Shown: positions 1-56,033, counted from the first letter of the stretch. The stretch is DNA of 56,033 nt from Nitrospira sp. (GCA_030444405.1 JARFPM010000028.1:1-56033), one strand, 5' to 3'. Numbers and translations: made by a program. The notes: a model not told the origin generated them from the letters alone.

Positions 1-699
1 CCCACGATGCCGACATTCAAATATACGCTGTCTGAGGATGAAATTTGGGCGATCGTCGGGCATGTGCGCACGTTGCACGGGATGAAAATGGAGTTTAACG
101 TCGCGGCACGCAAGACGTCGCTCGAGGAAGGGCTGAAGACTGCCCAGGCCAAGTTTGAACAGGCCAAGCAGGCTTATGAAGCAGCAGAGAAGAAAGCCAG
201 CGAAGAAGCGGAGCGGAAGAGCGAGCAATTGAAAAAAGATGTCGAGGTGGATGAATCCGCCTATGCGGCCGAACAAGCGACGATGGTGCAAGCCAAGAAA
301 GAGATGGATGTGGCACAGCTTGCACTGAACAACTTCTCCACCAGACCGGGCAAAGGGGGCAGTATTCCAAGGCCGGATTTGACGGTCAAACCCGCGGAGA
401 CTCCAAAATTGGTCGATCGTGGGAAAAGACTCTACGAGAATAAGTATGGCTGCAACGGTTGCCACAATCTTGCCGGTGAGGGCGGCAAGATCGGTCCTGC
501 CTTGGATCGAGCGGGATTTCGGCTGAACGCGACATGGATCTATCGCTGGCTGAAGAATCCGCAGGCCATGGATTCGGCAACTCGGATGCCGGCATTAGGA
601 CTGAGTGATGCGGATGCGAAGGCTGTGACCTTGTACGTGTCAACGCTACGTGCTCCGAAATCGGAACCTATCGCAGAGAAGCCGACGGAAAAACCTTAG
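1..699 (+). CDS. c-type cytochrome, 5' end cut by the window edge
   Basis: The frame is open from the first base, so the start lies outside the window. The first ~25 residues (MPTFKYTLSEDEIWAIVGHV) look like the C-terminal end of one cytochrome c domain, with the Met that often serves as haem ligand. A charged Ala/Lys/Glu-rich coiled linker follows (about residues 30-110). A second class I cytochrome c domain has one CNGCH haem site and a distal Met in RMPALG. This suggests a di-haem exported electron carrier. The partner redox enzyme is not in the window. The 3' end overlaps the convergent prenyltransferase gene by 4 bp. Confidence 0.85.
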   Translation, partial: PTMPTFKYTLSEDEIWAIVGHVRTLHGMKMEFNVAARKTSLEEGLKTAQAKFEQAKQAYEAAEKKASEEAERKSEQLKKDVEVDESAYAAEQATMVQAKKEMDVAQLALNNFSTRPGKGGSIPRPDLTVKPAETPKLVDRGKRLYENKYGCNGCHNLAGEGGKIGPALDRAGFRLNATWIYRWLKNPQAMDSATRMPALGLSDADAKAVTLYVSTLRAPKSEPIAEKPTEKP

Positions 700-1586
700 A
701 CCAGCACGCCTGCAAGGAGTCCGGCGAGTATAGCGACACCGACCCATACGTGCTTCCGGAACATGTCAAATGCGTGAGCCGGTGTAATGGGTCTTCGTAG
801 CTGCACGATCTGAAACACAAAAAATACTGCCACGCCTAAGAGAGCCGCGTAGTATGGGAAGCCCAGCTGAGCGAACCACCCTGCTGCGGTCAAGAAAGCC
901 AGCATGATACCGAACGCCAAGCCAACTCCTTGGTGAACGGCAGACCCGAAGAACAGGGCAGCCGACTTCACCCCAATGCGTCGGTCATCCTCCTGATCCT
1001 GGATCGCGTAAATCGTGTCATAGGCTACAGCCCAGGCGGCTGTTGCTCCAAAGAGACACCACACCGGAGCATCCAATTGCCCCCGCACCGCGGCCCAGGC
1101 CATGACGGTTCCCCAGCCAAAAGCGATGCCAAGCATGGCTTGTGGGATATGGATCCATCGTTTGGAGTAGGGATAGAGGGCTGCGAGAAAGACCGCGACT
1201 GGAGCGAGCCAGATCACGATCGGTCGAAGAAAGAATAGGAGGCTTGCCGCCACAACCAGGAGCGCGCTGAGGAACATCACCGCGTGGCTCCGCGATAACT
1301 CACCTGAAGCCAAGGGACGCGTCTTGGTGCGGCACACTTGACGGTCGAACGTTTGATCTGCCAAATCGTTCATGATCACCCCAGCGCTCCGCATTAAGAA
1401 TGATCCGCCGATGAAAATGACTAAGAGATGAGGTGGAGGAATCCCCCGGGAGGCCAGTACCAGCCCCCACATCGTGGGTAGGAGTAAAAGATAGGTACCA
1501 GTCTGGTTCGGCAGCCGGATCAATCGGGCAAGGGTAGACCAATGAATCCCCCTGGAAACCGAAGATGACACTGCCGGACTAGACAT
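696..1586 (-). CDS. ubiA: UbiA-family prenyltransferase (quinone biosynthesis)
   Basis: A polytopic integral membrane protein of 296 residues, normal length for the family. It has both Asp-rich Mg-diphosphate motifs: NDLADQTFD near residue 73 and YDTIYAIQDQEDD near residue 189. Family members attach a polyprenyl tail to an aromatic ring, typically 4-hydroxybenzoate (UbiA) or the futalosine-pathway intermediate (MqnP). The sequence alone does not separate these. A menaquinone-type role would suit Nitrospira, so the gene symbol is provisional. It is divergent from the lipoprotein gene at 1679, with about 90 bp between them for promoters. Confidence 0.85.
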   Translation of the reverse strand: MSSPAVSSSVSRGIHWSTLARLIRLPNQTGTYLLLLPTMWGLVLASRGIPPPHLLVIFIGGSFLMRSAGVIMNDLADQTFDRQVCRTKTRPLASGELSRSHAVMFLSALLVVAASLLFFLRPIVIWLAPVAVFLAALYPYSKRWIHIPQAMLGIAFGWGTVMAWAAVRGQLDAPVWCLFGATAAWAVAYDTIYAIQDQEDDRRIGVKSAALFFGSAVHQGVGLAFGIMLAFLTAAGWFAQLGFPYYAALLGVAVFFVFQIVQLRRPITPAHAFDMFRKHVWVGVAILAGLLAGVLV

Positions 1587-1678
1587 AACGCGACCTTAGC
1601 CCAGAGGAAACTGGCTGTCAATGCGCCCTCTCCGGTTGTGACGCTGGTGCGAATTCGGTATAACCACAAGCGAAATCC

Positions 1679-3697
1679 ATGCTGATCGCCAACTTCCCGC
1701 CATGCCGCCGCGTCATCTCTTTTTGTGTGGTGCTGGCGCTAGTCCTTTCAGGTGTCGGCTGTTCTCTGCTCAAGCGAGGGAAGGAGCCGGTCAGTTCCCA
1801 ACCGATTCCACTGACGCCGGTGATCCGGTTCTCACCCAGCGTGACCACGGCTGAGGTGCTATACCCCGATCGTTGTGGCGAGAGGAGATCATTTGCTCTG
1901 GGTGACGCGCTTGTCGCCTCCGTCCCCAAGAAGTTGACGGGAGTCTTTGCCGGTGTCACGGCCAGGAGCCAGACTGGTGAAACCATCGCGTCCGAGGGCG
2001 TGATTGAGGTCGGCGTAGGACTGAGGCGGCTCGAGCTTGATGTTCCAAAGCAAGCGCAAGGAACCTATCCGGCGACGGCGACAGTGGGCATTGAAATGGT
2101 GTTCTTGGCTCGCGACGGCACGGTACTCTTCAGTAAGAATTTCGAAGGCGCCGGGCGTGGTACGGTGGGGATCGGGGAACAGTCGTGTCAGGTGGAGGGC
2201 TTGAAGGCGATTGTTCAAAACGCCATCGACTCGGCGACCGACGGGTTGGCTCAACAGATGGCGCAATCGGTGCAGATCCGAGAATACGCCGCTCAAAGAG
2301 ATACTTGGGCTCCAACGGTAGCACATCCACGCCCCGCTGTGGCGTCGCCGACAGCGGGAGCCGCCACGACAGTCCCCGCCGTGGTGGCAGTGGCGGACCC
2401 CCCGCAGGCTGCTTTGCCCGCAACGGGTGAGCCGGCGCAGCTCAGTTTTCGAGCCATCATCCGCGATGAGAATCGGGATCAATATCTTCAGCCGGAGGAA
2501 TCCCTTACGATCGAAATCGAAGTGAAGAACGAGGGAATGGGAGTAGCGAAAGATGTCACGATAACGGGTGAAGGAAAAGCTGAGTTAACCGCCTTGTTTC
2601 CCTCGGAAGTTCAAATCGGCATCCTCCAACCAGGAGAGACTAAACGCACTTCGATCACACAACGGGTGCCGGCATCCCAAGAGGACCTGCATGGAGAATT
2701 GACGCTGAATTTGCGGACGAGCAGCCCGGTGGTGTCCGTTGCCCCGCCCAAGGTATTCAGTTTTGGGGTAAAACCAAGAGTCATCGACCCGGCGCTGGTT
2801 CCGGATGTCGATGACATACCGAATTCTCTGGCGGCGTTTCATCAGCCGAAGGCCGTCATTATCTCGATCGGTGTGGGGACGTTTCGCGACGAACAGGTGC
2901 CGGCGGTCAAGTATGCCCGCCATGACGCGGAAGTCATGGCCGAATATTTGCGCACGATCGGCGGTGTCCCAGGCGAGCGCATGCGGATATTGCTCGATCG
3001 ACAGGCTCTTGAACGGGATTTGGAGGACACGTTTGAGCGATGGCTTCGAAAGCTGGCGGACCGGGAGACCGTTGTCTATGTGTTTTTTGCCGGACGAGTA
3101 CTGGTAGACGGCGGGACCGGGGCGATCTCGCTCGTGCCGTATGATGGAACACTCTCCGGGGCGCAGCAGCTCTATCCCCTCGTCCGCATACAGGAAGCTC
3201 TCTACCGACTTCCAATCCGGCGGGCTATTGTGATGTTCGACGTCTCGATGGACCCGTCTCCGGGCGCGGCTCTTGCCGATGTCCCTTCGCCTGCGTGGGA
3301 ATCCTCTGTCAGCGAGGCAAGAAAAGATGTAGAAATGTGGATGGTGAGCAACCGTAGCCTGCAAGAAGCCCATGCGTATGACGAAGGCAAGCACGGGTTG
3401 TTCACGTACTATCTTCTTAGAGGGTTACAAGGCGTTGCCGATGCAGATCGAGATGGGACCGTCATCGCCGGTGAACTCTGTACGTATGCGCGGGGTCAGG
3501 CGGCGCGTGTGGCTCATGAACAATTCGGGAACAAACAAGATGCGCTCTGCTTGCCCGCAATCGGCCGGGAAGGCATGGTGCGAATACATCCGGTGGCGAG
3601 AGGCAATAACCCAAAGCCGGTTCCGACGCAGAAACAACCAAACCTTCCCGCGGACATATCAGGACCGGTGCCCAATCCGATGCGGATTGGGCCATAG
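1679..3697 (+). CDS. lipoprotein with CARDB-like and inactive caspase-like domain
   Basis: 672 residues. The N-terminus has a hydrophobic signal segment ending in LSGVGC, a plausible lipobox with Cys28 as the lipid site. Residues ~45-205 are unassigned and ~205-250 are an Ala/Pro/Thr linker. Residues ~255-365 resemble a CARDB/NEW3-type beta domain (VKNEGMGVAKDVTI). Residues ~390-610 have the layout of a peptidase C14 (caspase/gingipain-like) fold: VIISIGVG strand, YARHDAEVM helix, then VVYVFFAGR and IVMFDVS. The catalytic His expected after FFAG is Arg473 and the Cys expected after D-x is Ser523. It is therefore probably a pseudo-enzyme at the cell envelope, perhaps a scaffold. Its function is unknown. 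Confidence 0.75.
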   Translation: MLIANFPPCRRVISFCVVLALVLSGVGCSLLKRGKEPVSSQPIPLTPVIRFSPSVTTAEVLYPDRCGERRSFALGDALVASVPKKLTGVFAGVTARSQTGETIASEGVIEVGVGLRRLELDVPKQAQGTYPATATVGIEMVFLARDGTVLFSKNFEGAGRGTVGIGEQSCQVEGLKAIVQNAIDSATDGLAQQMAQSVQIREYAAQRDTWAPTVAHPRPAVASPTAGAATTVPAVVAVADPPQAALPATGEPAQLSFRAIIRDENRDQYLQPEESLTIEIEVKNEGMGVAKDVTITGEGKAELTALFPSEVQIGILQPGETKRTSITQRVPASQEDLHGELTLNLRTSSPVVSVAPPKVFSFGVKPRVIDPALVPDVDDIPNSLAAFHQPKAVIISIGVGTFRDEQVPAVKYARHDAEVMAEYLRTIGGVPGERMRILLDRQALERDLEDTFERWLRKLADRETVVYVFFAGRVLVDGGTGAISLVPYDGTLSGAQQLYPLVRIQEALYRLPIRRAIVMFDVSMDPSPGAALADVPSPAWESSVSEARKDVEMWMVSNRSLQEAHAYDEGKHGLFTYYLLRGLQGVADADRDGTVIAGELCTYARGQAARVAHEQFGNKQDALCLPAIGREGMVRIHPVARGNNPKPVPTQKQPNLPADISGPVPNPMRIGP

Positions 3698-3791
3698 AGT
3701 TGGATGATCCCGATCTGCTTCATTGACAGGCTCGCTGGGTCGCCGTTATCATGCCGGACAAGGCCCCGTCTTCCACCTGTCCCACCAAGGT

Positions 3792-3867
3792 GCCGGCGTA
3801 GCTCAGTTGGTAGAGCAGCGGTTTCGTAAACCGCAGGTCGCCCGTTCAATCCGGGTCGCCGGCTCCA
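3792..3867 (+). tRNA. tRNA-Thr (anticodon CGT)
   Basis: A full cloverleaf can be drawn. The acceptor stem GCCGGCG pairs with CGCCGGC. The D arm contains AGCTCAGTTGGTAGAGC, the anticodon stem is GCGGT/ACCGC with loop TTCGTAA (anticodon CGT, reads ACG), and the T arm contains GTTCAATCC. The CCA end is encoded at 3865-3867. Its 3' half is duplicated downstream (8888-8935, and weakly at 10265-10310), which marks it as an integration target. Confidence 0.95.
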
Positions 3868-3870
3868 TCC
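3823..3870 (+). repeat. tRNA 3'-half direct repeat, copy 1 (att-like)
   Basis: 48 bases running from the anticodon loop through CCA and three more bases are identical to 8888-8935. The next ~14 bases match with two differences. A direct repeat of a tRNA 3' end is the classic product of site-specific integration into a tRNA gene. This copy lies in the intact tRNA gene and is the attL or attR equivalent. Confidence 0.85.
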
Positions 3871-3883
3871 TTTCAACAGATTA

Positions 3884-4043
3884 GAACCTATCTCAAAATT
3901 GAAAAGCGGCCCGTGATTGAGCAGCAGTTCCGTGACGGCCAGAGCCGTGACTTCAATATTTCCAAGGATTCTGCATATTGTTGATATCGATATTCATCAG
4001 ATGAAGTCGCTCCGTATTTGTAAATCGATTTTGAGATAGGGTC
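3884..4043. mobile_element. MITE-like element, 160 bp
   Basis: The terminal inverted repeats match as GAACCTATCTCAAAATTG at the left end and the complement of CGATTTTGAGATAGGGTC at the right end (16 of 18 positions). TA sits immediately outside each end (3882-3883 and 4044-4045), as expected for a TA target duplication. It has no coding capacity, so a transposase would have to act in trans. It lies just downstream of the tRNA. Family assignment (IS5- or IS630-like) is not possible by eye. Confidence 0.6.
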
Positions 4044-4716
4044 TAGTTTCTGACCGGCTCAATGAACGAGCAGTTATCACGCTGTCGTCGCATGGTTCTG
4101 GTCGCCACTGGCCCTATCCGATTGCCAGACACCGCCAGCCATAGGCCTGGGTGAGCACTTGATCGGAGGCCAGTTGGTCAAGGAGGGGAGCCATGGTCGG
4201 AATGGTAGACGTTTCACCAGCCCAGGGACAGCGCTTTTCAGGCTCCCAAAAGATTTGCTATAGTGCCTCGGTCATAATGACGGACGGTGCAAGGGACAAG
4301 ATGGGGCGAGGGTCATTTCTTAACCAGGCCAGGCTGGATGGCTTGGCGCATGTCCAGGCGCTCCAGCCGAACTGCTCGACATCCTCCCTCTCATTTCTTG
4401 AAGGATGACCACAAGACTCTCGGCTTCATTCCATCGCCTCTGTTCTCCGTCGCCCGATCTTTCCGAGCCACCATCGTATCCAATTGGATCGGTCAGGCTA
4501 TCGAGCACGATATGGCCCGCATGGTACAGGCAGAACGGGTGAGGGTCAGCAACAGTACGCGAATTCATCGGCGAGATCATCGGTAGCGCGCTGCGGGCAG
4601 CGGCACGGCATCGTGGCATCGGCCTCGCTGTTTTCACGGTTGGCAGCATGATAGGGAAACGGTAGAGTCATCAACCGGCAGATCATCGGTTATCTCACTC
4701 ATGAGGAGGGGACAGC
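4044..4716. other. no supported gene; decayed sequence
   Basis: No frame here has a convincing ribosome binding site with a family-like sequence. A short plus-strand frame ending at about 4665 (containing EFIGEIIGSALRAAARHRG) looks like the tail of a lost gene, with stops upstream. I treat the stretch as island debris. Confidence 0.4.
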
Positions 4717-4992
4717 ATGGCGCAGCAAGAGTCCATGTTTTTGAAATTGGGCGACATCAAGGGCAAGGCCACGACGGAGAAGTTTAAGGACCAGATTGTC
4801 TTGCAGAATATATCCTTTGGCATAAGCCAAGGCGGGCGGTGGGAAGAGGACAGGGTGGGTAACTTGTCGGCCCGCATTACAAATTTCACGGATCTGTCCT
4901 GCGTGAAACTCCTGGACGTGTCCAGCCCGGCGCTCGCCACCGCCTGCGCGCTCAAGACACAGTATAGGGCACCTCTAATAACCGCGTTTTGA
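4717..4992 (+). pseudogene. Hcp-like type VI secretion tube protein, N-terminal fragment
   Basis: The start has a clear Shine-Dalgarno (GAGGAGGGG). Residues 1-80 follow the Hcp pattern: a short FLKLGDIKG strand, a KFKDQIVLQNISFGISQ strand pair, then a LSARITNFTDLS turn and a helix. Hcp proteins are usually about 160 residues. This one loses the family pattern after CALKT and stops at 91. The break coincides with sequence resembling an insertion-sequence end (TAGGGCACCTCTAATAACC, about 4966-4984). No other T6SS gene is present. Probably a non-functional remnant. Confidence 0.6.
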
Positions 4993-5109
4993 AACCGATT
5001 GCCTCATTTTCGGAAACTTGAACCCGTCGAACCCGCATTGTGGACTTTTTGTGGGGCCCAGGAAGCTCTGATCCGGCTTGGTTTTCCGCATACAGCCTGA
5101 GGGTCAGGC

Positions 5110-5370
5110 TTGACTATTGACTTGTTGCGGCCTGGCGCGTCCAATCCGATCTCCACGGATGCGCCTCGGCTCTACGACCAGCAGGGGAACTACCGCGGCA
5201 AGCTGAGCACGAACCCGTTCGACCCCGATTCGACCAGTAACCCCTACGGCCGCTACGGCTCTCCGGTCTCGCCGGACTCGATCCACAATCCCTTCGGCGC
5301 CGGGAGTCCCTACAGTCCCAGCAGTCCCACGAATCCCTACGGCCGTGGCTTGCGAATCGAAGGACGCTAA
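5110..5370 (+). CDS. Asn-Pro-Tyr-Gly repeat protein, probably 5'-truncated
   Basis: 86 residues from a TTG codon with no good ribosome binding site. The body is a low-complexity array of NPF/NPYG and SPxSP motifs (STSNPYGRYGSP, SIHNPFGAGSP, SPTNPYGRG). Similar small secreted proteins usually start with a signal peptide, which is missing here. The break lies next to the IS-like end upstream, so the 5' part was probably lost. Its role is unknown. Confidence 0.45.
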   Translation: MTIDLLRPGASNPISTDAPRLYDQQGNYRGKLSTNPFDPDSTSNPYGRYGSPVSPDSIHNPFGAGSPYSPSSPTNPYGRGLRIEGR

Positions 5371-5395
5371 CTGTTCAGCAAGAAGGAAAGACACC

Positions 5396-5620
5396 ATGAC
5401 GCAGTTCATTGTGGGCGCGCTCCTCGGCAGTCTCGTCACGGGTGGGCTTTCGCTCGCCGGCACCTTGTACGATTCGAACGGACGACCGCCGGCGCCACGC
5501 GGCAGCGTCCAGCAGTGCGACGACTTCCGGCAGCGGTAGCAACAGCTGAACATCCAGTACATGCGGGACCAGATGGACCGACAGGCGCTCGAACGCAGAC
5601 CGGGGAAAAATCCGTGCTGA
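5396..5620 (+). pseudogene. small membrane-anchored protein interrupted by an in-frame TAG
   Basis: An ATG follows AGAAGGAAAG. The product begins MTQFIVGALLGSLVTGGLS, a membrane or signal segment, and runs 47 residues to a TAG at 5537-5539. The same frame continues without shift for 26 more residues rich in Gln/Arg/Met (QQLNIQYMRDQMDRQALER) to a TGA at 5618. The sequence on both sides of the TAG (FRQR-QQLN) reads as one helix, so a single CAG-to-TAG change is the simplest explanation. Confidence 0.6.
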
Positions 5621-5682
5621 GAAGTAAGACTTCGACTTTAGCTTAGCAAAAACAGGAACCGTCACCAGGAGGAGGTTCGCTT

Positions 5683-6246
5683 ATGGGCGCACTCTTGTCT
5701 CATCGCTTTGCAGATGGGCTGGCCTTTGCGGCCCGGCTGCATGCAACCCAAACCCGCAAGGGGACCGAGATTCCGTACGTTTCCCATGTGCTTGCGGTTT
5801 CAAGTCTCGTCCTCACCCATGGTGGCGACGAAGAGGAAGCGATTGCAGGGTTGCTCCACGATGCCGTGGAGGATCAGGGAGGGCGCCCCATATTGGAGAC
5901 GATCCGCGCGCGGTTCGGCGAACGAGTCGCCGCCATCGTCGATGGCTGCACGGATACCGAGGTCACGCCGAAGCCACCATGGCAGGAGCGAAAAGAGCGG
6001 TACCTCCAGCATCTCACCGGCGCGTCGCCGTCCGTCAAACTGGTGGCCGCGGCAGACAAACTCGATAACGTGCGCGCCATCATCGCGGACTATCAGATGC
6101 ACGGCTCTTCGCTCTGGAGTCGATTTAATGCCGGCAAGGAGCAGCAGCAATGGTTCTATCGTGCATGTGTCACCGCGTTAGCAGGCGGATCACCGTCGCT
6201 CATTCGTGAGTTGGATACCGTGGTGCAACAGTTGGAGCGGCTGTAA
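5683..6246 (+). CDS. HD-domain hydrolase, small SpoT/MESH1-like
   Basis: 187 residues, with a strong ribosome binding site (AGGAGG) 6 bases before the ATG. The HD metal-binding residues are in place: His in YVSHVLAV, His-Asp in LLHDAVEDQ, and the later Asp in AADKLDNVRAI. The length and the E-D pair after HD fit the single-domain (p)ppGpp hydrolase-like group (RelA/SpoT HD, MESH1/SAH). The substrate is inferred, not shown. The next gene starts 9 bp after its stop, so they are probably co-transcribed. Confidence 0.8.
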   Translation: MGALLSHRFADGLAFAARLHATQTRKGTEIPYVSHVLAVSSLVLTHGGDEEEAIAGLLHDAVEDQGGRPILETIRARFGERVAAIVDGCTDTEVTPKPPWQERKERYLQHLTGASPSVKLVAAADKLDNVRAIIADYQMHGSSLWSRFNAGKEQQQWFYRACVTALAGGSPSLIRELDTVVQQLERL

Positions 6247-6255
6247 CGGGTCTCG

Positions 6256-7086
6256 ATGAATTTCGAAATCATTGCAGGCGAAGCCACCCCGTCCGTCCCG
6301 CTGGTGATCCACATTCCGCACAGTGCGACCGCCATTCCTCCAGAGGTCCGACGTACGTTCTGTCTTAATGACGACCAGCTTCGGCGTGAACTGCTGCGCA
6401 TGACGGATTGGTATACCGACCGGCTTTTTCATGGGGCTGCCGCGCTGGGAGGCACGCTGTTCATCAACCGGATGAGTCGCCTCGTCGTCGATCCTGAACG
6501 GTTTCCTGACGATCGGCAAGAAGTGATGGCCGCCAAGGGTATGGGGGCGGTCTATACGAAGACGGCCGATGGGCAGCCACTGCGAAGACCGTGGTCGCCG
6601 AAAGAACGAACCGATCTGCTCGATGCCTACTTCCACCCGTACGCACAATCGTTCGAAGCGGTGGTGTCCCGGATGTTGGATCGCCATGGACGCTGTCTCA
6701 TCATCGACGGCCATTCCTTTCCGTCCGTCCCGCTGCCCTATGAGCAGGACCAGGAGACCCCACGCCCGGAGATCTGTCTCGGTATTGACGACCTGCATAC
6801 CCCCGAGGCTCTCGTTGGTGCGGTGGAAACGCTCTGTGTCGGGCAAAGGCTACGCGTTGCACGAAACACACCATTTGCCGGAACCTATGTGCCACTCCGA
6901 TACTGGCACAGGGAGTCACGTGTCAGTTCGATCATGATCGAGATCCGACGGGATCTTTATATGGATGAGGAGACTGGCGCTGAGACGCAGGGTCTCACGC
7001 GAACACAGGAACTCATAGCCAGCATGCTGGAACGGCTCACGAAATCATCACTCCTTGCTTCACACTTCACGCGAAGCAATGGGTAG
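6256..7086 (+). CDS. N-formylglutamate amidohydrolase family protein
   Basis: 276 residues, full length. Family signatures seen: IHIPHSATAIPPE near the N-terminus, DWYTDRLF, a conserved INRMSRLVVDPERF block, and IIDGHSFPS for the metal site. The family hydrolyses N-formyl-L-glutamate in histidine degradation, but many members have other N-acyl amino acid substrates. No hut genes are nearby, so the substrate is open. It lies 9 bp after the HD hydrolase gene. Confidence 0.85.
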   Translation: MNFEIIAGEATPSVPLVIHIPHSATAIPPEVRRTFCLNDDQLRRELLRMTDWYTDRLFHGAAALGGTLFINRMSRLVVDPERFPDDRQEVMAAKGMGAVYTKTADGQPLRRPWSPKERTDLLDAYFHPYAQSFEAVVSRMLDRHGRCLIIDGHSFPSVPLPYEQDQETPRPEICLGIDDLHTPEALVGAVETLCVGQRLRVARNTPFAGTYVPLRYWHRESRVSSIMIEIRRDLYMDEETGAETQGLTRTQELIASMLERLTKSSLLASHFTRSNG

Positions 7087-7396
7087 GACGTCAGGTGTGG
7101 CGTGATTGTTTCGGTAAGACCTAAGAGGTGAACAGGTACGGGGGGTCTTTTCTGGCGACACCTGCCTGTCCTGCCTCACACTGTCGGCGCATGTGCTTGG
7201 TCGCCACCGCCGCGAGGGCCGACCGGCTAGAACCTCCGAGGCGCATCGCTCGCGCCAGTATCCTGTCACTCTCGCTGCGTGTTCCTCTCCGGTCCGCCAA
7301 TTCCGGCCTCTGCCTCTTGTTTCCTCTGTGAACTATACGGTGCCTCTCCTCCTCGCGTGAGAGACTTATTTTGAGGTCACACAAGGAGGAAACACC
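7087..7396. other. intergenic, nothing supported
   Basis: A short open frame is present but lacks a ribosome binding site and any family-like pattern. A good Shine-Dalgarno (AAGGAGG at 7382-7388) at the right end belongs to the next gene. Confidence 0.4.
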
Positions 7397-7576
7397 ATGG
7401 CGACCAACCACTCATCCAAACGACCAGCCACCACGCTGCGATGTGGAAATATCAAGGCCACGGTCTGGCAGAATGTGAGCGAGAAGGGACCGTTCTTCTC
7501 AACCACCTTTTCTCGACCGTTCTGGGAAGCCTCCGGCTCTCCGGGGGCCTCCTTCCTTCACACAGGGTTCTTATGA
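7397..7576 (+). pseudogene. small conserved protein, C-terminally truncated
   Basis: Starts with AAGGAGGAAACACC-ATG and gives 59 residues. The part IKATVWQNVSEKGPFFSTTF matches my memory of a widespread small protein of phages, plasmids and islands whose normal form is longer and ends with a conserved helix. Here the pattern is lost after SRPF and the frame ends in low-complexity sequence, so it is probably truncated by a deletion or frameshift. Its function is unknown. Confidence 0.5.
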
Positions 7577-7635
7577 GACGAAGGATAATTGGTAGAGCGA
7601 AAATGGCGACGAGTCCGGAACGGAGTATCCCGTTA

Positions 7636-7956
7636 TCAGGCAGTCACGAGTGCTTCTGTGCGTTGCTCGATATGCTTCCTGACCTTCACCGGCAATGCTT
7701 GTTCGGCAAGCCGCAGCTCATAAGTCTTCTGCAGGTTCATCCAGAATTCAGCTGTGGTATTGAAAAATGCCGCTAGACGAACCGCAGTATCTCCCGTGAT
7801 GCCACGCTGCCCTTTGATAATCGCCGTGATCCGATTCGCCGGCACTTCGAGGGCCTTGGCCAGTGTATTGGCGTTAATCGGCGGATCTGACGGTTTCATG
7901 AACTCTTCCAGTAAAATTTCTCCTGGATGAACCGGCCGCATGCCGTTGTTGATCAT
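7636..7956 (-). CDS. higA: HigA-family antitoxin (XRE type)
   Basis: 106 residues, normal length. It has the HigA opening RPVHPGEILLEEFM, a helix-turn-helix (LAKALEVPANRITAIIKGQRGI) and the conserved FFNTTAEFWMNLQKTYEL stretch. Such antitoxins bind DNA and neutralise a HigB RNase. The usual HigB partner is not directly next to it. Instead it follows, with a 4-bp overlap, another antitoxin-like gene of a different branch, making a three-gene cluster with one toxin. Confidence 0.88.
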   Translation of the reverse strand: MINNGMRPVHPGEILLEEFMKPSDPPINANTLAKALEVPANRITAIIKGQRGITGDTAVRLAAFFNTTAEFWMNLQKTYELRLAEQALPVKVRKHIEQRTEALVTA

Positions 7957-8330
7957 GACACTTTCTCCGATCGAGATCTCGCAACCGTGCTCGATCGTCT
8001 CGATACCTTCGACCGGACCGTGCCGTATCGCTGTCCACGTGGTGCACGCCGCACGGTCACTTCCACATCTTGGCCCAGGAGAGAAAGGTAATGCACCAGG
8101 CGTTCGACCGAAAACCCGGCCATCTGTCCGGCCAACAGTTTGGACACCTTGGCCTGATCGATTCTGAGGCGAGCCGCCGTTTCCACTTGCTTCCAGGCCT
8201 GCCCTCGGATCGTCTCCTGAAGGGCCTGCAACAGGCTGCTTTTCAGAATCAGTTCTGCGGAGCGTTCCTCCGAGAACCCCAGGTCCCAGAAGATATTCCC
8301 ACTGCCTTTCGTCACGGCTTCCCGTTTCAT
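7953..8330 (-). CDS. helix-turn-helix antitoxin, partner of the upstream RelE-like toxin
   Basis: About 125 residues from the ATG at 8330, which overlaps the toxin stop codon (ATGA) and has a GGGAGG site in front; an in-frame ATG 21 bases earlier is less likely. The core (DLGFSEERSAELILKSSLL, then an HTH and GFSVERLVHYLSLLGQDVEV) is typical of the antitoxin in type II pairs with Gp49/HigB-2-like toxins. The Arg/Ser-rich tail after RRAPR is longer than usual and may come from a frameshift. Confidence 0.82.
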   Translation of the reverse strand: MKREAVTKGSGNIFWDLGFSEERSAELILKSSLLQALQETIRGQAWKQVETAARLRIDQAKVSKLLAGQMAGFSVERLVHYLSLLGQDVEVTVRRAPRGQRYGTVRSKVSRRSSTVARSRSEKVS

Positions 8331-8665
8331 AGACCTGCCTCCCTTCTCCATCTCAGCAGTTCAGCATGACGGCTTCTGCCGAGGTCCAGATCTGCCTTCG
8401 CCGTTTTTTGTGACCGCTTCTCAAACACATGGAGGACATACAAGGCTTCTGCGAACTTGGCTACATAGAAGATTCGATACGTGCCGCTCTCCTCTCGGAC
8501 CCGAAGTTCCTGAACACCGAGCCCCACGGTCGGCATCGGCTTCCAATCATCCGGTTCTTTTCCCTGTTGAATTTTGAACAGCTGAAAGCCAGCGGTTTCC
8601 TGCACTGGCTCTGGAAGCTCGCGCAGATCCTCCCGAGCCGTTCCTACAAAATGAACAGGCTTCAT
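8327..8665 (-). CDS. RelE/HigB-like (Gp49 family) toxin
   Basis: 112 residues: VGTAREDLRELPEPVQETAG, a KPMPTVGLGVQELRV strand pair and the family-typical YRIFYVAKFAEALYVLHVFEKRSQKT block, with basic residues that in relatives cut ribosome-bound mRNA. It is first in the operon, translationally coupled to its antitoxin by ATGA. A functional pair is likely because both reading frames are intact. Confidence 0.88.
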   Translation of the reverse strand: MKPVHFVGTAREDLRELPEPVQETAGFQLFKIQQGKEPDDWKPMPTVGLGVQELRVREESGTYRIFYVAKFAEALYVLHVFEKRSQKTAKADLDLGRSRHAELLRWRREAGL

Positions 8666-9272
8666 GACCCTTTAAGACTATGCCATAACTGGCATATTTG
8701 CAACAGACCATGCGGGTTGATCTGATGTCCCCGAGCGCTGTGCTAATTTTGTGCTAGAAGTTGTTCAATTCCATGAGAACCTCTGAAATCAGTAGAGCTG
8801 CTGGAATGTTCCTAAACCTCGGTATTCAAATAAGAAACGGGGAAACCATTTGAAACACCGAGCCTTTTTAAAAACGTCTTGCTCACATTCGTAAACCGCA
8901 GGTCGCCCGTTCAATCCGGGTCGCCGGCTCCATCCGTTCAACAAATTAGAGAAGCCTCGCCAGATCGAACCGCTGCATGTGCCAAACGACCGTCCTGTCC
9001 AGGCCAGGGCAACGAGTTACACCACTGAGTCGGCGGACAAGGACGTGTCCACTGCGAATCCAACGCACAATGTCCAAATCACACAGACTCCATAGGTCAG
9101 GATGATCCTTTTGCAATTCGAATGTGGTGTGACGTTGAGGAGACCTTTAGCGGCACCACGGGTCGGATAGTGGTGGGACTGCAACTTGACGCTCGGGTGA
9201 AGCCACACCTCAGGCTTTGGGCTCGGACGCCTGCCGATGTTTCAGGCGGACAAATGCTGAATTATCAAGAAC
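8666..9272. other. intergenic containing the second tRNA-end repeat
   Basis: No gene is supported. The stretch holds the exact tRNA-Thr 3' copy at 8888-8935 and otherwise unremarkable sequence. It probably marks the right boundary of an island. Confidence 0.5.
8888..8935 (+). repeat. tRNA 3'-half direct repeat, copy 2 (att-like)
   Basis: Identical over 48 bases to 3823-3870, including the T arm, acceptor 3' strand and CCA. There is no 5' half, so this is not a tRNA gene. It is the expected far-end scar of an element of about 5.07 kb integrated in the tRNA-Thr. Confidence 0.85.
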
Positions 9273-9797
9273 TCAGTGGCGCCTTGTGTCCGGCTGCGCC
9301 ACTTTTGCCAGAATGGGATGTTTGCCCATGGCTTCCTCAATGGCGTGGAGGACCATCAGCGGACTGGCGTCATCTGGCGATACGAGTGACGTGTAGCGGT
9401 CTTGGACCATGGAGAAGAACACCGGCTGATCTTCCGGTGCGATGCCAAGCAGGGTAGCGAGTGAGGTCAGATGCTCGCCTTGCCCCTGTGCCATTTCCTG
9501 TTTCAGGCTGTCAAATGTCCTTGCCGCCAAGTCGATACGCTTGTTCTTCATGATCACGCCATCATTTGTGCATCCTGAGGTTCCAAATGAAATGCCGAAT
9601 GTCTGGCTTCCAAAGGTCCCGTTCGTCGTCGCCATGAAGACTTGCGGCGCAATCTGCTTCTGTCCTCCGTAGTCAGACCAGGCGAGCTTTCCCAGTCCAC
9701 ATCCAGGCCCTTGGTCTGAATTTCCCAGCGCGGCCGCGATGCCGGTTTGGATTACTCCCGCGCACACAGTGAGGCACACAATGATCAATGCTCTCAT
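9273..9797 (-). CDS. exported DUF3015 family protein
   Basis: 174 residues with a Sec signal peptide (MRALIIVCLTVCAGVI to about residue 22) and a GGGAGG site before the ATG. The mature part has the pattern of the DUF3015 family: paired Cys in GPGCGLGKLAW and FGTSGCTNDG, and a VFMATTNGTFGSQTFGI strand. It is a periplasmic or outer-envelope protein of unknown function. It stands alone, outside the first tRNA-bounded segment. Confidence 0.75.
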   Translation of the reverse strand: MRALIIVCLTVCAGVIQTGIAAALGNSDQGPGCGLGKLAWSDYGGQKQIAPQVFMATTNGTFGSQTFGISFGTSGCTNDGVIMKNKRIDLAARTFDSLKQEMAQGQGEHLTSLATLLGIAPEDQPVFFSMVQDRYTSLVSPDDASPLMVLHAIEEAMGKHPILAKVAQPDTRRH

Positions 9798-10264
9798 ACA
9801 TCCCTCCCATCTCTGTCCTCACATAGAGGCATGATTAGCAGAACATGAACGCTCTCATGGTTTATCGTCCGGCTGAATAATATCGCCAGACCGCACATCT
9901 TCAAAGCTTTTCCTTAGAATTGGTGGCGAGCATAGCATCGACGATAGTGGTGCCGATCGGTATCTGTTTCCGTCACTACTCAGAAAGCACTTCCCGAAGC
10001 TCTCAAGTGCATGATTCGGCTACCGGACAAATGGGCCAAACGTTGGACCATCAACTGTAGCCACACCGTCTTCTTTCAGGCCTGCGGTCGAACGGCGAGT
10101 CGGGTTGCGAAGTATTTGTGAACTTAGTTGGCTTGGAACGGTCGTCCAGCACTCCCATGGCCATCATGACTGAATTGGCCCGGGAGCCTCTCAACAACGG
10201 GGGTCGGGCATTGAGCGCTACCGACTTTCTGGCAAGGCGGAATCAGTTTTTTCTTCCAGTTAGC
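9798..10264. other. intergenic, nothing supported
   Basis: No frame has both a ribosome binding site and protein-like composition. It may be the remains of a second integrated segment ending at the degenerate tRNA scar at 10265. Confidence 0.4.
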
Positions 10265-10310
10265 TTTCGTGAACCGCGCGTCGGCCGTTCGATTCGGGTC
10301 GCAGGCTCCA
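10265..10310 (+). repeat. degenerate tRNA-Thr 3' scar, copy 3
   Basis: 46 bases from TTTCGTGAACC to GGCTCCA align without gaps to 3822-3867 with about seven mismatches. The stem pairing is broken, so it is a decayed copy. It may be the scar of an older integration at the same tRNA. Confidence 0.55.
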
Positions 10311-10653
10311 AATCGCTTTCGTCCGTCCCGCCGACTCTTCATCGTCGTATCGTCATTGACGTCGACGGATAAACACCTTCCGTGAATTTGAGTGAAAGTG
10401 AATCTCGCTTGCGCGTGCCGAGCGTCCTTTATCGCGCTATCGAAGCTAATGCACGCGGATAGAACCCTCCAGTAGACTTTCTCGCTCGTCCCGACCGCGG
10501 ACTAATTTTCGAAGTGCCGTGCTGACAGCGAACGGATGCACACCGTTGGTAGTCGGAAGTATTTCCTGTGTGCTGCTTACGACGCGCAGTTTGTTCGACT
10601 ATTTGGATCGATGAGGCGAATGGCCGATGGACAGACGCAACCGGTAGTGCGTA

Positions 10654-10842
10654 TCAATAGAGCGGAGCTTGCGGGCCCCATCGCAACCCTGCAAGGTCAG
10701 GGTCTTCGCCCTCTTGCGTCGGCCGGTTGAGCTTGGAGGCCTTTCGTTGTTCACGGCGCTCTTCCTTGTCACGTTGCTTCTGCCGACGTGCTTTCTCACG
10801 GTCCCGCTTAGCGGCTGTGGTTTTGCCTGGTCCTCCGATGAT
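10654..10842 (-). CDS. small highly charged protein, apparent ATC start
   Basis: 62 residues: GPGKTTAAKRDREKARRQ, then Lys/Arg/Glu/Gln-rich helix, then PTQEGEDPDLAGL and a QAPLY end. The composition and the acidic tail look like a real small protein. No ATG, GTG or TTG exists in frame. The open frame begins with two ATC codons placed right after AAAGGAGG, so either ATC is used or the original ATG has mutated. It lies downstream of the 10883-11149 gene on the same strand. Its function is unknown. Confidence 0.45.
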   Translation of the reverse strand: MIGGPGKTTAAKRDREKARRQKQRDKEERREQRKASKLNRPTQEGEDPDLAGLRWGPQAPLY

Positions 10843-10882
10843 GTCCTCCTTTCAGGTGCAACGTGTCTGTGGACAACACCTA

Positions 10883-11149
10883 CTATTCGGTGGCGCCACG
10901 TCTTCTGGTTGATACGGACACTTTGGAACGCGGCTTGGCGCGTCCGTCCTGCTGACGAGAGCGGGAGAGTGTATCGGGACTCAACCCCTGACTTGCTGCT
11001 GAAGTGATCTGGCGGCGAATATCTTCTATCGACATCGTCGACGGCGTCCGTTCCGGGTCCTGCAGTCCGAGTAGATCCCAGCGGACCTTCGTTCTACGAA
11101 TGGCCCGTTTTCGTCGGTGCGAGGCTTTGGTTCCCCATGATGTACTCAT
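10883..11149 (-). CDS. small basic hypothetical protein
   Basis: 88 residues, starting after GGAGAAGCG. It is strongly basic at both ends (SHRRKRAIRRTKVRWDLL; a Lys/Arg tail) with a helical centre SIEDIRRQITSAASQGLSPDTL. The composition suggests nucleic-acid contact, but no family is recognised. The neighbours on the same strand are also small, and the three may form a unit. Confidence 0.5.
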   Translation of the reverse strand: MSTSWGTKASHRRKRAIRRTKVRWDLLGLQDPERTPSTMSIEDIRRQITSAASQGLSPDTLSRSRQQDGRAKPRSKVSVSTRRRGATE

Positions 11150-11212
11150 CGCTTCTCCGATTCAAAGGTTTCGATTTATCCATCCGCGGCAGAATCTGCC
11201 TTCAAACGACCT

Positions 11213-11584
11213 CTACTCGCTAGGAGATGTCGGCCTCTTGCTGCCAGTCGTCACGAATCGATCTTCTGGAAATACCGCCCGTAGTCGGTCGGTGACGTTC
11301 CGACGATAGAGCTCAGATTCTCTACCAACCAGAACCAAATTCTTGTTGTCGAGCAGGATGTTGAGGTGATCCTCCGAGACGAGCAACCGTGTACTGTCGC
11401 CCACGTTCACACGATATTGGGTTTTTCCGTCGGGGTTACGCTCAGAGCCCGACACGATCTCGGTCAAGCCGTCAATGATCCCATCATAGGCCTCCGAGCG
11501 ATGACGCACTCTCGTGCCGTCCGGGATGCGGACCCAACGCTCAACGGGTGTCGGTCGATTCGTTTTGGTGGTGCTCATGGACAT
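11213..11584 (-). CDS. hypothetical protein with SH3-like core
   Basis: About 123 residues from the ATG at 11584 (a second ATG follows two codons later). The core RIPDGTRVRHRSEAYDGIIDG, then TQYRVNVGD and a LLVSEDHLNILLDN strand reads like a small KOW/SH3-type beta barrel, a common shape in minor DNA- or RNA-associated proteins. The open frame extends 21 codons further upstream, but without a better start. Its function is unknown. Confidence 0.5.
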   Translation of the reverse strand: MSMSTTKTNRPTPVERWVRIPDGTRVRHRSEAYDGIIDGLTEIVSGSERNPDGKTQYRVNVGDSTRLLVSEDHLNILLDNKNLVLVGRESELYRRNVTDRLRAVFPEDRFVTTGSKRPTSPSE

Positions 11585-12139
11585 TTGCTCCGAGTGTGGG
11601 TGCTCATCTGTTTGTCCTCCTTGATTCAAGGGCACAGGGCTGATCACTATAAGGCCTGTCCAGCCTGCACCGGTCTCTATTGCCTGACATGGGGGTCGAG
11701 GACCATAGGGGTGTCAATGTCGGGGGCCTCCGTCGTGTACGCTGATGCCTGGGACACAAGGGCCGTTGTCCGACAAACTCACCGCAGACTGATCAATATA
11801 ATCGCGCAGGAACGTAACGGGGAGGGAAGAGCGCGAGGATCAGAATTTGTACACCCATACTCTACCATATGACGATCTAGATTGCGAATACCCCCGCCAG
11901 TGTCTCGTGGCTGAACCTTGTTCGGATGCTGGTTCGCTGTGCTGACCGAGAAACAACTGCGCCGCCGCCATCAAGGTCCATAGTGCAGCGATCAATGAGC
12001 AGCCTAAGCCGGTGGTTCGGGCCAAGCCCGCCGGCGAGATTCTAACCAGCGTGGTGTGCCTTTGTCCGCGTATAGCTGATTCGGGCCCCTATCAGGTGGC
12101 TCGCGTGAGCGCGTTCTCTCATCGCCATAAGACGATAGG
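11585..12139. other. intergenic, nothing supported
   Basis: Several short frames exist on both strands but none has a family-like sequence together with a ribosome binding site. Confidence 0.4.
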
Positions 12140-12436
12140 TCACGAGCACTCTGACGATTGCGGCCCATGCCAGATCAAGTACGGCGGTTTCTTCATAAAC
12201 TCGGCTGCGCTTGGGTAGAGCCGGAGGGTGTAACTATAGGCCTGTTCTTGGGCCGTCAAGCAGGTGCGTGCCGAGAGGAAGTGGCTGGCAATATTGCGGA
12301 AGGCCGTGCGATCCCCTTCCTCTAGGACATTATAGACTGAGCAGGAGAAGTCACCTTCCTTTGAACATTCCGTGCTGATAGCCAAATACGATCCATCAGA
12401 AAATGTCATCAGCGGTTGTAGATTCAGACGGCTCAT
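12140..12436 (-). CDS. small hypothetical protein
   Basis: 98 residues from the ATG at 12436, chosen because GGAAGGAGTTCC precedes it; the open frame reaches further up without a ribosome binding site. Features: LMTFSDGSYLAISTECSKEG (beta hairpin), a VLEEGDRTAFRNIASHFL helix, and three Cys residues. No family recognised. Confidence 0.45.
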   Translation of the reverse strand: MSRLNLQPLMTFSDGSYLAISTECSKEGDFSCSVYNVLEEGDRTAFRNIASHFLSARTCLTAQEQAYSYTLRLYPSAAEFMKKPPYLIWHGPQSSECS

Positions 12437-12811
12437 CGGAACTCCTTCCGTTTCACAGCAAGGACAGGGAGTACTGGGATCCAGGCGTATAGACCTGCGC
12501 CGCTTGGGAATTATCGCGAAAGCGTGGCTGGTCGTACGCATAAGACCGCAACCGTCGCCACCAACCAGCTAGCGGACAGGTAACGGTATTCCTAAACCAG
12601 GGTATCGTTCGCGCGAATGCAGTCTGAGGAGGGAGGCGCGAAGGATGGGATGCCTGCCCATCAAGAATACCATATCGAGAACCATGATAGCGAATAGGTA
12701 AACAATCCGCGTCCCTCGAGAGGGAAATAACGCTGGCGTGAAGCGGACAGGGAATGCCTCAGGGAAGGAAATTCTTAGAGGTCTATGAATACTGGCCAAA
12801 GATAAGATTAG

Positions 12812-12846
12812 CTGCCAGAGCCGTCATAAGGCGGCGGCTCTGGCAG
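12812..12846 (-). terminator. strong hairpin, probable terminator of the 41-residue peptide gene
   Basis: A perfect 12-bp stem, CTGCCAGAGCCG paired with CGGCTCTGGCAG, with an 11-base loop. It lies about 65 bp beyond the stop of the minus-strand gene at 12910-13035. The minus-strand continuation (CTAATCTTATCTTTGG) is only moderately T-rich, so the terminator function is probable, not certain. Confidence 0.5.
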
Positions 12847-12909
12847 AAGCCTTTACTGATGAGCGCTGACGGATCCTGCTTCAGTGCTGTCATCAGCCAT
12901 TGTAGTGGA

Positions 12910-13035
12910 TCAGCCCATGAAACCGCCGACCATAACTGCAAAGACAACAATCCCGATGAAAAACGCTGCATACAACCACGCCCAGCTAGGCTCAGACTTT
13001 AACTCGTCCTTTATGTCCTTGATGTGCACACTCAT
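12910..13035 (-). CDS. 41-residue single-pass membrane peptide
   Basis: The ATG at 13035 follows AAGGAGGTGAACGGTG, an ideal ribosome binding site. The product starts with a charged amphipathic stretch (MSVHIKDIKDELKSEPSWAW) and continues with an uninterrupted hydrophobic segment (LYAAFFIGIVVFAVMVGGF) to the end. This is the design of small membrane-modulating or stress peptides. It stands alone with its own hairpin downstream. Its function is unknown, but the coding call is well supported by the start signal and composition. Confidence 0.7.
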   Translation of the reverse strand: MSVHIKDIKDELKSEPSWAWLYAAFFIGIVVFAVMVGGFMG

Positions 13036-13215
13036 CACCGTTCACCTCCTTGCTTGAAACGAGACGTTGTTCGACTCAGGGTGTTTGGACCGTCCTCTGT
13101 ATTCGTCCGGATTCTAAAATGCGAACAGCTCCTCCGCTATCGCCCGGAAGGTGGAATTACGGCCTCCATCGATCGGGTGAGATCCAAAATGCACGAAAGG
13201 AGCAGGAGTGGGGCA

Positions 13216-13932
13216 CTACGCGCGCAGGTAGGTGAGAATGGCTTCCACACGCCCATCGACGGACAGTTTCTGATAGATGTGATGCAGGTGCGTTTTGACG
13301 GTATCGACCGAGACACAGAGTTGATCGGCAATTTCCTTGTTGCTCCGGCCGGCTGCTGCGCACGCCAGTATTTCTCGTTCTCGATCAGTCAAGCTGATGA
13401 GGAGGGTGGTGTGTTCGTCTCGTGTCTGACTCACTGCGCCAGGAACCGTGCGCGCGACATATTCCGGCATAATCGGGGATAGAACATGTTCGCCACGAGC
13501 GGTCGACCGGATGATGCGGAGGAAATCTGTCTGATCGGTGTCCTTTAAGACGCAGCCGAACGCACCGGCCTGCAGGGCGGTGACAATCCGGCTGTCTTCA
13601 TCATACCGGGCCAACAGTAATACTCGTGCGTTGGGTATCTGTTGATGGATGAGTTTGATGATCGATTCCAGGTCAAGATTAGGCATATCGACGTCGAGGA
13701 GCACAATATCGGGTTTATGTTCGATCGCCAGTCGGTAGGCGTCTCGCCCATCTGTCGCCTCGACAACAGCGGTGACATCCCGTTCCTGCTCCAAGAGCAG
13801 CCGGAGACTTTGCCTGAATAGTCGTTGCGCCTCCACAATCAGGACTCGAATGGCCCCGCGGTTTGCGCCACGATTGATTTGATTGGTTGGATGTCCCTGC
13901 TGGCGGTTGGACGTAAAAATCCCTCCTCTCAT
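13216..13932 (-). CDS. NarL/LuxR-type response regulator
   Basis: 238 residues: an N-terminal extension of ~28, a receiver domain (about 29-145) and a C-terminal LuxR HTH (SLTDREREILACAAAGRSNK, then IADQLCVSVDTVKTHLHHIY). The phospho-acceptor Asp80 in IVLLDVDMP and the Lys in GCVLKD are present. The acidic pair that binds Mg is changed to Glu34-Ala35 and the usual Ser/Thr before the fourth strand loop is Ala. Phosphorylation may be weak or absent. No sensor kinase is adjacent, so the signal is unknown. Confidence 0.85.
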   Translation of the reverse strand: MRGGIFTSNRQQGHPTNQINRGANRGAIRVLIVEAQRLFRQSLRLLLEQERDVTAVVEATDGRDAYRLAIEHKPDIVLLDVDMPNLDLESIIKLIHQQIPNARVLLLARYDEDSRIVTALQAGAFGCVLKDTDQTDFLRIIRSTARGEHVLSPIMPEYVARTVPGAVSQTRDEHTTLLISLTDREREILACAAAGRSNKEIADQLCVSVDTVKTHLHHIYQKLSVDGRVEAILTYLRA

Positions 13933-14016
13933 ATCAATACCCCTTGGCGGTGCCCGAGGCCATGTCTCTCAAGCTTGTGGCGTGGCTGGGTACCGGTACA
14001 ATCATTTGTTCGTGCG

Positions 14017-14967
14017 CTATGCGGCCATACGAAACGCCCAGCGTTCCGCATCGCGTCTCATCTGGGCGAGAGCCCTTGTCTCCCTGTGCTGCGCTGCCAT
14101 GGAAAGGCCTCCCAAAAATACGGTGACCAGCATCAGACCGGCAGCAATCAAGTAGCCCATCGGAATCTCCGGCCATGATGCCGGCCCTGTAGCGGCAACG
14201 GCGATGGCTTGAGAGGTCGCTGGGATAGTCCGCTGCACGGTGGCCTCTGTCGAGGTCGTATGGCGTACCGAGGCAAATATCAAGCTCGCCAGCTGCTCTT
14301 GTTGGACCGCGCGTCCTTGTTCGGACCTCATTTGTACCTGAACCACTTGAACGAGCGCCGTCCCAAGTCGCTCTTGGATTGCCCTTGCCTGCAGCCAGTC
14401 CTGCTGGGCAGCCTCGATGATGCGGCGTCCAAGCGTGGCTTGCCAGGTCGAGGCGAATTCGTCATGCAGGCGCTGCCCTTGGGCTTCGACCGCGCCGATC
14501 AGCTTCATATTGTAGATTGTGCCATACTGATCAGCCGACAACAGGCCGTTCCGAATGCCGCGCTTTGTGAAGTTCACGATGGCGCGTCCCTTGATACCCT
14601 CCACCCTCGCCATGTGATTGACTGGCACGGTCTGAGCGTTGCGCATCACGGATCCCAAAGCACTGCCCGAGCCAGACACAAACTCGTGGAACGCGAGCGT
14701 CGCACGGTTCCACTCGGAAACCGATTGAGTCAGGTCTTGATTGGCTCGACGCTCGAAGACCGCTTGGTCGAGGAGGGCTTGCCCGAAGGTCGGCTGGAGC
14801 GCACTCATGCCGATATCACTGGTTGCTGGTGGTTCCGACGCAAGAGGCTGTGGCTGGACGACTTGATAGGTGCCATTAGCTGCGGCGAATACCAACAGCG
14901 CTCCAAACAGAATGGCACAGAGTCCGACACCCACGATAACATCGATGGTGTTGTAACGGTAGGACAT
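14017..14967 (-). CDS. membrane protein with long periplasmic domain, DUF3365-like character uncertain
   Basis: 316 residues from the ATG at 14967, preceded by CAAGGAGGTAGTT. One transmembrane helix near residues 9-30 (VIVGVGLCAILFGALLVFAA), a long soluble helical region, and a second helix near the C-terminus (MGYLIAAGLMLVTVFLGGL) followed by a short basic tail. This topology resembles a sensor input module without an output domain. It lies just upstream, in transcription order, of the response regulator (84 bp), which may or may not be meaningful. No family assigned. Confidence 0.6.
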   Translation of the reverse strand: MSYRYNTIDVIVGVGLCAILFGALLVFAAANGTYQVVQPQPLASEPPATSDIGMSALQPTFGQALLDQAVFERRANQDLTQSVSEWNRATLAFHEFVSGSGSALGSVMRNAQTVPVNHMARVEGIKGRAIVNFTKRGIRNGLLSADQYGTIYNMKLIGAVEAQGQRLHDEFASTWQATLGRRIIEAAQQDWLQARAIQERLGTALVQVVQVQMRSEQGRAVQQEQLASLIFASVRHTTSTEATVQRTIPATSQAIAVAATGPASWPEIPMGYLIAAGLMLVTVFLGGLSMAAQHRETRALAQMRRDAERWAFRMAA

Positions 14968-15485
14968 AACTACCTCCTTGCCAGATCGGACAATCGCAGG
15001 TGTGCGATGTGTCACATCGGAATAGGGGCATCCGGCTTATACGCTCGATGACGGCACGTGAAGGGAATGTCGCGAGATGATTGGTGAGGGACGAACTGGA
15101 GAAGAGGCCACACGTGCCATCTCCGCTCAGTTGGATCTCACTTCCAGGGAAGGCCATGATCACCACCTCCGAAACGAAGGCGGTTGGGAGTCCGCAAATC
15201 ACTCTACGCCCTGACGAGAGCCCGGTCAAGGGCATGTGCTTCCCGTCCTTGCCTCCGTTGACAGAGGCTTAGTCAGCCTTCTAAAATAATGGAATGACGT
15301 ATTAAGCCACGCTGACTATCCCATCGCTCGCGCGTTCTCTTGCCCTCCCGTTCTTGCGCGTCTGATTCCCTAGTCTTCGCCGCTTCTATGCCTGAGTTTC
15401 CACGGTTGTCTCTCTGCCGAGAACGCCATAGGCGTCTTACCGTCGAGAGGAGTGGAGACCTCATCCTCTCACCAAGGAGTCCATT
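14968..15485. other. leader / intergenic region
   Basis: A minus-strand frame starting at 15157 has GGAGGTG in front of an ATG (MAFPGSEIQLSGDGTCG), but it runs over the start of the next gene in another frame and shows no family pattern. It could be a short leader peptide. Nothing else is supported. Confidence 0.35.
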
Positions 15486-15728
15486 ATGAATAAGGAACAA
15501 TTCGGGCAATTCTGGGAGCAACTCAAAACGCCGCTCAAGGCCAAGTGGGTGAGAATCACGGAGGAGGACCTCCTTGAGATTAAGGGAGATCTGGACACGT
15601 TCGGCACAGTGCTCCAGAAGCGGTATGGCGAGATCCAGAAAGAGGAGGTGGCGACATGGGCCAACCGTCGCTACTCCCATTGGACGGGGAACTACATCGG
15701 ATATAAAGATGCAGCCCCGGCGGTGTAG
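15486..15728 (+). CDS. CsbD-like stress protein
   Basis: 80 residues, start after CAAGGAGTCCATT. It follows the CsbD pattern: an amphipathic helix FWEQLKTPLKAKWVRIT, then DLLEIKGDLDTFGTVLQKRY and a GEIQKEEVATWAN tail, with no Cys. CsbD-like proteins are small, abundant and induced by general stress; their molecular role is unclear. It is followed 54 bp later by another small gene on the same strand. Confidence 0.75.
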   Translation: MNKEQFGQFWEQLKTPLKAKWVRITEEDLLEIKGDLDTFGTVLQKRYGEIQKEEVATWANRRYSHWTGNYIGYKDAAPAV

Positions 15729-15781
15729 GTGAGCAGTTATGCAGCGGCCGGACAATAGCCGCATTTACTGAGGGAGCGAAC

Positions 15782-16126
15782 ATGAAGCGAATCGTGATTA
15801 ATAGGAGTTATGACGAATTTTGCATCAGCCACAAGGCACTGATTCGGCTGCGTGAATTAGGCCAACCACAGGCGCTGACGGAGACGGATCGCGGAGCCTA
15901 TTGGCCGCAGGCAGCTGGGCCACGGGAACCGAGCCTGAATCAGTATGGGAAGCTCATCCCGCGGGATGATGAGAACTTGGTCCGTGTGGTGGAAGAACTT
16001 CGGGAAGCAGCCGATGGGCATGCTGCCAAGCTCAAAGTCGTATCCATCCCTGACGATGTGAACTGGGTGATTGCCAAGACCGAGGGTGGTGAGCAGGTGA
16101 GCGAAGCCCACCGTACGTGGGGATAA
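15782..16126 (+). CDS. small conserved hypothetical protein
   Basis: 114 residues. It has the layout of a small family I recognise from phages and bacterial chromosomes: MKRIVINRSYDEFCIS (with a helix ending RLRELG), a middle PRDDENLVRVVEELREAADG block, and the end KVVSIPDDVNWVIAKTEGG...HRTWG. Its function is unknown. A strong terminator follows at 16191. Confidence 0.65.
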   Translation: MKRIVINRSYDEFCISHKALIRLRELGQPQALTETDRGAYWPQAAGPREPSLNQYGKLIPRDDENLVRVVEELREAADGHAAKLKVVSIPDDVNWVIAKTEGGEQVSEAHRTWG

Positions 16127-16190
16127 GCGCAGGAGTCAGGTTCGACGCAAACGGCATTGCGAAGGTGAAATCGTTTGGCGGAGGGATCGA

Positions 16191-16218
16191 AGGGGCGCTT
16201 CGAGTGAAGCGCCCCTTT
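16191..16218 (+). terminator. rho-independent terminator, possibly two-way
   Basis: An 11-bp perfect stem, AGGGGCGCTTC with GAAGCGCCCCT, loop GAGT, followed by TT. It sits between the convergent genes at 15782 and 16246 and can serve both. Confidence 0.8.
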
Positions 16219-16245
16219 CGTATTCAGGCAGAATGTGTATCGCGG

Positions 16246-16566
16246 TTAATAGCGGTTGCGGTCGCGCCCACCACCGCCAAATCGTGAGCCACCGCCCCCA
16301 CCACCGCCGGAACGCGGCTCCATTGGCTTCGCCTCATTCACGGTCAACGACCGTCCATCCATCTGTGACCCGTTCAAGGCAGTGATCGCAGCCTTGGCTT
16401 CCTCGGCGGTCGACATTTCAACAAAGCCGAATCCACGTGACTGACCCGTGAATTTGTCCGCAATCACGCGGGCCGATTCGACCGTGCCGTGCTCCGCAAA
16501 CAGGCTGGTGAGTTGGGATTCGGTTGCTGAATAGGGCAATCCGCCGACATACAGTTTTGAACCCAT
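16246..16566 (-). CDS. single-RRM glycine-rich RNA-binding protein
   Basis: 106 residues from the ATG at 16566, behind GGAAGGAGGAACCCCC. One RNA recognition motif with RNP2 (LYVGGLPY) and RNP1 (SRGFGFVEM), followed by a Gly-rich arm with Arg-Gly repeats (GGGGSRFGGGGRDRNRY). It resembles the cold-inducible Rbp proteins of cyanobacteria and other bacteria. It likely binds single-stranded RNA. The same gene type occurs in other Nitrospira as far as I recall. Confidence 0.9.
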   Translation of the reverse strand: MGSKLYVGGLPYSATESQLTSLFAEHGTVESARVIADKFTGQSRGFGFVEMSTAEEAKAAITALNGSQMDGRSLTVNEAKPMEPRSGGGGGGGSRFGGGGRDRNRY

Positions 16567-16954
16567 GGGGGTTCCTCCTTCCAAAATGACATTGTCCGAG
16601 ACACGAGAAGAACTTCAGAGGGGAAGAAGAGGGCCGAAGACGTAGTTGGTAAACGGCTCAGGTCAGGCTTCCGATCAGATTCTCGGTAGGAACAACATCG
16701 GTGACAGGCCGTTGAGATTCTTGTTTCATGCGAGGCCCTCCGCAGCGAAACATCATCATCGTAACAGGTATGTGCGGGAATAGCTACCCCCGATCGATCG
16801 CGTATGTCAGAACCTTCGCCCGCCATGAGTGTCGCGAGGCTTTGATGCATCCCGCCCAAGACCGCTTGTCTCTGTACTCCAAGCTGAAAGCATCTCTGTA
16901 TCAAAACTCAGAAATGATTGGCTGAATGGACTACTGACGGTAGCATACGAAGTC
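16567..16954. other. intergenic, nothing supported
   Basis: Divergent upstream regions of the RRM gene and the nuclease gene. The promoters must be here, but no clear -35/-10 pair was picked out by eye. Confidence 0.4.
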
Positions 16955-17449
16955 ATGATGACGCGTCGCATCGCAACAGGCCTGGTGCTGGCTTTGGTCA
17001 TCCTCTCTCCAGAACTCGCGCGAGCCGAGTTCGTCGCACGCGTCTTGATCGTCCACGAAGGAGACCGCCTGACAATCCACCATCAAGGCCGAAAAGACCT
17101 GGTTTATCTTCGCGATGTGGATTGTCCCGAGCTGAAACAACCCTATGGGAAACAGGCGAAACATGCCACAGCTGCCTATATCGCCAACCGTGAGGTCGTC
17201 ATACGGGATATGAAACGGGATCGGCAGGGCCGGATCACCGTCGACATCCTACTGCCGGATGGGCGACGGATTGCCCATGAGCTGGTCAAAGAAGGGCTTG
17301 CCTGGGTACAATCGGGAGGGTCTGGCGATCAAGCCCTGAAGGATATGGAAGAACTAGCCAGAGCCGCCGGCAAGGGGCTGTGGTCCGAGCCGAATCCTAT
17401 TCCTCCCTGGAAGTGGAAATCCACGAAGCCTGTCACTCGCCACCATTAG
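16955..17449 (+). CDS. exported thermonuclease (SNase-like)
   Basis: 164 residues from the first of two adjacent ATG codons; the signal peptide MMTRRIATGLVLALVILS ends near AELARA-E. The OB-fold nuclease domain shows the LRDVDCPELKQPYGKQAK block, with the Asp and Glu of the Ca/catalytic site, and QGRITVDILLPDG where the second catalytic Arg is expected. The position of the first catalytic Arg (Arg35 in staphylococcal nuclease) appears to be Tyr. The enzyme is therefore probably periplasmic; full activity is uncertain. Confidence 0.8.
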   Translation: MMTRRIATGLVLALVILSPELARAEFVARVLIVHEGDRLTIHHQGRKDLVYLRDVDCPELKQPYGKQAKHATAAYIANREVVIRDMKRDRQGRITVDILLPDGRRIAHELVKEGLAWVQSGGSGDQALKDMEELARAAGKGLWSEPNPIPPWKWKSTKPVTRHH

Positions 17450-18064
17450 AATTGATCAAAACCATTTCTTCGGCAAGAGATTAGGGTGAGAATTCTCACT
17501 CCCCATCTTCTGTGGATAACACTGTGAACAAGCCTCTTGATTAGGAGTAAGATAATAATAATGGCCTGTGTATTCATCGAATCGCCTATTTTTTAGGCAT
17601 CCGCCCCATCTCGACAGTGCCACAAGTAATAGTGGTTCCAGTCTAAGTTCCTTACTTTCTTGCATATTCCTAGGAAGATTCCTTGACATAACCCAATCGG
17701 CCCTCGTTGGTGCCGGTTCTCTTGCTAGCAGTCCAATGGCTATCCACAGGTTCAACAGCTTTCTGGGGATGACGGCTCTCAGCAACAGGAGCGAAGTTTC
17801 GTATCTGTCAAGGGGTTTGAAGAAGAAAAGACGGCTCCACCGAATCGCGAAAAAGATCTAGGGATCAATTTCTCAACACCAGAGCCAAATGGCTGTCGTC
17901 AGGCGCAATCATATCCTTTATGTTAAGAGAGCAGCTTCTGAAAGTTCCTCTTTCCTCGTTTAATGTCATCTTGTCGAACGGATGGCAATTCACGCAGCCA
18001 AGATATCCCTGCAGTCGGATCCTCAGATGGGAATCTTCCCACCCGAGGATCCGAAAGGGGAGCC
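17450..18064. other. intergenic, nothing supported
   Basis: AT-richer than its surroundings. Frames on both strands lack ribosome binding sites and family patterns. A 10-base direct repeat of CCCGAGGATC/TCGGATCCTC type near 18020-18050 is noted but not interpreted. Confidence 0.35.
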
Positions 18065-18859
18065 TCAGCTCCCGCTGACCGGCTCCAACGTGGTGGTCGG
18101 ATCAGAGGGAGAGACTCCATCAATGGTCGAATCACCATCCCTCATGGTCGATGAGGGATCAATGGATGGGTCTGATCTATCGGGGGTTGTGTTTGGGGCA
18201 GGTGGAACCATCATGTGCTCTTGGCCGATCTTGCGCAGTTCGAGATGTACCCGCCGATTCATGTGCCGACAGACGTCGCTGTTGTCGACGCAGAGCACGC
18301 CCTCTTCACCCAAGCTCACGGTCTTGATCCGGTATTCGGCGATTCCGGCATTGACCAATTCCGCCTTGACCGTGTCAGCCCGCTTCATACCCAACTGCTT
18401 ATTATAGGTCGTCGACCCCTGCCGGTCGGTATAGCCCTGAATCAACACGCCGTACTCCTCATGTTGCTTCAGCATGTCGGCCTGTGCAGACAATTGTGCC
18501 TTCCCTTCGTCGGTCAATCCCTTCCGGTCAATCTCGAAGTAGATGTCTGCATGGATGATGTCCGGGATCGAGACAACCGGAGCCGTCACCTGGGTGGGAT
18601 GGGCAGTTGACGCTTTGGCTTGGTTCATGGCCGTGGCTCTCGCAAACAGATCCGAGACGTCGGCCTGTTCCAGCTTGGCCGTCGCAGGTGTAGGTTTCAC
18701 CTGGTTGCTGGCTTGGGCATAGAGCCACACAGCAGCGAGTAACCCTCCCAGGAAGAGAACGATTCCGCCCAAGACGCAGACCTCTTTTGTATCTTTCTCT
18801 GGCCCCTTTATGGTGGGGGCGATGTTCCCTGACGAAATCTGTGACGAAGCCTGTGACAT
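18065..18859 (-). CDS. OmpA-domain protein with single membrane anchor
   Basis: 264 residues from the ATG at 18859, preceded by CAAGGAGGATTGCC; an in-frame ATG further up has no ribosome binding site. An uncleaved inner-membrane helix sits near residues 28-48. A linker follows, then a C-terminal OmpA/MotB peptidoglycan-binding domain with DIYFEIDRKGL, VLIQGYTDRQG, the NKQLGMKRADTVKAEL helix and HMNRRVHLEL. A Pro/Thr/Asp-rich tail extends past the domain. It probably links the inner membrane to the cell wall. Confidence 0.85.
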   Translation of the reverse strand: MSQASSQISSGNIAPTIKGPEKDTKEVCVLGGIVLFLGGLLAAVWLYAQASNQVKPTPATAKLEQADVSDLFARATAMNQAKASTAHPTQVTAPVVSIPDIIHADIYFEIDRKGLTDEGKAQLSAQADMLKQHEEYGVLIQGYTDRQGSTTYNKQLGMKRADTVKAELVNAGIAEYRIKTVSLGEEGVLCVDNSDVCRHMNRRVHLELRKIGQEHMMVPPAPNTTPDRSDPSIDPSSTMRDGDSTIDGVSPSDPTTTLEPVSGS

Positions 18860-19318
18860 GATGGCAATCCTCCTTGTGGTTAAACGAACAAATTGAAACT
18901 CATAACTAAGCACTCAATACTTGGCTGCGGTTTTTTTGATCCACCTCCTTTCAGCCGTTGGTTCCATGCGCCGACGGAGGATTGCTTGAGCAATGAGAGT
19001 GCCGAAGAAGAAAAGTTGGAAAGTTGAGAAAGTTGTGAGGAAAGTTGAGGGGTTAAGTAGTTAGGCTAAACCGAAGGAAGATGCGGGGACGCGAGGCCCA
19101 TCACGCCATGCGGGGATAGCCCCGCAAGAGAGAAGAAGGGGCAGCCTGGTTAGTCCTCTGCGCTGCCTCGTGATGACAAGCGGCACCGACTTGCCTATAC
19201 TTTCGGGGTGAAAACGTTCCGATGGAATTCCCGGAAGAACGAACAACTGAAAGCAGATCGCGTGAAACTGGGGTCGGATCTTGTATTGTGCATGGGACAC
19301 AGAATGGGTATCGGGAAG

Positions 19319-19581
19319 TCAGCGTAATTCGAGAGTCTGAATCACGGTTGCCTGTACTCTGACGTCACGCCGCGCCGCAATCTTCAGCATACGCACAAGC
19401 CCGGTCACTCGCACCCGATTCCCATCCTTCGGCAACGCCTCGACCGCGCTCGGCGTACAGGTTCCCAAGACCTCCACGGTCAACGAACCCGTCTCATCCC
19501 CCAGTGGAAGCGAAAAATGGTGGCAGCCGGTGAGAGCCGCGGCAGTGATGGCTGGGACCCTAAGCTTGACAAGTGGTACCT
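19319..19581 (-). pseudogene. OB-fold-like lipoprotein, 5'-truncated (repeat family copy 1)
   Basis: An open minus-strand frame without a usable start codon. It contains the end of a signal peptide with lipobox (AITAAALTGC), then GSLTVEVLGTCTPSAVEAL, DGNRVRVTGLV and a RDVRVQATVIQTLELR end. The strands suggest a small OB-fold. The same 3' end recurs in more decayed form at 22066 and 24571. The upstream part of the gene is missing in all copies. Confidence 0.55.
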
Positions 19582-19600
19582 CTCAAGGTAGCACTTGATC

Positions 19601-19795
19601 ATGGGGAAGGTTGGGCGGGGTGGGGATGTGTTTGTTACCTGGAAAGGCGATTACTCTCCCCGTCATGTAGATGTGTATCGGGACGGGGTGCTCGCCGTGA
19701 AATGGGATTTGGACGACAAACAGCCGATGATCGGGACGGCGTCGAGACGAGTCCGCGCATTGATTGAAGAATTGGACACCGAGGGGGCGTTATGA
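19601..19795 (+). CDS. small protein, first gene of a putative toxin-antitoxin-like pair
   Basis: 64 residues from ATG 19601 (a TTG at 19595 is an alternative that better fits AAGG spacing). The sequence (MGKVGRGGDVFVTWKGD, SPRHVDVYRDGVLAVKWDLD, then a RRVRALIEEL helix) resembles DUF4160-like partners of XRE-type regulators. Its stop overlaps the start of the next gene (ATGA), so translation is coupled. Confidence 0.6.
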   Translation: MGKVGRGGDVFVTWKGDYSPRHVDVYRDGVLAVKWDLDDKQPMIGTASRRVRALIEELDTEGAL

Positions 19796-20275
19796 AGATT
19801 CGATCGGTGATGTGTAATAACCGGAAGAAGGCGTTTCAAGTGAAGTCCTCAAAAGGCACATTAGTGATTCCCTATTCGAAGATCGAGGTTCGTCCGAGCG
19901 CCAGCGATCCGGTCGCCAGAGTCTTTGTCGATAAGGAATTGGGAGGAGAGGGGTTCTCCTATGTCTTGGTATCGGGCAAGGAAGGTACGGTCTATAGTGA
20001 GCAGGTTTTTGGAATACAATCAAGACCCATCCCTCTTGAGAGATGCGCTGATCTACAAGTTGACGGTTGAAGCGCAGAAGCGGATCGAGAACAGTCCGCT
20101 CTCAAAGCGGGAAATTGTCAGACGACTGCGGACATCGGCAGCGCAGTTGTACCGGTTGCTCGATCAAACCAACTGCCGTAAATCAGTCGATCAGCTTCTC
20201 TCGCTGTTACATGTCCTAGATTGTGACGTCGATCTGTTGGTCCGGAGCAGGCCTTCGTCTGGAAAAGCAGCCTAA
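19792..20275 (+). pseudogene. XRE-like regulator/antitoxin gene with a one-base frameshift
   Basis: The first half (MKIRSVMCNNRKKAFQV to YSEQV) and the second half (LEYNQDPSLLRDALIYKL, then SPLSKREIVRRLRTSAAQLY HTH and LLDQTNCRKSVDQLLSLLHV) lie in different frames. They join smoothly if one T is removed from the run of five at 20006-20010 (VLEYNQ instead of VFGIQ). It could be a real mutation, a slippage site or a sequencing error in the homopolymer. The stop codon is part of GCCTAAC at 20270-20276, a perfect attC-type core. Confidence 0.65.
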
Positions 20276-20364
20276 CGGGATCATAATTGGGGTCTCGTCT
20301 TGTTCTGTGCACGCGGTCAGCTTTGAGGTAGTAAGGCTCGTTTCTTCGGATCAGGTCGTTATGC
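20270..20364. other. attC-like site 1 (cassette boundary)
   Basis: Left end GCCTAACGGGATCA; right end GGATCAGGTCGTTATGC. Read as inverted partners (GCCTAAC / GTTATGC, each followed inward by a TGATC-like block) they match the simple-site layout of integron attC. The core on one strand is a perfect GTTRRRY (GTTAGGC). Length 95 bp. Confidence 0.45.
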
Positions 20365-20412
20365 GGGTGCGGCTGAATCAGTGTGATTCGAAGATGTGAA
20401 TCGGTGTTTGGC

Positions 20413-20715
20413 TTAAGGTTCGTCCTTGGGGGATTCCTCGCTCTGTTTGAGCCAGAGTTCAAGGAGTCTTGTCTCGCGTTCAGACTGGGAAATGTGCTCC
20501 AGCGCGAACGCGCCCGTCAAGCGATCTTCATAAAAAGCCCGTTGCTTCGCGTAGGTTTTTTTAAACGCTTCCCGCTTCAGGCTTTTCCAATTCGCATCGG
20601 ATATTCCAGTATGGGTACGCAAGAGGTTGATCTCGATGGCTTGGAACGCAAAGACTTTCGCTAACACCTTGATGACCGTTGCATTTGTCAGGAATCTTGG
20701 GCCCTTATCAGCCAT
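20413..20715 (-). CDS. hypothetical helical protein
   Basis: 100 residues, mostly helical and charged (FLTNATVIKVLAKVFAFQAI, then HTGISDANWKSLKREAFKK, ending KQSEESPKDEP). No family recognised. A second copy of its 3' half, broken by TAG, is found at 23047-23190, again next to the same repeat. The gene is probably a mobile cassette-like unit. Confidence 0.5.
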   Translation of the reverse strand: MADKGPRFLTNATVIKVLAKVFAFQAIEINLLRTHTGISDANWKSLKREAFKKTYAKQRAFYEDRLTGAFALEHISQSERETRLLELWLKQSEESPKDEP

Positions 20716-20809
20716 GACTCATCGTTTCAGTTAGGCCAAGGCACACATAACGGCACCGGCGGCGTTCTCAGCATCTTAAGAGTGGCACAGAACCTCGACG
20801 TGGAAACGA

Positions 20810-21157
20810 TCAGTTCCGCACGCCACTCCACACTTTTGCCGGATCGATAGGCTTGTCAGGATTGAGTTTTTTCGCCTTTTCCAGCAGGGCATCGGCCCCC
20901 TCCGGATAAGCCGGATCAGAAATACAACAATTATCGACCGGACAGACTGCCGCACATTGAGGTTCGTCAAAATGGCCGACACACTCGGTGCACCGCTCAT
21001 GGGTAATCACGTAAATATCGTTCCCCACGCCCTGGCCGTCGCCCACCTGATTGCCCTTCGCCTCCGCATCGCCGCGAGTTTCGAAGATGGCCTCGTTCGG
21101 ACATTCCGGCAGGCAGGCGCCACAGTTGATACATTCGGCGGTAATCAGTAGTGCCAT
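20810..21157 (-). CDS. 2x[4Fe-4S] ferredoxin (YfhL-like)
   Basis: 115 residues. Two cluster motifs: CINCGACLPECPNEAI at residues 9-24, and CTECVGHFDEPQCAAVCPVD, with the widened spacing between the second and third Cys that marks the YfhL/Allochromatium-type ferredoxins. The C-terminal helical extension is also typical. It is a soluble low-potential electron carrier. No partner enzyme is adjacent. Confidence 0.92.
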   Translation of the reverse strand: MALLITAECINCGACLPECPNEAIFETRGDAEAKGNQVGDGQGVGNDIYVITHERCTECVGHFDEPQCAAVCPVDNCCISDPAYPEGADALLEKAKKLNPDKPIDPAKVWSGVRN

Positions 21158-21241
21158 GATTCTGGCCTCCTTATTCTCTAAGATTTAAAAGGGCGCCGCA
21201 CGTCCTCTTTGTATTTCCCGCAACGGACCCTTGATGAACCC

Positions 21242-21538
21242 CTAGGCGCAATGGCTAAGGTCGTCAAGCTGTGTGATGCGCGTTTTCAGTAGATCAACAG
21301 TATATGCATGGTGCGCCTTTGTCAGCGTCTCTGTCAATGCGGCGGTTCGAAAGGAGAACTTCCGGGGAAGAATTCGGCGTCGATATAGCACGTTCATCAC
21401 CTGAGGTCGCCAACTGAGATGCAAACCTTTCTGGAGGCAATCAAGCAGGAATGCCAGGTCCACTGATGCGGGCGCCCAACTATGCCTTGACCCGGACGCG
21501 TCAGGCCCGCGCATGAGATTGAAGGGGTAGGAGCCCAT
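21242..21538 (-). CDS. uncertain open frame, perhaps a gene remnant
   Basis: 98 residues. From residue ~26 the composition is protein-like (DLAFLLDCLQKGLHLSWRPQ, RRRILPRKFSFRTAAL, helical end). The first 20 residues overlap the attC-like site at 21474-21561 and look non-coding. There is no ribosome binding site. It could be a 5'-truncated gene. No family recognised. Confidence 0.25.
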   Translation of the reverse strand: MGSYPFNLMRGPDASGSRHSWAPASVDLAFLLDCLQKGLHLSWRPQVMNVLYRRRILPRKFSFRTAALTETLTKAHHAYTVDLLKTRITQLDDLSHCA

Positions 21539-21561
21539 TGATTTGGATCAGGCCGTTATGC
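21474..21561. other. attC-like site 2 (cassette boundary)
   Basis: Left end GCCCAACTATGCCTTGACC; right end GGATCAGGCCGTTATGC. On the minus strand the core is GTTGGGC, a perfect GTTRRRY. The right half is nearly identical to those of sites 1 and 3. Length 88 bp. Confidence 0.45.
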
Positions 21562-21723
21562 GGGTGCCGCTGAATCAGTGTGAGTCGAGGATCTGGATCA
21601 TGGTTGCCGGGACTCTGACAACAGAAGGAGTTAAGGTCCCATCCATCTTGAAGAGTCCTGACGTGAGGACACAGCGAATTATGCAGTTGTTGCCACGCGG
21701 GAGTGTGGAATGAGGGGAAAGCC

Positions 21724-21963
21724 ATGAAAGCTCTTGATCGCTATGAGAAACACATTCTCTCGGCGTTCGAAGCCGGGAAACTGAAATCGACGGTGACATC
21801 CGAGGCATCGTTGGGTCGATATCGCGAGTATGCTCGTGCGGCTCTCAGCAAAAACAAGCGGGTCAACATCAGATTATCCACACCCGACCGCTCTGAAATC
21901 CGAGCGCGTGCAGCGGAAGAAGGCATTCCTTATATCAAACGCTGATTGCCAGCATTTTGTTGG
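21724..21963 (+). pseudogene. CopG-like antitoxin with a 2-base insertion
   Basis: Starts at ATG 21724 after GAGGGGAAAGCC. MKALDRYEKHILSAFEAGKL and KKRVNIRLS-type text (NKRVNIRLSTPDRSEIRARA, then AEEGIPY) match the CopG/ribbon antitoxins whose family end is GIPYQTLIASVLHKYV. Here GIPY is followed by a TATAT; removing AT restores QTLIASIL. The C-terminus then runs into the repeat module. No toxin gene is next to it. Confidence 0.55.
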
Positions 21964-22052
21964 TGAAATTGGGGTCGCATCTTGTTCTGTGCATAGCAGT
22001 GAGGAATGAGTTGAGGGGTCGGCCCTCGTTTCTTCGGATCAGGCCGTCATGC
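21934..22052. other. attC-like site 3, weak left core
   Basis: Right end GGATCAGGCCGTCATGC, left end ATCAAACGCTGATTGCC, matching as inverted partners over the inner ACG-CTGAT block. Neither core is perfect. The site contains the repeat motif TTGGGGTCGCATCTTGTTC. Confidence 0.35.
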
Positions 22053-22065
22053 CGGTATCGCTAAA

Positions 22066-22230
22066 TCAGTGTGACCCAAGAATCTGAATCTGTGTTGGCT
22101 GGATTCTGACGTCACGCGGAGCCTCAATCTTCCGCACGTGCACGAGCCCGGTCACTCGCACCCGCTCTCCACCATTCGTCCATCCCTCCACCGCACTCGG
22201 AGTACAGCTTCCCAAGACAAATCTAAGCGG
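22066..22230 (-). pseudogene. OB-fold-like gene end (repeat family copy 2)
   Basis: The frame contains VLGSCTPSAVEGWTNGG, then RVRVTGLVHVRKIEA and ends with RIQPTQIQILGSH. It is the same C-terminal module as at 19319, fused upstream to unrelated sequence without a start signal. Confidence 0.55.
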
Positions 22231-22252
22231 GAAGACTCTGATCTGCTCACTA

Positions 22253-22591
22253 TCAGACGATGCCGAGGAAGACGGCCAGTGAGCGATCGACACGCACCAT
22301 GAGTTCGTGGTCCAAAGTTCCAATGCGGGAGCCGATGGTATCCCGAGGGACGGTGACGATCTTGTCGATCATGATCTGTGAAATGTGCTGAAGGCCATTG
22401 GAGGAGGATGGCTCAATGGTCAGTCGGAACAGTGGAGCGTCAAGCATTTCGGTGGTCAACAGGCAAATCGTGACACTGCCAAGGGCGGAGAAGAGATCGG
22501 ATTGCAGAACGAGGGCCGGGCGTGGTTTGCCGCTGTAGTGACCTTTGGCAGCGACGGTCACGAGATCGCCACGTTTTACGCGCTGTCCCAA
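22253..22591 (-). CDS. mazF: MazF/PemK-family toxin
   Basis: About 112 residues from a TTG at 22591 that has GGAG 8 bases before it and overlaps the antitoxin stop by 16 bp; no ATG is available at that position. VKRGDLVTVAAKGHYSGKPR opens the fold, followed by PALVLQSDLF, CLLTTEM, QIMIDKIVTVPRDTIG and the LDHELMVRVDRSLAVFLGI end. Family members are mRNA interferases. The pair looks intact. Confidence 0.88.
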   Translation of the reverse strand: MGQRVKRGDLVTVAAKGHYSGKPRPALVLQSDLFSALGSVTICLLTTEMLDAPLFRLTIEPSSSNGLQHISQIMIDKIVTVPRDTIGSRIGTLDHELMVRVDRSLAVFLGIV

Positions 22592-22797
22592 TCGGCGATC
22601 TCCGAGATGAAGTCGAGAGTGGGCTTTTCCTGGACCGAGCGAGCGGCTAACCGCGCCTGTCGTCGACATTCGCTGGCGAATCCCTCGGTGCGCGTATCGG
22701 GCACCCAGATCTGCACCGGCCGCAGCCCCTTGTTGCGCAGGCGCCGTCGGTAGCGGTATTGCTTCTCCTTCGGAGTCAGGTTTGTTCCGGTAGGCAT
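22576..22797 (-). CDS. MazE-like antitoxin (DUF3018 type)
   Basis: 73 residues from the ATG at 22797. NLTPKEKQYRYRRRLRNKGL and RPVQIWVPDTRTEGFASEC are the DUF3018 antitoxin signature, and the tail LDFISEIADWDSA would wrap the MazF toxin. It is upstream of and overlaps the toxin gene, the standard order for this branch. Confidence 0.85.
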   Translation of the reverse strand: MPTGTNLTPKEKQYRYRRRLRNKGLRPVQIWVPDTRTEGFASECRRQARLAARSVQEKPTLDFISEIADWDSA

Positions 22798-22913
22798 CGA
22801 GAGTTCCCTTTCTGGCCTGGTCTGTAATAGGGTATCACATTTCTCGGTAACATGTGACTCAATTCTGACGAACACGCCCAGAAGAGGAAAGGGTCTGTCT
22901 CCGAGGAAGAGTG

Positions 22914-22999
22914 GGTTGGGGACAAGCCTTGTTCTGTGCATGCCGGTGAGCAATGACTTAATCAGATGGGCCCTGCTTCTTCGGATCAGGCCGTTATGC
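22914..22999. repeat. repeat module copy (attC-like right half present)
   Basis: Carries TTGGGG followed by CTTGTTCTGTGCAT and the end GGATCAGGCCGTTATGC, as at 20285-20364 and 21966-22052. The left core is not clear. It is followed by the TGAATCAGTGTGA tail shared by all copies. Confidence 0.5.
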
Positions 23000-23046
23000 G
23001 GGTCCCGCTGAATCAGTGTGATTGGAGGATCTGAATCAGTGCTTGT

Positions 23047-23190
23047 TTATGGTTCGTCTTTGGGGGACTCCTCGCTCTGTTTGAGCCAGAGTTCAGGCAG
23101 TCTGGTCTCGCGTTCAGACTGGGAAATGTGCTTCAGCGCGAACCCGCCCGTCAAGCGATCCTCCTAAAAAGCCCGTTGCTTCGCGTAAGC
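23047..23190 (-). pseudogene. second, broken copy of the 20413 gene (3' half)
   Basis: Aligned to the last ~48 codons of 20413-20715: AKQRAF, then TAG in place of Tyr, then EDRLTGGFALKHISQSERET and KQSEESPKDEP with the same stop position. Upstream similarity ends abruptly. The copy is embedded in the same repeat context as the intact gene. Confidence 0.65.
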
Positions 23191-23631
23191 AGATTTAAGG
23201 GGGGTCGGATACCTTTGCATTCGCTCGGTTGGATGGGCTTAACAGGCGAAAGATCCATGCCATTGCCTCCAAGGGATCATGTCTCTCTGCACGGCGAACT
23301 CCGCCGTTGCCGCACAGAGCCCGGCGGGATGAGTGAATCCTGACTACCTTACCCCGTCGCGGGATCTACACTTTCCTCATGCTCTGTTTCAAGTTGATCA
23401 GCGATGGCGTGTCTGTCTTCAAGTTCTAATTACGCTTTTCGACTGGTGTCGGCAGAGCCATCTCGTGGGAGTTACCCGGGAATGGTACGTCAGCAGTCCT
23501 GTCGGCACGAAACCGAGAAGCATGGAAGGAGCGACAGGATGTTGAACCCCACGACCCACGCTGGTCCAGGCCCTTGTCTCCGCCGCAATTTTGCAGGACG
23601 ATACAGACCGCACGAGACCTGAGAGAAGGTG
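23191..23631. other. intergenic, decayed sequence
   Basis: Includes a GGGGTCGGATACCTTTG motif (about 23204-23220) that recurs near 24507, 25999 and 31695 and resembles tails associated with REP-type transposases. No gene supported. Confidence 0.4.
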
Positions 23632-24054
23632 TTATGAGAGGGGGGCCTCTGACGACACGCCCACGAAGTAGAGGTGCTTCTCTCCGGTGAGATGCTGCGG
23701 CTGGACGATGTAGTCGCCTGTCATCGAGGGAATCCAGATGGACTTAGCCACCTCCATGTTTCCTCCCGTCGTCGCCCACGCGAGGCCGCCCACAATGCCT
23801 CCGCCGATCGCATAGGCCATTTTCGCGGCACCATAGGGAATGGTGAGAGCCCAGCAGGCTGCTTGGAACCCGGCTGCCTGGGGGCTGGCTAGGTTCGATG
23901 GGCTGGACGGGCTCGATTGCGATGGACTCGTCTCGGATATGTCTTCACCATGAGCCAGTACAGATTCCCCTGTCACGACCAGTACTGTGCAGAAGATAGC
24001 CCCAACAAGAAGCACCCGCCAGGCCTGCACCCGTAGAAAGCGATTCGTGCTCAT
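23632..24054 (-). CDS. exported hypothetical protein with glycine-rich membrane segment
   Basis: 140 residues. The signal peptide VLLVGAIFCTVLVVTGESVL ends at LAHG. A Ser/Pro-rich linker (SPSQSSPSSPSNLASPQ) follows, then a hydrophobic pair of segments with AIGGGIVGGLAWATTGG, and a C-terminal SMTGDYIVQPQHLTGEKHL. It is probably inserted in or attached to the outer membrane. No family name known to me. Confidence 0.6.
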   Translation of the reverse strand: MSTNRFLRVQAWRVLLVGAIFCTVLVVTGESVLAHGEDISETSPSQSSPSSPSNLASPQAAGFQAACWALTIPYGAAKMAYAIGGGIVGGLAWATTGGNMEVAKSIWIPSMTGDYIVQPQHLTGEKHLYFVGVSSEAPLS

Positions 24055-24570
24055 GGCTGTTCTCCAGTGGTGAGGTCAGTTCAACGTGCAAGACTAGCAC
24101 GAGTGCTCGCTTACGCGCTACTGGGGCTTCTTCGGGACGGGAACTCCGTGATCGGGGTGTGTTCTGGGCCCAAGTTTGCCGGCCTTTTCAGAAGTGGCCC
24201 TGGCCTCGCCCTGCCGATCCAGTTTGTCTAACGCAAACGTACTTCAGCCAACTCCCGCAAGGCTTTCGAGGCCGATGGTACGCCACCGTGTTCGAGATCT
24301 CGGGGCATTAGATTTCTCCTTAATTATTCAAACCGTTCTTCTCGATGTCTCCCACCTGACAAGGAGCCCAGGGGAGATCAATAAGAACATGACCGCAAGC
24401 TTTTCTACAGGCCCTGAGCATGGTCCCGCAATCGCGCCCGACACTGAAAGATTCTCTCTCAAGCAGGGAACAAACGGCGCTCCTGGGCTCGTAACCATGG
24501 ATGTAAGTGGTCGGATACCTTTGTGTTCATTCGTTTATTCGGAGGAGGTTGTCATGTGGGCATCGCTAAA
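24055..24570. other. intergenic, nothing supported
   Basis: Long frames exist on the plus strand but read as low-complexity Pro/Ser/Thr text without a ribosome binding site. A GGTCGGATACCTTTGTG motif (about 24507-24523) repeats the one at 23206. Confidence 0.4.
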
Positions 24571-24760
24571 TCAGTGTGACTCAAGAATCTGCATCTGTGT
24601 TGCCTGGATTCTCACGTCACGCGAAGCCTCACTCTTCATCACGTGTACGAGCCCAGGTACTCGCACCCGATCCCCATCTTCGACAACGCCTCAACCGCAC
24701 TCGGCGTACAGACCCCCAAGACTTCCACGGGCAACGAGCCCGTCTCATCCTCCGGTACAA
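24571..24760 (-). pseudogene. OB-fold-like gene end (repeat family copy 3, frameshifted)
   Basis: LPVEVLGVCTPSAVEAL is in one frame and RVRVPGLVHVMKSEASRDVR with QILESH and stop in another; a one-base slip near the DGD/NR turn joins them. No start codon is present. Its tail has the same ATTTAGCGATG continuation as copy 2. Confidence 0.5.
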
Positions 24761-25077
24761 AGGAGGCTCGCCCATAGAGGAGACACAGCTTGCGAGGAGA
24801 TGGGGGGCTAACTGCCAGCAGATGAGGAAACCGTCTTATTTAGGGGGGGGCGGACTCTGTTGATTCGGTCCCGGCAGTATGTGAGCCCATTCAGGAAAGG
24901 CGGTTATGCCGATCCGCATAAGAACCAGTGGCAAATGGCTCGACAGTCGCAACCCATTGAACCGGCGGCGGTCAGGACGTATTGTTCATGAACAGTAGCG
25001 GCGTGTCATACGGACAGAATTCGGTGGATCCGGCGCATATGTGGATCGGCCTAAACATTGTTAGGCGGGGCCTACAG
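24761..25077. other. intergenic with attC-like right half
   Basis: No gene. CGGCCTAAACATTGTTAGGC (25047-25066) reads like the L'-R' side of an integron attC, ending in a perfect core GTTAGGC at 25060-25066. A possible left partner GCAACCCATTGAACCGG begins at about 24949. Confidence 0.4.
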
Positions 25078-25875
25078 ATGGTCACAACGCAATTCATCCA
25101 TCGTACGATGCTGCCAATGCTGGCAGTCACCGTTACCACGCAAAGCCCTGAAATCCTGTTTATACACGGTGCAACAGCTACCGCAGAGACATGGATTCCA
25201 CTCATGTATGAATTACAAAGGCTAGGCATGGGCAGCGTTGCAGTTGACTTACGAGGCCACGGGAAAAGTCATGGCCACGAAACACTTCAAGTTGCCGGAA
25301 TAAGGGACTATGTCGCCGACGCCAGGGATGTTATCGAGCAGTTTCAAACAGCGCATGTTGTGGTTGGCCACTCGATGGGTGGGCTAGTCGCTCAGCTGCT
25401 TGCATCCGAAATCAAGCTCCAGCGTGCCGTATTAATCGCATCCTCACCCGTTGGCGGCATGAAAGTAGACGGCTATCGTATGGCACGGAAACACCCGTGG
25501 ACGTTTCTTGCAGCATCGGTTCGGCGGAGTTTCAAACGCCTCTACATAAATGAGACAGTGGCCAGGTCGCTGCTGTTTCACCCGCAGACGCCCGACGCAG
25601 TGGTTCGCCTGTTTATGTCTCATGTTCAGGAAGAGTCGTGGCGAGCGGGAAGCGAAATGAATTCGCTGCTCCCTGATCCGTCTGCAGTCATGTGCCCAAT
25701 CTCCGTTATTGGTGGCAGTGACGACTTCATGGTTAGTCGAACGTCTACCGAAGCAACGGCCGCTGCGTATCACACTCAAGCGGTGTATATAGACCATTGT
25801 GCTCATATGGTTCCATACGAAGTCGAACCACATCGGCTTGCTCTCGCGATACTTTCAGCGATTCATGTCGCCTAA
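25078..25875 (+). CDS. alpha/beta hydrolase, apparently a cassette gene
   Basis: 265 residues from the ATG at 25078 (12 bases after the GTTAGGC core); the open frame reaches 32 codons further but through the attC-like sequence. The fold is clear: ILFIHGATATAETW (oxyanion strand), VAVDLRGHGKSHG, nucleophile Ser in VVGHSMGGLVAQ, acid Asp in VIGGSDDFMV and His in DHCAHMVPYE. The substrate is unknown. The stop codon TAA lies inside GCCTAAC (25870-25876). The gene is thus framed by core-like sites exactly as an integron cassette is. Its codon and base use look more AT-rich than neighbours. Confidence 0.85.
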   Translation: MVTTQFIHRTMLPMLAVTVTTQSPEILFIHGATATAETWIPLMYELQRLGMGSVAVDLRGHGKSHGHETLQVAGIRDYVADARDVIEQFQTAHVVVGHSMGGLVAQLLASEIKLQRAVLIASSPVGGMKVDGYRMARKHPWTFLAASVRRSFKRLYINETVARSLLFHPQTPDAVVRLFMSHVQEESWRAGSEMNSLLPDPSAVMCPISVIGGSDDFMVSRTSTEATAAAYHTQAVYIDHCAHMVPYEVEPHRLALAILSAIHVA

Positions 25876-25876
25876 C
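25870..25876 (+). other. attC-type core GCCTAAC overlapping the hydrolase stop
   Basis: A perfect RYYYAAC core. No convincing right-hand partner was found in the next 150 bases, so the site may be incomplete. Confidence 0.4.
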
Positions 25877-26075
25877 CTTATGGTATCGCAAGCTAGAATT
25901 GGCAACTGTTGATCCTGGACGCGGAGACGATAATGGGCACCGTTCAGCAACACGTCTCAAACATGTTCAATAGATTTGTTGACTCCGAAGGAGAGTTGAT
26001 GGCGCGGATACCTTTATATGCGGCATCTTCAGTTCGGCCATGTCAACGATGGATTACCGCTTGAGTGGACGATTC

Positions 26076-26205
26076 TCAAGGCGTTTTGCTGACTTGCGGT
26101 TTCTCGTCGGCCACGTGGCTTCCCGATTCTGACCACTGTGAAGTCACGGTCTTGATTCGTGGTCCTTACTCTGACCTTGGTTCAGTCTCATTCGTCGCGA
26201 GGCCT
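26076..26205 (-). pseudogene. decayed 3' end of an OmpA-domain gene
   Basis: Minus-strand frame reads GLATNETE, a broken middle with a stop, then KTVTSQWSESGSHVADEKPQ and KTP-stop. This parallels the end of the intact gene at 26733-28409 (IATNETEKGRS, IVITQWSEAGSIVGDGKMP, KKP). It is a diverged duplicate tail of the same gene family, about 530 bp beyond the intact one. Confidence 0.6.
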
Positions 26206-26298
26206 TGTAACTGGAAATGCGTCGGACACCCGAGTCAAGGATGAGGGTTGGGGCTAGTTTTGTATAGCTCGACGAGTAAACTAGGCGCCATCGTCGAA

Positions 26299-26385
26299 CC
26301 GCTATGCATTGAATCTCCTGGAGCGCTTTACCATGTCACCGCTCACGGTCATCCCCAGCAAGACACCTTTCTCAAGGACGAGCGC
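26299..26385 (+). pseudogene. REP-associated tyrosine transposase, N-terminal remnant
   Basis: PLCIESPGALYHVTAHGHPQ followed by QDTFLKDE matches the well-known opening of RAYT/TnpA-REP proteins (family form PRxxRIEYPGAxYHVTxRGN). The conserved HUH residues and the rest of the gene are absent. It explains the nearby GGGGTC-type repeats, which often flank such genes. Confidence 0.65.
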
Positions 26386-26435
26386 CACCGAAGTCACAAC
26401 CGGGTACATCCACTTTCAATAGAGGAGCAAACCTC

Positions 26436-26810
26436 ATGGAAGACGTCAAAGAGCAGATGACGAAAGTCTTAGAGCATTTCAAACAACAGCGCGATGAGCT
26501 TCACGTCCAGCTTCACTTGGCGAACGCGGACGCGAAGGACGAATGGGCCCGCTTGGAGAATCAATGGGAAGAAACAAAATCCAAGCTGGAGGCGGCACGG
26601 GAGGAAGTCGATAAGACGACGGAGTCATGCGTCATCAAGGCGGCGACGAGCCACGGACGGATTATCAGTGCACCGTTAAGGTGGGGGTCGCTTTGCCTTC
26701 AGCATAACCCGTTTCGTACGATCAGCGATAGGTTACCGTTTGGGTGGAGCATCCTGGGGTTTCTTGCCGACAGGCATTTTCCCGTCGCCCACAATGCTAC
26801 CTGCTTCTGA
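26436..26810 (+). CDS. small coiled-coil protein, C-terminus doubtful
   Basis: The ATG follows AGAGGAGC. The first ~68 residues form a long charged helix (EQMTKVLEHFKQQRDELHV, WARLENQWEETKSKLEAARE), like a family of small coiled-coil proteins near stress genes. After KAATS the frame loses this character and runs 78 bp into the convergent OmpA gene, so a frameshift near 26625-26640 is likely and the true end may be around 26700. Confidence 0.5.
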   Translation: MEDVKEQMTKVLEHFKQQRDELHVQLHLANADAKDEWARLENQWEETKSKLEAAREEVDKTTESCVIKAATSHGRIISAPLRWGSLCLQHNPFRTISDRLPFGWSILGFLADRHFPVAHNATCF

Positions 26811-28409
26811 CCACTGAGTAATTACGATTTCCATTCGACGGTTCTTACTCCGGCCTTTTTCAGTCTCATTCGTTGCGATAGGCTTGCTGTCTGCGTACCC
26901 CACGGCTTTGACTCGGTCGGCCTCAAGCCCTCCATTGATCAGGACCTGACTGGCATGTTCGGCCCGTGTTCGGGAAAGTTCCATGTTATCGCGAACACCC
27001 TTCCGAGGGTCGTTCCGGAGCGGCATGTTATCGGTATGCCCCGCAACCTCGATGCCTTGGTAACGGAATCCGTGCAAGACGACGCCGACCCGCTCGAGCA
27101 ACGAGGTCCCACCGAGGGTGACTGTCGCGTCACCTGTGGAGAATAGCTCACCGGTTGCCAAGGCGAGGGTCAATTTATTCCCTCGCTGCCTCAACGTCGC
27201 ACTGCCCTTCTTGAGTTCGGGCTGTAGTAGATTCACAAGGCTCTCGCTTATCTTACCAAGGTCACCATTGGATGCTACGGCGTCTCCATCGTCTGTCCCC
27301 TCCGAGTCGGACTCGAGCGGGCTCGTCAACAATAACGTATGGTCGATGGAGAGCAGAGAAAGAGAGGGAGGGCTCTCTTCCTGAGCAGGAGTCGGCGCGG
27401 CTGGTTTCGACGAAGTGAGCTCAAACTCGGCCAACAATTGTTTTGTGCGTGCAAGTTCTGCGTCTTTCGCCAGGAGTTGGGGGTTGACGTCGGTCAGCTT
27501 TTGCGTGACTTGTTTCAGGTCTTCCCTAGCCTGAGCCAGTTCCTGCTCCTTCTTCGCCGTCAGCTGTTCCACGTCACCGGCACGGCGTCTCGCCTGGGCT
27601 AACTCCTGTTCTTTCCCCGCCAGTTGTTGTTCGACTTCACCGGCACGACGTCTCGCCTGGGCCAGTTCCTGCTCTTTCCCTGCCAGTTGTTGTTCGATGT
27701 CAGTCACGCGGCGCCTGGACTGAGCCAGGTCCTGCTCTTTCCATGCCATTTGTTGTTCGACGTCAGCCGCGCGGCGCCTGGCTAGGACCAAGTCCTGCTC
27801 CTTCCCCGCCAGTTGTTGCTCGACCTCAGTCACGCGACGCTTGGCCTGAGCCAGGTCTTGCTCTTTTCCCGCCATCTGCTGGTCGACGTCCGCGGCACGG
27901 CGTTTCGGCTGAGTCGGGTCTTGCTCTTTTCCCATCGCTGCCAACTGCTGTTCGACGTCCGCGGCACGGCGCTTGGCCTGGGCCAGCTCTTGCTCCTTCC
28001 TGGCCAGTTGTTGTTCGAGTTCCGTGACGCGGCGTTTGGCCTGGGCTAGTTCCTGCCCCTTCCCCGACGTGGCCATCTGTTGTTCGAGGTCGGCAACACG
28101 GCGCTTGGCCTGGTTGAGCTCCTCGCTTCGTGAGGCAAGCTCTTCTCGGAGCTGTTTGGCATTCGCGTGGGCGTTGGTGATCTGGGTGGCGATCTCATTA
28201 TCCTTGGCATGGAGTTGGAGAACGAGCTCGCCGATCCGTTGCTTGAGTTCCTCGTTTTTTTGCTTCGTCTGCTGGAGTTGGGTTTTTGTCGTACCCAATT
28301 CGTCTTGCAACGACTGGCCGTCTGCATCTCCGACGGCATGAGAGATTGTCGCCTGCCCACAGAGTATGGCGATGAACACGAGAGTGATGGTGGATCGATT
28401 GATGAGCAT
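26733..28409 (-). CDS. OmpA-domain protein with long tandem-repeat coiled coil
   Basis: 558 residues: a signal peptide to about residue 25 (cleavage after SHA), a helical lead (30-94), ten units of 21-23 residues (95-300; consensus KEQELAQAKRRAADVEQQLA), a linker, and a C-terminal OmpA domain (~410-535) with GELFSTGDATV, VAGHTDNMPL, NMELSRTRAEHASQVL and KNRRMEIVIT, which carry the peptidoglycan-binding Asp and Arg. It likely spans the periplasm as a rod, anchored to the wall. A decayed copy of its 3' end lies at 26076. Confidence 0.88.
   Translation of the reverse strand: MLINRSTITLVFIAILCGQATISHAVGDADGQSLQDELGTTKTQLQQTKQKNEELKQRIGELVLQLHAKDNEIATQITNAHANAKQLREELASRSEELNQAKRRVADLEQQMATSGKGQELAQAKRRVTELEQQLARKEQELAQAKRRAADVEQQLAAMGKEQDPTQPKRRAADVDQQMAGKEQDLAQAKRRVTEVEQQLAGKEQDLVLARRRAADVEQQMAWKEQDLAQSRRRVTDIEQQLAGKEQELAQARRRAGEVEQQLAGKEQELAQARRRAGDVEQLTAKKEQELAQAREDLKQVTQKLTDVNPQLLAKDAELARTKQLLAEFELTSSKPAAPTPAQEESPPSLSLLSIDHTLLLTSPLESDSEGTDDGDAVASNGDLGKISESLVNLLQPELKKGSATLRQRGNKLTLALATGELFSTGDATVTLGGTSLLERVGVVLHGFRYQGIEVAGHTDNMPLRNDPRKGVRDNMELSRTRAEHASQVLINGGLEADRVKAVGYADSKPIATNETEKGRSKNRRMEIVITQWSEAGSIVGDGKMPVGKKPQDAPPKR
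27512..28127 (-). repeat. 63-bp tandem repeat (three heptads), about ten units
   Basis: Within the OmpA gene. Each unit encodes three heptads; two units carry a two-residue insertion (MATSGK, AAMGK). Units near the 3' side (REQELAQARRRAG type) are almost identical, pointing to recent expansion. Length is expected to vary between strains. Confidence 0.85.
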
Positions 28410-28816
28410 GTCTTACCCGCACATGGATAGAGTATAGTGTCTACCAGTAGATTCGCGCCTCATCAACCGACTTCAACAGGCTCATGCGGTCATGAAATTC
28501 ACCCACGAAGCTCAAGCGGAAGCACCTGAATTGAAGCCTGAACCGATGTCGGCGATTTTCCCTCTTCATGACAAATGAGAAAGAGGGGAGGCGATCCTAT
28601 CGCCTTCCTGATTTACTTTGCAACGGGGTATGCGGGATTAAGAGAGATAAGACGGCGGGCGGTGAGCGGTATGATGGGCGGGGAACTGCGATGCAGAGAC
28701 CGAATTTCGGCAGAAATTGATGTTCAGGTAGATTCACGCTCACGCCTTGAATCTCATCGCCTATCTAGCTAGACTTCGCCCCGCTCAACTCTTCCCGCAT
28801 CTTTGGAGGTTACTCA
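28410..28816. other. divergent intergenic region
   Basis: No gene supported. It must hold promoters for the divergent OmpA and Sel1 genes. GGAGG at 28804-28808 is the ribosome binding site of the latter. Confidence 0.4.
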
Positions 28817-29851
28817 ATGACGGTTCGCCCTCTTCTTCACGTAATCGTTGTCTTCGGAACATTGGTCTCAGCAGGGGTGAGACCTTCGGAAGCAGCTGAC
28901 CAGCCGCAGTCCCTGAAGGCTGCCTGTGAGAAAGGCACGGCGACGGCCTGCAACACCCTCGGCTTGTTGTATATGAAGGGTGAGGGGGTGAAGCAAGATG
29001 ACGTTCGAGCTGCAGCCCTGTTCCGGAAAGCCTGTGACACCGGGGATGTGAGTGGCTGCGCCAATCTTGGCGTGATGTATGCCGAGGGAATCGGGGTGCC
29101 ACAGGACGACGGTCAAGCCACTGCCTTCTCGCGGAGAGCGTGTGACGGGGCAAGTATGAAGGGCTGCTACAACCTGGGTGTGATGTATGCCGAGGGGACC
29201 GGGGGCCAACAGGACGATGTGCAGGCCGCCGAGTTTTACAGACAAGCCTGTGAGGGAGGGAATGCGAAGGGTTGCTACAACCTGGGCGTGATGTATGCCG
29301 AGGGAATCGGGGTGTCACAGGACGACGGTCAAGCCGCTGCCTTCTCGCGGAAAGCGTGTGAAAGTGGGAGTATGAAAGGCTGCTACAACCTGGGCGTGAT
29401 GTATGCCGAGGGAGTCGGGGCCACGCAGGACGACGTACAAGCCGCCAACTTCTATAGGAAGGCTTGTGACGGTGGGAATGCGAAGGGCTGCTACAACCTG
29501 GGCGTGATGTATGCCGAGGGAACCGGGGTCCAGCAGGATAACTTTCAAGCCGCCGACTTCTATAGGAAGGCCTGTGACGGGGGGAGTGTGAGGGGCTGCG
29601 CCAATCTTGGCGTGATGTATGCCCATGGGACCGGGATCAAGCAGGACGACATTCGAGCCGCCAACCTCTACAGGAAGGCTTGTGACGCTGGGGACGCGAA
29701 GGGCTGTATCAATCTCGGTGTGGTGTATCAAGTCGGGAGAGGTGTCAAACAGGACGATGCTGAAGCACTCAAGTATTACGGGAAAGCATGCGATCTCAGA
29801 GAGCCAAAAGGCTGCTCCCATTACGCAAAGTTGAAGACGGGTAGACGGTGA
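28817..29851 (+). CDS. Sel1-repeat (HcpA-like) exported protein
   Basis: 344 residues, signal peptide to about residue 26 (ending SEAADQ). Eight 36-residue Sel1 repeats and a C-terminal cap. Each repeat has the pattern A-C-(D/E)-x-G-(7)-G-C-x-N-L-G-V-M-Y-A-x-G-x-G-V-x-Q-D-D, with the Cys pair that forms a disulphide in Helicobacter cysteine-rich proteins. It is therefore a secreted, disulphide-stapled alpha solenoid, probably for protein binding. Repeats 3-6 are nearly identical at DNA level (108-bp unit). Confidence 0.9.
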   Translation: MTVRPLLHVIVVFGTLVSAGVRPSEAADQPQSLKAACEKGTATACNTLGLLYMKGEGVKQDDVRAAALFRKACDTGDVSGCANLGVMYAEGIGVPQDDGQATAFSRRACDGASMKGCYNLGVMYAEGTGGQQDDVQAAEFYRQACEGGNAKGCYNLGVMYAEGIGVSQDDGQAAAFSRKACESGSMKGCYNLGVMYAEGVGATQDDVQAANFYRKACDGGNAKGCYNLGVMYAEGTGVQQDNFQAADFYRKACDGGSVRGCANLGVMYAHGTGIKQDDIRAANLYRKACDAGDAKGCINLGVVYQVGRGVKQDDAEALKYYGKACDLREPKGCSHYAKLKTGRR

Positions 29852-30174
29852 GATTGTGTGTGCTCAAGATCATCATGAATTCATAAAGAAAAGCAGAGAA
29901 TCAGAAGCAGCCGCTCACTTCACGACGTCGGATGCCTAAAGAACGATAACGACTTTTGGTGGCTGATGAGAGACGTGAAGACCATCGCCGTCGCAGTGTG
30001 ATCTTAAAGGAGGAGGGGCGTCCGATTAAGAGCGGGTGGGATTTCGCGGGAGCAATGACCATTGCGGATTCGGGGAATCACGGTGACCTTGACTCTTTCC
30101 CGGGAGAGTGGCAGTCTGCGCGCGCGATGACCGTCCATCCTCAAAGGACTACCGGGGCGTCCTGGAAGGGGGCA
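29852..30174. other. intergenic, nothing supported
   Basis: The open frame of the following gene extends back into this stretch but without a start signal; the sequence before 30175 looks non-coding. Confidence 0.4.
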
Positions 30175-30777
30175 ATGTTTCGACAGCCCGCGCATTTCGT
30201 TCGAGCACTCTGCTTCTGCGCAACATCTGTCCTGGTTGGTTGCAGCACGCCGTCACTTGATATGACTGGCGGACCCATCGTGCCGGCTGGGCCGGACGGG
30301 GGAGTAGTGATCGGATCCGTTCTTGTGCAAGCGGATCAGGAGGCGCCAGACTCCTGGTTGAACCGGCTGTTCGGTCGTAAAGCGGAGGGCTTCACGTATG
30401 AGTTTGAAATTCTGGGAGTGCAGGCCACTGATCCGAAAGGCACGCATCCCTACCTGGCCCGGTATGAACTGGATGCGAAACCGGGAGAGGAGAGGATCTT
30501 CGTCGCGCGCCTGCCGGTCGGCACCTATCTATTCAAAGCGTTTCGCCATGAAGGGGTGTCGGCTATGGGGGGCGACGTGGGTTTGACCTTTTCGGTTGCG
30601 CCTGAGACCACCGCGTATATCGGGCGCCTTGTTCTGGATCTCCCCCGACGCGTGGCCATCGGGACGTCCTACACCTACCAGGTGCAGGACGCGCGCGAGA
30701 CGACATTAGCTATCGTCCAGAAGCAGTACCCTCACCTGGGACGGCAGGTGGTGAATGCGCCGATGCAGACCAGGTAA
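30175..30777 (+). CDS. hypothetical lipoprotein
   Basis: 200 residues from the ATG at 30175 (GGAAGGGGGCA in front), which gives a proper lipoprotein signal: ALCFCATSVLVGC with Cys23. The mature part is beta-rich (GVVIGSVLVQADQ, FTYEFEILGVQATD, RIFVARLPVGTYLFKAFRHE, LTFSVAPETTAYIGRL), like DUF-type carboxypeptidase-regulatory or transthyretin-like domains. Probably outer-membrane anchored. Function unknown. Confidence 0.65.
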   Translation: MFRQPAHFVRALCFCATSVLVGCSTPSLDMTGGPIVPAGPDGGVVIGSVLVQADQEAPDSWLNRLFGRKAEGFTYEFEILGVQATDPKGTHPYLARYELDAKPGEERIFVARLPVGTYLFKAFRHEGVSAMGGDVGLTFSVAPETTAYIGRLVLDLPRRVAIGTSYTYQVQDARETTLAIVQKQYPHLGRQVVNAPMQTR

Positions 30778-30999
30778 AGGACGGCACGTTCTCAAGTGGG
30801 TATCCCTCGGGGCGCGGAGTTCTCGAGTTCCTGTTCTGTCTTGATTCCCCAATTGTGAATGTGGGATCTTCTGCCAGGGTCATTGCTTCCCGCGCACCGG
30901 ATGGATCCACGAGATAGCAGACAGCGTGCCTGCAATAGAGACGATCGAAGTATCCTGGTTTCTGTGGTGCTTCGTGCGATCAACAAAGGACTACAAACT

Positions 31000-31590
31000 A
31001 TGATTACTTGCGGCCGACTCCAACGACGGGCTTTCTGTGTCCTCCTGGCCGTCAATCTCACGCTGGCGGCGGCAGGATGTTCCAAAGTGCCGCGACATTA
31101 TGTACGGATGGCTGAGCGTGACGCGACGCTCACGGATCTGGTGGCCCATCCCGAGAAGTACGATGGGAAAGTGGTAATGTTGGGTGGGACCCTCATCGAA
31201 GAAGAAGCGAACGAACAGTATATCTGGCTGCGCCTGAAGAACCGGCCGCTGGATCAGGATTATATGCCCAATCGTCCTGCCGATCTGAGCGGCTCCGAGG
31301 CCGGCTCCTACTGGGTGGCGGTGGAGAAGAATCAACTGCCTCAGACGTATCGCGAATGGGCACGGATGACGGTGGCCGGACGAGTGACTGGGACCACGAG
31401 ATTCGAAACCGAGCCGGTGCTGGCGCTACTGTACGTGCGAGGGTGGGGGGTCGACGGGAAACATCACGGGGTCTGGGAGCACGCCGATCCCAATTATCAG
31501 CCCACACTTCCCGGAGGCAGTAGGTACCCAAATGCGCCCCAACCCGCATATGGTACTGGTACCCAACGCGGATATGGGTTCGGGCGATAA
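31000..31590 (+). CDS. Slp-family outer membrane lipoprotein
   Basis: 196 residues from ATG 31000. Lipobox LAAAGC with Cys27. The body follows the Slp (starvation/stationary-phase lipoprotein) pattern: DLVAHPEKYDGKVVMLGG, EANEQYIWLRLKNRPLD, SYWVAVEKNQL and RMTVAGRVTG, an OB-like beta barrel. The Pro/Gly/Tyr-rich tail (GTGTQRGYGFGR) is extra. A stem-loop follows at 31648. Confidence 0.75.
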   Translation: MITCGRLQRRAFCVLLAVNLTLAAAGCSKVPRHYVRMAERDATLTDLVAHPEKYDGKVVMLGGTLIEEEANEQYIWLRLKNRPLDQDYMPNRPADLSGSEAGSYWVAVEKNQLPQTYREWARMTVAGRVTGTTRFETEPVLALLYVRGWGVDGKHHGVWEHADPNYQPTLPGGSRYPNAPQPAYGTGTQRGYGFGR

Positions 31591-31647
31591 GAGAAAGCGA
31601 CACGATGTTCGTTTTCCGGTACGCGTCCTTAGTCGGAAAGTAAGAGG

Positions 31648-31691
31648 ATCTTCTCCGGAGGATGTTCCTGAACAGCTCGTCCGGAGAAGAT
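31648..31691. other. stem-loop downstream of the Slp gene
   Basis: A 12-bp perfect inverted repeat ATCTTCTCCGGA / TCCGGAGAAGAT with a 20-base loop and no T tract. It is followed directly by GGGGTCGGATAC, the motif linked here to REP-type transposase remains. It may be a REP-like structure rather than a terminator. Confidence 0.4.
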
Positions 31692-32004
31692 GTTAGGGGT
31701 CGGATACGTCCCATTTCATTCAACGACGTCTACCTCAACGCCGTTAATTCTCACCATGCCCGGGTCGGATCTTCTCTAAGCATTCCTAGTATTTCTCAAG
31801 AAAAGCTACTCGTGTCCTGACTGACTTTTTGGTAGACTTGCCCCCCCTCTGAGTAACGAGGGGGGCTACTCTGGCTAACTGCCAAAGGGATCAATGCATG
31901 AACGGCTGTGTGATGCAGAAGATCCAGCAGGCTGCGGAAAAACTCATTCGGCCCCCCGTAGCCGTCACGAATTTCGAGGGTTGAGAGGATGCTGAACAGC
32001 CATG
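31692..32004. other. intergenic, repeat-rich
   Basis: Contains GGGGTCGGATAC, a short C-run/G-run inverted repeat (about 31842-31866) and AGCAGGCTGCGGAAAAAC, a partial start of the dispersed repeat described at 32005. No gene supported. Confidence 0.4.
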
Positions 32005-32203
32005 CAGGATGCGAAAAAATGGCCGTCCAGAAAGGCGGCAACGAGGCCTGCGAGACGACGAATAAGGAGCCTCAGGTTTGCAGACGGGCGCGAGTTGGTG
32101 AGCGCCCAGTGTCTTAGCGGCGAATCGTACTCTGTGCCGTACGCCGTACGTTGAGTCTCTGAGTGATGCGAGAACGCCGCTGGCGGGCTTTTTCCGCACC
32201 CTG
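32005..32203 (-). repeat. dispersed Nitrospira-type repeat, copy A
   Basis: Read on the minus strand it matches 48742-49027 in two blocks (CCGCCAGCGGCGTTCTCGC with TCAGAG-CTCAAC; CACTGGGCGCTCACC with CGCCCGTC-GCAAAC). Both copies begin with CAGGRTGCKGAAAAA and end with its approximate complement TTTTTT-GCATCCTG, so the element has inverted ends. It carries no gene. Confidence 0.65.
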
Positions 32204-32276
32204 CTAGACAGCAGAGAAGCGCTCACAGCCTGAGCATGCGGCTATATTTACCATGGTTTCAGGCGGGAGGAGATCG

Positions 32277-33152
32277 ATGATGACTTCCAATAGGCGTTTC
32301 ATGGCGTGTTGTTTCGGTTTGGCAGCATGGTTTTCGGGCGCCGCAGGCGCATCTGCGCAAGAGCCCCAGCCAACGCCTCAGCCCGATGTTGCCGGCAGTC
32401 CGGCTCTCGTACAGCCGCCGAGCAACATTTCCTGGGATACAATCGAGTGGATCGAACGGCGCTATAAGATCGAGGCGCTGCGCTTTACGGCACGGCACGA
32501 AACCGGCATAGGCTGGTGGGGCAGCGACGAAGTGATGGTCGGTACTCATGACGCCAAAGGTTCGACCGCCTCCGATGAGATTGGCGGCATCAATTCAGGC
32601 GACGTCCACCACTTCGATCCGGTAAGGAGTTGCGTCCTTGCGGTACGCCCCGGCATCGTCGTGCTCGGCAAGACGTCAGTGTGCGACGACGCCGGCGAGC
32701 CTGCGCCGCTGGGTTTCCGGGTCGAGTTCTGGGAGAAGGACTCGAGATGGTCTGCCGGTTTCTGCAATCCGGTACCGCCGGGGCCGGGCTTTCATGCCGG
32801 GACTCACTGCACGAACGAGGGCAACGGAGACGATCTCATCGGCCGTGCCTCGATCGATCTGTCGGCGCAGGAGCTCGAGGCGGCGCTGCCCAACGTCGGC
32901 GACCAACATGTCCAGACCGTCGTCCTGAGCGCCTGCAGCACCGGCGACGCGTGCGGCGGCGAGGACCTAAGCGACTACAGTTTTACGTTTCACGTCATGC
33001 GCTTACCCGACGTGCGGGTCGGCCTGCGCTCGGTGCTTGACGACGCGATGCACAAGATCGGCGCGCGATCTGAACTTGAGGCCATTGCTGCCGGTCTGCG
33101 GTCCTTGCGCGCACCGAGCCCGCGACAAATCGAGCCAGAAACAGCTCAGTAG
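32277..33152 (+). CDS. exported hypothetical protein
   Basis: 291 residues from ATG 32277 with GGGAGGAGATCG in front. The signal peptide ends at GASA-QEP. A Pro/Gln linker is followed by a domain with ALRFTARHETGIGWWGSDEV, several Cys (SCVLAV, SVCDDAG, GFCNPV, THCTNEG, ACSTGDACGG) that could form disulphides, and DLIGRASIDLSAQEL, resembling beta-sandwich calcium-type domains. Base composition is more GC-rich than its neighbours, which may mean recent acquisition. No family assigned. Confidence 0.6.
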   Translation: MMTSNRRFMACCFGLAAWFSGAAGASAQEPQPTPQPDVAGSPALVQPPSNISWDTIEWIERRYKIEALRFTARHETGIGWWGSDEVMVGTHDAKGSTASDEIGGINSGDVHHFDPVRSCVLAVRPGIVVLGKTSVCDDAGEPAPLGFRVEFWEKDSRWSAGFCNPVPPGPGFHAGTHCTNEGNGDDLIGRASIDLSAQELEAALPNVGDQHVQTVVLSACSTGDACGGEDLSDYSFTFHVMRLPDVRVGLRSVLDDAMHKIGARSELEAIAAGLRSLRAPSPRQIEPETAQ

Positions 33153-33641
33153 CGGGGTAAAGCCAAGGATTGCCTCGTACCTGGGTCACTAGTTTTCGCT
33201 CTTGATGAACGAGTATCCGCAACCGAGGCAGCGCGGAGTTCAAGGCGGTCTTCTGCCTCGCTCACATCGGCACAGATGGGCCTACCCATACGGAAGAAGA
33301 TGGCGCGGGTTCGGTCGTCGAACTTCTTGATGACGACAGTGGCGTAACCGCCTCCCGCGCGGGCGACACCGAATTCGGCGAGAGCGAAGGGATCAGGCCC
33401 CCTTTCTCTTGTCTCGGACCAGGAGCAACTGTTCCTCAAGGCACTGAAGCACGTAGAACGTTATGGCATCCGAGGCAGCCACCTCGAGATCTTGGACGCG
33501 ACCGGCGCCGTGATTGCGCGGTGTGAGAGCGAAGTCGAGTAATTGGATAGGGGCAGACTCATGCTGTGGAATGACAAGAGGGGTGCTCTATAAACCGCCC
33601 GCGGGCTATGGTACGTTACCTACTTTCAGGGAGGAAACACG
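33153..33641. other. gene remnants
   Basis: Apart from the META-like gene end below nothing is supported. GGGAGGAAACACG at 33629-33641 is the ribosome binding site of the next gene. Confidence 0.4.
33397..33542 (+). pseudogene. META/HslJ-like domain, C-terminal remnant
   Basis: The frame ends with DQEQLFLKALKHVERYGIRG then SHLEILDATGAVIARCE, which is the typical last helix and strand of META-domain (HslJ-like) proteins. No start codon or upstream part of the domain is found in frame. Confidence 0.5.
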
Positions 33642-33914
33642 TTGATATTCAGACGGCCGGAGCTCGAAAAGGATAATCCGATCGCACCCGAACCATATGT
33701 GGGCCCGCGAAGGCGGCTGGCGCTAGCCCGCGCGGCGGCATCGAAGGGATTCGCGGAAGAGAATGATTTGAAGAAATCATTGCAGGATTTGACGCTAGCG
33801 GCATCCCGCTATATGGACAGTTTGCCGAAAACTAGGAAAACAGAGAAGAGCCTGAAGGTATTGCTGGATGCGATTGCACAAGCCGAGCGGGTGCTCGCAG
33901 CCGAAGGCTGTTAA
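33642..33914 (+). CDS. small helical hypothetical protein
   Basis: 90 residues from a TTG codon with a well placed GGGAGG. Mostly helical: RRRLALARAAASKGFAEEND, LKKSLQDLTLAASRYMDSL, KTEKSLKVLLDAIAQAERVL. No family recognised. It stands alone. Confidence 0.45.
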   Translation: MIFRRPELEKDNPIAPEPYVGPRRRLALARAAASKGFAEENDLKKSLQDLTLAASRYMDSLPKTRKTEKSLKVLLDAIAQAERVLAAEGC

Positions 33915-34203
33915 GGCCGTGGATGTGGAAACGGTCCGCCGGTTTCGTTGGTCGTGACACAGACGCCTCAATAGCGAGTCATCGTACCCAGCAGTGCAGT
34001 GGGAAAGACCGTAGAGTCATTATTCAACGGTCCGGTAAGTGCCGCGCTCACACTAGATCGCCAACTGTGGATCTTGTGACTAAGCGGCCCATCATGAGCT
34101 CCTTGCTTGCTCAGCCCATGGTGTGTCTATGCCCATCAATGCACCTGCGCAGGCCATGAGTTCCAGGTTGAACCTTCCACAACCCTAAGTGTTCAGCCGT
34201 TCC

Positions 34204-36852
34204 TTAACGGCTTTCTTGAGAGGACACTGACACTCGATCCTCGCCGAAATATCGTCGCACAAGTGTCTCGACTGACGAAAAGTGGCGTTCCGGAAGGTTC
34301 TTGAAACGACGCCTGCAATCGGCAAGGGCTTCCTCGGCAGTCGCGAAGGGTTCGATCATGGACCGCAGGTGATTGTAATAATCACGGAGCTTCAATTCAG
34401 CGGTTCGTAGATGGGTTGAATCTCCGGCAATGTCCAGCGCAGCCTTGGCCCGATCGCCATCGGCTTCTACCAGCGCCTGGAAGCAGAGTCCCTTCAAACG
34501 CTGCGTTATCGTGCTGCGATCCCAGCCCAGCGTTTTGGCCGTGGACTGCATGTCGAAGTCATGTCGTCTCAGACAGTTCAGGACGGCAGCATCACCGGCT
34601 AGGTCGGGAATCGTCTGTCCGGTACGTCTTCTCGATCGCCCATGTTCTTCGCCGAGCCTGAGTGAGTCTCTGGTTAATAGGGTTTCATCGCTCAATGTGA
34701 CGGCCTGTTCCAAACAGTGGCGGAGCTCCCGCACATTTCCTTTCCAGTCATGTTCGATCAATGCACGAAGCGCTTCATTTGTCAGTCGCGGAACCGGCTT
34801 CCCTAGTTGCTCGGCAAGCTGGTTCAGGAACATGTCTGCGAGAAGCGGAACATCGCCGGTACGCTCACGCAGCGGCGGGAGACGGAAGACCATCCCGCTC
34901 AGCCGGAAGTACAAGTCCTCACGAAACCAACCCTCCGATACACCTCGCTGCAGATCGCGATTGGTCGCGGCCACGATCCGCACGTCTACCGTCGTCGGGG
35001 TGGTCGCGCCCACTCGATAGAATGATTTGTCCTGAAGTACCCGCAATAGTTTGCTCTGATGATCCATCCGAAGGTCGCCGATCTCGTCGAGAAAGATCGT
35101 GCCGTGGTCGGCCAGACCAAAATAGCCGCGACGGTCACCCGTCGCCCCGGTGAAGCTGCCCTTCGTATGGCCGAAGAGCTCACTTTCGAATAGCTCCGGA
35201 GAGATTGCCGCCATGTTGACGGCGATAAACGTCTTTTCTGACCGTGGGCTTAGTCGATGGATTGCGTGGGCGAAGAGTTCCTTGCCGGTGCCTGGCTCCC
35301 CGAGAAGGAGGGCGGTTAACGGGGACTTGGCTGCCTTTTTCAGGTCGCGAAATAAGCGAAGCAGGGACCGATACTGGGTGATGATGCCGAATTGGCGGGA
35401 TTCGGTTTGAAGTCGGTCGAGTTCCGCATCCCCGATAGTGCTGGGTATGGCGCTTGCCGCTCGGAGATCAGAGAGCTGTCGTTCCAGCTCTTCCAGCTGT
35501 CGGCGAGCATCCTGTTCCTGGTGCTGGGTCTCTGCGATTTGAAGTCGCAGGAAGTCTGTCGTTCTAGCTAATTCTTCCTGTTGACCGGCCGAATAGGCAA
35601 TGGTCGCCTTCGCGGTTTCTAAATCTTCCTGAAGCGCTTCCGCTCGATCCTCATGCAGAATAAGTGCCTCTCTCACGGCAACAGACTCTTGCTGGATGCG
35701 GATCATGTCTCGTTCAAGCAGGATCAGACGTTGGCTTGCCGTTAGATTGGCCCAAACAGTGGTGCTGATGAAGACGGACAATGAGGCCGTGAGAGGCGCG
35801 GCGACCGGCATCACGAGAGATGCCACACTCAACATCGCGATGGCCAGTGCCATGTACGAAACAACGATGACACTGGCAATCACGAGGCCCATTATTCCAC
35901 GAAACTGTAAAAGACTCCAGGCAGCCAGCGAGGCCAACACTAGCGTGACGGTGAATCGGTCTAACCAGCCGAATGAGTTGATCTGTTCACCATTGAGCAA
36001 GGCATTGAGGAGATGCAAGTGAGCGGTCATGCCGTCGACAGACGAGCCGGACGGTAACAGCCACATCTCCGGGCTTGTTGGACTCGCTCGGATCGCAACG
36101 ACTTTGTCCCTGAACCAGGAATTTAGCTGTTGCTCGTCGTGATGTTGGATTGCTTCCCAAACTGATGAAAGCTGGATCGGCTGAAGAGCTGCCAGCGATC
36201 CGTCGCCGACTATGTTGATCAGAACGTCGGCATCAGGGTTGCCCGAAAGAAATTGTGTGGGCGCGGCGGTTTGTCGGTGAAAGACCTCGGACAGGATTGA
36301 ACCAAAAGCTGGAACATTGTGAGTTTCGATCCTGGTAGAGGGCGGAATGTGACGGGATACGTGATCGAGATCGCTCGTGACCGTGATATGTCCATAGATT
36401 GCGGCGTCGGACTGAAGGAGTGAGTCAGTATCGTGAATCAGGACAACGGGTGATGCCGTACGGAGCGCTTCAAGGAAGAGCGCATCACTCGCGGCCCCAC
36501 CAAGCTGAGCAGGGCTCGCATGGTCCAGTCGATGGTCAATGCCGATTACTGCGGCGCCGGCCTCATGGATTGCCACAATCAACTGAGCGAGGATAGCGCG
36601 GTCCCAAGGACCCCTCCCGAATCGTTCCGCACTGGCCGAGTCGTGAACCACGATGGTCAGCGAGGGGTTGATCTGGGCGGTAGTGCGATGGAGAAACCAG
36701 GTATCGTAGACGGTGTAATCCAGCGCCGTAAAAGAGGCAGGGGCGGCGGACCACAGCATTGCTGATAGGAGTGTGGCCAGCGAGCCGATGCCCAATGCTT
36801 GCAGAGGAAGCGACGCGATGAACAGGCGCCAAAAGTTTTGCCGGTCCAGCAT
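34204..36852 (-). CDS. CHASE2 sensor with sigma-54 AAA+ activator domain
   Basis: 882 residues. One TM helix near 20-38, an extracytoplasmic CHASE2 domain (to ~305), three closely packed TM helices (~310-370), a coiled coil (~380-470), then the sigma-54 interaction domain: Walker A GEPGTGKE (~516), ESELFGHTKGSFTGA (~555-568), Walker B GTIFLDEIGD. The sigma-54 contact loop reads GSFTGA rather than GAFTGA. A Fis-type HTH follows (TAKTLGWDRSTITQRLKGL), then a further ~100 residue helical tail. It is a membrane-bound one-protein sensor/activator. The start lies 4 bp after the TPR gene. Confidence 0.9.
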   Translation of the reverse strand: MLDRQNFWRLFIASLPLQALGIGSLATLLSAMLWSAAPASFTALDYTVYDTWFLHRTTAQINPSLTIVVHDSASAERFGRGPWDRAILAQLIVAIHEAGAAVIGIDHRLDHASPAQLGGAASDALFLEALRTASPVVLIHDTDSLLQSDAAIYGHITVTSDLDHVSRHIPPSTRIETHNVPAFGSILSEVFHRQTAAPTQFLSGNPDADVLINIVGDGSLAALQPIQLSSVWEAIQHHDEQQLNSWFRDKVVAIRASPTSPEMWLLPSGSSVDGMTAHLHLLNALLNGEQINSFGWLDRFTVTLVLASLAAWSLLQFRGIMGLVIASVIVVSYMALAIAMLSVASLVMPVAAPLTASLSVFISTTVWANLTASQRLILLERDMIRIQQESVAVREALILHEDRAEALQEDLETAKATIAYSAGQQEELARTTDFLRLQIAETQHQEQDARRQLEELERQLSDLRAASAIPSTIGDAELDRLQTESRQFGIITQYRSLLRLFRDLKKAAKSPLTALLLGEPGTGKELFAHAIHRLSPRSEKTFIAVNMAAISPELFESELFGHTKGSFTGATGDRRGYFGLADHGTIFLDEIGDLRMDHQSKLLRVLQDKSFYRVGATTPTTVDVRIVAATNRDLQRGVSEGWFREDLYFRLSGMVFRLPPLRERTGDVPLLADMFLNQLAEQLGKPVPRLTNEALRALIEHDWKGNVRELRHCLEQAVTLSDETLLTRDSLRLGEEHGRSRRRTGQTIPDLAGDAAVLNCLRRHDFDMQSTAKTLGWDRSTITQRLKGLCFQALVEADGDRAKAALDIAGDSTHLRTAELKLRDYYNHLRSMIEPFATAEEALADCRRRFKNLPERHFSSVETLVRRYFGEDRVSVSSQESR

Positions 36853-36856
36853 ACGA

Positions 36857-38077
36857 CTAGTGGAGTCCTAGCTCGTCGAGCAAGGACTGCGTTTCTCGTT
36901 TCGGGAGGCCTTTGAGGAGAGCCTTCGCTTTCGAAATGTCGGCATCCAGACCGAGACCCTTGGCATAGATACGAGTCAAGATCTTCTTCGCCGGGGCGAA
37001 GCCGTCAGCCGAGGTCGATTCAAAACAGGTCAGAATGTTCTTGTCGAACGGTTTCAGATACTGGCCCCAGCCGGTTTCATAGAGCATGGCCAGTTCCGCG
37101 TGGGCCTCTTCACTCAGTGTGAAACACTCCTTCAATAGGACAGGGAGTGCGTCATCTCCCCGGTTCTGCTCAAGAAGAGCTTTGCCCAGCGAGCGCAGTT
37201 CATTTGTGGGACTGGTGTCAGGAAAATCGTTCCAAAGCATGTGGTGGTACGATTGCAAGGCTCTCTGCCATTCCATCCGGTGCTGCTTGGGTGCCTCTGA
37301 GGAAAGCGCTTGGCGCCGCACCTTGGACAAGGAATCGGCGGCGGTTTGCTGACCGAGGTCGGCCGCTTGCATCCACCAAAAAATCGCCACACTCAGGTTT
37401 TTCTCGACACCCTGCCCGGTCTGGTAAGCATTGCCGAGGAATAATCGGGCCTGAGGCACCCCTCCGGCCGCCGCCGCTTCCAGATGTTGCACGGCTTCTC
37501 GCGTGCGCCCCGCAACTTGCAGCAACAACGCGAGTCGATAGTGTGCGTCGGGAAAATGAGGGCGGAGTTCGAGCGTCCGTCGGTAGGATTGAACAGCGGC
37601 GGTCACATTGCCGAGTGAGTAGTGTACGCTTCCCAAGCTATAGTGGGCGAGGGGCAGATCCGGTTCCAGCCGGATGGCCTCTCCCAAGGCGGAAGCGGCG
37701 GCCCGCCATTCTTGTTTCGCCATGAGCATGAGGCCGAGCTGGAGATGAGCGTTCCCATCATCCGGTTGCAATTTAATGGCCGCCCGACATTCCTCAACGG
37801 CGGCATCCAGATCGCCGACACGAAAAAGGGCTCCGGCCAGTTGTAACCGGTAGTCTGCGTCGTTCGGTAAGAGGCGGATCGTTCGACGCAGTGATGCGAT
37901 CTCCGTCACCGCGTCGGCCGGTTTGTTGAACCCAAGTCCGGACGCTACCCCAGAGACTTCAGACGAGTTGTCGTCGGCAGAGAGACCGTGCTCACTCGGT
38001 GAATGAGAGCGGGCGAGAGACGAAGAGCAAATGGTCGCGGCGACGGTGAGGGCTAACAGTATTGATCCGGGACGCAT
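36857..38077 (-). CDS. exported TPR / Sel1-repeat protein
   Basis: 406 residues from the ATG at 38077, which gives a signal peptide (GSILLALTVAATICSSS, cleaved near LARS). An in-frame ATG at 38122 is unlikely because TATAAT, a good -10 box, covers it (38121-38126). About four TPR units (ADYRLQLAGALFRVGDLDAA, GNAHLQLGLMLMAKQEWRAA, PLAHYSLGSVHYSLGN) are followed by Sel1-type units (ARLFLGNAYQTGQGVEKNLS). It is a protein-binding solenoid in the periplasm. It is co-directional with the CHASE2 gene, for which it could supply the signal. Confidence 0.8.
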   Translation of the reverse strand: MRPGSILLALTVAATICSSSLARSHSPSEHGLSADDNSSEVSGVASGLGFNKPADAVTEIASLRRTIRLLPNDADYRLQLAGALFRVGDLDAAVEECRAAIKLQPDDGNAHLQLGLMLMAKQEWRAAASALGEAIRLEPDLPLAHYSLGSVHYSLGNVTAAVQSYRRTLELRPHFPDAHYRLALLLQVAGRTREAVQHLEAAAAGGVPQARLFLGNAYQTGQGVEKNLSVAIFWWMQAADLGQQTAADSLSKVRRQALSSEAPKQHRMEWQRALQSYHHMLWNDFPDTSPTNELRSLGKALLEQNRGDDALPVLLKECFTLSEEAHAELAMLYETGWGQYLKPFDKNILTCFESTSADGFAPAKKILTRIYAKGLGLDADISKAKALLKGLPKRETQSLLDELGLH

Positions 38078-38156
38078 CAGAACACTTTCACGCCTCCACA
38101 GAGAGTTACGATAGCCTTTCATTATACCATCTGCAGGAAGTATGGGACGAACAGGT

Positions 38157-38582
38157 TCACCGGGCCATGCGAAGGGGGTGTGCGAGGCGGTTGATGGCTT
38201 CATGAAGCGCTGCTCCCGTCAGAAGAAGGGGACTGTGCGGTACCCGCCATACTGGTTCCAGCGGGGCCGGATCGTCCGCGAGTCGGGGAATGATATGCCA
38301 ATGGATATGAGGAAGTTGGTTCCCGAGGAGCTCGTAGTTCATCTTCTTAGCTTGGTAGACTTCGGCCGAGATATCGGCCACTCGGTTGACCTCTTCGATC
38401 AGCTGAAAGCGTTCGGTTGGCGCAAGTTGGAATAACTCAGTGGCGTGGCGCTGGAAGACCAGGACGGTCCAGCCGGGAAAGAATTGGTCATCGTGGAGAT
38501 AGACCTTGGATAATCCGAGGTCTGCGATGAAATGGTCTTCTCTCGGCCAAGTTCCTTGGCATGCCCCGCATGCGTTCGTCAT
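38157..38582 (-). CDS. HIT-family protein
   Basis: 141 residues from ATG 38582, which overlaps the previous stop (ATGA). The histidine triad is seen as LPHIHWHIIPR. An N-terminal CGAC pair could bind zinc. Family members are nucleotidyl hydrolases or transferases (Hint/Fhit/Ap4A-type). The substrate is not deducible. Confidence 0.88.
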   Translation of the reverse strand: MTNACGACQGTWPREDHFIADLGLSKVYLHDDQFFPGWTVLVFQRHATELFQLAPTERFQLIEEVNRVADISAEVYQAKKMNYELLGNQLPHIHWHIIPRLADDPAPLEPVWRVPHSPLLLTGAALHEAINRLAHPLRMAR

Positions 38583-39220
38583 GGCTGATTCGTCTTCCGC
38601 CACTCTTCTTCGGTCAAAATGCCTTTCTTGATCAGCAGTTGAATCAGCTTATCGACCGCATTGCGATTGGCGGCTGTCGACGGTGCAGGAGCGGGAGGTA
38701 TGGAAGATATCGGAGGTTCCGCACGTTTTGCCTCCGGAGGGGGCCGTTTCTGTCCCAGAACCTTGAACGAGGGAGTGAAGACCGCCACATAATCGCGATT
38801 CCTGATCCGGACCACGGCGGGAAGACTATCGGTTTGCGGTACGAGGTCTGGAGAAGTGCCAGCCGGAATGCGGAAGTATGGTTTCCCGTCGTCTGTCTGG
38901 CCATCCTGGTCCAGCACGTCGAATCGCTTCAGGAAGGATTCTCTCATGAGCCCCTCTCGGTCTTCTCCGGCCAAGTTGGTAATCTTGTCCAGCACGATGA
39001 CCAGTGAGTCGCCGATGATCGCGTCCGGTGAGAGGTTCCTGACGCTCACGTCGTAGCGATATTCGCTGGCGAAATTGTCACGACCCTTCAATGTTACGAT
39101 GGCCTGTACGCGTCCGGTCAGATCGGTCAAATGGTCCAGTGATTCGGCGAAGCCGCACACCGGCTGCATGGCGATGGCCGAAACCGCGGCGAAGCAATAG
39201 GTTGCTAGCCGGTTCATCAT
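38579..39220 (-). CDS. exported hypothetical protein
   Basis: 213 residues with a signal peptide (AAVSAIAMQPVCGFA). The core has beta strands with VSVRNLSPDAIIGDSLVIVL and a final short helix (KLIQLLIKKGILTEEEWRK) of the SHOCT/EF-type helical tail common at the ends of such proteins. It is the first gene of the probable operon 39220-34204. Function unknown. Confidence 0.65.
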   Translation of the reverse strand: MMNRLATYCFAAVSAIAMQPVCGFAESLDHLTDLTGRVQAIVTLKGRDNFASEYRYDVSVRNLSPDAIIGDSLVIVLDKITNLAGEDREGLMRESFLKRFDVLDQDGQTDDGKPYFRIPAGTSPDLVPQTDSLPAVVRIRNRDYVAVFTPSFKVLGQKRPPPEAKRAEPPISSIPPAPAPSTAANRNAVDKLIQLLIKKGILTEEEWRKTNQP

Positions 39221-39565
39221 CTCAATGTCCTCACGTGCGTGCCGTTAGGTGAGCATAGCAAAGTCCGTGGGATTGGGCGAGCCGATTCTCTCGGAGTCGC
39301 CTTGACACACCGTTTCGACCGACGATATTCTTCGCGAGCTCCTGGCCAGGATTCACATACGCAATCTGCTGCGATAGTCGATCTCCCTGCCAGGCGCAGC
39401 CGTTCTCGCTCGGCCTCCTCGATGGATTGCGGAGGATACGCCTGCGTCGTTCTCGCGTGTGAGCGACTACGGCGGCCGGCGGTCAAGCCTATCTCTCGAC
39501 GATGTTGATGAGTAATCCGGGCCAGCACCTCGCGTGTTTCGTACGGTGTGAAGGGTATCTGAATA
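39221..39565. other. divergent intergenic region
   Basis: A minus-strand frame that covers it overlaps the HD gene start and lacks a ribosome binding site; I do not accept it. Promoters for both directions should be here. Confidence 0.4.
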
Positions 39566-40444
39566 ATGAAGCCTTCTAAATCCGTCTTGCCCTCCCTACT
39601 TCTTAGTCGCCCGCTTGTCGGCAAGCTGATGCGACTCTACGATTACCCGTACCCCGGTCGACAGGGACGCATAATCCGCGGCTATGATCGGCCCCATGCC
39701 GTACGAACGGCGAAGATGTGTGTGACCGTTGCCGATCGCTTAGGACATCCACGCGATCGGGTACGGCGCTATCATAGTGCCTGCCTTTTGCACGACCTGG
39801 GTCGCGCCGGCCTCGATCGGCAACTCTTTGGAACGATTTGGTCTTGGGCCAAGCAACGGGGCATTCCGACGAGGCCTCGTGAATGGCGTGCCCTTCACCC
39901 GAGGACGACGTATGGCCGGGAGACAGAGGCTTTCGTTTCGTTGTATCGCCGGGATCTTATCGCCTCCGGCGTACCTATGGACCCATGGGCTTTCGAACAG
40001 ATCGAAATGCGTCTTGGCTATGCTCGGCGCCTTGCCAGACGATTGCGTGTGGTGAAACCGCAGTTGAAGACGCTTGGCGTCGAGTGGCAACCTTGGATGC
40101 AGCAGGTGATGCTGTATTACTATTACCCGGAACGGTTGGCTAAGGCAAAGGCATGGGTGCGGCAATTGGCGGAGATCCTGGTCGCCTGCGAACAATTTGA
40201 GGCTTACAGCAATCAGCGCCGGGGACGCGATTATTATGCTCGGGACAAAGAGAGTTTGCCGGAGGCCTTTGCCTATCTCGACAAGCTGAGGCAAGAAGGC
40301 ATTCTGAGCGATGAGGTCTTGAACGTCGTACGATTGCTGACGGCCGAGGGCGCGTTCGATCCCATTTTGGAGGAGGCGCGAGGCGAGCCGCTGACCCGGA
40401 GCGACCGCCGCTACCTTCGCAGCCTCGCGGGTCGGAGGCTATGA
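39566..40444 (+). CDS. HD-domain protein, first gene of the proteasome-side run
   Basis: 292 residues. An HD hydrolase core: GYDRPHAVRTAKMCVTVADR (first His), HSACLLHDLGRAGLD (His-Asp and helix). An Arg-rich middle and the C-terminal part SYLPEAFAYLDKL-like region (KESLPEAFAYLDKLRQEGIL) resemble HD-GYP helper segments, but the GYP motif is not seen. It probably acts on a nucleotide or phosphoester. Its stop overlaps the next start (ATGATG). Confidence 0.7.
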   Translation: MKPSKSVLPSLLLSRPLVGKLMRLYDYPYPGRQGRIIRGYDRPHAVRTAKMCVTVADRLGHPRDRVRRYHSACLLHDLGRAGLDRQLFGTIWSWAKQRGIPTRPREWRALHPRTTYGRETEAFVSLYRRDLIASGVPMDPWAFEQIEMRLGYARRLARRLRVVKPQLKTLGVEWQPWMQQVMLYYYYPERLAKAKAWVRQLAEILVACEQFEAYSNQRRGRDYYARDKESLPEAFAYLDKLRQEGILSDEVLNVVRLLTAEGAFDPILEEARGEPLTRSDRRYLRSLAGRRL

Positions 40445-40858
40445 TGGGTGTCCATACCGTTTCGCTGACGATCCGTATGGAAGGTAATACGCAGGTCGAC
40501 AACATCACGAAATCCGTTGCCGATGCCGTGGCTGGTTCCGACCTGAAAGCCGGAATCGTGACGGTCTTCGTCAAACACACCACCGCCTCCGTCATGATTA
40601 TTGAGGACGAACCAGGGATTCGCGCAGACACGAAAACATTCTGGGATCGTCTCGTTCCTCCTAACCCCCGGTGGCGGCACAACACGGTCAATCAGGGAGA
40701 AGACAACGGTCACAGCCATCTTCGAGGGCAACTCCAAGGGCCGTCCGTCATCATTCCGTTTGCGGACGGTGCGCTTCTACTCGGCACGTGGCAGCAAATC
40801 GTAGTAGTGGATTTCGATACCCGCGCCAGAATGCGTGAACTTGTCGTGCAGGTTCTGG

Positions 40859-40866
<8 letters not shown>
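40441..40866 (+). CDS. yjbQ: YjbQ-family protein (UPF0047)
   Basis: 141 residues. The family signature is complete: VFVKHTTASVMIIEDEPGI and the cluster GEDNGHSHLRGQL, then FADGALLLGTWQQIVVVDFD. The fold forms trimers with a metal or phosphate site made of the His residues. Thiamine-phosphate synthase-like activity has been reported for some members; the role in the cell is unsettled. It overlaps the genes on either side by 4 and 8 bp. Confidence 0.92.
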
Positions 40867-41977
<1,111 letters not shown>

Positions 41978-42041
41978 CGCGACGGTATTCAAGACATGTG
42001 TATGGTAGGATGATTTGGTACCGTCTTAGGGAGGAACTCCC

Positions 42042-43778
42042 GTGAGTGATCGCAGAGCTCCTGAACAGGAAGAACCTAAAGATCGGAGCGATGAGCCGTC
42101 GCTGAAGACCGGAACCGATCCGCTCGAATTGATTGAGCAATGTCTGGCCTCATTCCCAGAGGGGGATGCTCGACAGAAGCTGCTGTACAAGCTGCGCCAT
42201 GCGGTGACCCTGTCTGAAGCAGCCCATCAACAACGTGAACTGGAATTCAAGAAAGTCAGCGAGGTGGTCGCCAAACTGACGGCACCGGCTAATCGAATCG
42301 GTACTCTACTCGATGTTCCGGGTGAGGGACTCGCCCGCATCATCGTCGGTGGGGCCGAGTATTATGCCAACGTGGACCCCCGTGTCTCCTCTACGGATCT
42401 TAAGGTCGGAACACAGATTCTGGTCAACGAAGCCTACGCCGTGATCAAGACGCTCGGGTACGATCGTAATGGACCCATCTTGAAACTGGCCGAGGCCATG
42501 TCCGATGGACGACTGCGGTTTGAACAGGAGATGGGCCGGCAATCGTTGATTTTACAGAGGTCGACCGATCTTGTGGGTGTGGAACTTAAGGCGGGCGATG
42601 AAATTCGCATCGATCCCAGCTATCGTGTGGCGATCGAGAAGCTCACAGATCGCAAGACACATCGTCATGTCCTCGATGATCCTCCCAAGGTCACGTGGGA
42701 GCAGATCGGCGGGCAGAACGAGGCGATCGCCGGCATCCGAAAGGCGATCGAGTATCCGTTGTTGCATGCGGAGACGTTTGAACGGTTCAAGTTTTCCCAA
42801 CCGAAGGGTTTTCTCCTCTATGGCCCACCGGGATGTGGGAAGACGCTCATCGGGCAAGCGGCAGCCGGTAGCTTGGCCAAACTGGTCGGTGAATCAAAGC
42901 AGGAGCGAACATCTGATACGGACAAGCGTCCGCCGGTGACAAGCGGAGCATTCCTGCATGTGAAAGGGCCTGAAATCCTCAACATGTGGCTCGGGGAATC
43001 GGAGCGGATGGTTCGCGATCTCTTCGAACAGGCCCGGGCGAGACGCAAGGACGGCGCCTTACCGTTCATCTTTATCGATGAAGCGGAGTCGATTTTGGGA
43101 ACGCGACGTGCCATGCGGTCCTTCAATATCTCGAACACGCTTGTTCCGATGTTTTGCAGCGAAATGGACGGCATCGAGTCGCTCCGTGATGTGGTCATTA
43201 TTTTGGCTTCCAACCGCCCTGACCTGATCGATCCGGCGGTGCTGCGCCCAGGCCGCATCGATCGGAAGATCAAAGTCGGTCGGCCGAACAAGGACGCAGC
43301 AGCCGAGATTCTGAAGGTGTATATGACCGCGGATCTGCCGCTCGATCCGGTGCTGCTGAAGGAACGGGGCGGTGAGCCGGTGCAGGCAATGGCCTCGCTA
43401 GTCGAAGACATCATTGAGTCAATCTTCCGTCGAACGGAGGATAATCGGCTTCTGTCGATCCGGCTCAGGAGCGGGCAGAGCAAGGTGCTGTACCGCGGTG
43501 ATCTCATCAGCGGGGCGATCCTGGCGTCGATCGTTCAACGTGCCAAGGAAAAAGCGGTCGATCGTACAGTTCAGTCGGGGCAGCCGGCTGGGTTGCTGGT
43601 GGAAGACTTACGGGATGCGGTCTCGGAGGAATTCCGAGAAGGCGAGATGTTACCGCCGGATGATGCGGCAGAGGAATGGCTGAAGTTGCTGGATCATCAC
43701 CCTGAACAGGTTGTTGGGATTTCGTCATTTCGGCGGGGACGTCGGACAGAAGAGCGCCCCGTGAATCAGATCATTTGA
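42042..43778 (+). CDS. arc: proteasome-activating AAA ATPase (ARC/Mpa)
   Basis: 578 residues from a GTG behind GGGAGGAAC. Domains: disordered acidic N-terminus (1-28), coiled coil (~45-80) that in Mpa captures the Pup tag, two OB domains (~82-205) and the AAA module (~215-480) with Walker A GPPGCGKT (261-268) and Walker B FIFIDEAES (343-350). It unfolds tagged proteins and feeds the PrcAB core. Unlike mycobacterial Mpa, the C-terminus (RPVNQII) shows no GQYL or HbYX-type docking end. The spacing to htrA is 64 bp. Confidence 0.93.
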   Translation: MSDRRAPEQEEPKDRSDEPSLKTGTDPLELIEQCLASFPEGDARQKLLYKLRHAVTLSEAAHQQRELEFKKVSEVVAKLTAPANRIGTLLDVPGEGLARIIVGGAEYYANVDPRVSSTDLKVGTQILVNEAYAVIKTLGYDRNGPILKLAEAMSDGRLRFEQEMGRQSLILQRSTDLVGVELKAGDEIRIDPSYRVAIEKLTDRKTHRHVLDDPPKVTWEQIGGQNEAIAGIRKAIEYPLLHAETFERFKFSQPKGFLLYGPPGCGKTLIGQAAAGSLAKLVGESKQERTSDTDKRPPVTSGAFLHVKGPEILNMWLGESERMVRDLFEQARARRKDGALPFIFIDEAESILGTRRAMRSFNISNTLVPMFCSEMDGIESLRDVVIILASNRPDLIDPAVLRPGRIDRKIKVGRPNKDAAAEILKVYMTADLPLDPVLLKERGGEPVQAMASLVEDIIESIFRRTEDNRLLSIRLRSGQSKVLYRGDLISGAILASIVQRAKEKAVDRTVQSGQPAGLLVEDLRDAVSEEFREGEMLPPDDAAEEWLKLLDHHPEQVVGISSFRRGRRTEERPVNQII

Positions 43779-43865
43779 GGAAAGGCTGACAGGTAACAAG
43801 CTGACAAGACCTCGGTGACTCGAGCGTCTCAGCCTGTGGCTTGTAAGCATGTCAGCAGGGGGCTC

Positions 43866-45392
43866 ATGCGTCTTTTTGGCATCGAAACTGAGTACGGGAT
43901 TATGAGGGATGACGTACCGGAGATGGATTCGGTTGTGGAATCGATGGAATTGGTTCGGGCACACCTCGTCTCCTCATTCGAGCGGCGTTGGGACTATGCC
44001 GGTGAGGATCCTCATGAGGATGCTCGCGGCTTCCGTGTCTCAGGCTTGCAGCAGGATAGAGAAGAGGATGAGTTCGCACAACGCGATGCCCATCGTCCAT
44101 TTTCTTTCCATGAGATGAAAAGTGACCTCGTGTTGCCGAACGGCGCGCGATTTTACAACGATCACACGCATCCGGAGTATTCGACGCCTGAGTGCCGGAC
44201 ACTGAGAGACCTGCTGGCTCAGGATCGCACGGGAGAACGTATCGTCCTACGTGCCGCCCAGTGTCGCAATCGAGTCCTCGGCGGAGCGTACATCCGGCTG
44301 TATAAAAACAACACGGATTTCCACGGCCACAGTTATGGCTGTCACGACAACTATCTCGTACCGCGGTCCGTTCCCTTTTCGGCTCTTGTTGCCGGCTTGG
44401 TGCCCTTCTTGGTAAGCCGACAAGTGATTGCCGGTGCAGGAAAGGTCGGTACTGAAGCGCAGGAGTCCGGACATCTTCCAGGGCGGTATCAGCTCTCGCA
44501 GCGCGCTGACTTTATGGAAACGGAATTAGGTGTGGATACGATGCATAACCGGCCAATCCTCAACACGAGAGACGAGCCCCATGCGGATCGCGGGAAATAT
44601 CGCCGGCTCCATCTCATCATCGGCGATGCCAACATGTGCGAGTATGCGACAGCGTTGAAGGTCGGCACGACCAGGCTCGTACTCGATCTCATCGAGCGAG
44701 GGGCTATGCCTCATATCGAGTTGGATCAGCCGGTGGCTGCAGTGAAACAGTTGTCGCGAGATTCGGACCTGAAAGCAGTGGTTCGTCTCAAGAACGGACA
44801 GAGACTATCTGCTGTGGAGCTTCAAGAGCATTACTGTGAGGCGGCACGCCGTGAGTTAGCCGGATCAGACGAGGAGTCGGATTGGCTGTTGACCGAGTGG
44901 AGTGACACCTTGCGTCTGTTATCTCAAGACCGCTCACAGTTAGTGGGGAAACTAGATTGGGTCACGAAACAGTGGTTGCTCGAGACCTTCATGCGGGAAG
45001 AACGAATCGGTTGGGATGATCCCTGGTTGGCAAGCTTGGATTTGGAGTATCACAATGTAGACCCCGAACAGGGGCTTTACCTGGGGTTGGAAGGAGACGG
45101 GAAAGTTTGGCGGATGACGACCGACAACATGATTGAGGAGGCGGTTCGGAACGGGCCAAGAGATACACGCGGCGGGTTACGCGGGGTCTGTGTGCAGCGG
45201 TTTTCTGATCAGATTAAGTCGATGCAATGGGAGCGGATTCAATTCGCAGGCGGACTACGCTCCCACCATCTCGACATGGGAGATCTCTTTAATCCGCAGG
45301 AAGTCCGACGTTGTATCGATGTTTTTCAACATGCCCATTCACCGGCTGATGCGCTGGCAACGTGGAGCCACAGAAAGGAAATGGAGACATGA
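43866..45392 (+). CDS. dop: Dop-like depupylase/deUBactylase
   Basis: 508 residues from ATG 43866 (the frame extends 17 codons upstream without support). PafA/Dop carboxylate-amine-ligase fold: RLFGIETEYGI (Glu7) and VLPNGARFYNDHTHPEYSTP, with Asp99 as the expected nucleophile. The assignment to Dop rests on the ND-H-THPEYSTPE form and on an acidic insertion at ~43-86 in the place of the Dop loop. The role would be removing UBact from substrates. It overlaps the UBact gene (ATGA). Confidence 0.87.
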   Translation: MRLFGIETEYGIMRDDVPEMDSVVESMELVRAHLVSSFERRWDYAGEDPHEDARGFRVSGLQQDREEDEFAQRDAHRPFSFHEMKSDLVLPNGARFYNDHTHPEYSTPECRTLRDLLAQDRTGERIVLRAAQCRNRVLGGAYIRLYKNNTDFHGHSYGCHDNYLVPRSVPFSALVAGLVPFLVSRQVIAGAGKVGTEAQESGHLPGRYQLSQRADFMETELGVDTMHNRPILNTRDEPHADRGKYRRLHLIIGDANMCEYATALKVGTTRLVLDLIERGAMPHIELDQPVAAVKQLSRDSDLKAVVRLKNGQRLSAVELQEHYCEAARRELAGSDEESDWLLTEWSDTLRLLSQDRSQLVGKLDWVTKQWLLETFMREERIGWDDPWLASLDLEYHNVDPEQGLYLGLEGDGKVWRMTTDNMIEEAVRNGPRDTRGGLRGVCVQRFSDQIKSMQWERIQFAGGLRSHHLDMGDLFNPQEVRRCIDVFQHAHSPADALATWSHRKEMET

Positions 45393-45583
45393 AATACAGC
45401 ATGATGCCGGAACGGCGCGAGGGTCCAGTCGATCCCATGCCAAAATCGCCCCGTCCTCTTGAAGAGGGAGGTGGGCCGCGCCGTCCGGAGACGGGATCGC
45501 CGGACAAAGATAGTCTCATGAAGCGGATGCGAAAAGTCGACCCAAAACAGGCGGAACGGTATCGGCAGAGAACGGGGGAATAA
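45389..45583 (+). CDS. UBact: UBact, ubiquitin-like protein modifier
   Basis: 64 residues, start overlapping the dop stop. It is hydrophilic and largely disordered, rich in Pro, Gly, Glu, Arg and Lys, with a helical part (SLMKRMRKVDPKQAERYRQR) and the end RTGE. It is the tag of the Pup-like system described in Nitrospirota and related phyla, conjugated through its C-terminal Glu by PafA. Because the last residue is already Glu, no Gln deamidation step is needed. Position between dop and prcB is the standard one. Confidence 0.93.
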   Translation: MKYSMMPERREGPVDPMPKSPRPLEEGGGPRRPETGSPDKDSLMKRMRKVDPKQAERYRQRTGE

Positions 45584-45669
45584 CAAGAAAAGTGGTGAGT
45601 CTTTAGTCAGAGGTCTTGACGAGGAGTAGTACGTCATCACCTAGCTCGAACTCAAGACTTTGGTGAGAA

Positions 45670-46443
45670 ATGGGCATGCAGGGCGATTTTTATCAGCTCT
45701 TGAAAGAAAAAGGATACGTGTTCGGAGTGCCGGGGCAGGCCGGAGCAGGGCAGGAACTGACGACAGCAACAACCATCCTTGCCTTGAAGTATCGCGAAGG
45801 TGTTCTGGTCGCCGGGGATCGGCGCGCGACAGCCGGAAATATGGTGATGTACGACCGCACTGACAAGGTATTGGAGATTGATCGGCATAGTGTTATGGCG
45901 ATCGCCGGAGTGCCGGCGACCGCCTATGAAATGGCGCGTATCCTCGAACATTCTTTCAAGTATTTTCGGCGGACACAGCTTCAGGAACTTAGCTTTGAGG
46001 GGAAACTCAGGGCCCTCTCGAAATTGCTGAAGGACAACGTTCCGGCAGCGCTGGCGGGTACGGGTGCTGTGGCGCCGATCTTTGCCGGGTACGACTTCGA
46101 GCAGGAAACGGCGAAGATCTATTTTTACGACATTCTCGGTGCGGAGTTTGAAGGAGTGGACTATGCGGTATCCGGGTCCGGTTCACCGACCATTCGCGGG
46201 ATCCTGCATTACTTGAATACATGGGGCGAACAGCCGCTGAGTGCAATGCCGGAAGAGCAGGCGACCGTTCAGGCGTTGAGGCTATTGACGAGCGCCGCGG
46301 AATTCGACAGCGCAACTGGAGGAGTCAACCGGGATGCCGGTCTCTATCCGGTGATCAAATTCATCACCGCCTCCGGTGTGCGCACGATGCCGGACGCTCA
46401 ATTGAAGCCCTTGTTTGAGACAAAGGTCTGCCGCCATGTATGA
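45670..46443 (+). CDS. prcB: proteasome beta subunit, catalytic
   Basis: 257 residues. A propeptide of about 33 residues ends at ELTTA, and the mature chain should begin at Thr34 (TTILALKYREGVLVAGDRRA). The conserved Lys/Asp neighbourhood (AGDRRATAGN, DKVLEID) fits the N-terminal nucleophile hydrolase site. It forms the two inner rings. The stop overlaps the prcA start by 8 bp. Confidence 0.94.
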   Translation: MGMQGDFYQLLKEKGYVFGVPGQAGAGQELTTATTILALKYREGVLVAGDRRATAGNMVMYDRTDKVLEIDRHSVMAIAGVPATAYEMARILEHSFKYFRRTQLQELSFEGKLRALSKLLKDNVPAALAGTGAVAPIFAGYDFEQETAKIYFYDILGAEFEGVDYAVSGSGSPTIRGILHYLNTWGEQPLSAMPEEQATVQALRLLTSAAEFDSATGGVNRDAGLYPVIKFITASGVRTMPDAQLKPLFETKVCRHV

Positions 46444-47245
46444 AGAACCATATAAATGGGTCGAAGCGGTTGGCAATCGTCGGACCTATCTCGACGAGCA
46501 GTTTAAGGAGGGGTCCCCTGTTGTCGGAGTCTCGTGTGAGCGAGGCATTCTGCTCATGACGATGAGCAAAGGCACACCCAAGTTATATGAGATTTACGAT
46601 CGTCTAGCCCTGGGGGGGATGGGTCACCCGGCTGATCTTGAGAAGCTGCGCTTCACTCTGTTGGAGATGGCTCACGTCGAAGGATTCAATCGCTCAGCCT
46701 CCGATGTGACCGGAAGCCGGCTGGTGAAGTACGGTATGGCGCCGACAATCAAACAGGCGTTCGAAGAGGTGTTCAAGGCCCCCTTCATCGTGAAAATCTT
46801 GCTGGCAGAGCTAAGTCAGAAAGCCGGGAAGGACGGTTTCTTGACGATCAACTACGACGGGACTTTTGAAGAAAAGAACCAGTATGCGGTGCTTGCCGCT
46901 ACGTCGGCGGTCGAGCAGAGGATGGCTGGATATCTCAAGGAACAGTCTATTGCGTCTCTTGAGGACGCTGCAGGTGCGGCGATTCGCGCGTGGGCGGTCG
47001 GTGATCGAGCGCAGCGACGAACACTGGACGATGGGGAAGGCCATGGCGAATCGAAGACTGGCCCTGATCACCAGGCGATGGACTCTGAGACACTCTATGC
47101 GCATCTGCGGCGGTGCATTGCTGAAAAGACGGTCGAATGTGCCCTGCTTGATCGGCATGTGCAAGGACCCTCCAAGTATCGAGCACTTGGGACCGATGAA
47201 TTGAGAACAGTGCTTCCCAAGGATCTGAGCCCATCACTCTCGTAA
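46436..47245 (+). CDS. prcA: proteasome alpha subunit
   Basis: 269 residues from ATG 46436 inside the end of prcB. MYEEPYKWVEAVGNRRTYLD followed by SCERGILLMT and KLYEIYDRLALGGMG matches PrcA. The catalytic Thr is absent, as expected for the outer, gating rings. The C-terminal part (~200-269) is longer and less conserved than in actinobacteria. Its stop is 8 bp from pafA. Confidence 0.92.
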   Translation: MYEEPYKWVEAVGNRRTYLDEQFKEGSPVVGVSCERGILLMTMSKGTPKLYEIYDRLALGGMGHPADLEKLRFTLLEMAHVEGFNRSASDVTGSRLVKYGMAPTIKQAFEEVFKAPFIVKILLAELSQKAGKDGFLTINYDGTFEEKNQYAVLAATSAVEQRMAGYLKEQSIASLEDAAGAAIRAWAVGDRAQRRTLDDGEGHGESKTGPDHQAMDSETLYAHLRRCIAEKTVECALLDRHVQGPSKYRALGTDELRTVLPKDLSPSLS

Positions 47246-47253
47246 TAGATATC

Positions 47254-48741
47254 ATGTTGAATCGCATCTTCGGTTTGGAGACTGAGTACGGACTCTTGAT
47301 TCACGAAGACCGACCGAGCCATTCCCCGACATGGTTTGCCCATAGGATCCGTGACCATCTGTTCCGGGTCCAACGGCAAGGCGTGCTGGACCTACACCAT
47401 CGTGGGCACGATGAGCCTCCTGGTAACGGCGGCTTTCTGACCAACGCCGGACGCATCTATCTTGATATGGGGCATTTGGAGTATGCATCGCCGGAATGTC
47501 ATTCTCTGACCGATGTGGTGGCGTCGGATCGTGCCGGGGATCTCTTGCTGCAGCAAGCGATCGAAGACCTCGGCTATTCGGATCAGGTATCGTTGATCAA
47601 GAACAACATCGACCATGAGACGGATGCGACTTTCGGTTCGCATGAGAATTACCTGGTTTCTCGGCGGTTCCCTTTTTCGAGACGTGGGTTGGCTCCGCTC
47701 GTGACGTTTCTTGTGACCAGGCAGATTTTTACCGGCTCTGGGCGTGTCGGTTCCGCTGCCCTACAGGATGCCTGGATTCAGATGGATCGGTTACTCGTGC
47801 CACGCTCCTCTTTCGGTGCGCATCATGTATCGGAGCCGCCTTTTCAAATCTCCCAACGTGCCGACTATATCGTGAATGATTTTTTTGAATGGGTACAGCA
47901 CAACCGGGCGATTGTGAACACGAGGGATGAACCGTTAGCCGACCCCAATCAATACCGACGGATTCATCTGCTGCTGGGCGATTCCAACATGGCTGAATAT
48001 GCAACGGCATTGAAGCTCGGTACGACCGGACTTGTGTTACAGCTAATCGAAGAAGGACACGCACCTCAAGATCTAGAGATCGATGAACCGGTGGAAGCAC
48101 TCCAGGAGATTTCCCAGGATCAAGAACGGCGCTGGCTGGTCCAGTTGCAGTCTCACAAGACGTTGTCGGCTGTGGATATTCAAGAACGGTTTCTTGACTG
48201 TGCCGTCCAGCATTGCAGGGGGCAGGATGAAGAAACCGATTGGGTCCTTGCCCAATGGGCATCGGTGCTCCATGATCTGCGCGGCGATTATCAGAAGCTC
48301 GTTGGGCGTGTCGACTGGGCGTCCAAGCTGTGGTTGCTGGATTGCTTTCGAGAAGCGGAACATGTCGACTGGACCGACCCCATGCTGAAAAGTTTGGATT
48401 TGGAGTATCACAACCTGAATCCGGCGAAGGGGCTGTATCATGGATTATTGGAACAAGGCCGTGCCCCTCGTGTGACGACAGACCGCCTTATCCATCTTGC
48501 GATGGAAGCGGCGCCGAAAAACACGCGTGCCTACGGCCGCAGTGAACTGGTCAGACATCTCCTGAATGAGTGGCCCGCCTCAGCGACAGATCAGCTTCCA
48601 GCCCCTGATGGATTGTCCCCTCCCTATGTCATCAATTGGTCGATTTTTCAAGTGCGCGGTCATGCCCCGTTTTCCATGCCGGACCCGTTTAAGACCTATC
48701 TGGAAGATGTGCGGACACACCTCGAGCGCGCGATCGTCTAA
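47254..48741 (+). CDS. pafA: PafA-like UBact ligase
   Basis: 495 residues. RIFGLETEYGLLI (Glu9) and FLTNAGRIYLDMGHLEYASP with Asp71 follow the PafA pattern (FLxNGxRxYLDxG), and it lacks the acidic Dop loop. It also has a NMAEYATALKLGTTGLVLQL helix and RTRDEPLADP-like Mg site (VNTRDEPLADPNQYRR). It should activate the C-terminal Glu of UBact with ATP and join it to lysines. The stop TAA is followed at once by a dispersed repeat. Confidence 0.92.
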   Translation: MLNRIFGLETEYGLLIHEDRPSHSPTWFAHRIRDHLFRVQRQGVLDLHHRGHDEPPGNGGFLTNAGRIYLDMGHLEYASPECHSLTDVVASDRAGDLLLQQAIEDLGYSDQVSLIKNNIDHETDATFGSHENYLVSRRFPFSRRGLAPLVTFLVTRQIFTGSGRVGSAALQDAWIQMDRLLVPRSSFGAHHVSEPPFQISQRADYIVNDFFEWVQHNRAIVNTRDEPLADPNQYRRIHLLLGDSNMAEYATALKLGTTGLVLQLIEEGHAPQDLEIDEPVEALQEISQDQERRWLVQLQSHKTLSAVDIQERFLDCAVQHCRGQDEETDWVLAQWASVLHDLRGDYQKLVGRVDWASKLWLLDCFREAEHVDWTDPMLKSLDLEYHNLNPAKGLYHGLLEQGRAPRVTTDRLIHLAMEAAPKNTRAYGRSELVRHLLNEWPASATDQLPAPDGLSPPYVINWSIFQVRGHAPFSMPDPFKTYLEDVRTHLERAIV

Positions 48742-49027
48742 CAGGATGCTGAAAAATTCCGCCAGCGGCGTTCTCGCGTCGCTCAGAGGCTCAACCTACC
48801 AACCGGGAGAGAGCTGCTCTTGGCAGCTCGGGGTGGGCCGGGTAAAAAAGGGCTACGCTTCGCCTCTAAGGCACTGGGCGCTCACCGACTCGTGCCCGTC
48901 CGCAAACGTGACGCTCATTATTCTTCTCTTCGCGGCGCGGACCTCGCTGTGGGCTTGTTCGCGGAACGGCGCGTCTTGGCGCGCCGGGGTTGGGTGGGTG
49001 AGAAGTCTGGCTTTTTTGAGCATCCTG
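48742..49027 (+). repeat. dispersed Nitrospira-type repeat, copy B
   Basis: Starts one base after the pafA stop with CAGGATGCTGAAAAA and ends TTTTTTGAGCATCCTG, so the tips are inverted. It shares two blocks with 32005-32203 in opposite orientation. Internal inverted pieces (GCGGAACGGCGCGTC area) would fold strongly. It carries no gene. It may also act as the transcription end of the proteasome operon. Confidence 0.7.
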
Positions 49028-49201
49028 AAGTTATTCAGGCGTTAGCACCGTACTGAACATTCCAGCGTTTTCCCCAGCCTGCCAAGCTGCTCAGATTCAG
49101 GAATGACAGTTTGTTTCTCGATCCGAATTTCCTCATGCTAAGCTTTGGTTCATACGGCGGAGGGTGAATGCCGACGGCCATGCTGCACAAGAGGTGGGGT
49201 T

Positions 49202-49660
49202 ATGGGGGGCAGCCGGTGGGTGCTGAAATATGGCGTCGCCCTGGTTCTGGCATTTCTCTTTGCCATGGTCCTTGGACAGGTTCCGTTGTTTCGAGAAACC
49301 TCGGTAGGAAAACTCCGGGCCTCAGACCTTGTCCAATTCGTGGGCTACGGTGGTTCATTGGTAATTGGGTGGCTGGGCGCTCAAGAGTTGTCGAGACATC
49401 CGCCAGCGGAATGGAAGTGGATGGTACCGTTTCAAGGCCTGGTTGTGCCTCTCGCGACGCTGCTCGCAATTGCTATGGCGTACGGCGTGCTGCTTTTTGC
49501 GCTCGATCCGTACATGGGGAAATTAGGCAAGGCGATGTACAACTGGGTCTTCATCGCAGCCATCGTTGCCGACTGTATCTGGCTCATCCTCAGCTGGGTG
49601 TGGAAGTGCGCTCCTCTCGTCGCGGCCATGGAGACTCGCAAGCTTCGCAAGGCTGCGTAG
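49202..49660 (+). CDS. four-helix membrane protein
   Basis: 152 residues from ATG 49202 (GAGGTGGGGTT in front). Four predicted membrane segments: VALVLAFLFAMVLGQV, FVGYGGSLVIGWLG, VVPLATLLAIAMAYGVLLFA and VFIAAIVADCIWLILSW, with short basic ends. It resembles small uncharacterised Nitrospira membrane proteins. Function unknown. Confidence 0.65.
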   Translation: MGGSRWVLKYGVALVLAFLFAMVLGQVPLFRETSVGKLRASDLVQFVGYGGSLVIGWLGAQELSRHPPAEWKWMVPFQGLVVPLATLLAIAMAYGVLLFALDPYMGKLGKAMYNWVFIAAIVADCIWLILSWVWKCAPLVAAMETRKLRKAA

Positions 49661-49697
49661 CAGTCCCACTCAGGGGACAAGCTTGATGCAGCATCCA

Positions 49698-50699
49698 TCA
49701 TAGCCGCCCCAGCAAGAAGTCCACGATTCGGTTCTCCGCCCAGTACGGGTCTTCTCCACTCCAGCCCTGGTGAAAAAACCCGCAATGGCCCCCATAGCGA
49801 GGCGCGACCACACGAATGTGAGGGTGCCGCTGAATCTCCGGTACGGTGAACATCGAGTAGGGAATAAACGGGTCGTCTTGTGCCGTAATGATGAGGGTAG
49901 GAACCGCGACGGCACCGAGCACATGGCGTGCGCCAGCCCGGTCGTAGTAATCGGCGCCGTCTCGATAGCCTCCGTCGTGAGCGGTGTAGCGATCATCAAA
50001 TTCGCTGATCGTGGCGATCCGATCGAGTTGTGAAAGATCCCATTTCTCAGGCCAAAGGGCCGCCTTTCTCCGCAACCTCGATTTCAACCTCGTCAGAAAG
50101 TGACGATGATAGATGAAATTGCGAGGCTCCTCTAATGCACGAGCGCAAACGGTCGGGTTGATATTCGGGCACACTGCTGCCACTCCGGCTAGGGCGCGCT
50201 CGGTCTGGCTCAGCTCGCCGCCTGCTTTCAGGACGAGATTCCCACCCATGGAATACCCAACCAGCCATATGCGGTCGAGTCCATCCCGGTGAGCGAGCTC
50301 CTTGAGAATCGCGCGGTAATCTCCGCTCAAACCGCTGTTATACAGGGTCGGTGAGAGATGTTCGGTTCCGCCGCACGTACGCTGATTCATGCGAATGACG
50401 TTGAAGCCTGCGCGATAGGCCTTTGCAGCAATGCCTCGCATGTATCGCGATTCACTGGAGCCTTCAAGGCCGTGAACCAGCACCGCTGTGGGATACGCCT
50501 TGGGATTGTCTTGCCAATGACAGAATCCTTGTAGCTGCGTGTGCGGCTCAACAGAAAAGAGGCGCATTTCCTGCGGTATTCCACACAGGGGTGTTTCGCG
50601 CGGCAGGTAGCGAGGAAGGAGGGTCATGAGATGCGCATTCCTGAGTGGAAGCGGAGGATGAAAGGATGAAGCAATCCCTATCATCGAGGAGTCGGTCAT
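49698..50699 (-). CDS. alpha/beta hydrolase, YheT family
   Basis: 333 residues. The pattern HLMTLLPRYLPRE is the YheT opening; VLVHGLEGSSESRYMRGI, then nucleophile Ser in VGYSMGGNLVLK, Asp in ITAQDDPFIP and His in YGGHCGFF make a full triad. YheT members are esterases or lipases without a firm substrate. A single gene, convergent with 49202. Confidence 0.9.
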   Translation of the reverse strand: MTDSSMIGIASSFHPPLPLRNAHLMTLLPRYLPRETPLCGIPQEMRLFSVEPHTQLQGFCHWQDNPKAYPTAVLVHGLEGSSESRYMRGIAAKAYRAGFNVIRMNQRTCGGTEHLSPTLYNSGLSGDYRAILKELAHRDGLDRIWLVGYSMGGNLVLKAGGELSQTERALAGVAAVCPNINPTVCARALEEPRNFIYHRHFLTRLKSRLRRKAALWPEKWDLSQLDRIATISEFDDRYTAHDGGYRDGADYYDRAGARHVLGAVAVPTLIITAQDDPFIPYSMFTVPEIQRHPHIRVVAPRYGGHCGFFHQGWSGEDPYWAENRIVDFLLGRL

Positions 50700-50825
50700 G
50701 GTAACGAGTATGATACTCTAACTCTTGATTGGAAAGGGGCGGTAGGAGATCATTGTTTCAACCATCTAGGAGTTAAATGCAAGGTATACAAGACGGAGCC
50801 ATATCATCATTTTAATGGAGGAGTC

Positions 50826-51473
50826 ATGCTGACGGCTATCGGGGATGTCATGAGGCGGTGTTATGAGAGAAGGTGGATTACAACGAGAGACGGCAACATT
50901 AGTATGAAAAAACGGGAGGGGAAATACCTCTACATCACTCCCTCTGGTTGGCGTAAGACGATCGTTCACCCCGAGCATGTGGTGAGATTGGAAATCATCA
51001 CTGATCCTGCGACCGGCTTACGAGTGCCGAAAGTCGGCGAGCAACAGAAGCCATCCGGCGAGTTGTGGATGCACTGGAATTTGCAGCGAGACTCTAAGCG
51101 GACGCGAACTGTGGTGCATGTCCACGCGACGCATGCTGTGGCGGCAATCTATGCGGGGATCGATTTACAGGCCATGAGCGCTGAATTCCCTGAGATCTCT
51201 CGCTATACCAGAGTCGGATCTACGGTCCCGGTGCTGCCGGCTTTATCTCGCGAGTTGGCTGATGTCACGGCGGAGTGTTTAGGTCTGCGGAAAGACGGCA
51301 CGCTCGAGTTCGACATTGTGGGGCAGGCGAATCACGGAGTCTGCGCGGTTGCCATGGATCCTTGGGCTGCATACGAGCATATTGAACGACTCGATCATAT
51401 TTGCGAGATCGTCTTGAAGAGCGGAGTGGGTGCACGAGCGATGAATAACCGACTGGTTTCGGCAACGGCATAG
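50826..51473 (+). CDS. class II aldolase/adducin family protein
   Basis: 215 residues, with TGGAGGAG before the ATG. RDGNISMKK and LYITPSGWRKTIV are the N-terminal phosphate/substrate loop, VVHVHATHAVAA carries two of the zinc His residues, and GQANHGVCAVAMDPWAAYEH the third. The family includes fuculose-1-phosphate aldolase, ribulose-5-phosphate epimerase and methylthioribulose-phosphate dehydratase. The last of these is plausible in size, but no neighbour confirms it. Confidence 0.85.
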   Translation: MLTAIGDVMRRCYERRWITTRDGNISMKKREGKYLYITPSGWRKTIVHPEHVVRLEIITDPATGLRVPKVGEQQKPSGELWMHWNLQRDSKRTRTVVHVHATHAVAAIYAGIDLQAMSAEFPEISRYTRVGSTVPVLPALSRELADVTAECLGLRKDGTLEFDIVGQANHGVCAVAMDPWAAYEHIERLDHICEIVLKSGVGARAMNNRLVSATA

Positions 51474-52061
51474 GAAGAGGCCTGGGAATGAGAAGCACTG
51501 TGTTGGGATACTATTGACCCTTATCTATGGAAAGATGAATCGTCACTCGGCCGTTCTTCTTGAAGTCCGTCAAAGGAGCCTGGATTGCTGACATGGAATC
51601 ATGGAACTTGCGTGATAGATGAAAATCAATACAGGAGAACCTTCAAAAGAGGAGTGACCTGTAGAAAAATTAACTGGCTCCCCGAACCGGACCAGTTTGG
51701 GCACTGGAACGTAATAGTGAGGCTCTCATAAGCCTATTGGATGCTGGCGAACCGCGGTTTATGAAGGCGTAATCACAACCCTTTCCAGCCCACTGAGACT
51801 CATTCAGGCCAAGTCTGGCCAAGAGTTAGGAGAAAGGCGGACTTTGGCTGGAGTAGGCCTGAGTGGGCTGGGGTGAGGTGGGCTCGAGCACAATTGTGAT
51901 GTCCTTCGCACGCATCGGTAGTTTTGATCCGGGTCTGGATGCAAACCAACGCGCCGGTTCAGCGGCGCGGCTCAACGCGTCCGCTGGAAGGCCTCGTTAT
52001 GCGGCACCTCGAGCGCCCGGCATCTGGGGCGGCGCCGGTACCAAGCCAAGAGCCAGTTGTG
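51474..52061. other. intergenic, nothing supported
   Basis: No gene. A cluster of short G-rich repeats (GGCTGG/GTGGGCTGGGGTGAGG, about 51850-51885) is noted. It lies beyond the 3' end of the sulfatase gene. Confidence 0.4.
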
Positions 52062-53870
52062 CTAAGGCGCCATCGTCTCCGGGGTTACTTCCCAACCTGC
52101 CTCGATGCCACCGGGCAACATCTGGCCGCGGTCTTCGCCGACCTCCGCGTCGATGAGACCGTTGAGTTTGTCGTTCATGGCGATGATAAGTTCGCGATGC
52201 TGTTTGCCGTCCGCCGCGAGATTCTTCATTTCGAGGGGATCGGCTTTGACATCGTACAGCTCGACATCATTGAACTGGTAAAGATGTTCCAAAGTCGTCG
52301 GTCGGTTGTGCTGCTTCGGCGAAAAATAGCGTGCGAACACGTACTGACCGTCGAAGACCATACGCACCGCACCGCGTTTCATCATGTCGGGGATGATGCC
52401 GGCGTCCTTGAGTTGATTTGGTTTCCCGCCCTGCTGGATGTAAGCCACGGCCTTGTGAAGAAAATCCCCGTCGAGGTATGCGAACATGTTGTAGTTGAAC
52501 AGCACACCGTCCCGAACGGCGTTGAGGTCTGCACGTTCCGGGGCAGCCAGCACACCGGAGAAGTCCTTGCCCGGAAGCCCCTTGACGATATTGGCACGCT
52601 TATCCTCCGCCAAGCCGGTCAGCGCCACCAGCGTTGGTGCAAGATCAACATGCGACGTGACGGCGCGGGTTTGCTTGTTACCCGGGTAAGCGGGATGCGC
52701 AACAATCAGCGGCACGTGATTCTGTTCGCGATACGACACCGCACCCTTGGCGTGCAACTGGTGTGCGCCGTCCATGTCCCCGTGGTCCGCCGTTAGAATG
52801 ATAATGGTGCGCTCGGTGAGTCCCGCGGCATCGAGCTCGGCGAGCACAGAGGCGATATTGCGATCGACGTCGCGCAGGCAATTCAGATAGTAGTTGTGCC
52901 GCCGGCGCCAGCGGGGTTCTTCATTTGGGATTTCACCCACGAGCGCATCATGTGATCGCAGGAAGTCGCGGTGCGCCGGTGGACGCCCTGGTGCGTCAAA
53001 TGCTTGTGCATGATTTGCCGGAAGTTGGAAGCGCCATTGCTTGGCGTACAGTGGGTCGTTCGGCTCCCGCACCACATGGGTTAGGGATCGCGGGGCTTGG
53101 TGCGTCGTACCGGGTGCATCGGTATCATAGAACATGACATCATGCGGATTGACCAGGTTGACGGCGAGAAACCACGGCTTCCCTTCGGCCGCCAACTGGC
53201 GTCCCTTGCCGCGTAACCAGCTTCCAGCCATGGCAGCAATCACACTGTCGTGCAGGTAGCCGCCCTGATGGTGCGCGATGATATCGCCTACACCAAGATA
53301 GTCGGAGAAGCCGTAGTCCTCCATTTCCTGAGTGAATATCTTAGTGGGCGTGCCCAGTTTGTTAACAGTCTCGAATTCCTTGGTCAGATGCCACTTGCCT
53401 TTGTATGCGGTGTAGTAACCGGCTTCACGCAACATGTCACCCACGGTGCGAATCTCTGTCGACATGCTGCTGATCCAGGGGAAGTTGGTATTGTCGAACA
53501 TCTTGGTGTGCTGAATATGCTGGCCGGTATAAAGCACCGAGCGGGAAGGTGTACACACGCAGGAACTGATCCGGTGATTGACGAACGTTATGCCCTGTTT
53601 AGTCAAACGTTCATGGGCCGGCAGACTGTAACCTTCCGGCAATTCACCGGATCGAAAGAACCGTTCCTGATCAGTGAGAATAAAGAGGATGTTGTATGGA
53701 CCCGGGCCACGCGCGCCGCCCTGTGTCGACTCACTCGTACCAGGTGTTGCGAACGCCAGGTTGGTTGTGCCGCCAATGGCACCGAGCCCCAATACAGCCG
53801 CGCTGGCGCCGGCAAAGCGCATAAACTCGCGGCGCGAAACTGAGACATTGGAATCATCGTGGTCTTTCAT
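52062..53870 (-). CDS. Tat-exported sulfatase
   Basis: 602 residues from ATG 53870 (AAGGGAGCGGC in front). Twin-arginine signal SRREFMRFAGASAAVLGLGA. Formylglycine signature CTPSRSVLYTGQH with Cys106, which must be converted by a maturase. Other sulfatase blocks: NILFILTDQE, YYTAYKGKWHL, IILTADHGDMDGAHQLHAKG. It hydrolyses sulfate (or phosphonate) esters in the periplasm. No maturase is in the window. Spacing of 80 bp to the SnoaL-like gene suggests one unit. Confidence 0.92.
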   Translation of the reverse strand: MKDHDDSNVSVSRREFMRFAGASAAVLGLGAIGGTTNLAFATPGTSESTQGGARGPGPYNILFILTDQERFFRSGELPEGYSLPAHERLTKQGITFVNHRISSCVCTPSRSVLYTGQHIQHTKMFDNTNFPWISSMSTEIRTVGDMLREAGYYTAYKGKWHLTKEFETVNKLGTPTKIFTQEMEDYGFSDYLGVGDIIAHHQGGYLHDSVIAAMAGSWLRGKGRQLAAEGKPWFLAVNLVNPHDVMFYDTDAPGTTHQAPRSLTHVVREPNDPLYAKQWRFQLPANHAQAFDAPGRPPAHRDFLRSHDALVGEIPNEEPRWRRRHNYYLNCLRDVDRNIASVLAELDAAGLTERTIIILTADHGDMDGAHQLHAKGAVSYREQNHVPLIVAHPAYPGNKQTRAVTSHVDLAPTLVALTGLAEDKRANIVKGLPGKDFSGVLAAPERADLNAVRDGVLFNYNMFAYLDGDFLHKAVAYIQQGGKPNQLKDAGIIPDMMKRGAVRMVFDGQYVFARYFSPKQHNRPTTLEHLYQFNDVELYDVKADPLEMKNLAADGKQHRELIIAMNDKLNGLIDAEVGEDRGQMLPGGIEAGWEVTPETMAP

Positions 53871-53950
53871 GCCGCTCCCTTGGGGTTGATTGTTCTGAGT
53901 AGATGTAGTGCACCGCATAACTATTTTGGTTTCCTTAAGCGCCTGCGTTC

Positions 53951-54583
53951 CTATTGAGCGAGCCCGATCTGCTTCATGAACTCGCCGTTGTCCCAGAAAA
54001 GGTGTTCCTCGAACATTATCCCATCATTATTCCAGTGGCCTATTGTCGCCATCGGGATGCGGTAGGCCTTGCCGGTTGGCTGAATAACCTTGCCGTCCGG
54101 GAGAACCATCGGCTTCGTGAAGGTACCCTCGAGCCAGCCGGTCACGGCGGTCCACTTGCCGTCCGCGGTGCCGAACCGGACCGGATGCTCCTTGATCCGG
54201 TTGTCAGGCGCGAACGTGAACATGTACTTGATGTCCTCGATGTGCTTCTCAATGCCTTTGGTTTGGTGGCCGTCGGGCCAGTGTACTACAACATCCTTCG
54301 TGTGGCTCTTGTGAAGGTCCTGCCACTGTTGGCCAGTGTAGACGCGAAAGTCTAGGTCATCGAAGTTCGCAAGGTTCTTCGCGAGCGCGGGTGGGACTCC
54401 CTCAATCTTTGGAGAGGGCTGATCAACCCTGGTTCCGGGCCAAAGGTCTTTGTCTGCGGCAGTGGCTAGGCTAGTGCCGACCAGCAAGGTGGCGGTAAGG
54501 CTCGCACCAAGAGCGAAATTATAGATACGGGTCCTTTTAGTTGTCATCTTTTCCATCCCTTCTGTTTTGGGTTGTTCGTTCAT
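53951..54583 (-). CDS. exported SnoaL-like protein
   Basis: 210 residues, GGAGGAGAGACTC before the ATG. Signal peptide (FALGASLTATLLVGTSLATA-ADK). The mature part reads as a SnoaL/NTF2-like alpha+beta cone: QWQDLHKSHTKDVVVHWPDG, GIEKHIEDIKYMFTFAPD, WTAVTGWLEGTF and WDNGEFMKQIGL. Family members are cyclases or small-molecule binders. Probably works with or is co-regulated with the sulfatase downstream. Confidence 0.82.
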   Translation of the reverse strand: MNEQPKTEGMEKMTTKRTRIYNFALGASLTATLLVGTSLATAADKDLWPGTRVDQPSPKIEGVPPALAKNLANFDDLDFRVYTGQQWQDLHKSHTKDVVVHWPDGHQTKGIEKHIEDIKYMFTFAPDNRIKEHPVRFGTADGKWTAVTGWLEGTFTKPMVLPDGKVIQPTGKAYRIPMATIGHWNNDGIMFEEHLFWDNGEFMKQIGLAQ

Positions 54584-55118
54584 GAGTCTCTCCTCCTGAT
54601 TGATCGATAAGAAGCGAGGCTACGTTACGTGCAACCTCCTATTCGCCTTTGTTTCGTCCCCAATATGATGATTAACTGTTCATCGATTTCACGCCCAACT
54701 ACTGGGTATGCTGACCGGCCTAGTACGCACTGACAGACTGCGTGAAGGTGCAAGATACTTGCGCATGATCAATGGCTTGTCAAGGATCATCCAATCGCTG
54801 CGTTGGCGTGCTATACCGATCAGCGTACTTTCGTTATAGCTGCCAGCTGCGACGGCTCGGAACCTCAGTCTGTGCGTTATGCGAGCGACAAGATGGGAAA
54901 GCCCCGCGATCAAAACCCTTTAGTCGTGAATCATGGAAAGGAGACCCGCAACGCTCGCCAAAATGGATAGGATACAAAGCTGCCCCGCACGTAGGATTGT
55001 GGACTCACAGGAAGAGGGTGCTCCTGCGCCGCTTGAGCGGCGCGGAGCACCAGGATCCCGTTTCTGTAACACGGGGGCCAAAGGATACATAGAGTTTCTC
55101 TCGTCGCGGACGAAGGTC
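54584..55118. other. intergenic with a GC-rich hairpin
   Basis: No supported gene. At 55020-55048, GCTCCT-GCGCCGC-TTGA-GCGGCGC-GGAGC forms a long hairpin with one unpaired base. It lies upstream of the replication gene remnant and could be part of an origin or packaging signal, but this is a guess. Confidence 0.4.
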
Positions 55119-55148
55119 TTGACACGATGTATAGCGTACGGATATAAA
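55119..55148 (+). promoter_or_regulatory. sigma-70 promoter for the replication-gene unit
   Basis: TTGACA at 55119-55124, an 18-base spacer and TATAAA at 55143-55148, very close to consensus. The transcript would start near 55155, about 20 bases before the first frame of the next gene. Confidence 0.75.
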
Positions 55149-55174
55149 CACGTATCTATAACTGAGGGATATAA

Positions 55175-55462
55175 ATTAGCCCAAAGCCAAAGAGCGCGCC
55201 CCATCGGGTCCTGTTGTCAATGCCTACAGAGTTGTACGAGACGGTCACAAGATTGGCTCGGGCCATGGATAAACCACGTGCAGAAGTGATTCGGGAGCTC
55301 CTGGCCGAACAACAGCCCATCCTGGACATGATGGCGACGACTTTCGAGCAAGCGAAGGCGGGGCATAAAGAACAGGCTGCCAGGGGGTTACAGAGGCTCA
55401 CTGGAGAGGCGTTAAAGGGGTTAGGGGAAGTGATGGCTCCGGCCAAGAGGCGAAAGAAGTAG
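55175..55462 (+). CDS. small ribbon-helix-helix-like protein, apparent ATT start
   Basis: Up to 95 residues. The frame opens at ATT 55175 right after GAGGG and an upstream TAA; the codons from there (SPKPKSAPHRVLLSMPTELY) match the start of phage/plasmid RHH proteins, so ATT or the TTG at 55214 must be used. SMPTELYETVTRLARAMDKP then AEVIRELLAEQ is a ribbon-helix-helix pattern, followed by a helical basic tail. It probably controls the promoter just upstream. It precedes the Rep gene by 6 bp. Confidence 0.65.
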   Translation: MSPKPKSAPHRVLLSMPTELYETVTRLARAMDKPRAEVIRELLAEQQPILDMMATTFEQAKAGHKEQAARGLQRLTGEALKGLGEVMAPAKRRKK

Positions 55463-55468
55463 CAGGCG

Positions 55469-55915
55469 ATGGCAGGTGATGCACCCAAACTGCTCTTGCA
55501 CGGCATTGATACCATCCAATGTGCCTATTACCTTGGCCCTCCTTCGACGAAACATCTCAATTTCGCGAAGCTCGCGGTGATCAAGGAGCAACTCCGGATG
55601 AACAAAAGCCGTGAACCTCGCGCGGTCACATTAGGCGGGACCGAGTTTTTCCTCCAGCCCTACGGGAGCAGTTCAGGCTATCCCTTCGTGCTTACCAACG
55701 AGGACTTCAAGATTGAACTGGGAGAGTTTAACCATCCGTCCTGCTTCGTGACCTTCCGCAGCCAAGGCCTCTGGCGGCCATCGGCAGCTGTCCTCCATGG
55801 CAAGTTTCTGACTTGGGCAATCGGGATCGGATGTGAGGTGCAGCACCCAGAAACCCTCTCACGCGTGGATTTCTGCTTCGATTACTCCCTAGGAGCCTGT
55901 CCGACATTGCCCTGA
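55469..55915 (+). pseudogene. phage/plasmid replication initiator, truncated
   Basis: 148 residues that follow the N-terminal part of the Rep_trans/filamentous-phage initiator family: LLLHGIDTIQCAYYL, FFLQPYGSSSGYPFVL, FKIELGEFNHPSCFVTFRSQ and LSRVDFCFDYSL. The family continues for 200 or more residues after the DFxFDY motif. Here the pattern is lost at once and a TGA follows. The nicking and later motifs are missing, so it is probably inactive, unless a frameshift restores them past the window. Confidence 0.7.
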
Positions 55916-56033
55916 GCGAACCAGAATAACCAGAATCGTGGCCGAGGAGGCGGGGCGAGCTCAGCGGTGCATGGCTTGACCCGGTTTCCTCATGTTATCT
56001 CAGTCCTCTCCGGGTTACCTTCCGACTGCCGCT
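55916..56033. other. window end, nothing supported
   Basis: 118 bases with no continuing Rep-like frame seen. Too short for further calls. Confidence 0.3.

Follow-up and report, generated by a model that had tools for sequence, protein, structure and literature searches.

The operon described here lies in a 56,033-nucleotide stretch of DNA from Nitrospira sp. (GCA_030444405.1, JARFPM010000028.1), referred to below as the window. It is likely to encode a self-contained tagging and proteolysis module; the cell would have a complete Pup module as well, from which the first is probably kept apart. This reading draws on the gene content of the operon and of its genome, on the catalytic residues, on genus-wide co-occurrence of the two sets, on the presence of one enzyme pair per tag and on the separate signatures that the two sets carry.

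The UBact operon and its predicted functions

Six plus-strand ORFs, all of them open, occupy positions 42042 to 48741 of the window in the order ARC, Dop, UBact, PrcB, PrcA and PafA (Table 1). The first-pass annotation of this DNA had described a complete, intact and co-directional UBact-type locus with overlaps or gaps of less than 90 bp and a 64-residue tag ending in RTGE, and the ORFs, coordinates and family matches bear out that description: the intergenic gaps are 87, 86 and 8 bp, Dop and UBact overlap by ATGA, and PrcB and PrcA overlap by 8 bp. The identical six-gene order was found in dozens of relatives and is conserved across families. Upstream of the operon (39566-41977) are genes for a 292-aa protein that has no Pfam or NCBIfam match, for YjbQ and for an HtrA-type protease; homologues of these three are present in 50-51 of the 53 long relative loci.

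Table 1. Features of the UBact operon, in coordinates of the window
Feature	Position	Strand	Match
UBact-type ARC (proteasomal AAA ATPase), 578 aa	42042..43778	+	Pfam AAA 8.5e-29, OB_N 2.3e-16, OB_C 1.8e-09
ARC C-terminal tail N-Q-I-I, replaces canonical GQYL/GHYL docking tail	43764..43775	+	
UBact-type Dop, 508 aa	43866..45392	+	Pup_ligase 1.5e-163; PDB Dop 1e-110
Acidic Dop loop DREEDEF in UBact-type Dop	44055-44075	+	
UBact tag, 64 aa, C-terminus RYRQRTGE	45389..45583	+	PF20513 4e-21; NF033388 1.1e-21
PrcB-type 20S beta subunit	45670..46443	+	Proteasome 4.8e-25; TIGR03690 166 bits; PDB beta subunits 8e-30
PrcA-type 20S alpha subunit, 269 aa from ATG 46436	46436..47245	+	TIGR03691 1.5e-18; PDB alpha subunits 3e-10
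UBact-type PafA, 495 aa, presumed UBact ligase	47254..48741	+	Pup_ligase 8.4e-130

The tag scores above both curated cutoffs (PF20513, 75 bits against 27.8; NF033388, 76.8 bits against 35). A UBact-family tag ending in R-T/S-G-E/Q is present together with linked Dop/PafA-family enzymes, ARC and 20S subunits, the combination that marks a UBact system; no Pup tag (PF05639) was found within the operon. The UBact-type ARC (u-ARC) begins with a short helical stretch, continues with two OB domains and an AAA domain, ends in ...ERPVNQII, keeps Walker A/B and the aromatic pore loop W-L-G, and matches Mpa structures at 2e-89 to 4e-93. The homologous start of the UBact-type Dop (u-Dop) is the ATG at 43866, while a GTG at 43815 opens the longest ORF; the protein carries the NDHTHPEYSTPE catalytic loop. 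In PrcB, a 33-residue propeptide precedes the mature N terminus TTILALKY, in which T1 is residue 34. T1, D17 and K33 are present here and in essentially all copies and, together with a separate alpha subunit (the second proteasome subunit, Pfam Proteasome 2.2e-05), characterize a bacterial 20S core. A first sign that these proteins form a separate branch is that all five larger ones score below the NCBIfam equivalog cutoffs (bits/cutoff: ARC, 438/505 for TIGR03689; Dop, 461/492 for TIGR03688; PrcB, 166/192; PrcA, 67/139; PafA, 318/551).

By analogy with PafA, the predicted role of the UBact-type PafA (u-PafA) is to phosphorylate the Glu at the end of UBact and to join the tag to target lysines, and u-Dop, by analogy with Dop, would cleave the conjugates and so recycle the tag. 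It can be envisaged that a u-ARC hexamer recognizes the C-terminal half of UBact, unfolds the target and feeds it into a 20S core of u-PrcA and u-PrcB. Catalysis, target attachment and degradation, as well as the absence of cross-talk with the Pup module, are what we infer for this operon from sequence. Since the tag ends in Glu, as does the Pup of the same genome, no deamidation should be needed. Among 160 related UBact C termini, 120 are RTGE and 40 are RTGQ. The earlier proposal that Dop would work only as a deconjugase therefore holds for the Glu-ending tag of the window but not for the enzyme: since the same Dop family also accompanies the 40 of 160 UBacts that end in Gln, a deconjugase-only role would be a property of the tag.

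The Pup-type set and the distribution of both sets

A search of the own assembly returned four Pup_ligase genes, two of which, for canonical-type Dop and PafA, lie on contig C140 with genes for ARC, PrcB and PrcA of the same type. The genome has one UBact and one Pup; the latter is on contig C64, ends in VQKGGE and has as its neighbor an ORF that, judged by eye, resembles a membrane pyrophosphatase. A tag concealed in the C140 locus was considered and rejected, as there is no space between Dop and PrcB. The first-pass gene list was thus complete for the locus but not for the genome, which has four ligase-family genes rather than two and a Pup in addition. Identity between the UBact-type proteins and the Pup-type copies of the same genome is 44% for Dop, 37% for ARC, 36% for PrcB, 32% for PafA and 28% for PrcA. 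The second module would accordingly comprise Pup, p-ARC, p-Dop, p-PafA and p-PrcA/B.

Because the own genome is a 170-contig assembly, it is through binning, together with the closed relatives, that C140 and C64 are tied to the window. Contamination as the origin of the second set was ruled out, since closed single-contig genomes, G107 among them, carry both the UBact and the Pup sets. In Nitrospira-type genomes, pup is far from its enzymes (L088, which is C64 of G000, and L267-L270), at a distance of ~50 kb in closed G001, ~215 kb in G107 and >1 Mb in G265; in other families of the class it is directly behind dop (L236-L238).

In a genus sample of 65 genomes with completeness of at least 85%, ligase-family genes were present in all, UBact in 57 and Pup in 62. 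In the phylum Nitrospirota (n = 296), UBact was found in 103 genomes, Pup in 140 and both in 100, that is, 100 of the 103 UBact carriers also have Pup. About 49 dual genomes would be expected if the tags were independent, a comparison for which a formal p-value would be unsafe because the genomes are related. The system, described at first pass as rare, is therefore common in this group. Of the 100 dual genomes, 93 have exactly four ligase-family genes; of the 40 Pup-only genomes, 34 have exactly two (these tag and ligase-family figures were tallied by hand from tables). A closed 2.56-Mb genome (G082, locus L257) has the UBact set only, with just u-Dop and u-PafA; no Pup set was detectable in it, and the rest of its family mostly carries both. 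Since the only enzymes of this family in G082 are UBact type, u-PafA is its sole candidate ligase.

In L117 (G023, contig C35), two UBact genes lie ~2.5 kb apart beside partial Dop and PafA matches, which suggests a partial duplication or an assembly join. A search of viral_contigs for u-PafA found nothing, and the plasmid and phage collections yielded only actinobacterial-type references (Nonomuraea, Tsukamurella and MT835496). The last of these (L273, MT835496.1 33724-55088) has homologues of ARC, Dop and PafA and is labelled Bacteriophage sp., probably in error for a piece of an actinobacterial chromosome.

Identity and ancestry of the presumed UBact ligase and hydrolase

The two ligase-fold paralogues of the operon can be told apart, as had been claimed, by the positions that discriminate between Dop and PafA (PMC7947786, Table 1). 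The first is Dop-like at S27, V31, H95, S101, F208 and E210, has the Dop loop and the DHTHPEY spacing, and scores 461 bits against the Dop model TIGR03688, just below the cutoff, and 369 against that of PafA. The Dop label that it had been given is accordingly sound (DREEDEF, H95, S101 and E210), but the PafA label of the second is less secure: the FLTNAGRIYLD form on which that label was based is present, yet the protein scores nearer to Dop (331 bits, and 318 for PafA, where the cutoff is 551). This second paralogue has no Dop loop and shows PafA states at F41, F54, L63 and A72; the one-residue PafA insertion (V65) is missing from 30 of 30 u-PafA copies, the alpha-loop resembles neither Dop nor PafA, and the best matches among PDB structures are to Dop rather than to PafA. 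By equivalog score and by its grouping in the best trees, u-PafA does not come out as a canonical PafA, although the standard split is not rejected under every model. Where canonical Dop and PafA share the motif DEPHAD, every aligned UBact-type PafA copy has DEPLADP. An AlphaFold model of u-PafA, built with 25 close relatives, had a mean pLDDT of 45.7 and was discarded.

The first-pass annotation had proposed grouping both paralogues with known Dop and PafA. When this was done, the first proved Dop-like and the second paired, in the best trees, with its own Dop and not with canonical PafA. In an unrooted tree of 105 sequences, u-Dop and u-PafA form one split (support, 99.8/100) and canonical PafA another, and majority-state patterns favor the UBact pair 22 times, the standard split 8 times and a third arrangement 4 times. 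Whole-protein topology tests prefer the pairing of u-Dop with u-PafA, which is the best quartet under every whole-protein model used. The standard split had an AU p of 0.035 under C20 and of 0.13 under LG+F+R4, at which it is not rejected; two of the three constrained tree searches of the LG+F+R4 test ended without a final score and the C20 test re-scored those same trees, so the constrained trees behind both values may be imperfectly optimized. So mixed a result neither refutes the two labels by the test proposed at first pass, in which both paralogues would group with Dop or both with PafA, nor clears them of it. We give even odds to the view that canonical Dop and PafA came from one duplication and the UBact ligase and hydrolase from another, such a pair having evolved twice. 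The tree, being unrooted, does not give the order of events, and both ends of the protein favor the standard history. If the separate origin is true, a tag ligase arose twice in one enzyme family.

The signal varies along the protein. It may alternatively be that u-PafA is an orthologue of canonical PafA, that Dop and PafA parted in a single ancient duplication older than either system, and that the pairing of u-PafA with u-Dop is secondary, a product of shared adaptation to a basic tag or of old gene conversion. The N- and C-terminal segments prefer such a single-duplication history, not significantly, and the PafA states of u-PafA, with its C-terminal DPF motif, are as this history would have them. 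With 34 charge-switched columns removed (aligned positions of about 290-370), the whole-protein test no longer decides between the histories (p, 0.44 and 0.24). Against it, columns 60-390 reject the standard split (AU, 0.0005) and still do so when the charge-switched columns are removed (0.03 and 0.008), the whole protein rejects it under C20, and both the best matches to Dop and the missing insertion are at odds with orthology to PafA. We hold a single ancient duplication to be a credible account, placed slightly on the improbable side.

Probable separation of the two systems and comparison with known systems

The proteins of 272 loci fall cleanly into UBact type and Pup type, and u-ARC, u-PrcB and u-PrcA each form a clade of their own (support, 1.0). 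Tails of GHYL or GHYF were found in 52 of 53 Pup-type ARC proteins. A penultimate Tyr, the hallmark of GQYL-type tails, occurs in none of 107 UBact-type ARC ORFs, most of which end in [N/S/G]QII, and the NQII of the window likewise has none. In Mpa, the GQYL tail is required for gate opening of the core (PMC8142254). The pocket Lys of PrcA is kept in UBact-type and Pup-type copies; two residues beyond it is Tyr in 154 of 157 UBact-type copies and Ser in 67 of 67 Pup-type copies, a Ser-to-Tyr change that would match the change in the ARC tail.

The tags themselves differ in charge. Over the last 30 residues, the mean is +4.1 for UBact (+2 to +5, n = 160) and -6.2 for Pup (-9 to -3, n = 67), so the ranges are of opposite sign and do not overlap. 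The UBact-type Dop and PafA have charges of approximately -20 and -22, and their Pup-type counterparts are at approximately -9. Both tags end alike, in Y/F-x-Q-[KR]-x-G-[E/Q]; the UBact profile gave no significant match to the Pup profile, and common descent of the tags is therefore not claimed.

The differences in charge and tail suggest insulation. The systems are probably kept apart by tags of opposite charge, by docking tails that differ between the ATPases and by a core dedicated to each. A broader reading, in which two such systems operate side by side and insulated in most Nitrospira, tag charge and docking tail have been rewired against cross-talk, and the ligase and hydrolase of UBact also evolved separately from canonical PafA and Dop, is put forward tentatively, as a conjunction that we rather doubt.

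We think it unlikely that the two tags share part of the machinery, either with their own ligases and a common core or with Dop, PafA and ARC that accept both tags. The common ending of the tags, the PrcA pocket Lys kept in both cores and the matching catalytic residues would favor such sharing, as would one UBact locus (L251; G158, C37:1700-11700) in which UBact, ARC, Dop and PafA are present, PrcB is cut down to an open frame of 180 aa and the interval from the tag to PafA gave no PrcA hit; this locus appears to have lost its intact core, which would suit a shared one. A dedicated core nevertheless accompanies UBact in nearly all complete loci, the tag charges are opposite, the ARC docking tails differ in essentially every genome, and UBact-only G082 has no Pup-type enzymes. 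That the UBact operon is a decaying or silent relic next to a working Pup system is highly improbable: 8 of the 65 genus genomes are without UBact and one locus is truncated, but the reading frames of all six genes are open, the catalytic residues are intact, gene order is conserved across families, and the final residues of the tag are nearly invariant over the whole phylum sample.

The UBact conjugation-proteasome system was reportedly named by Lehmann et al. in 2017. It is, as the first-pass annotation recognized, already known, as an established family (PF20513, NF033388), and with its tag family, gene order and Dop, PafA, ARC and 20S genes the operon itself is no different from it. The actinobacterial Pup-proteasome system (Mpa/ARC, Dop, Pup, PrcB, PrcA and PafA) is alike in component list and gene order. 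Unlike that system, the operon of the window has a tag of another family and charge, no GQYL-type Tyr and no PafA insertion, and its five larger proteins are all under the equivalog cutoffs.

Two divergent systems in one genome are reminiscent of Leptospirillum ferrooxidans, in which two whole and very different pupylation loci, L1 and L2, were described, the L2 "Pup" lacking GGE (Barandun et al. 2012, PMC3511204), as a UBact would. That report concerned one species and predates the UBact name, whereas here the pairing is genus-wide and found in most UBact carriers of the phylum. Likewise, a divergent Gram-negative subcluster of 20S alpha and beta subunits from armatimonadetes, nitrospirae and verrucomicrobia, set out in passages of Fuchs et al. 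2017 (PMC5666114), is probably the UBact-type core; co-occurrence with a Pup-type core in one genome is not described in those passages. In the literature the bacterial proteasome figures as a single system: according to a 2026 review (PMC13022661), a species of these orders has a single alpha and a single beta subunit, Rhodococcus erythropolis excepted, a statement that the gene content of Nitrospira contradicts. As far as the open-access literature goes, the genus-wide pairing of UBact with a full Pup system appears to be under-described.

Nitrite-oxidizing and comammox Nitrospira, a major environmental group, encode alpha subunit, beta subunit, ATPase, tag and ligase/hydrolase pair each in duplicate. 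In them, nature provides a test of how one cell keeps two ubiquitin-like systems separate, and their enzyme pairs also bear on how a hydrolase becomes a ligase. Trypsin remnants would distinguish the conjugates in one proteomic run (GGE of Pup, +243.09 Da; TGE of UBact, +287.11 Da). What these data add to the known UBact system is a co-resident Pup system, the ARC tail, the charge of the tag and the unsettled ancestry of the ligase.
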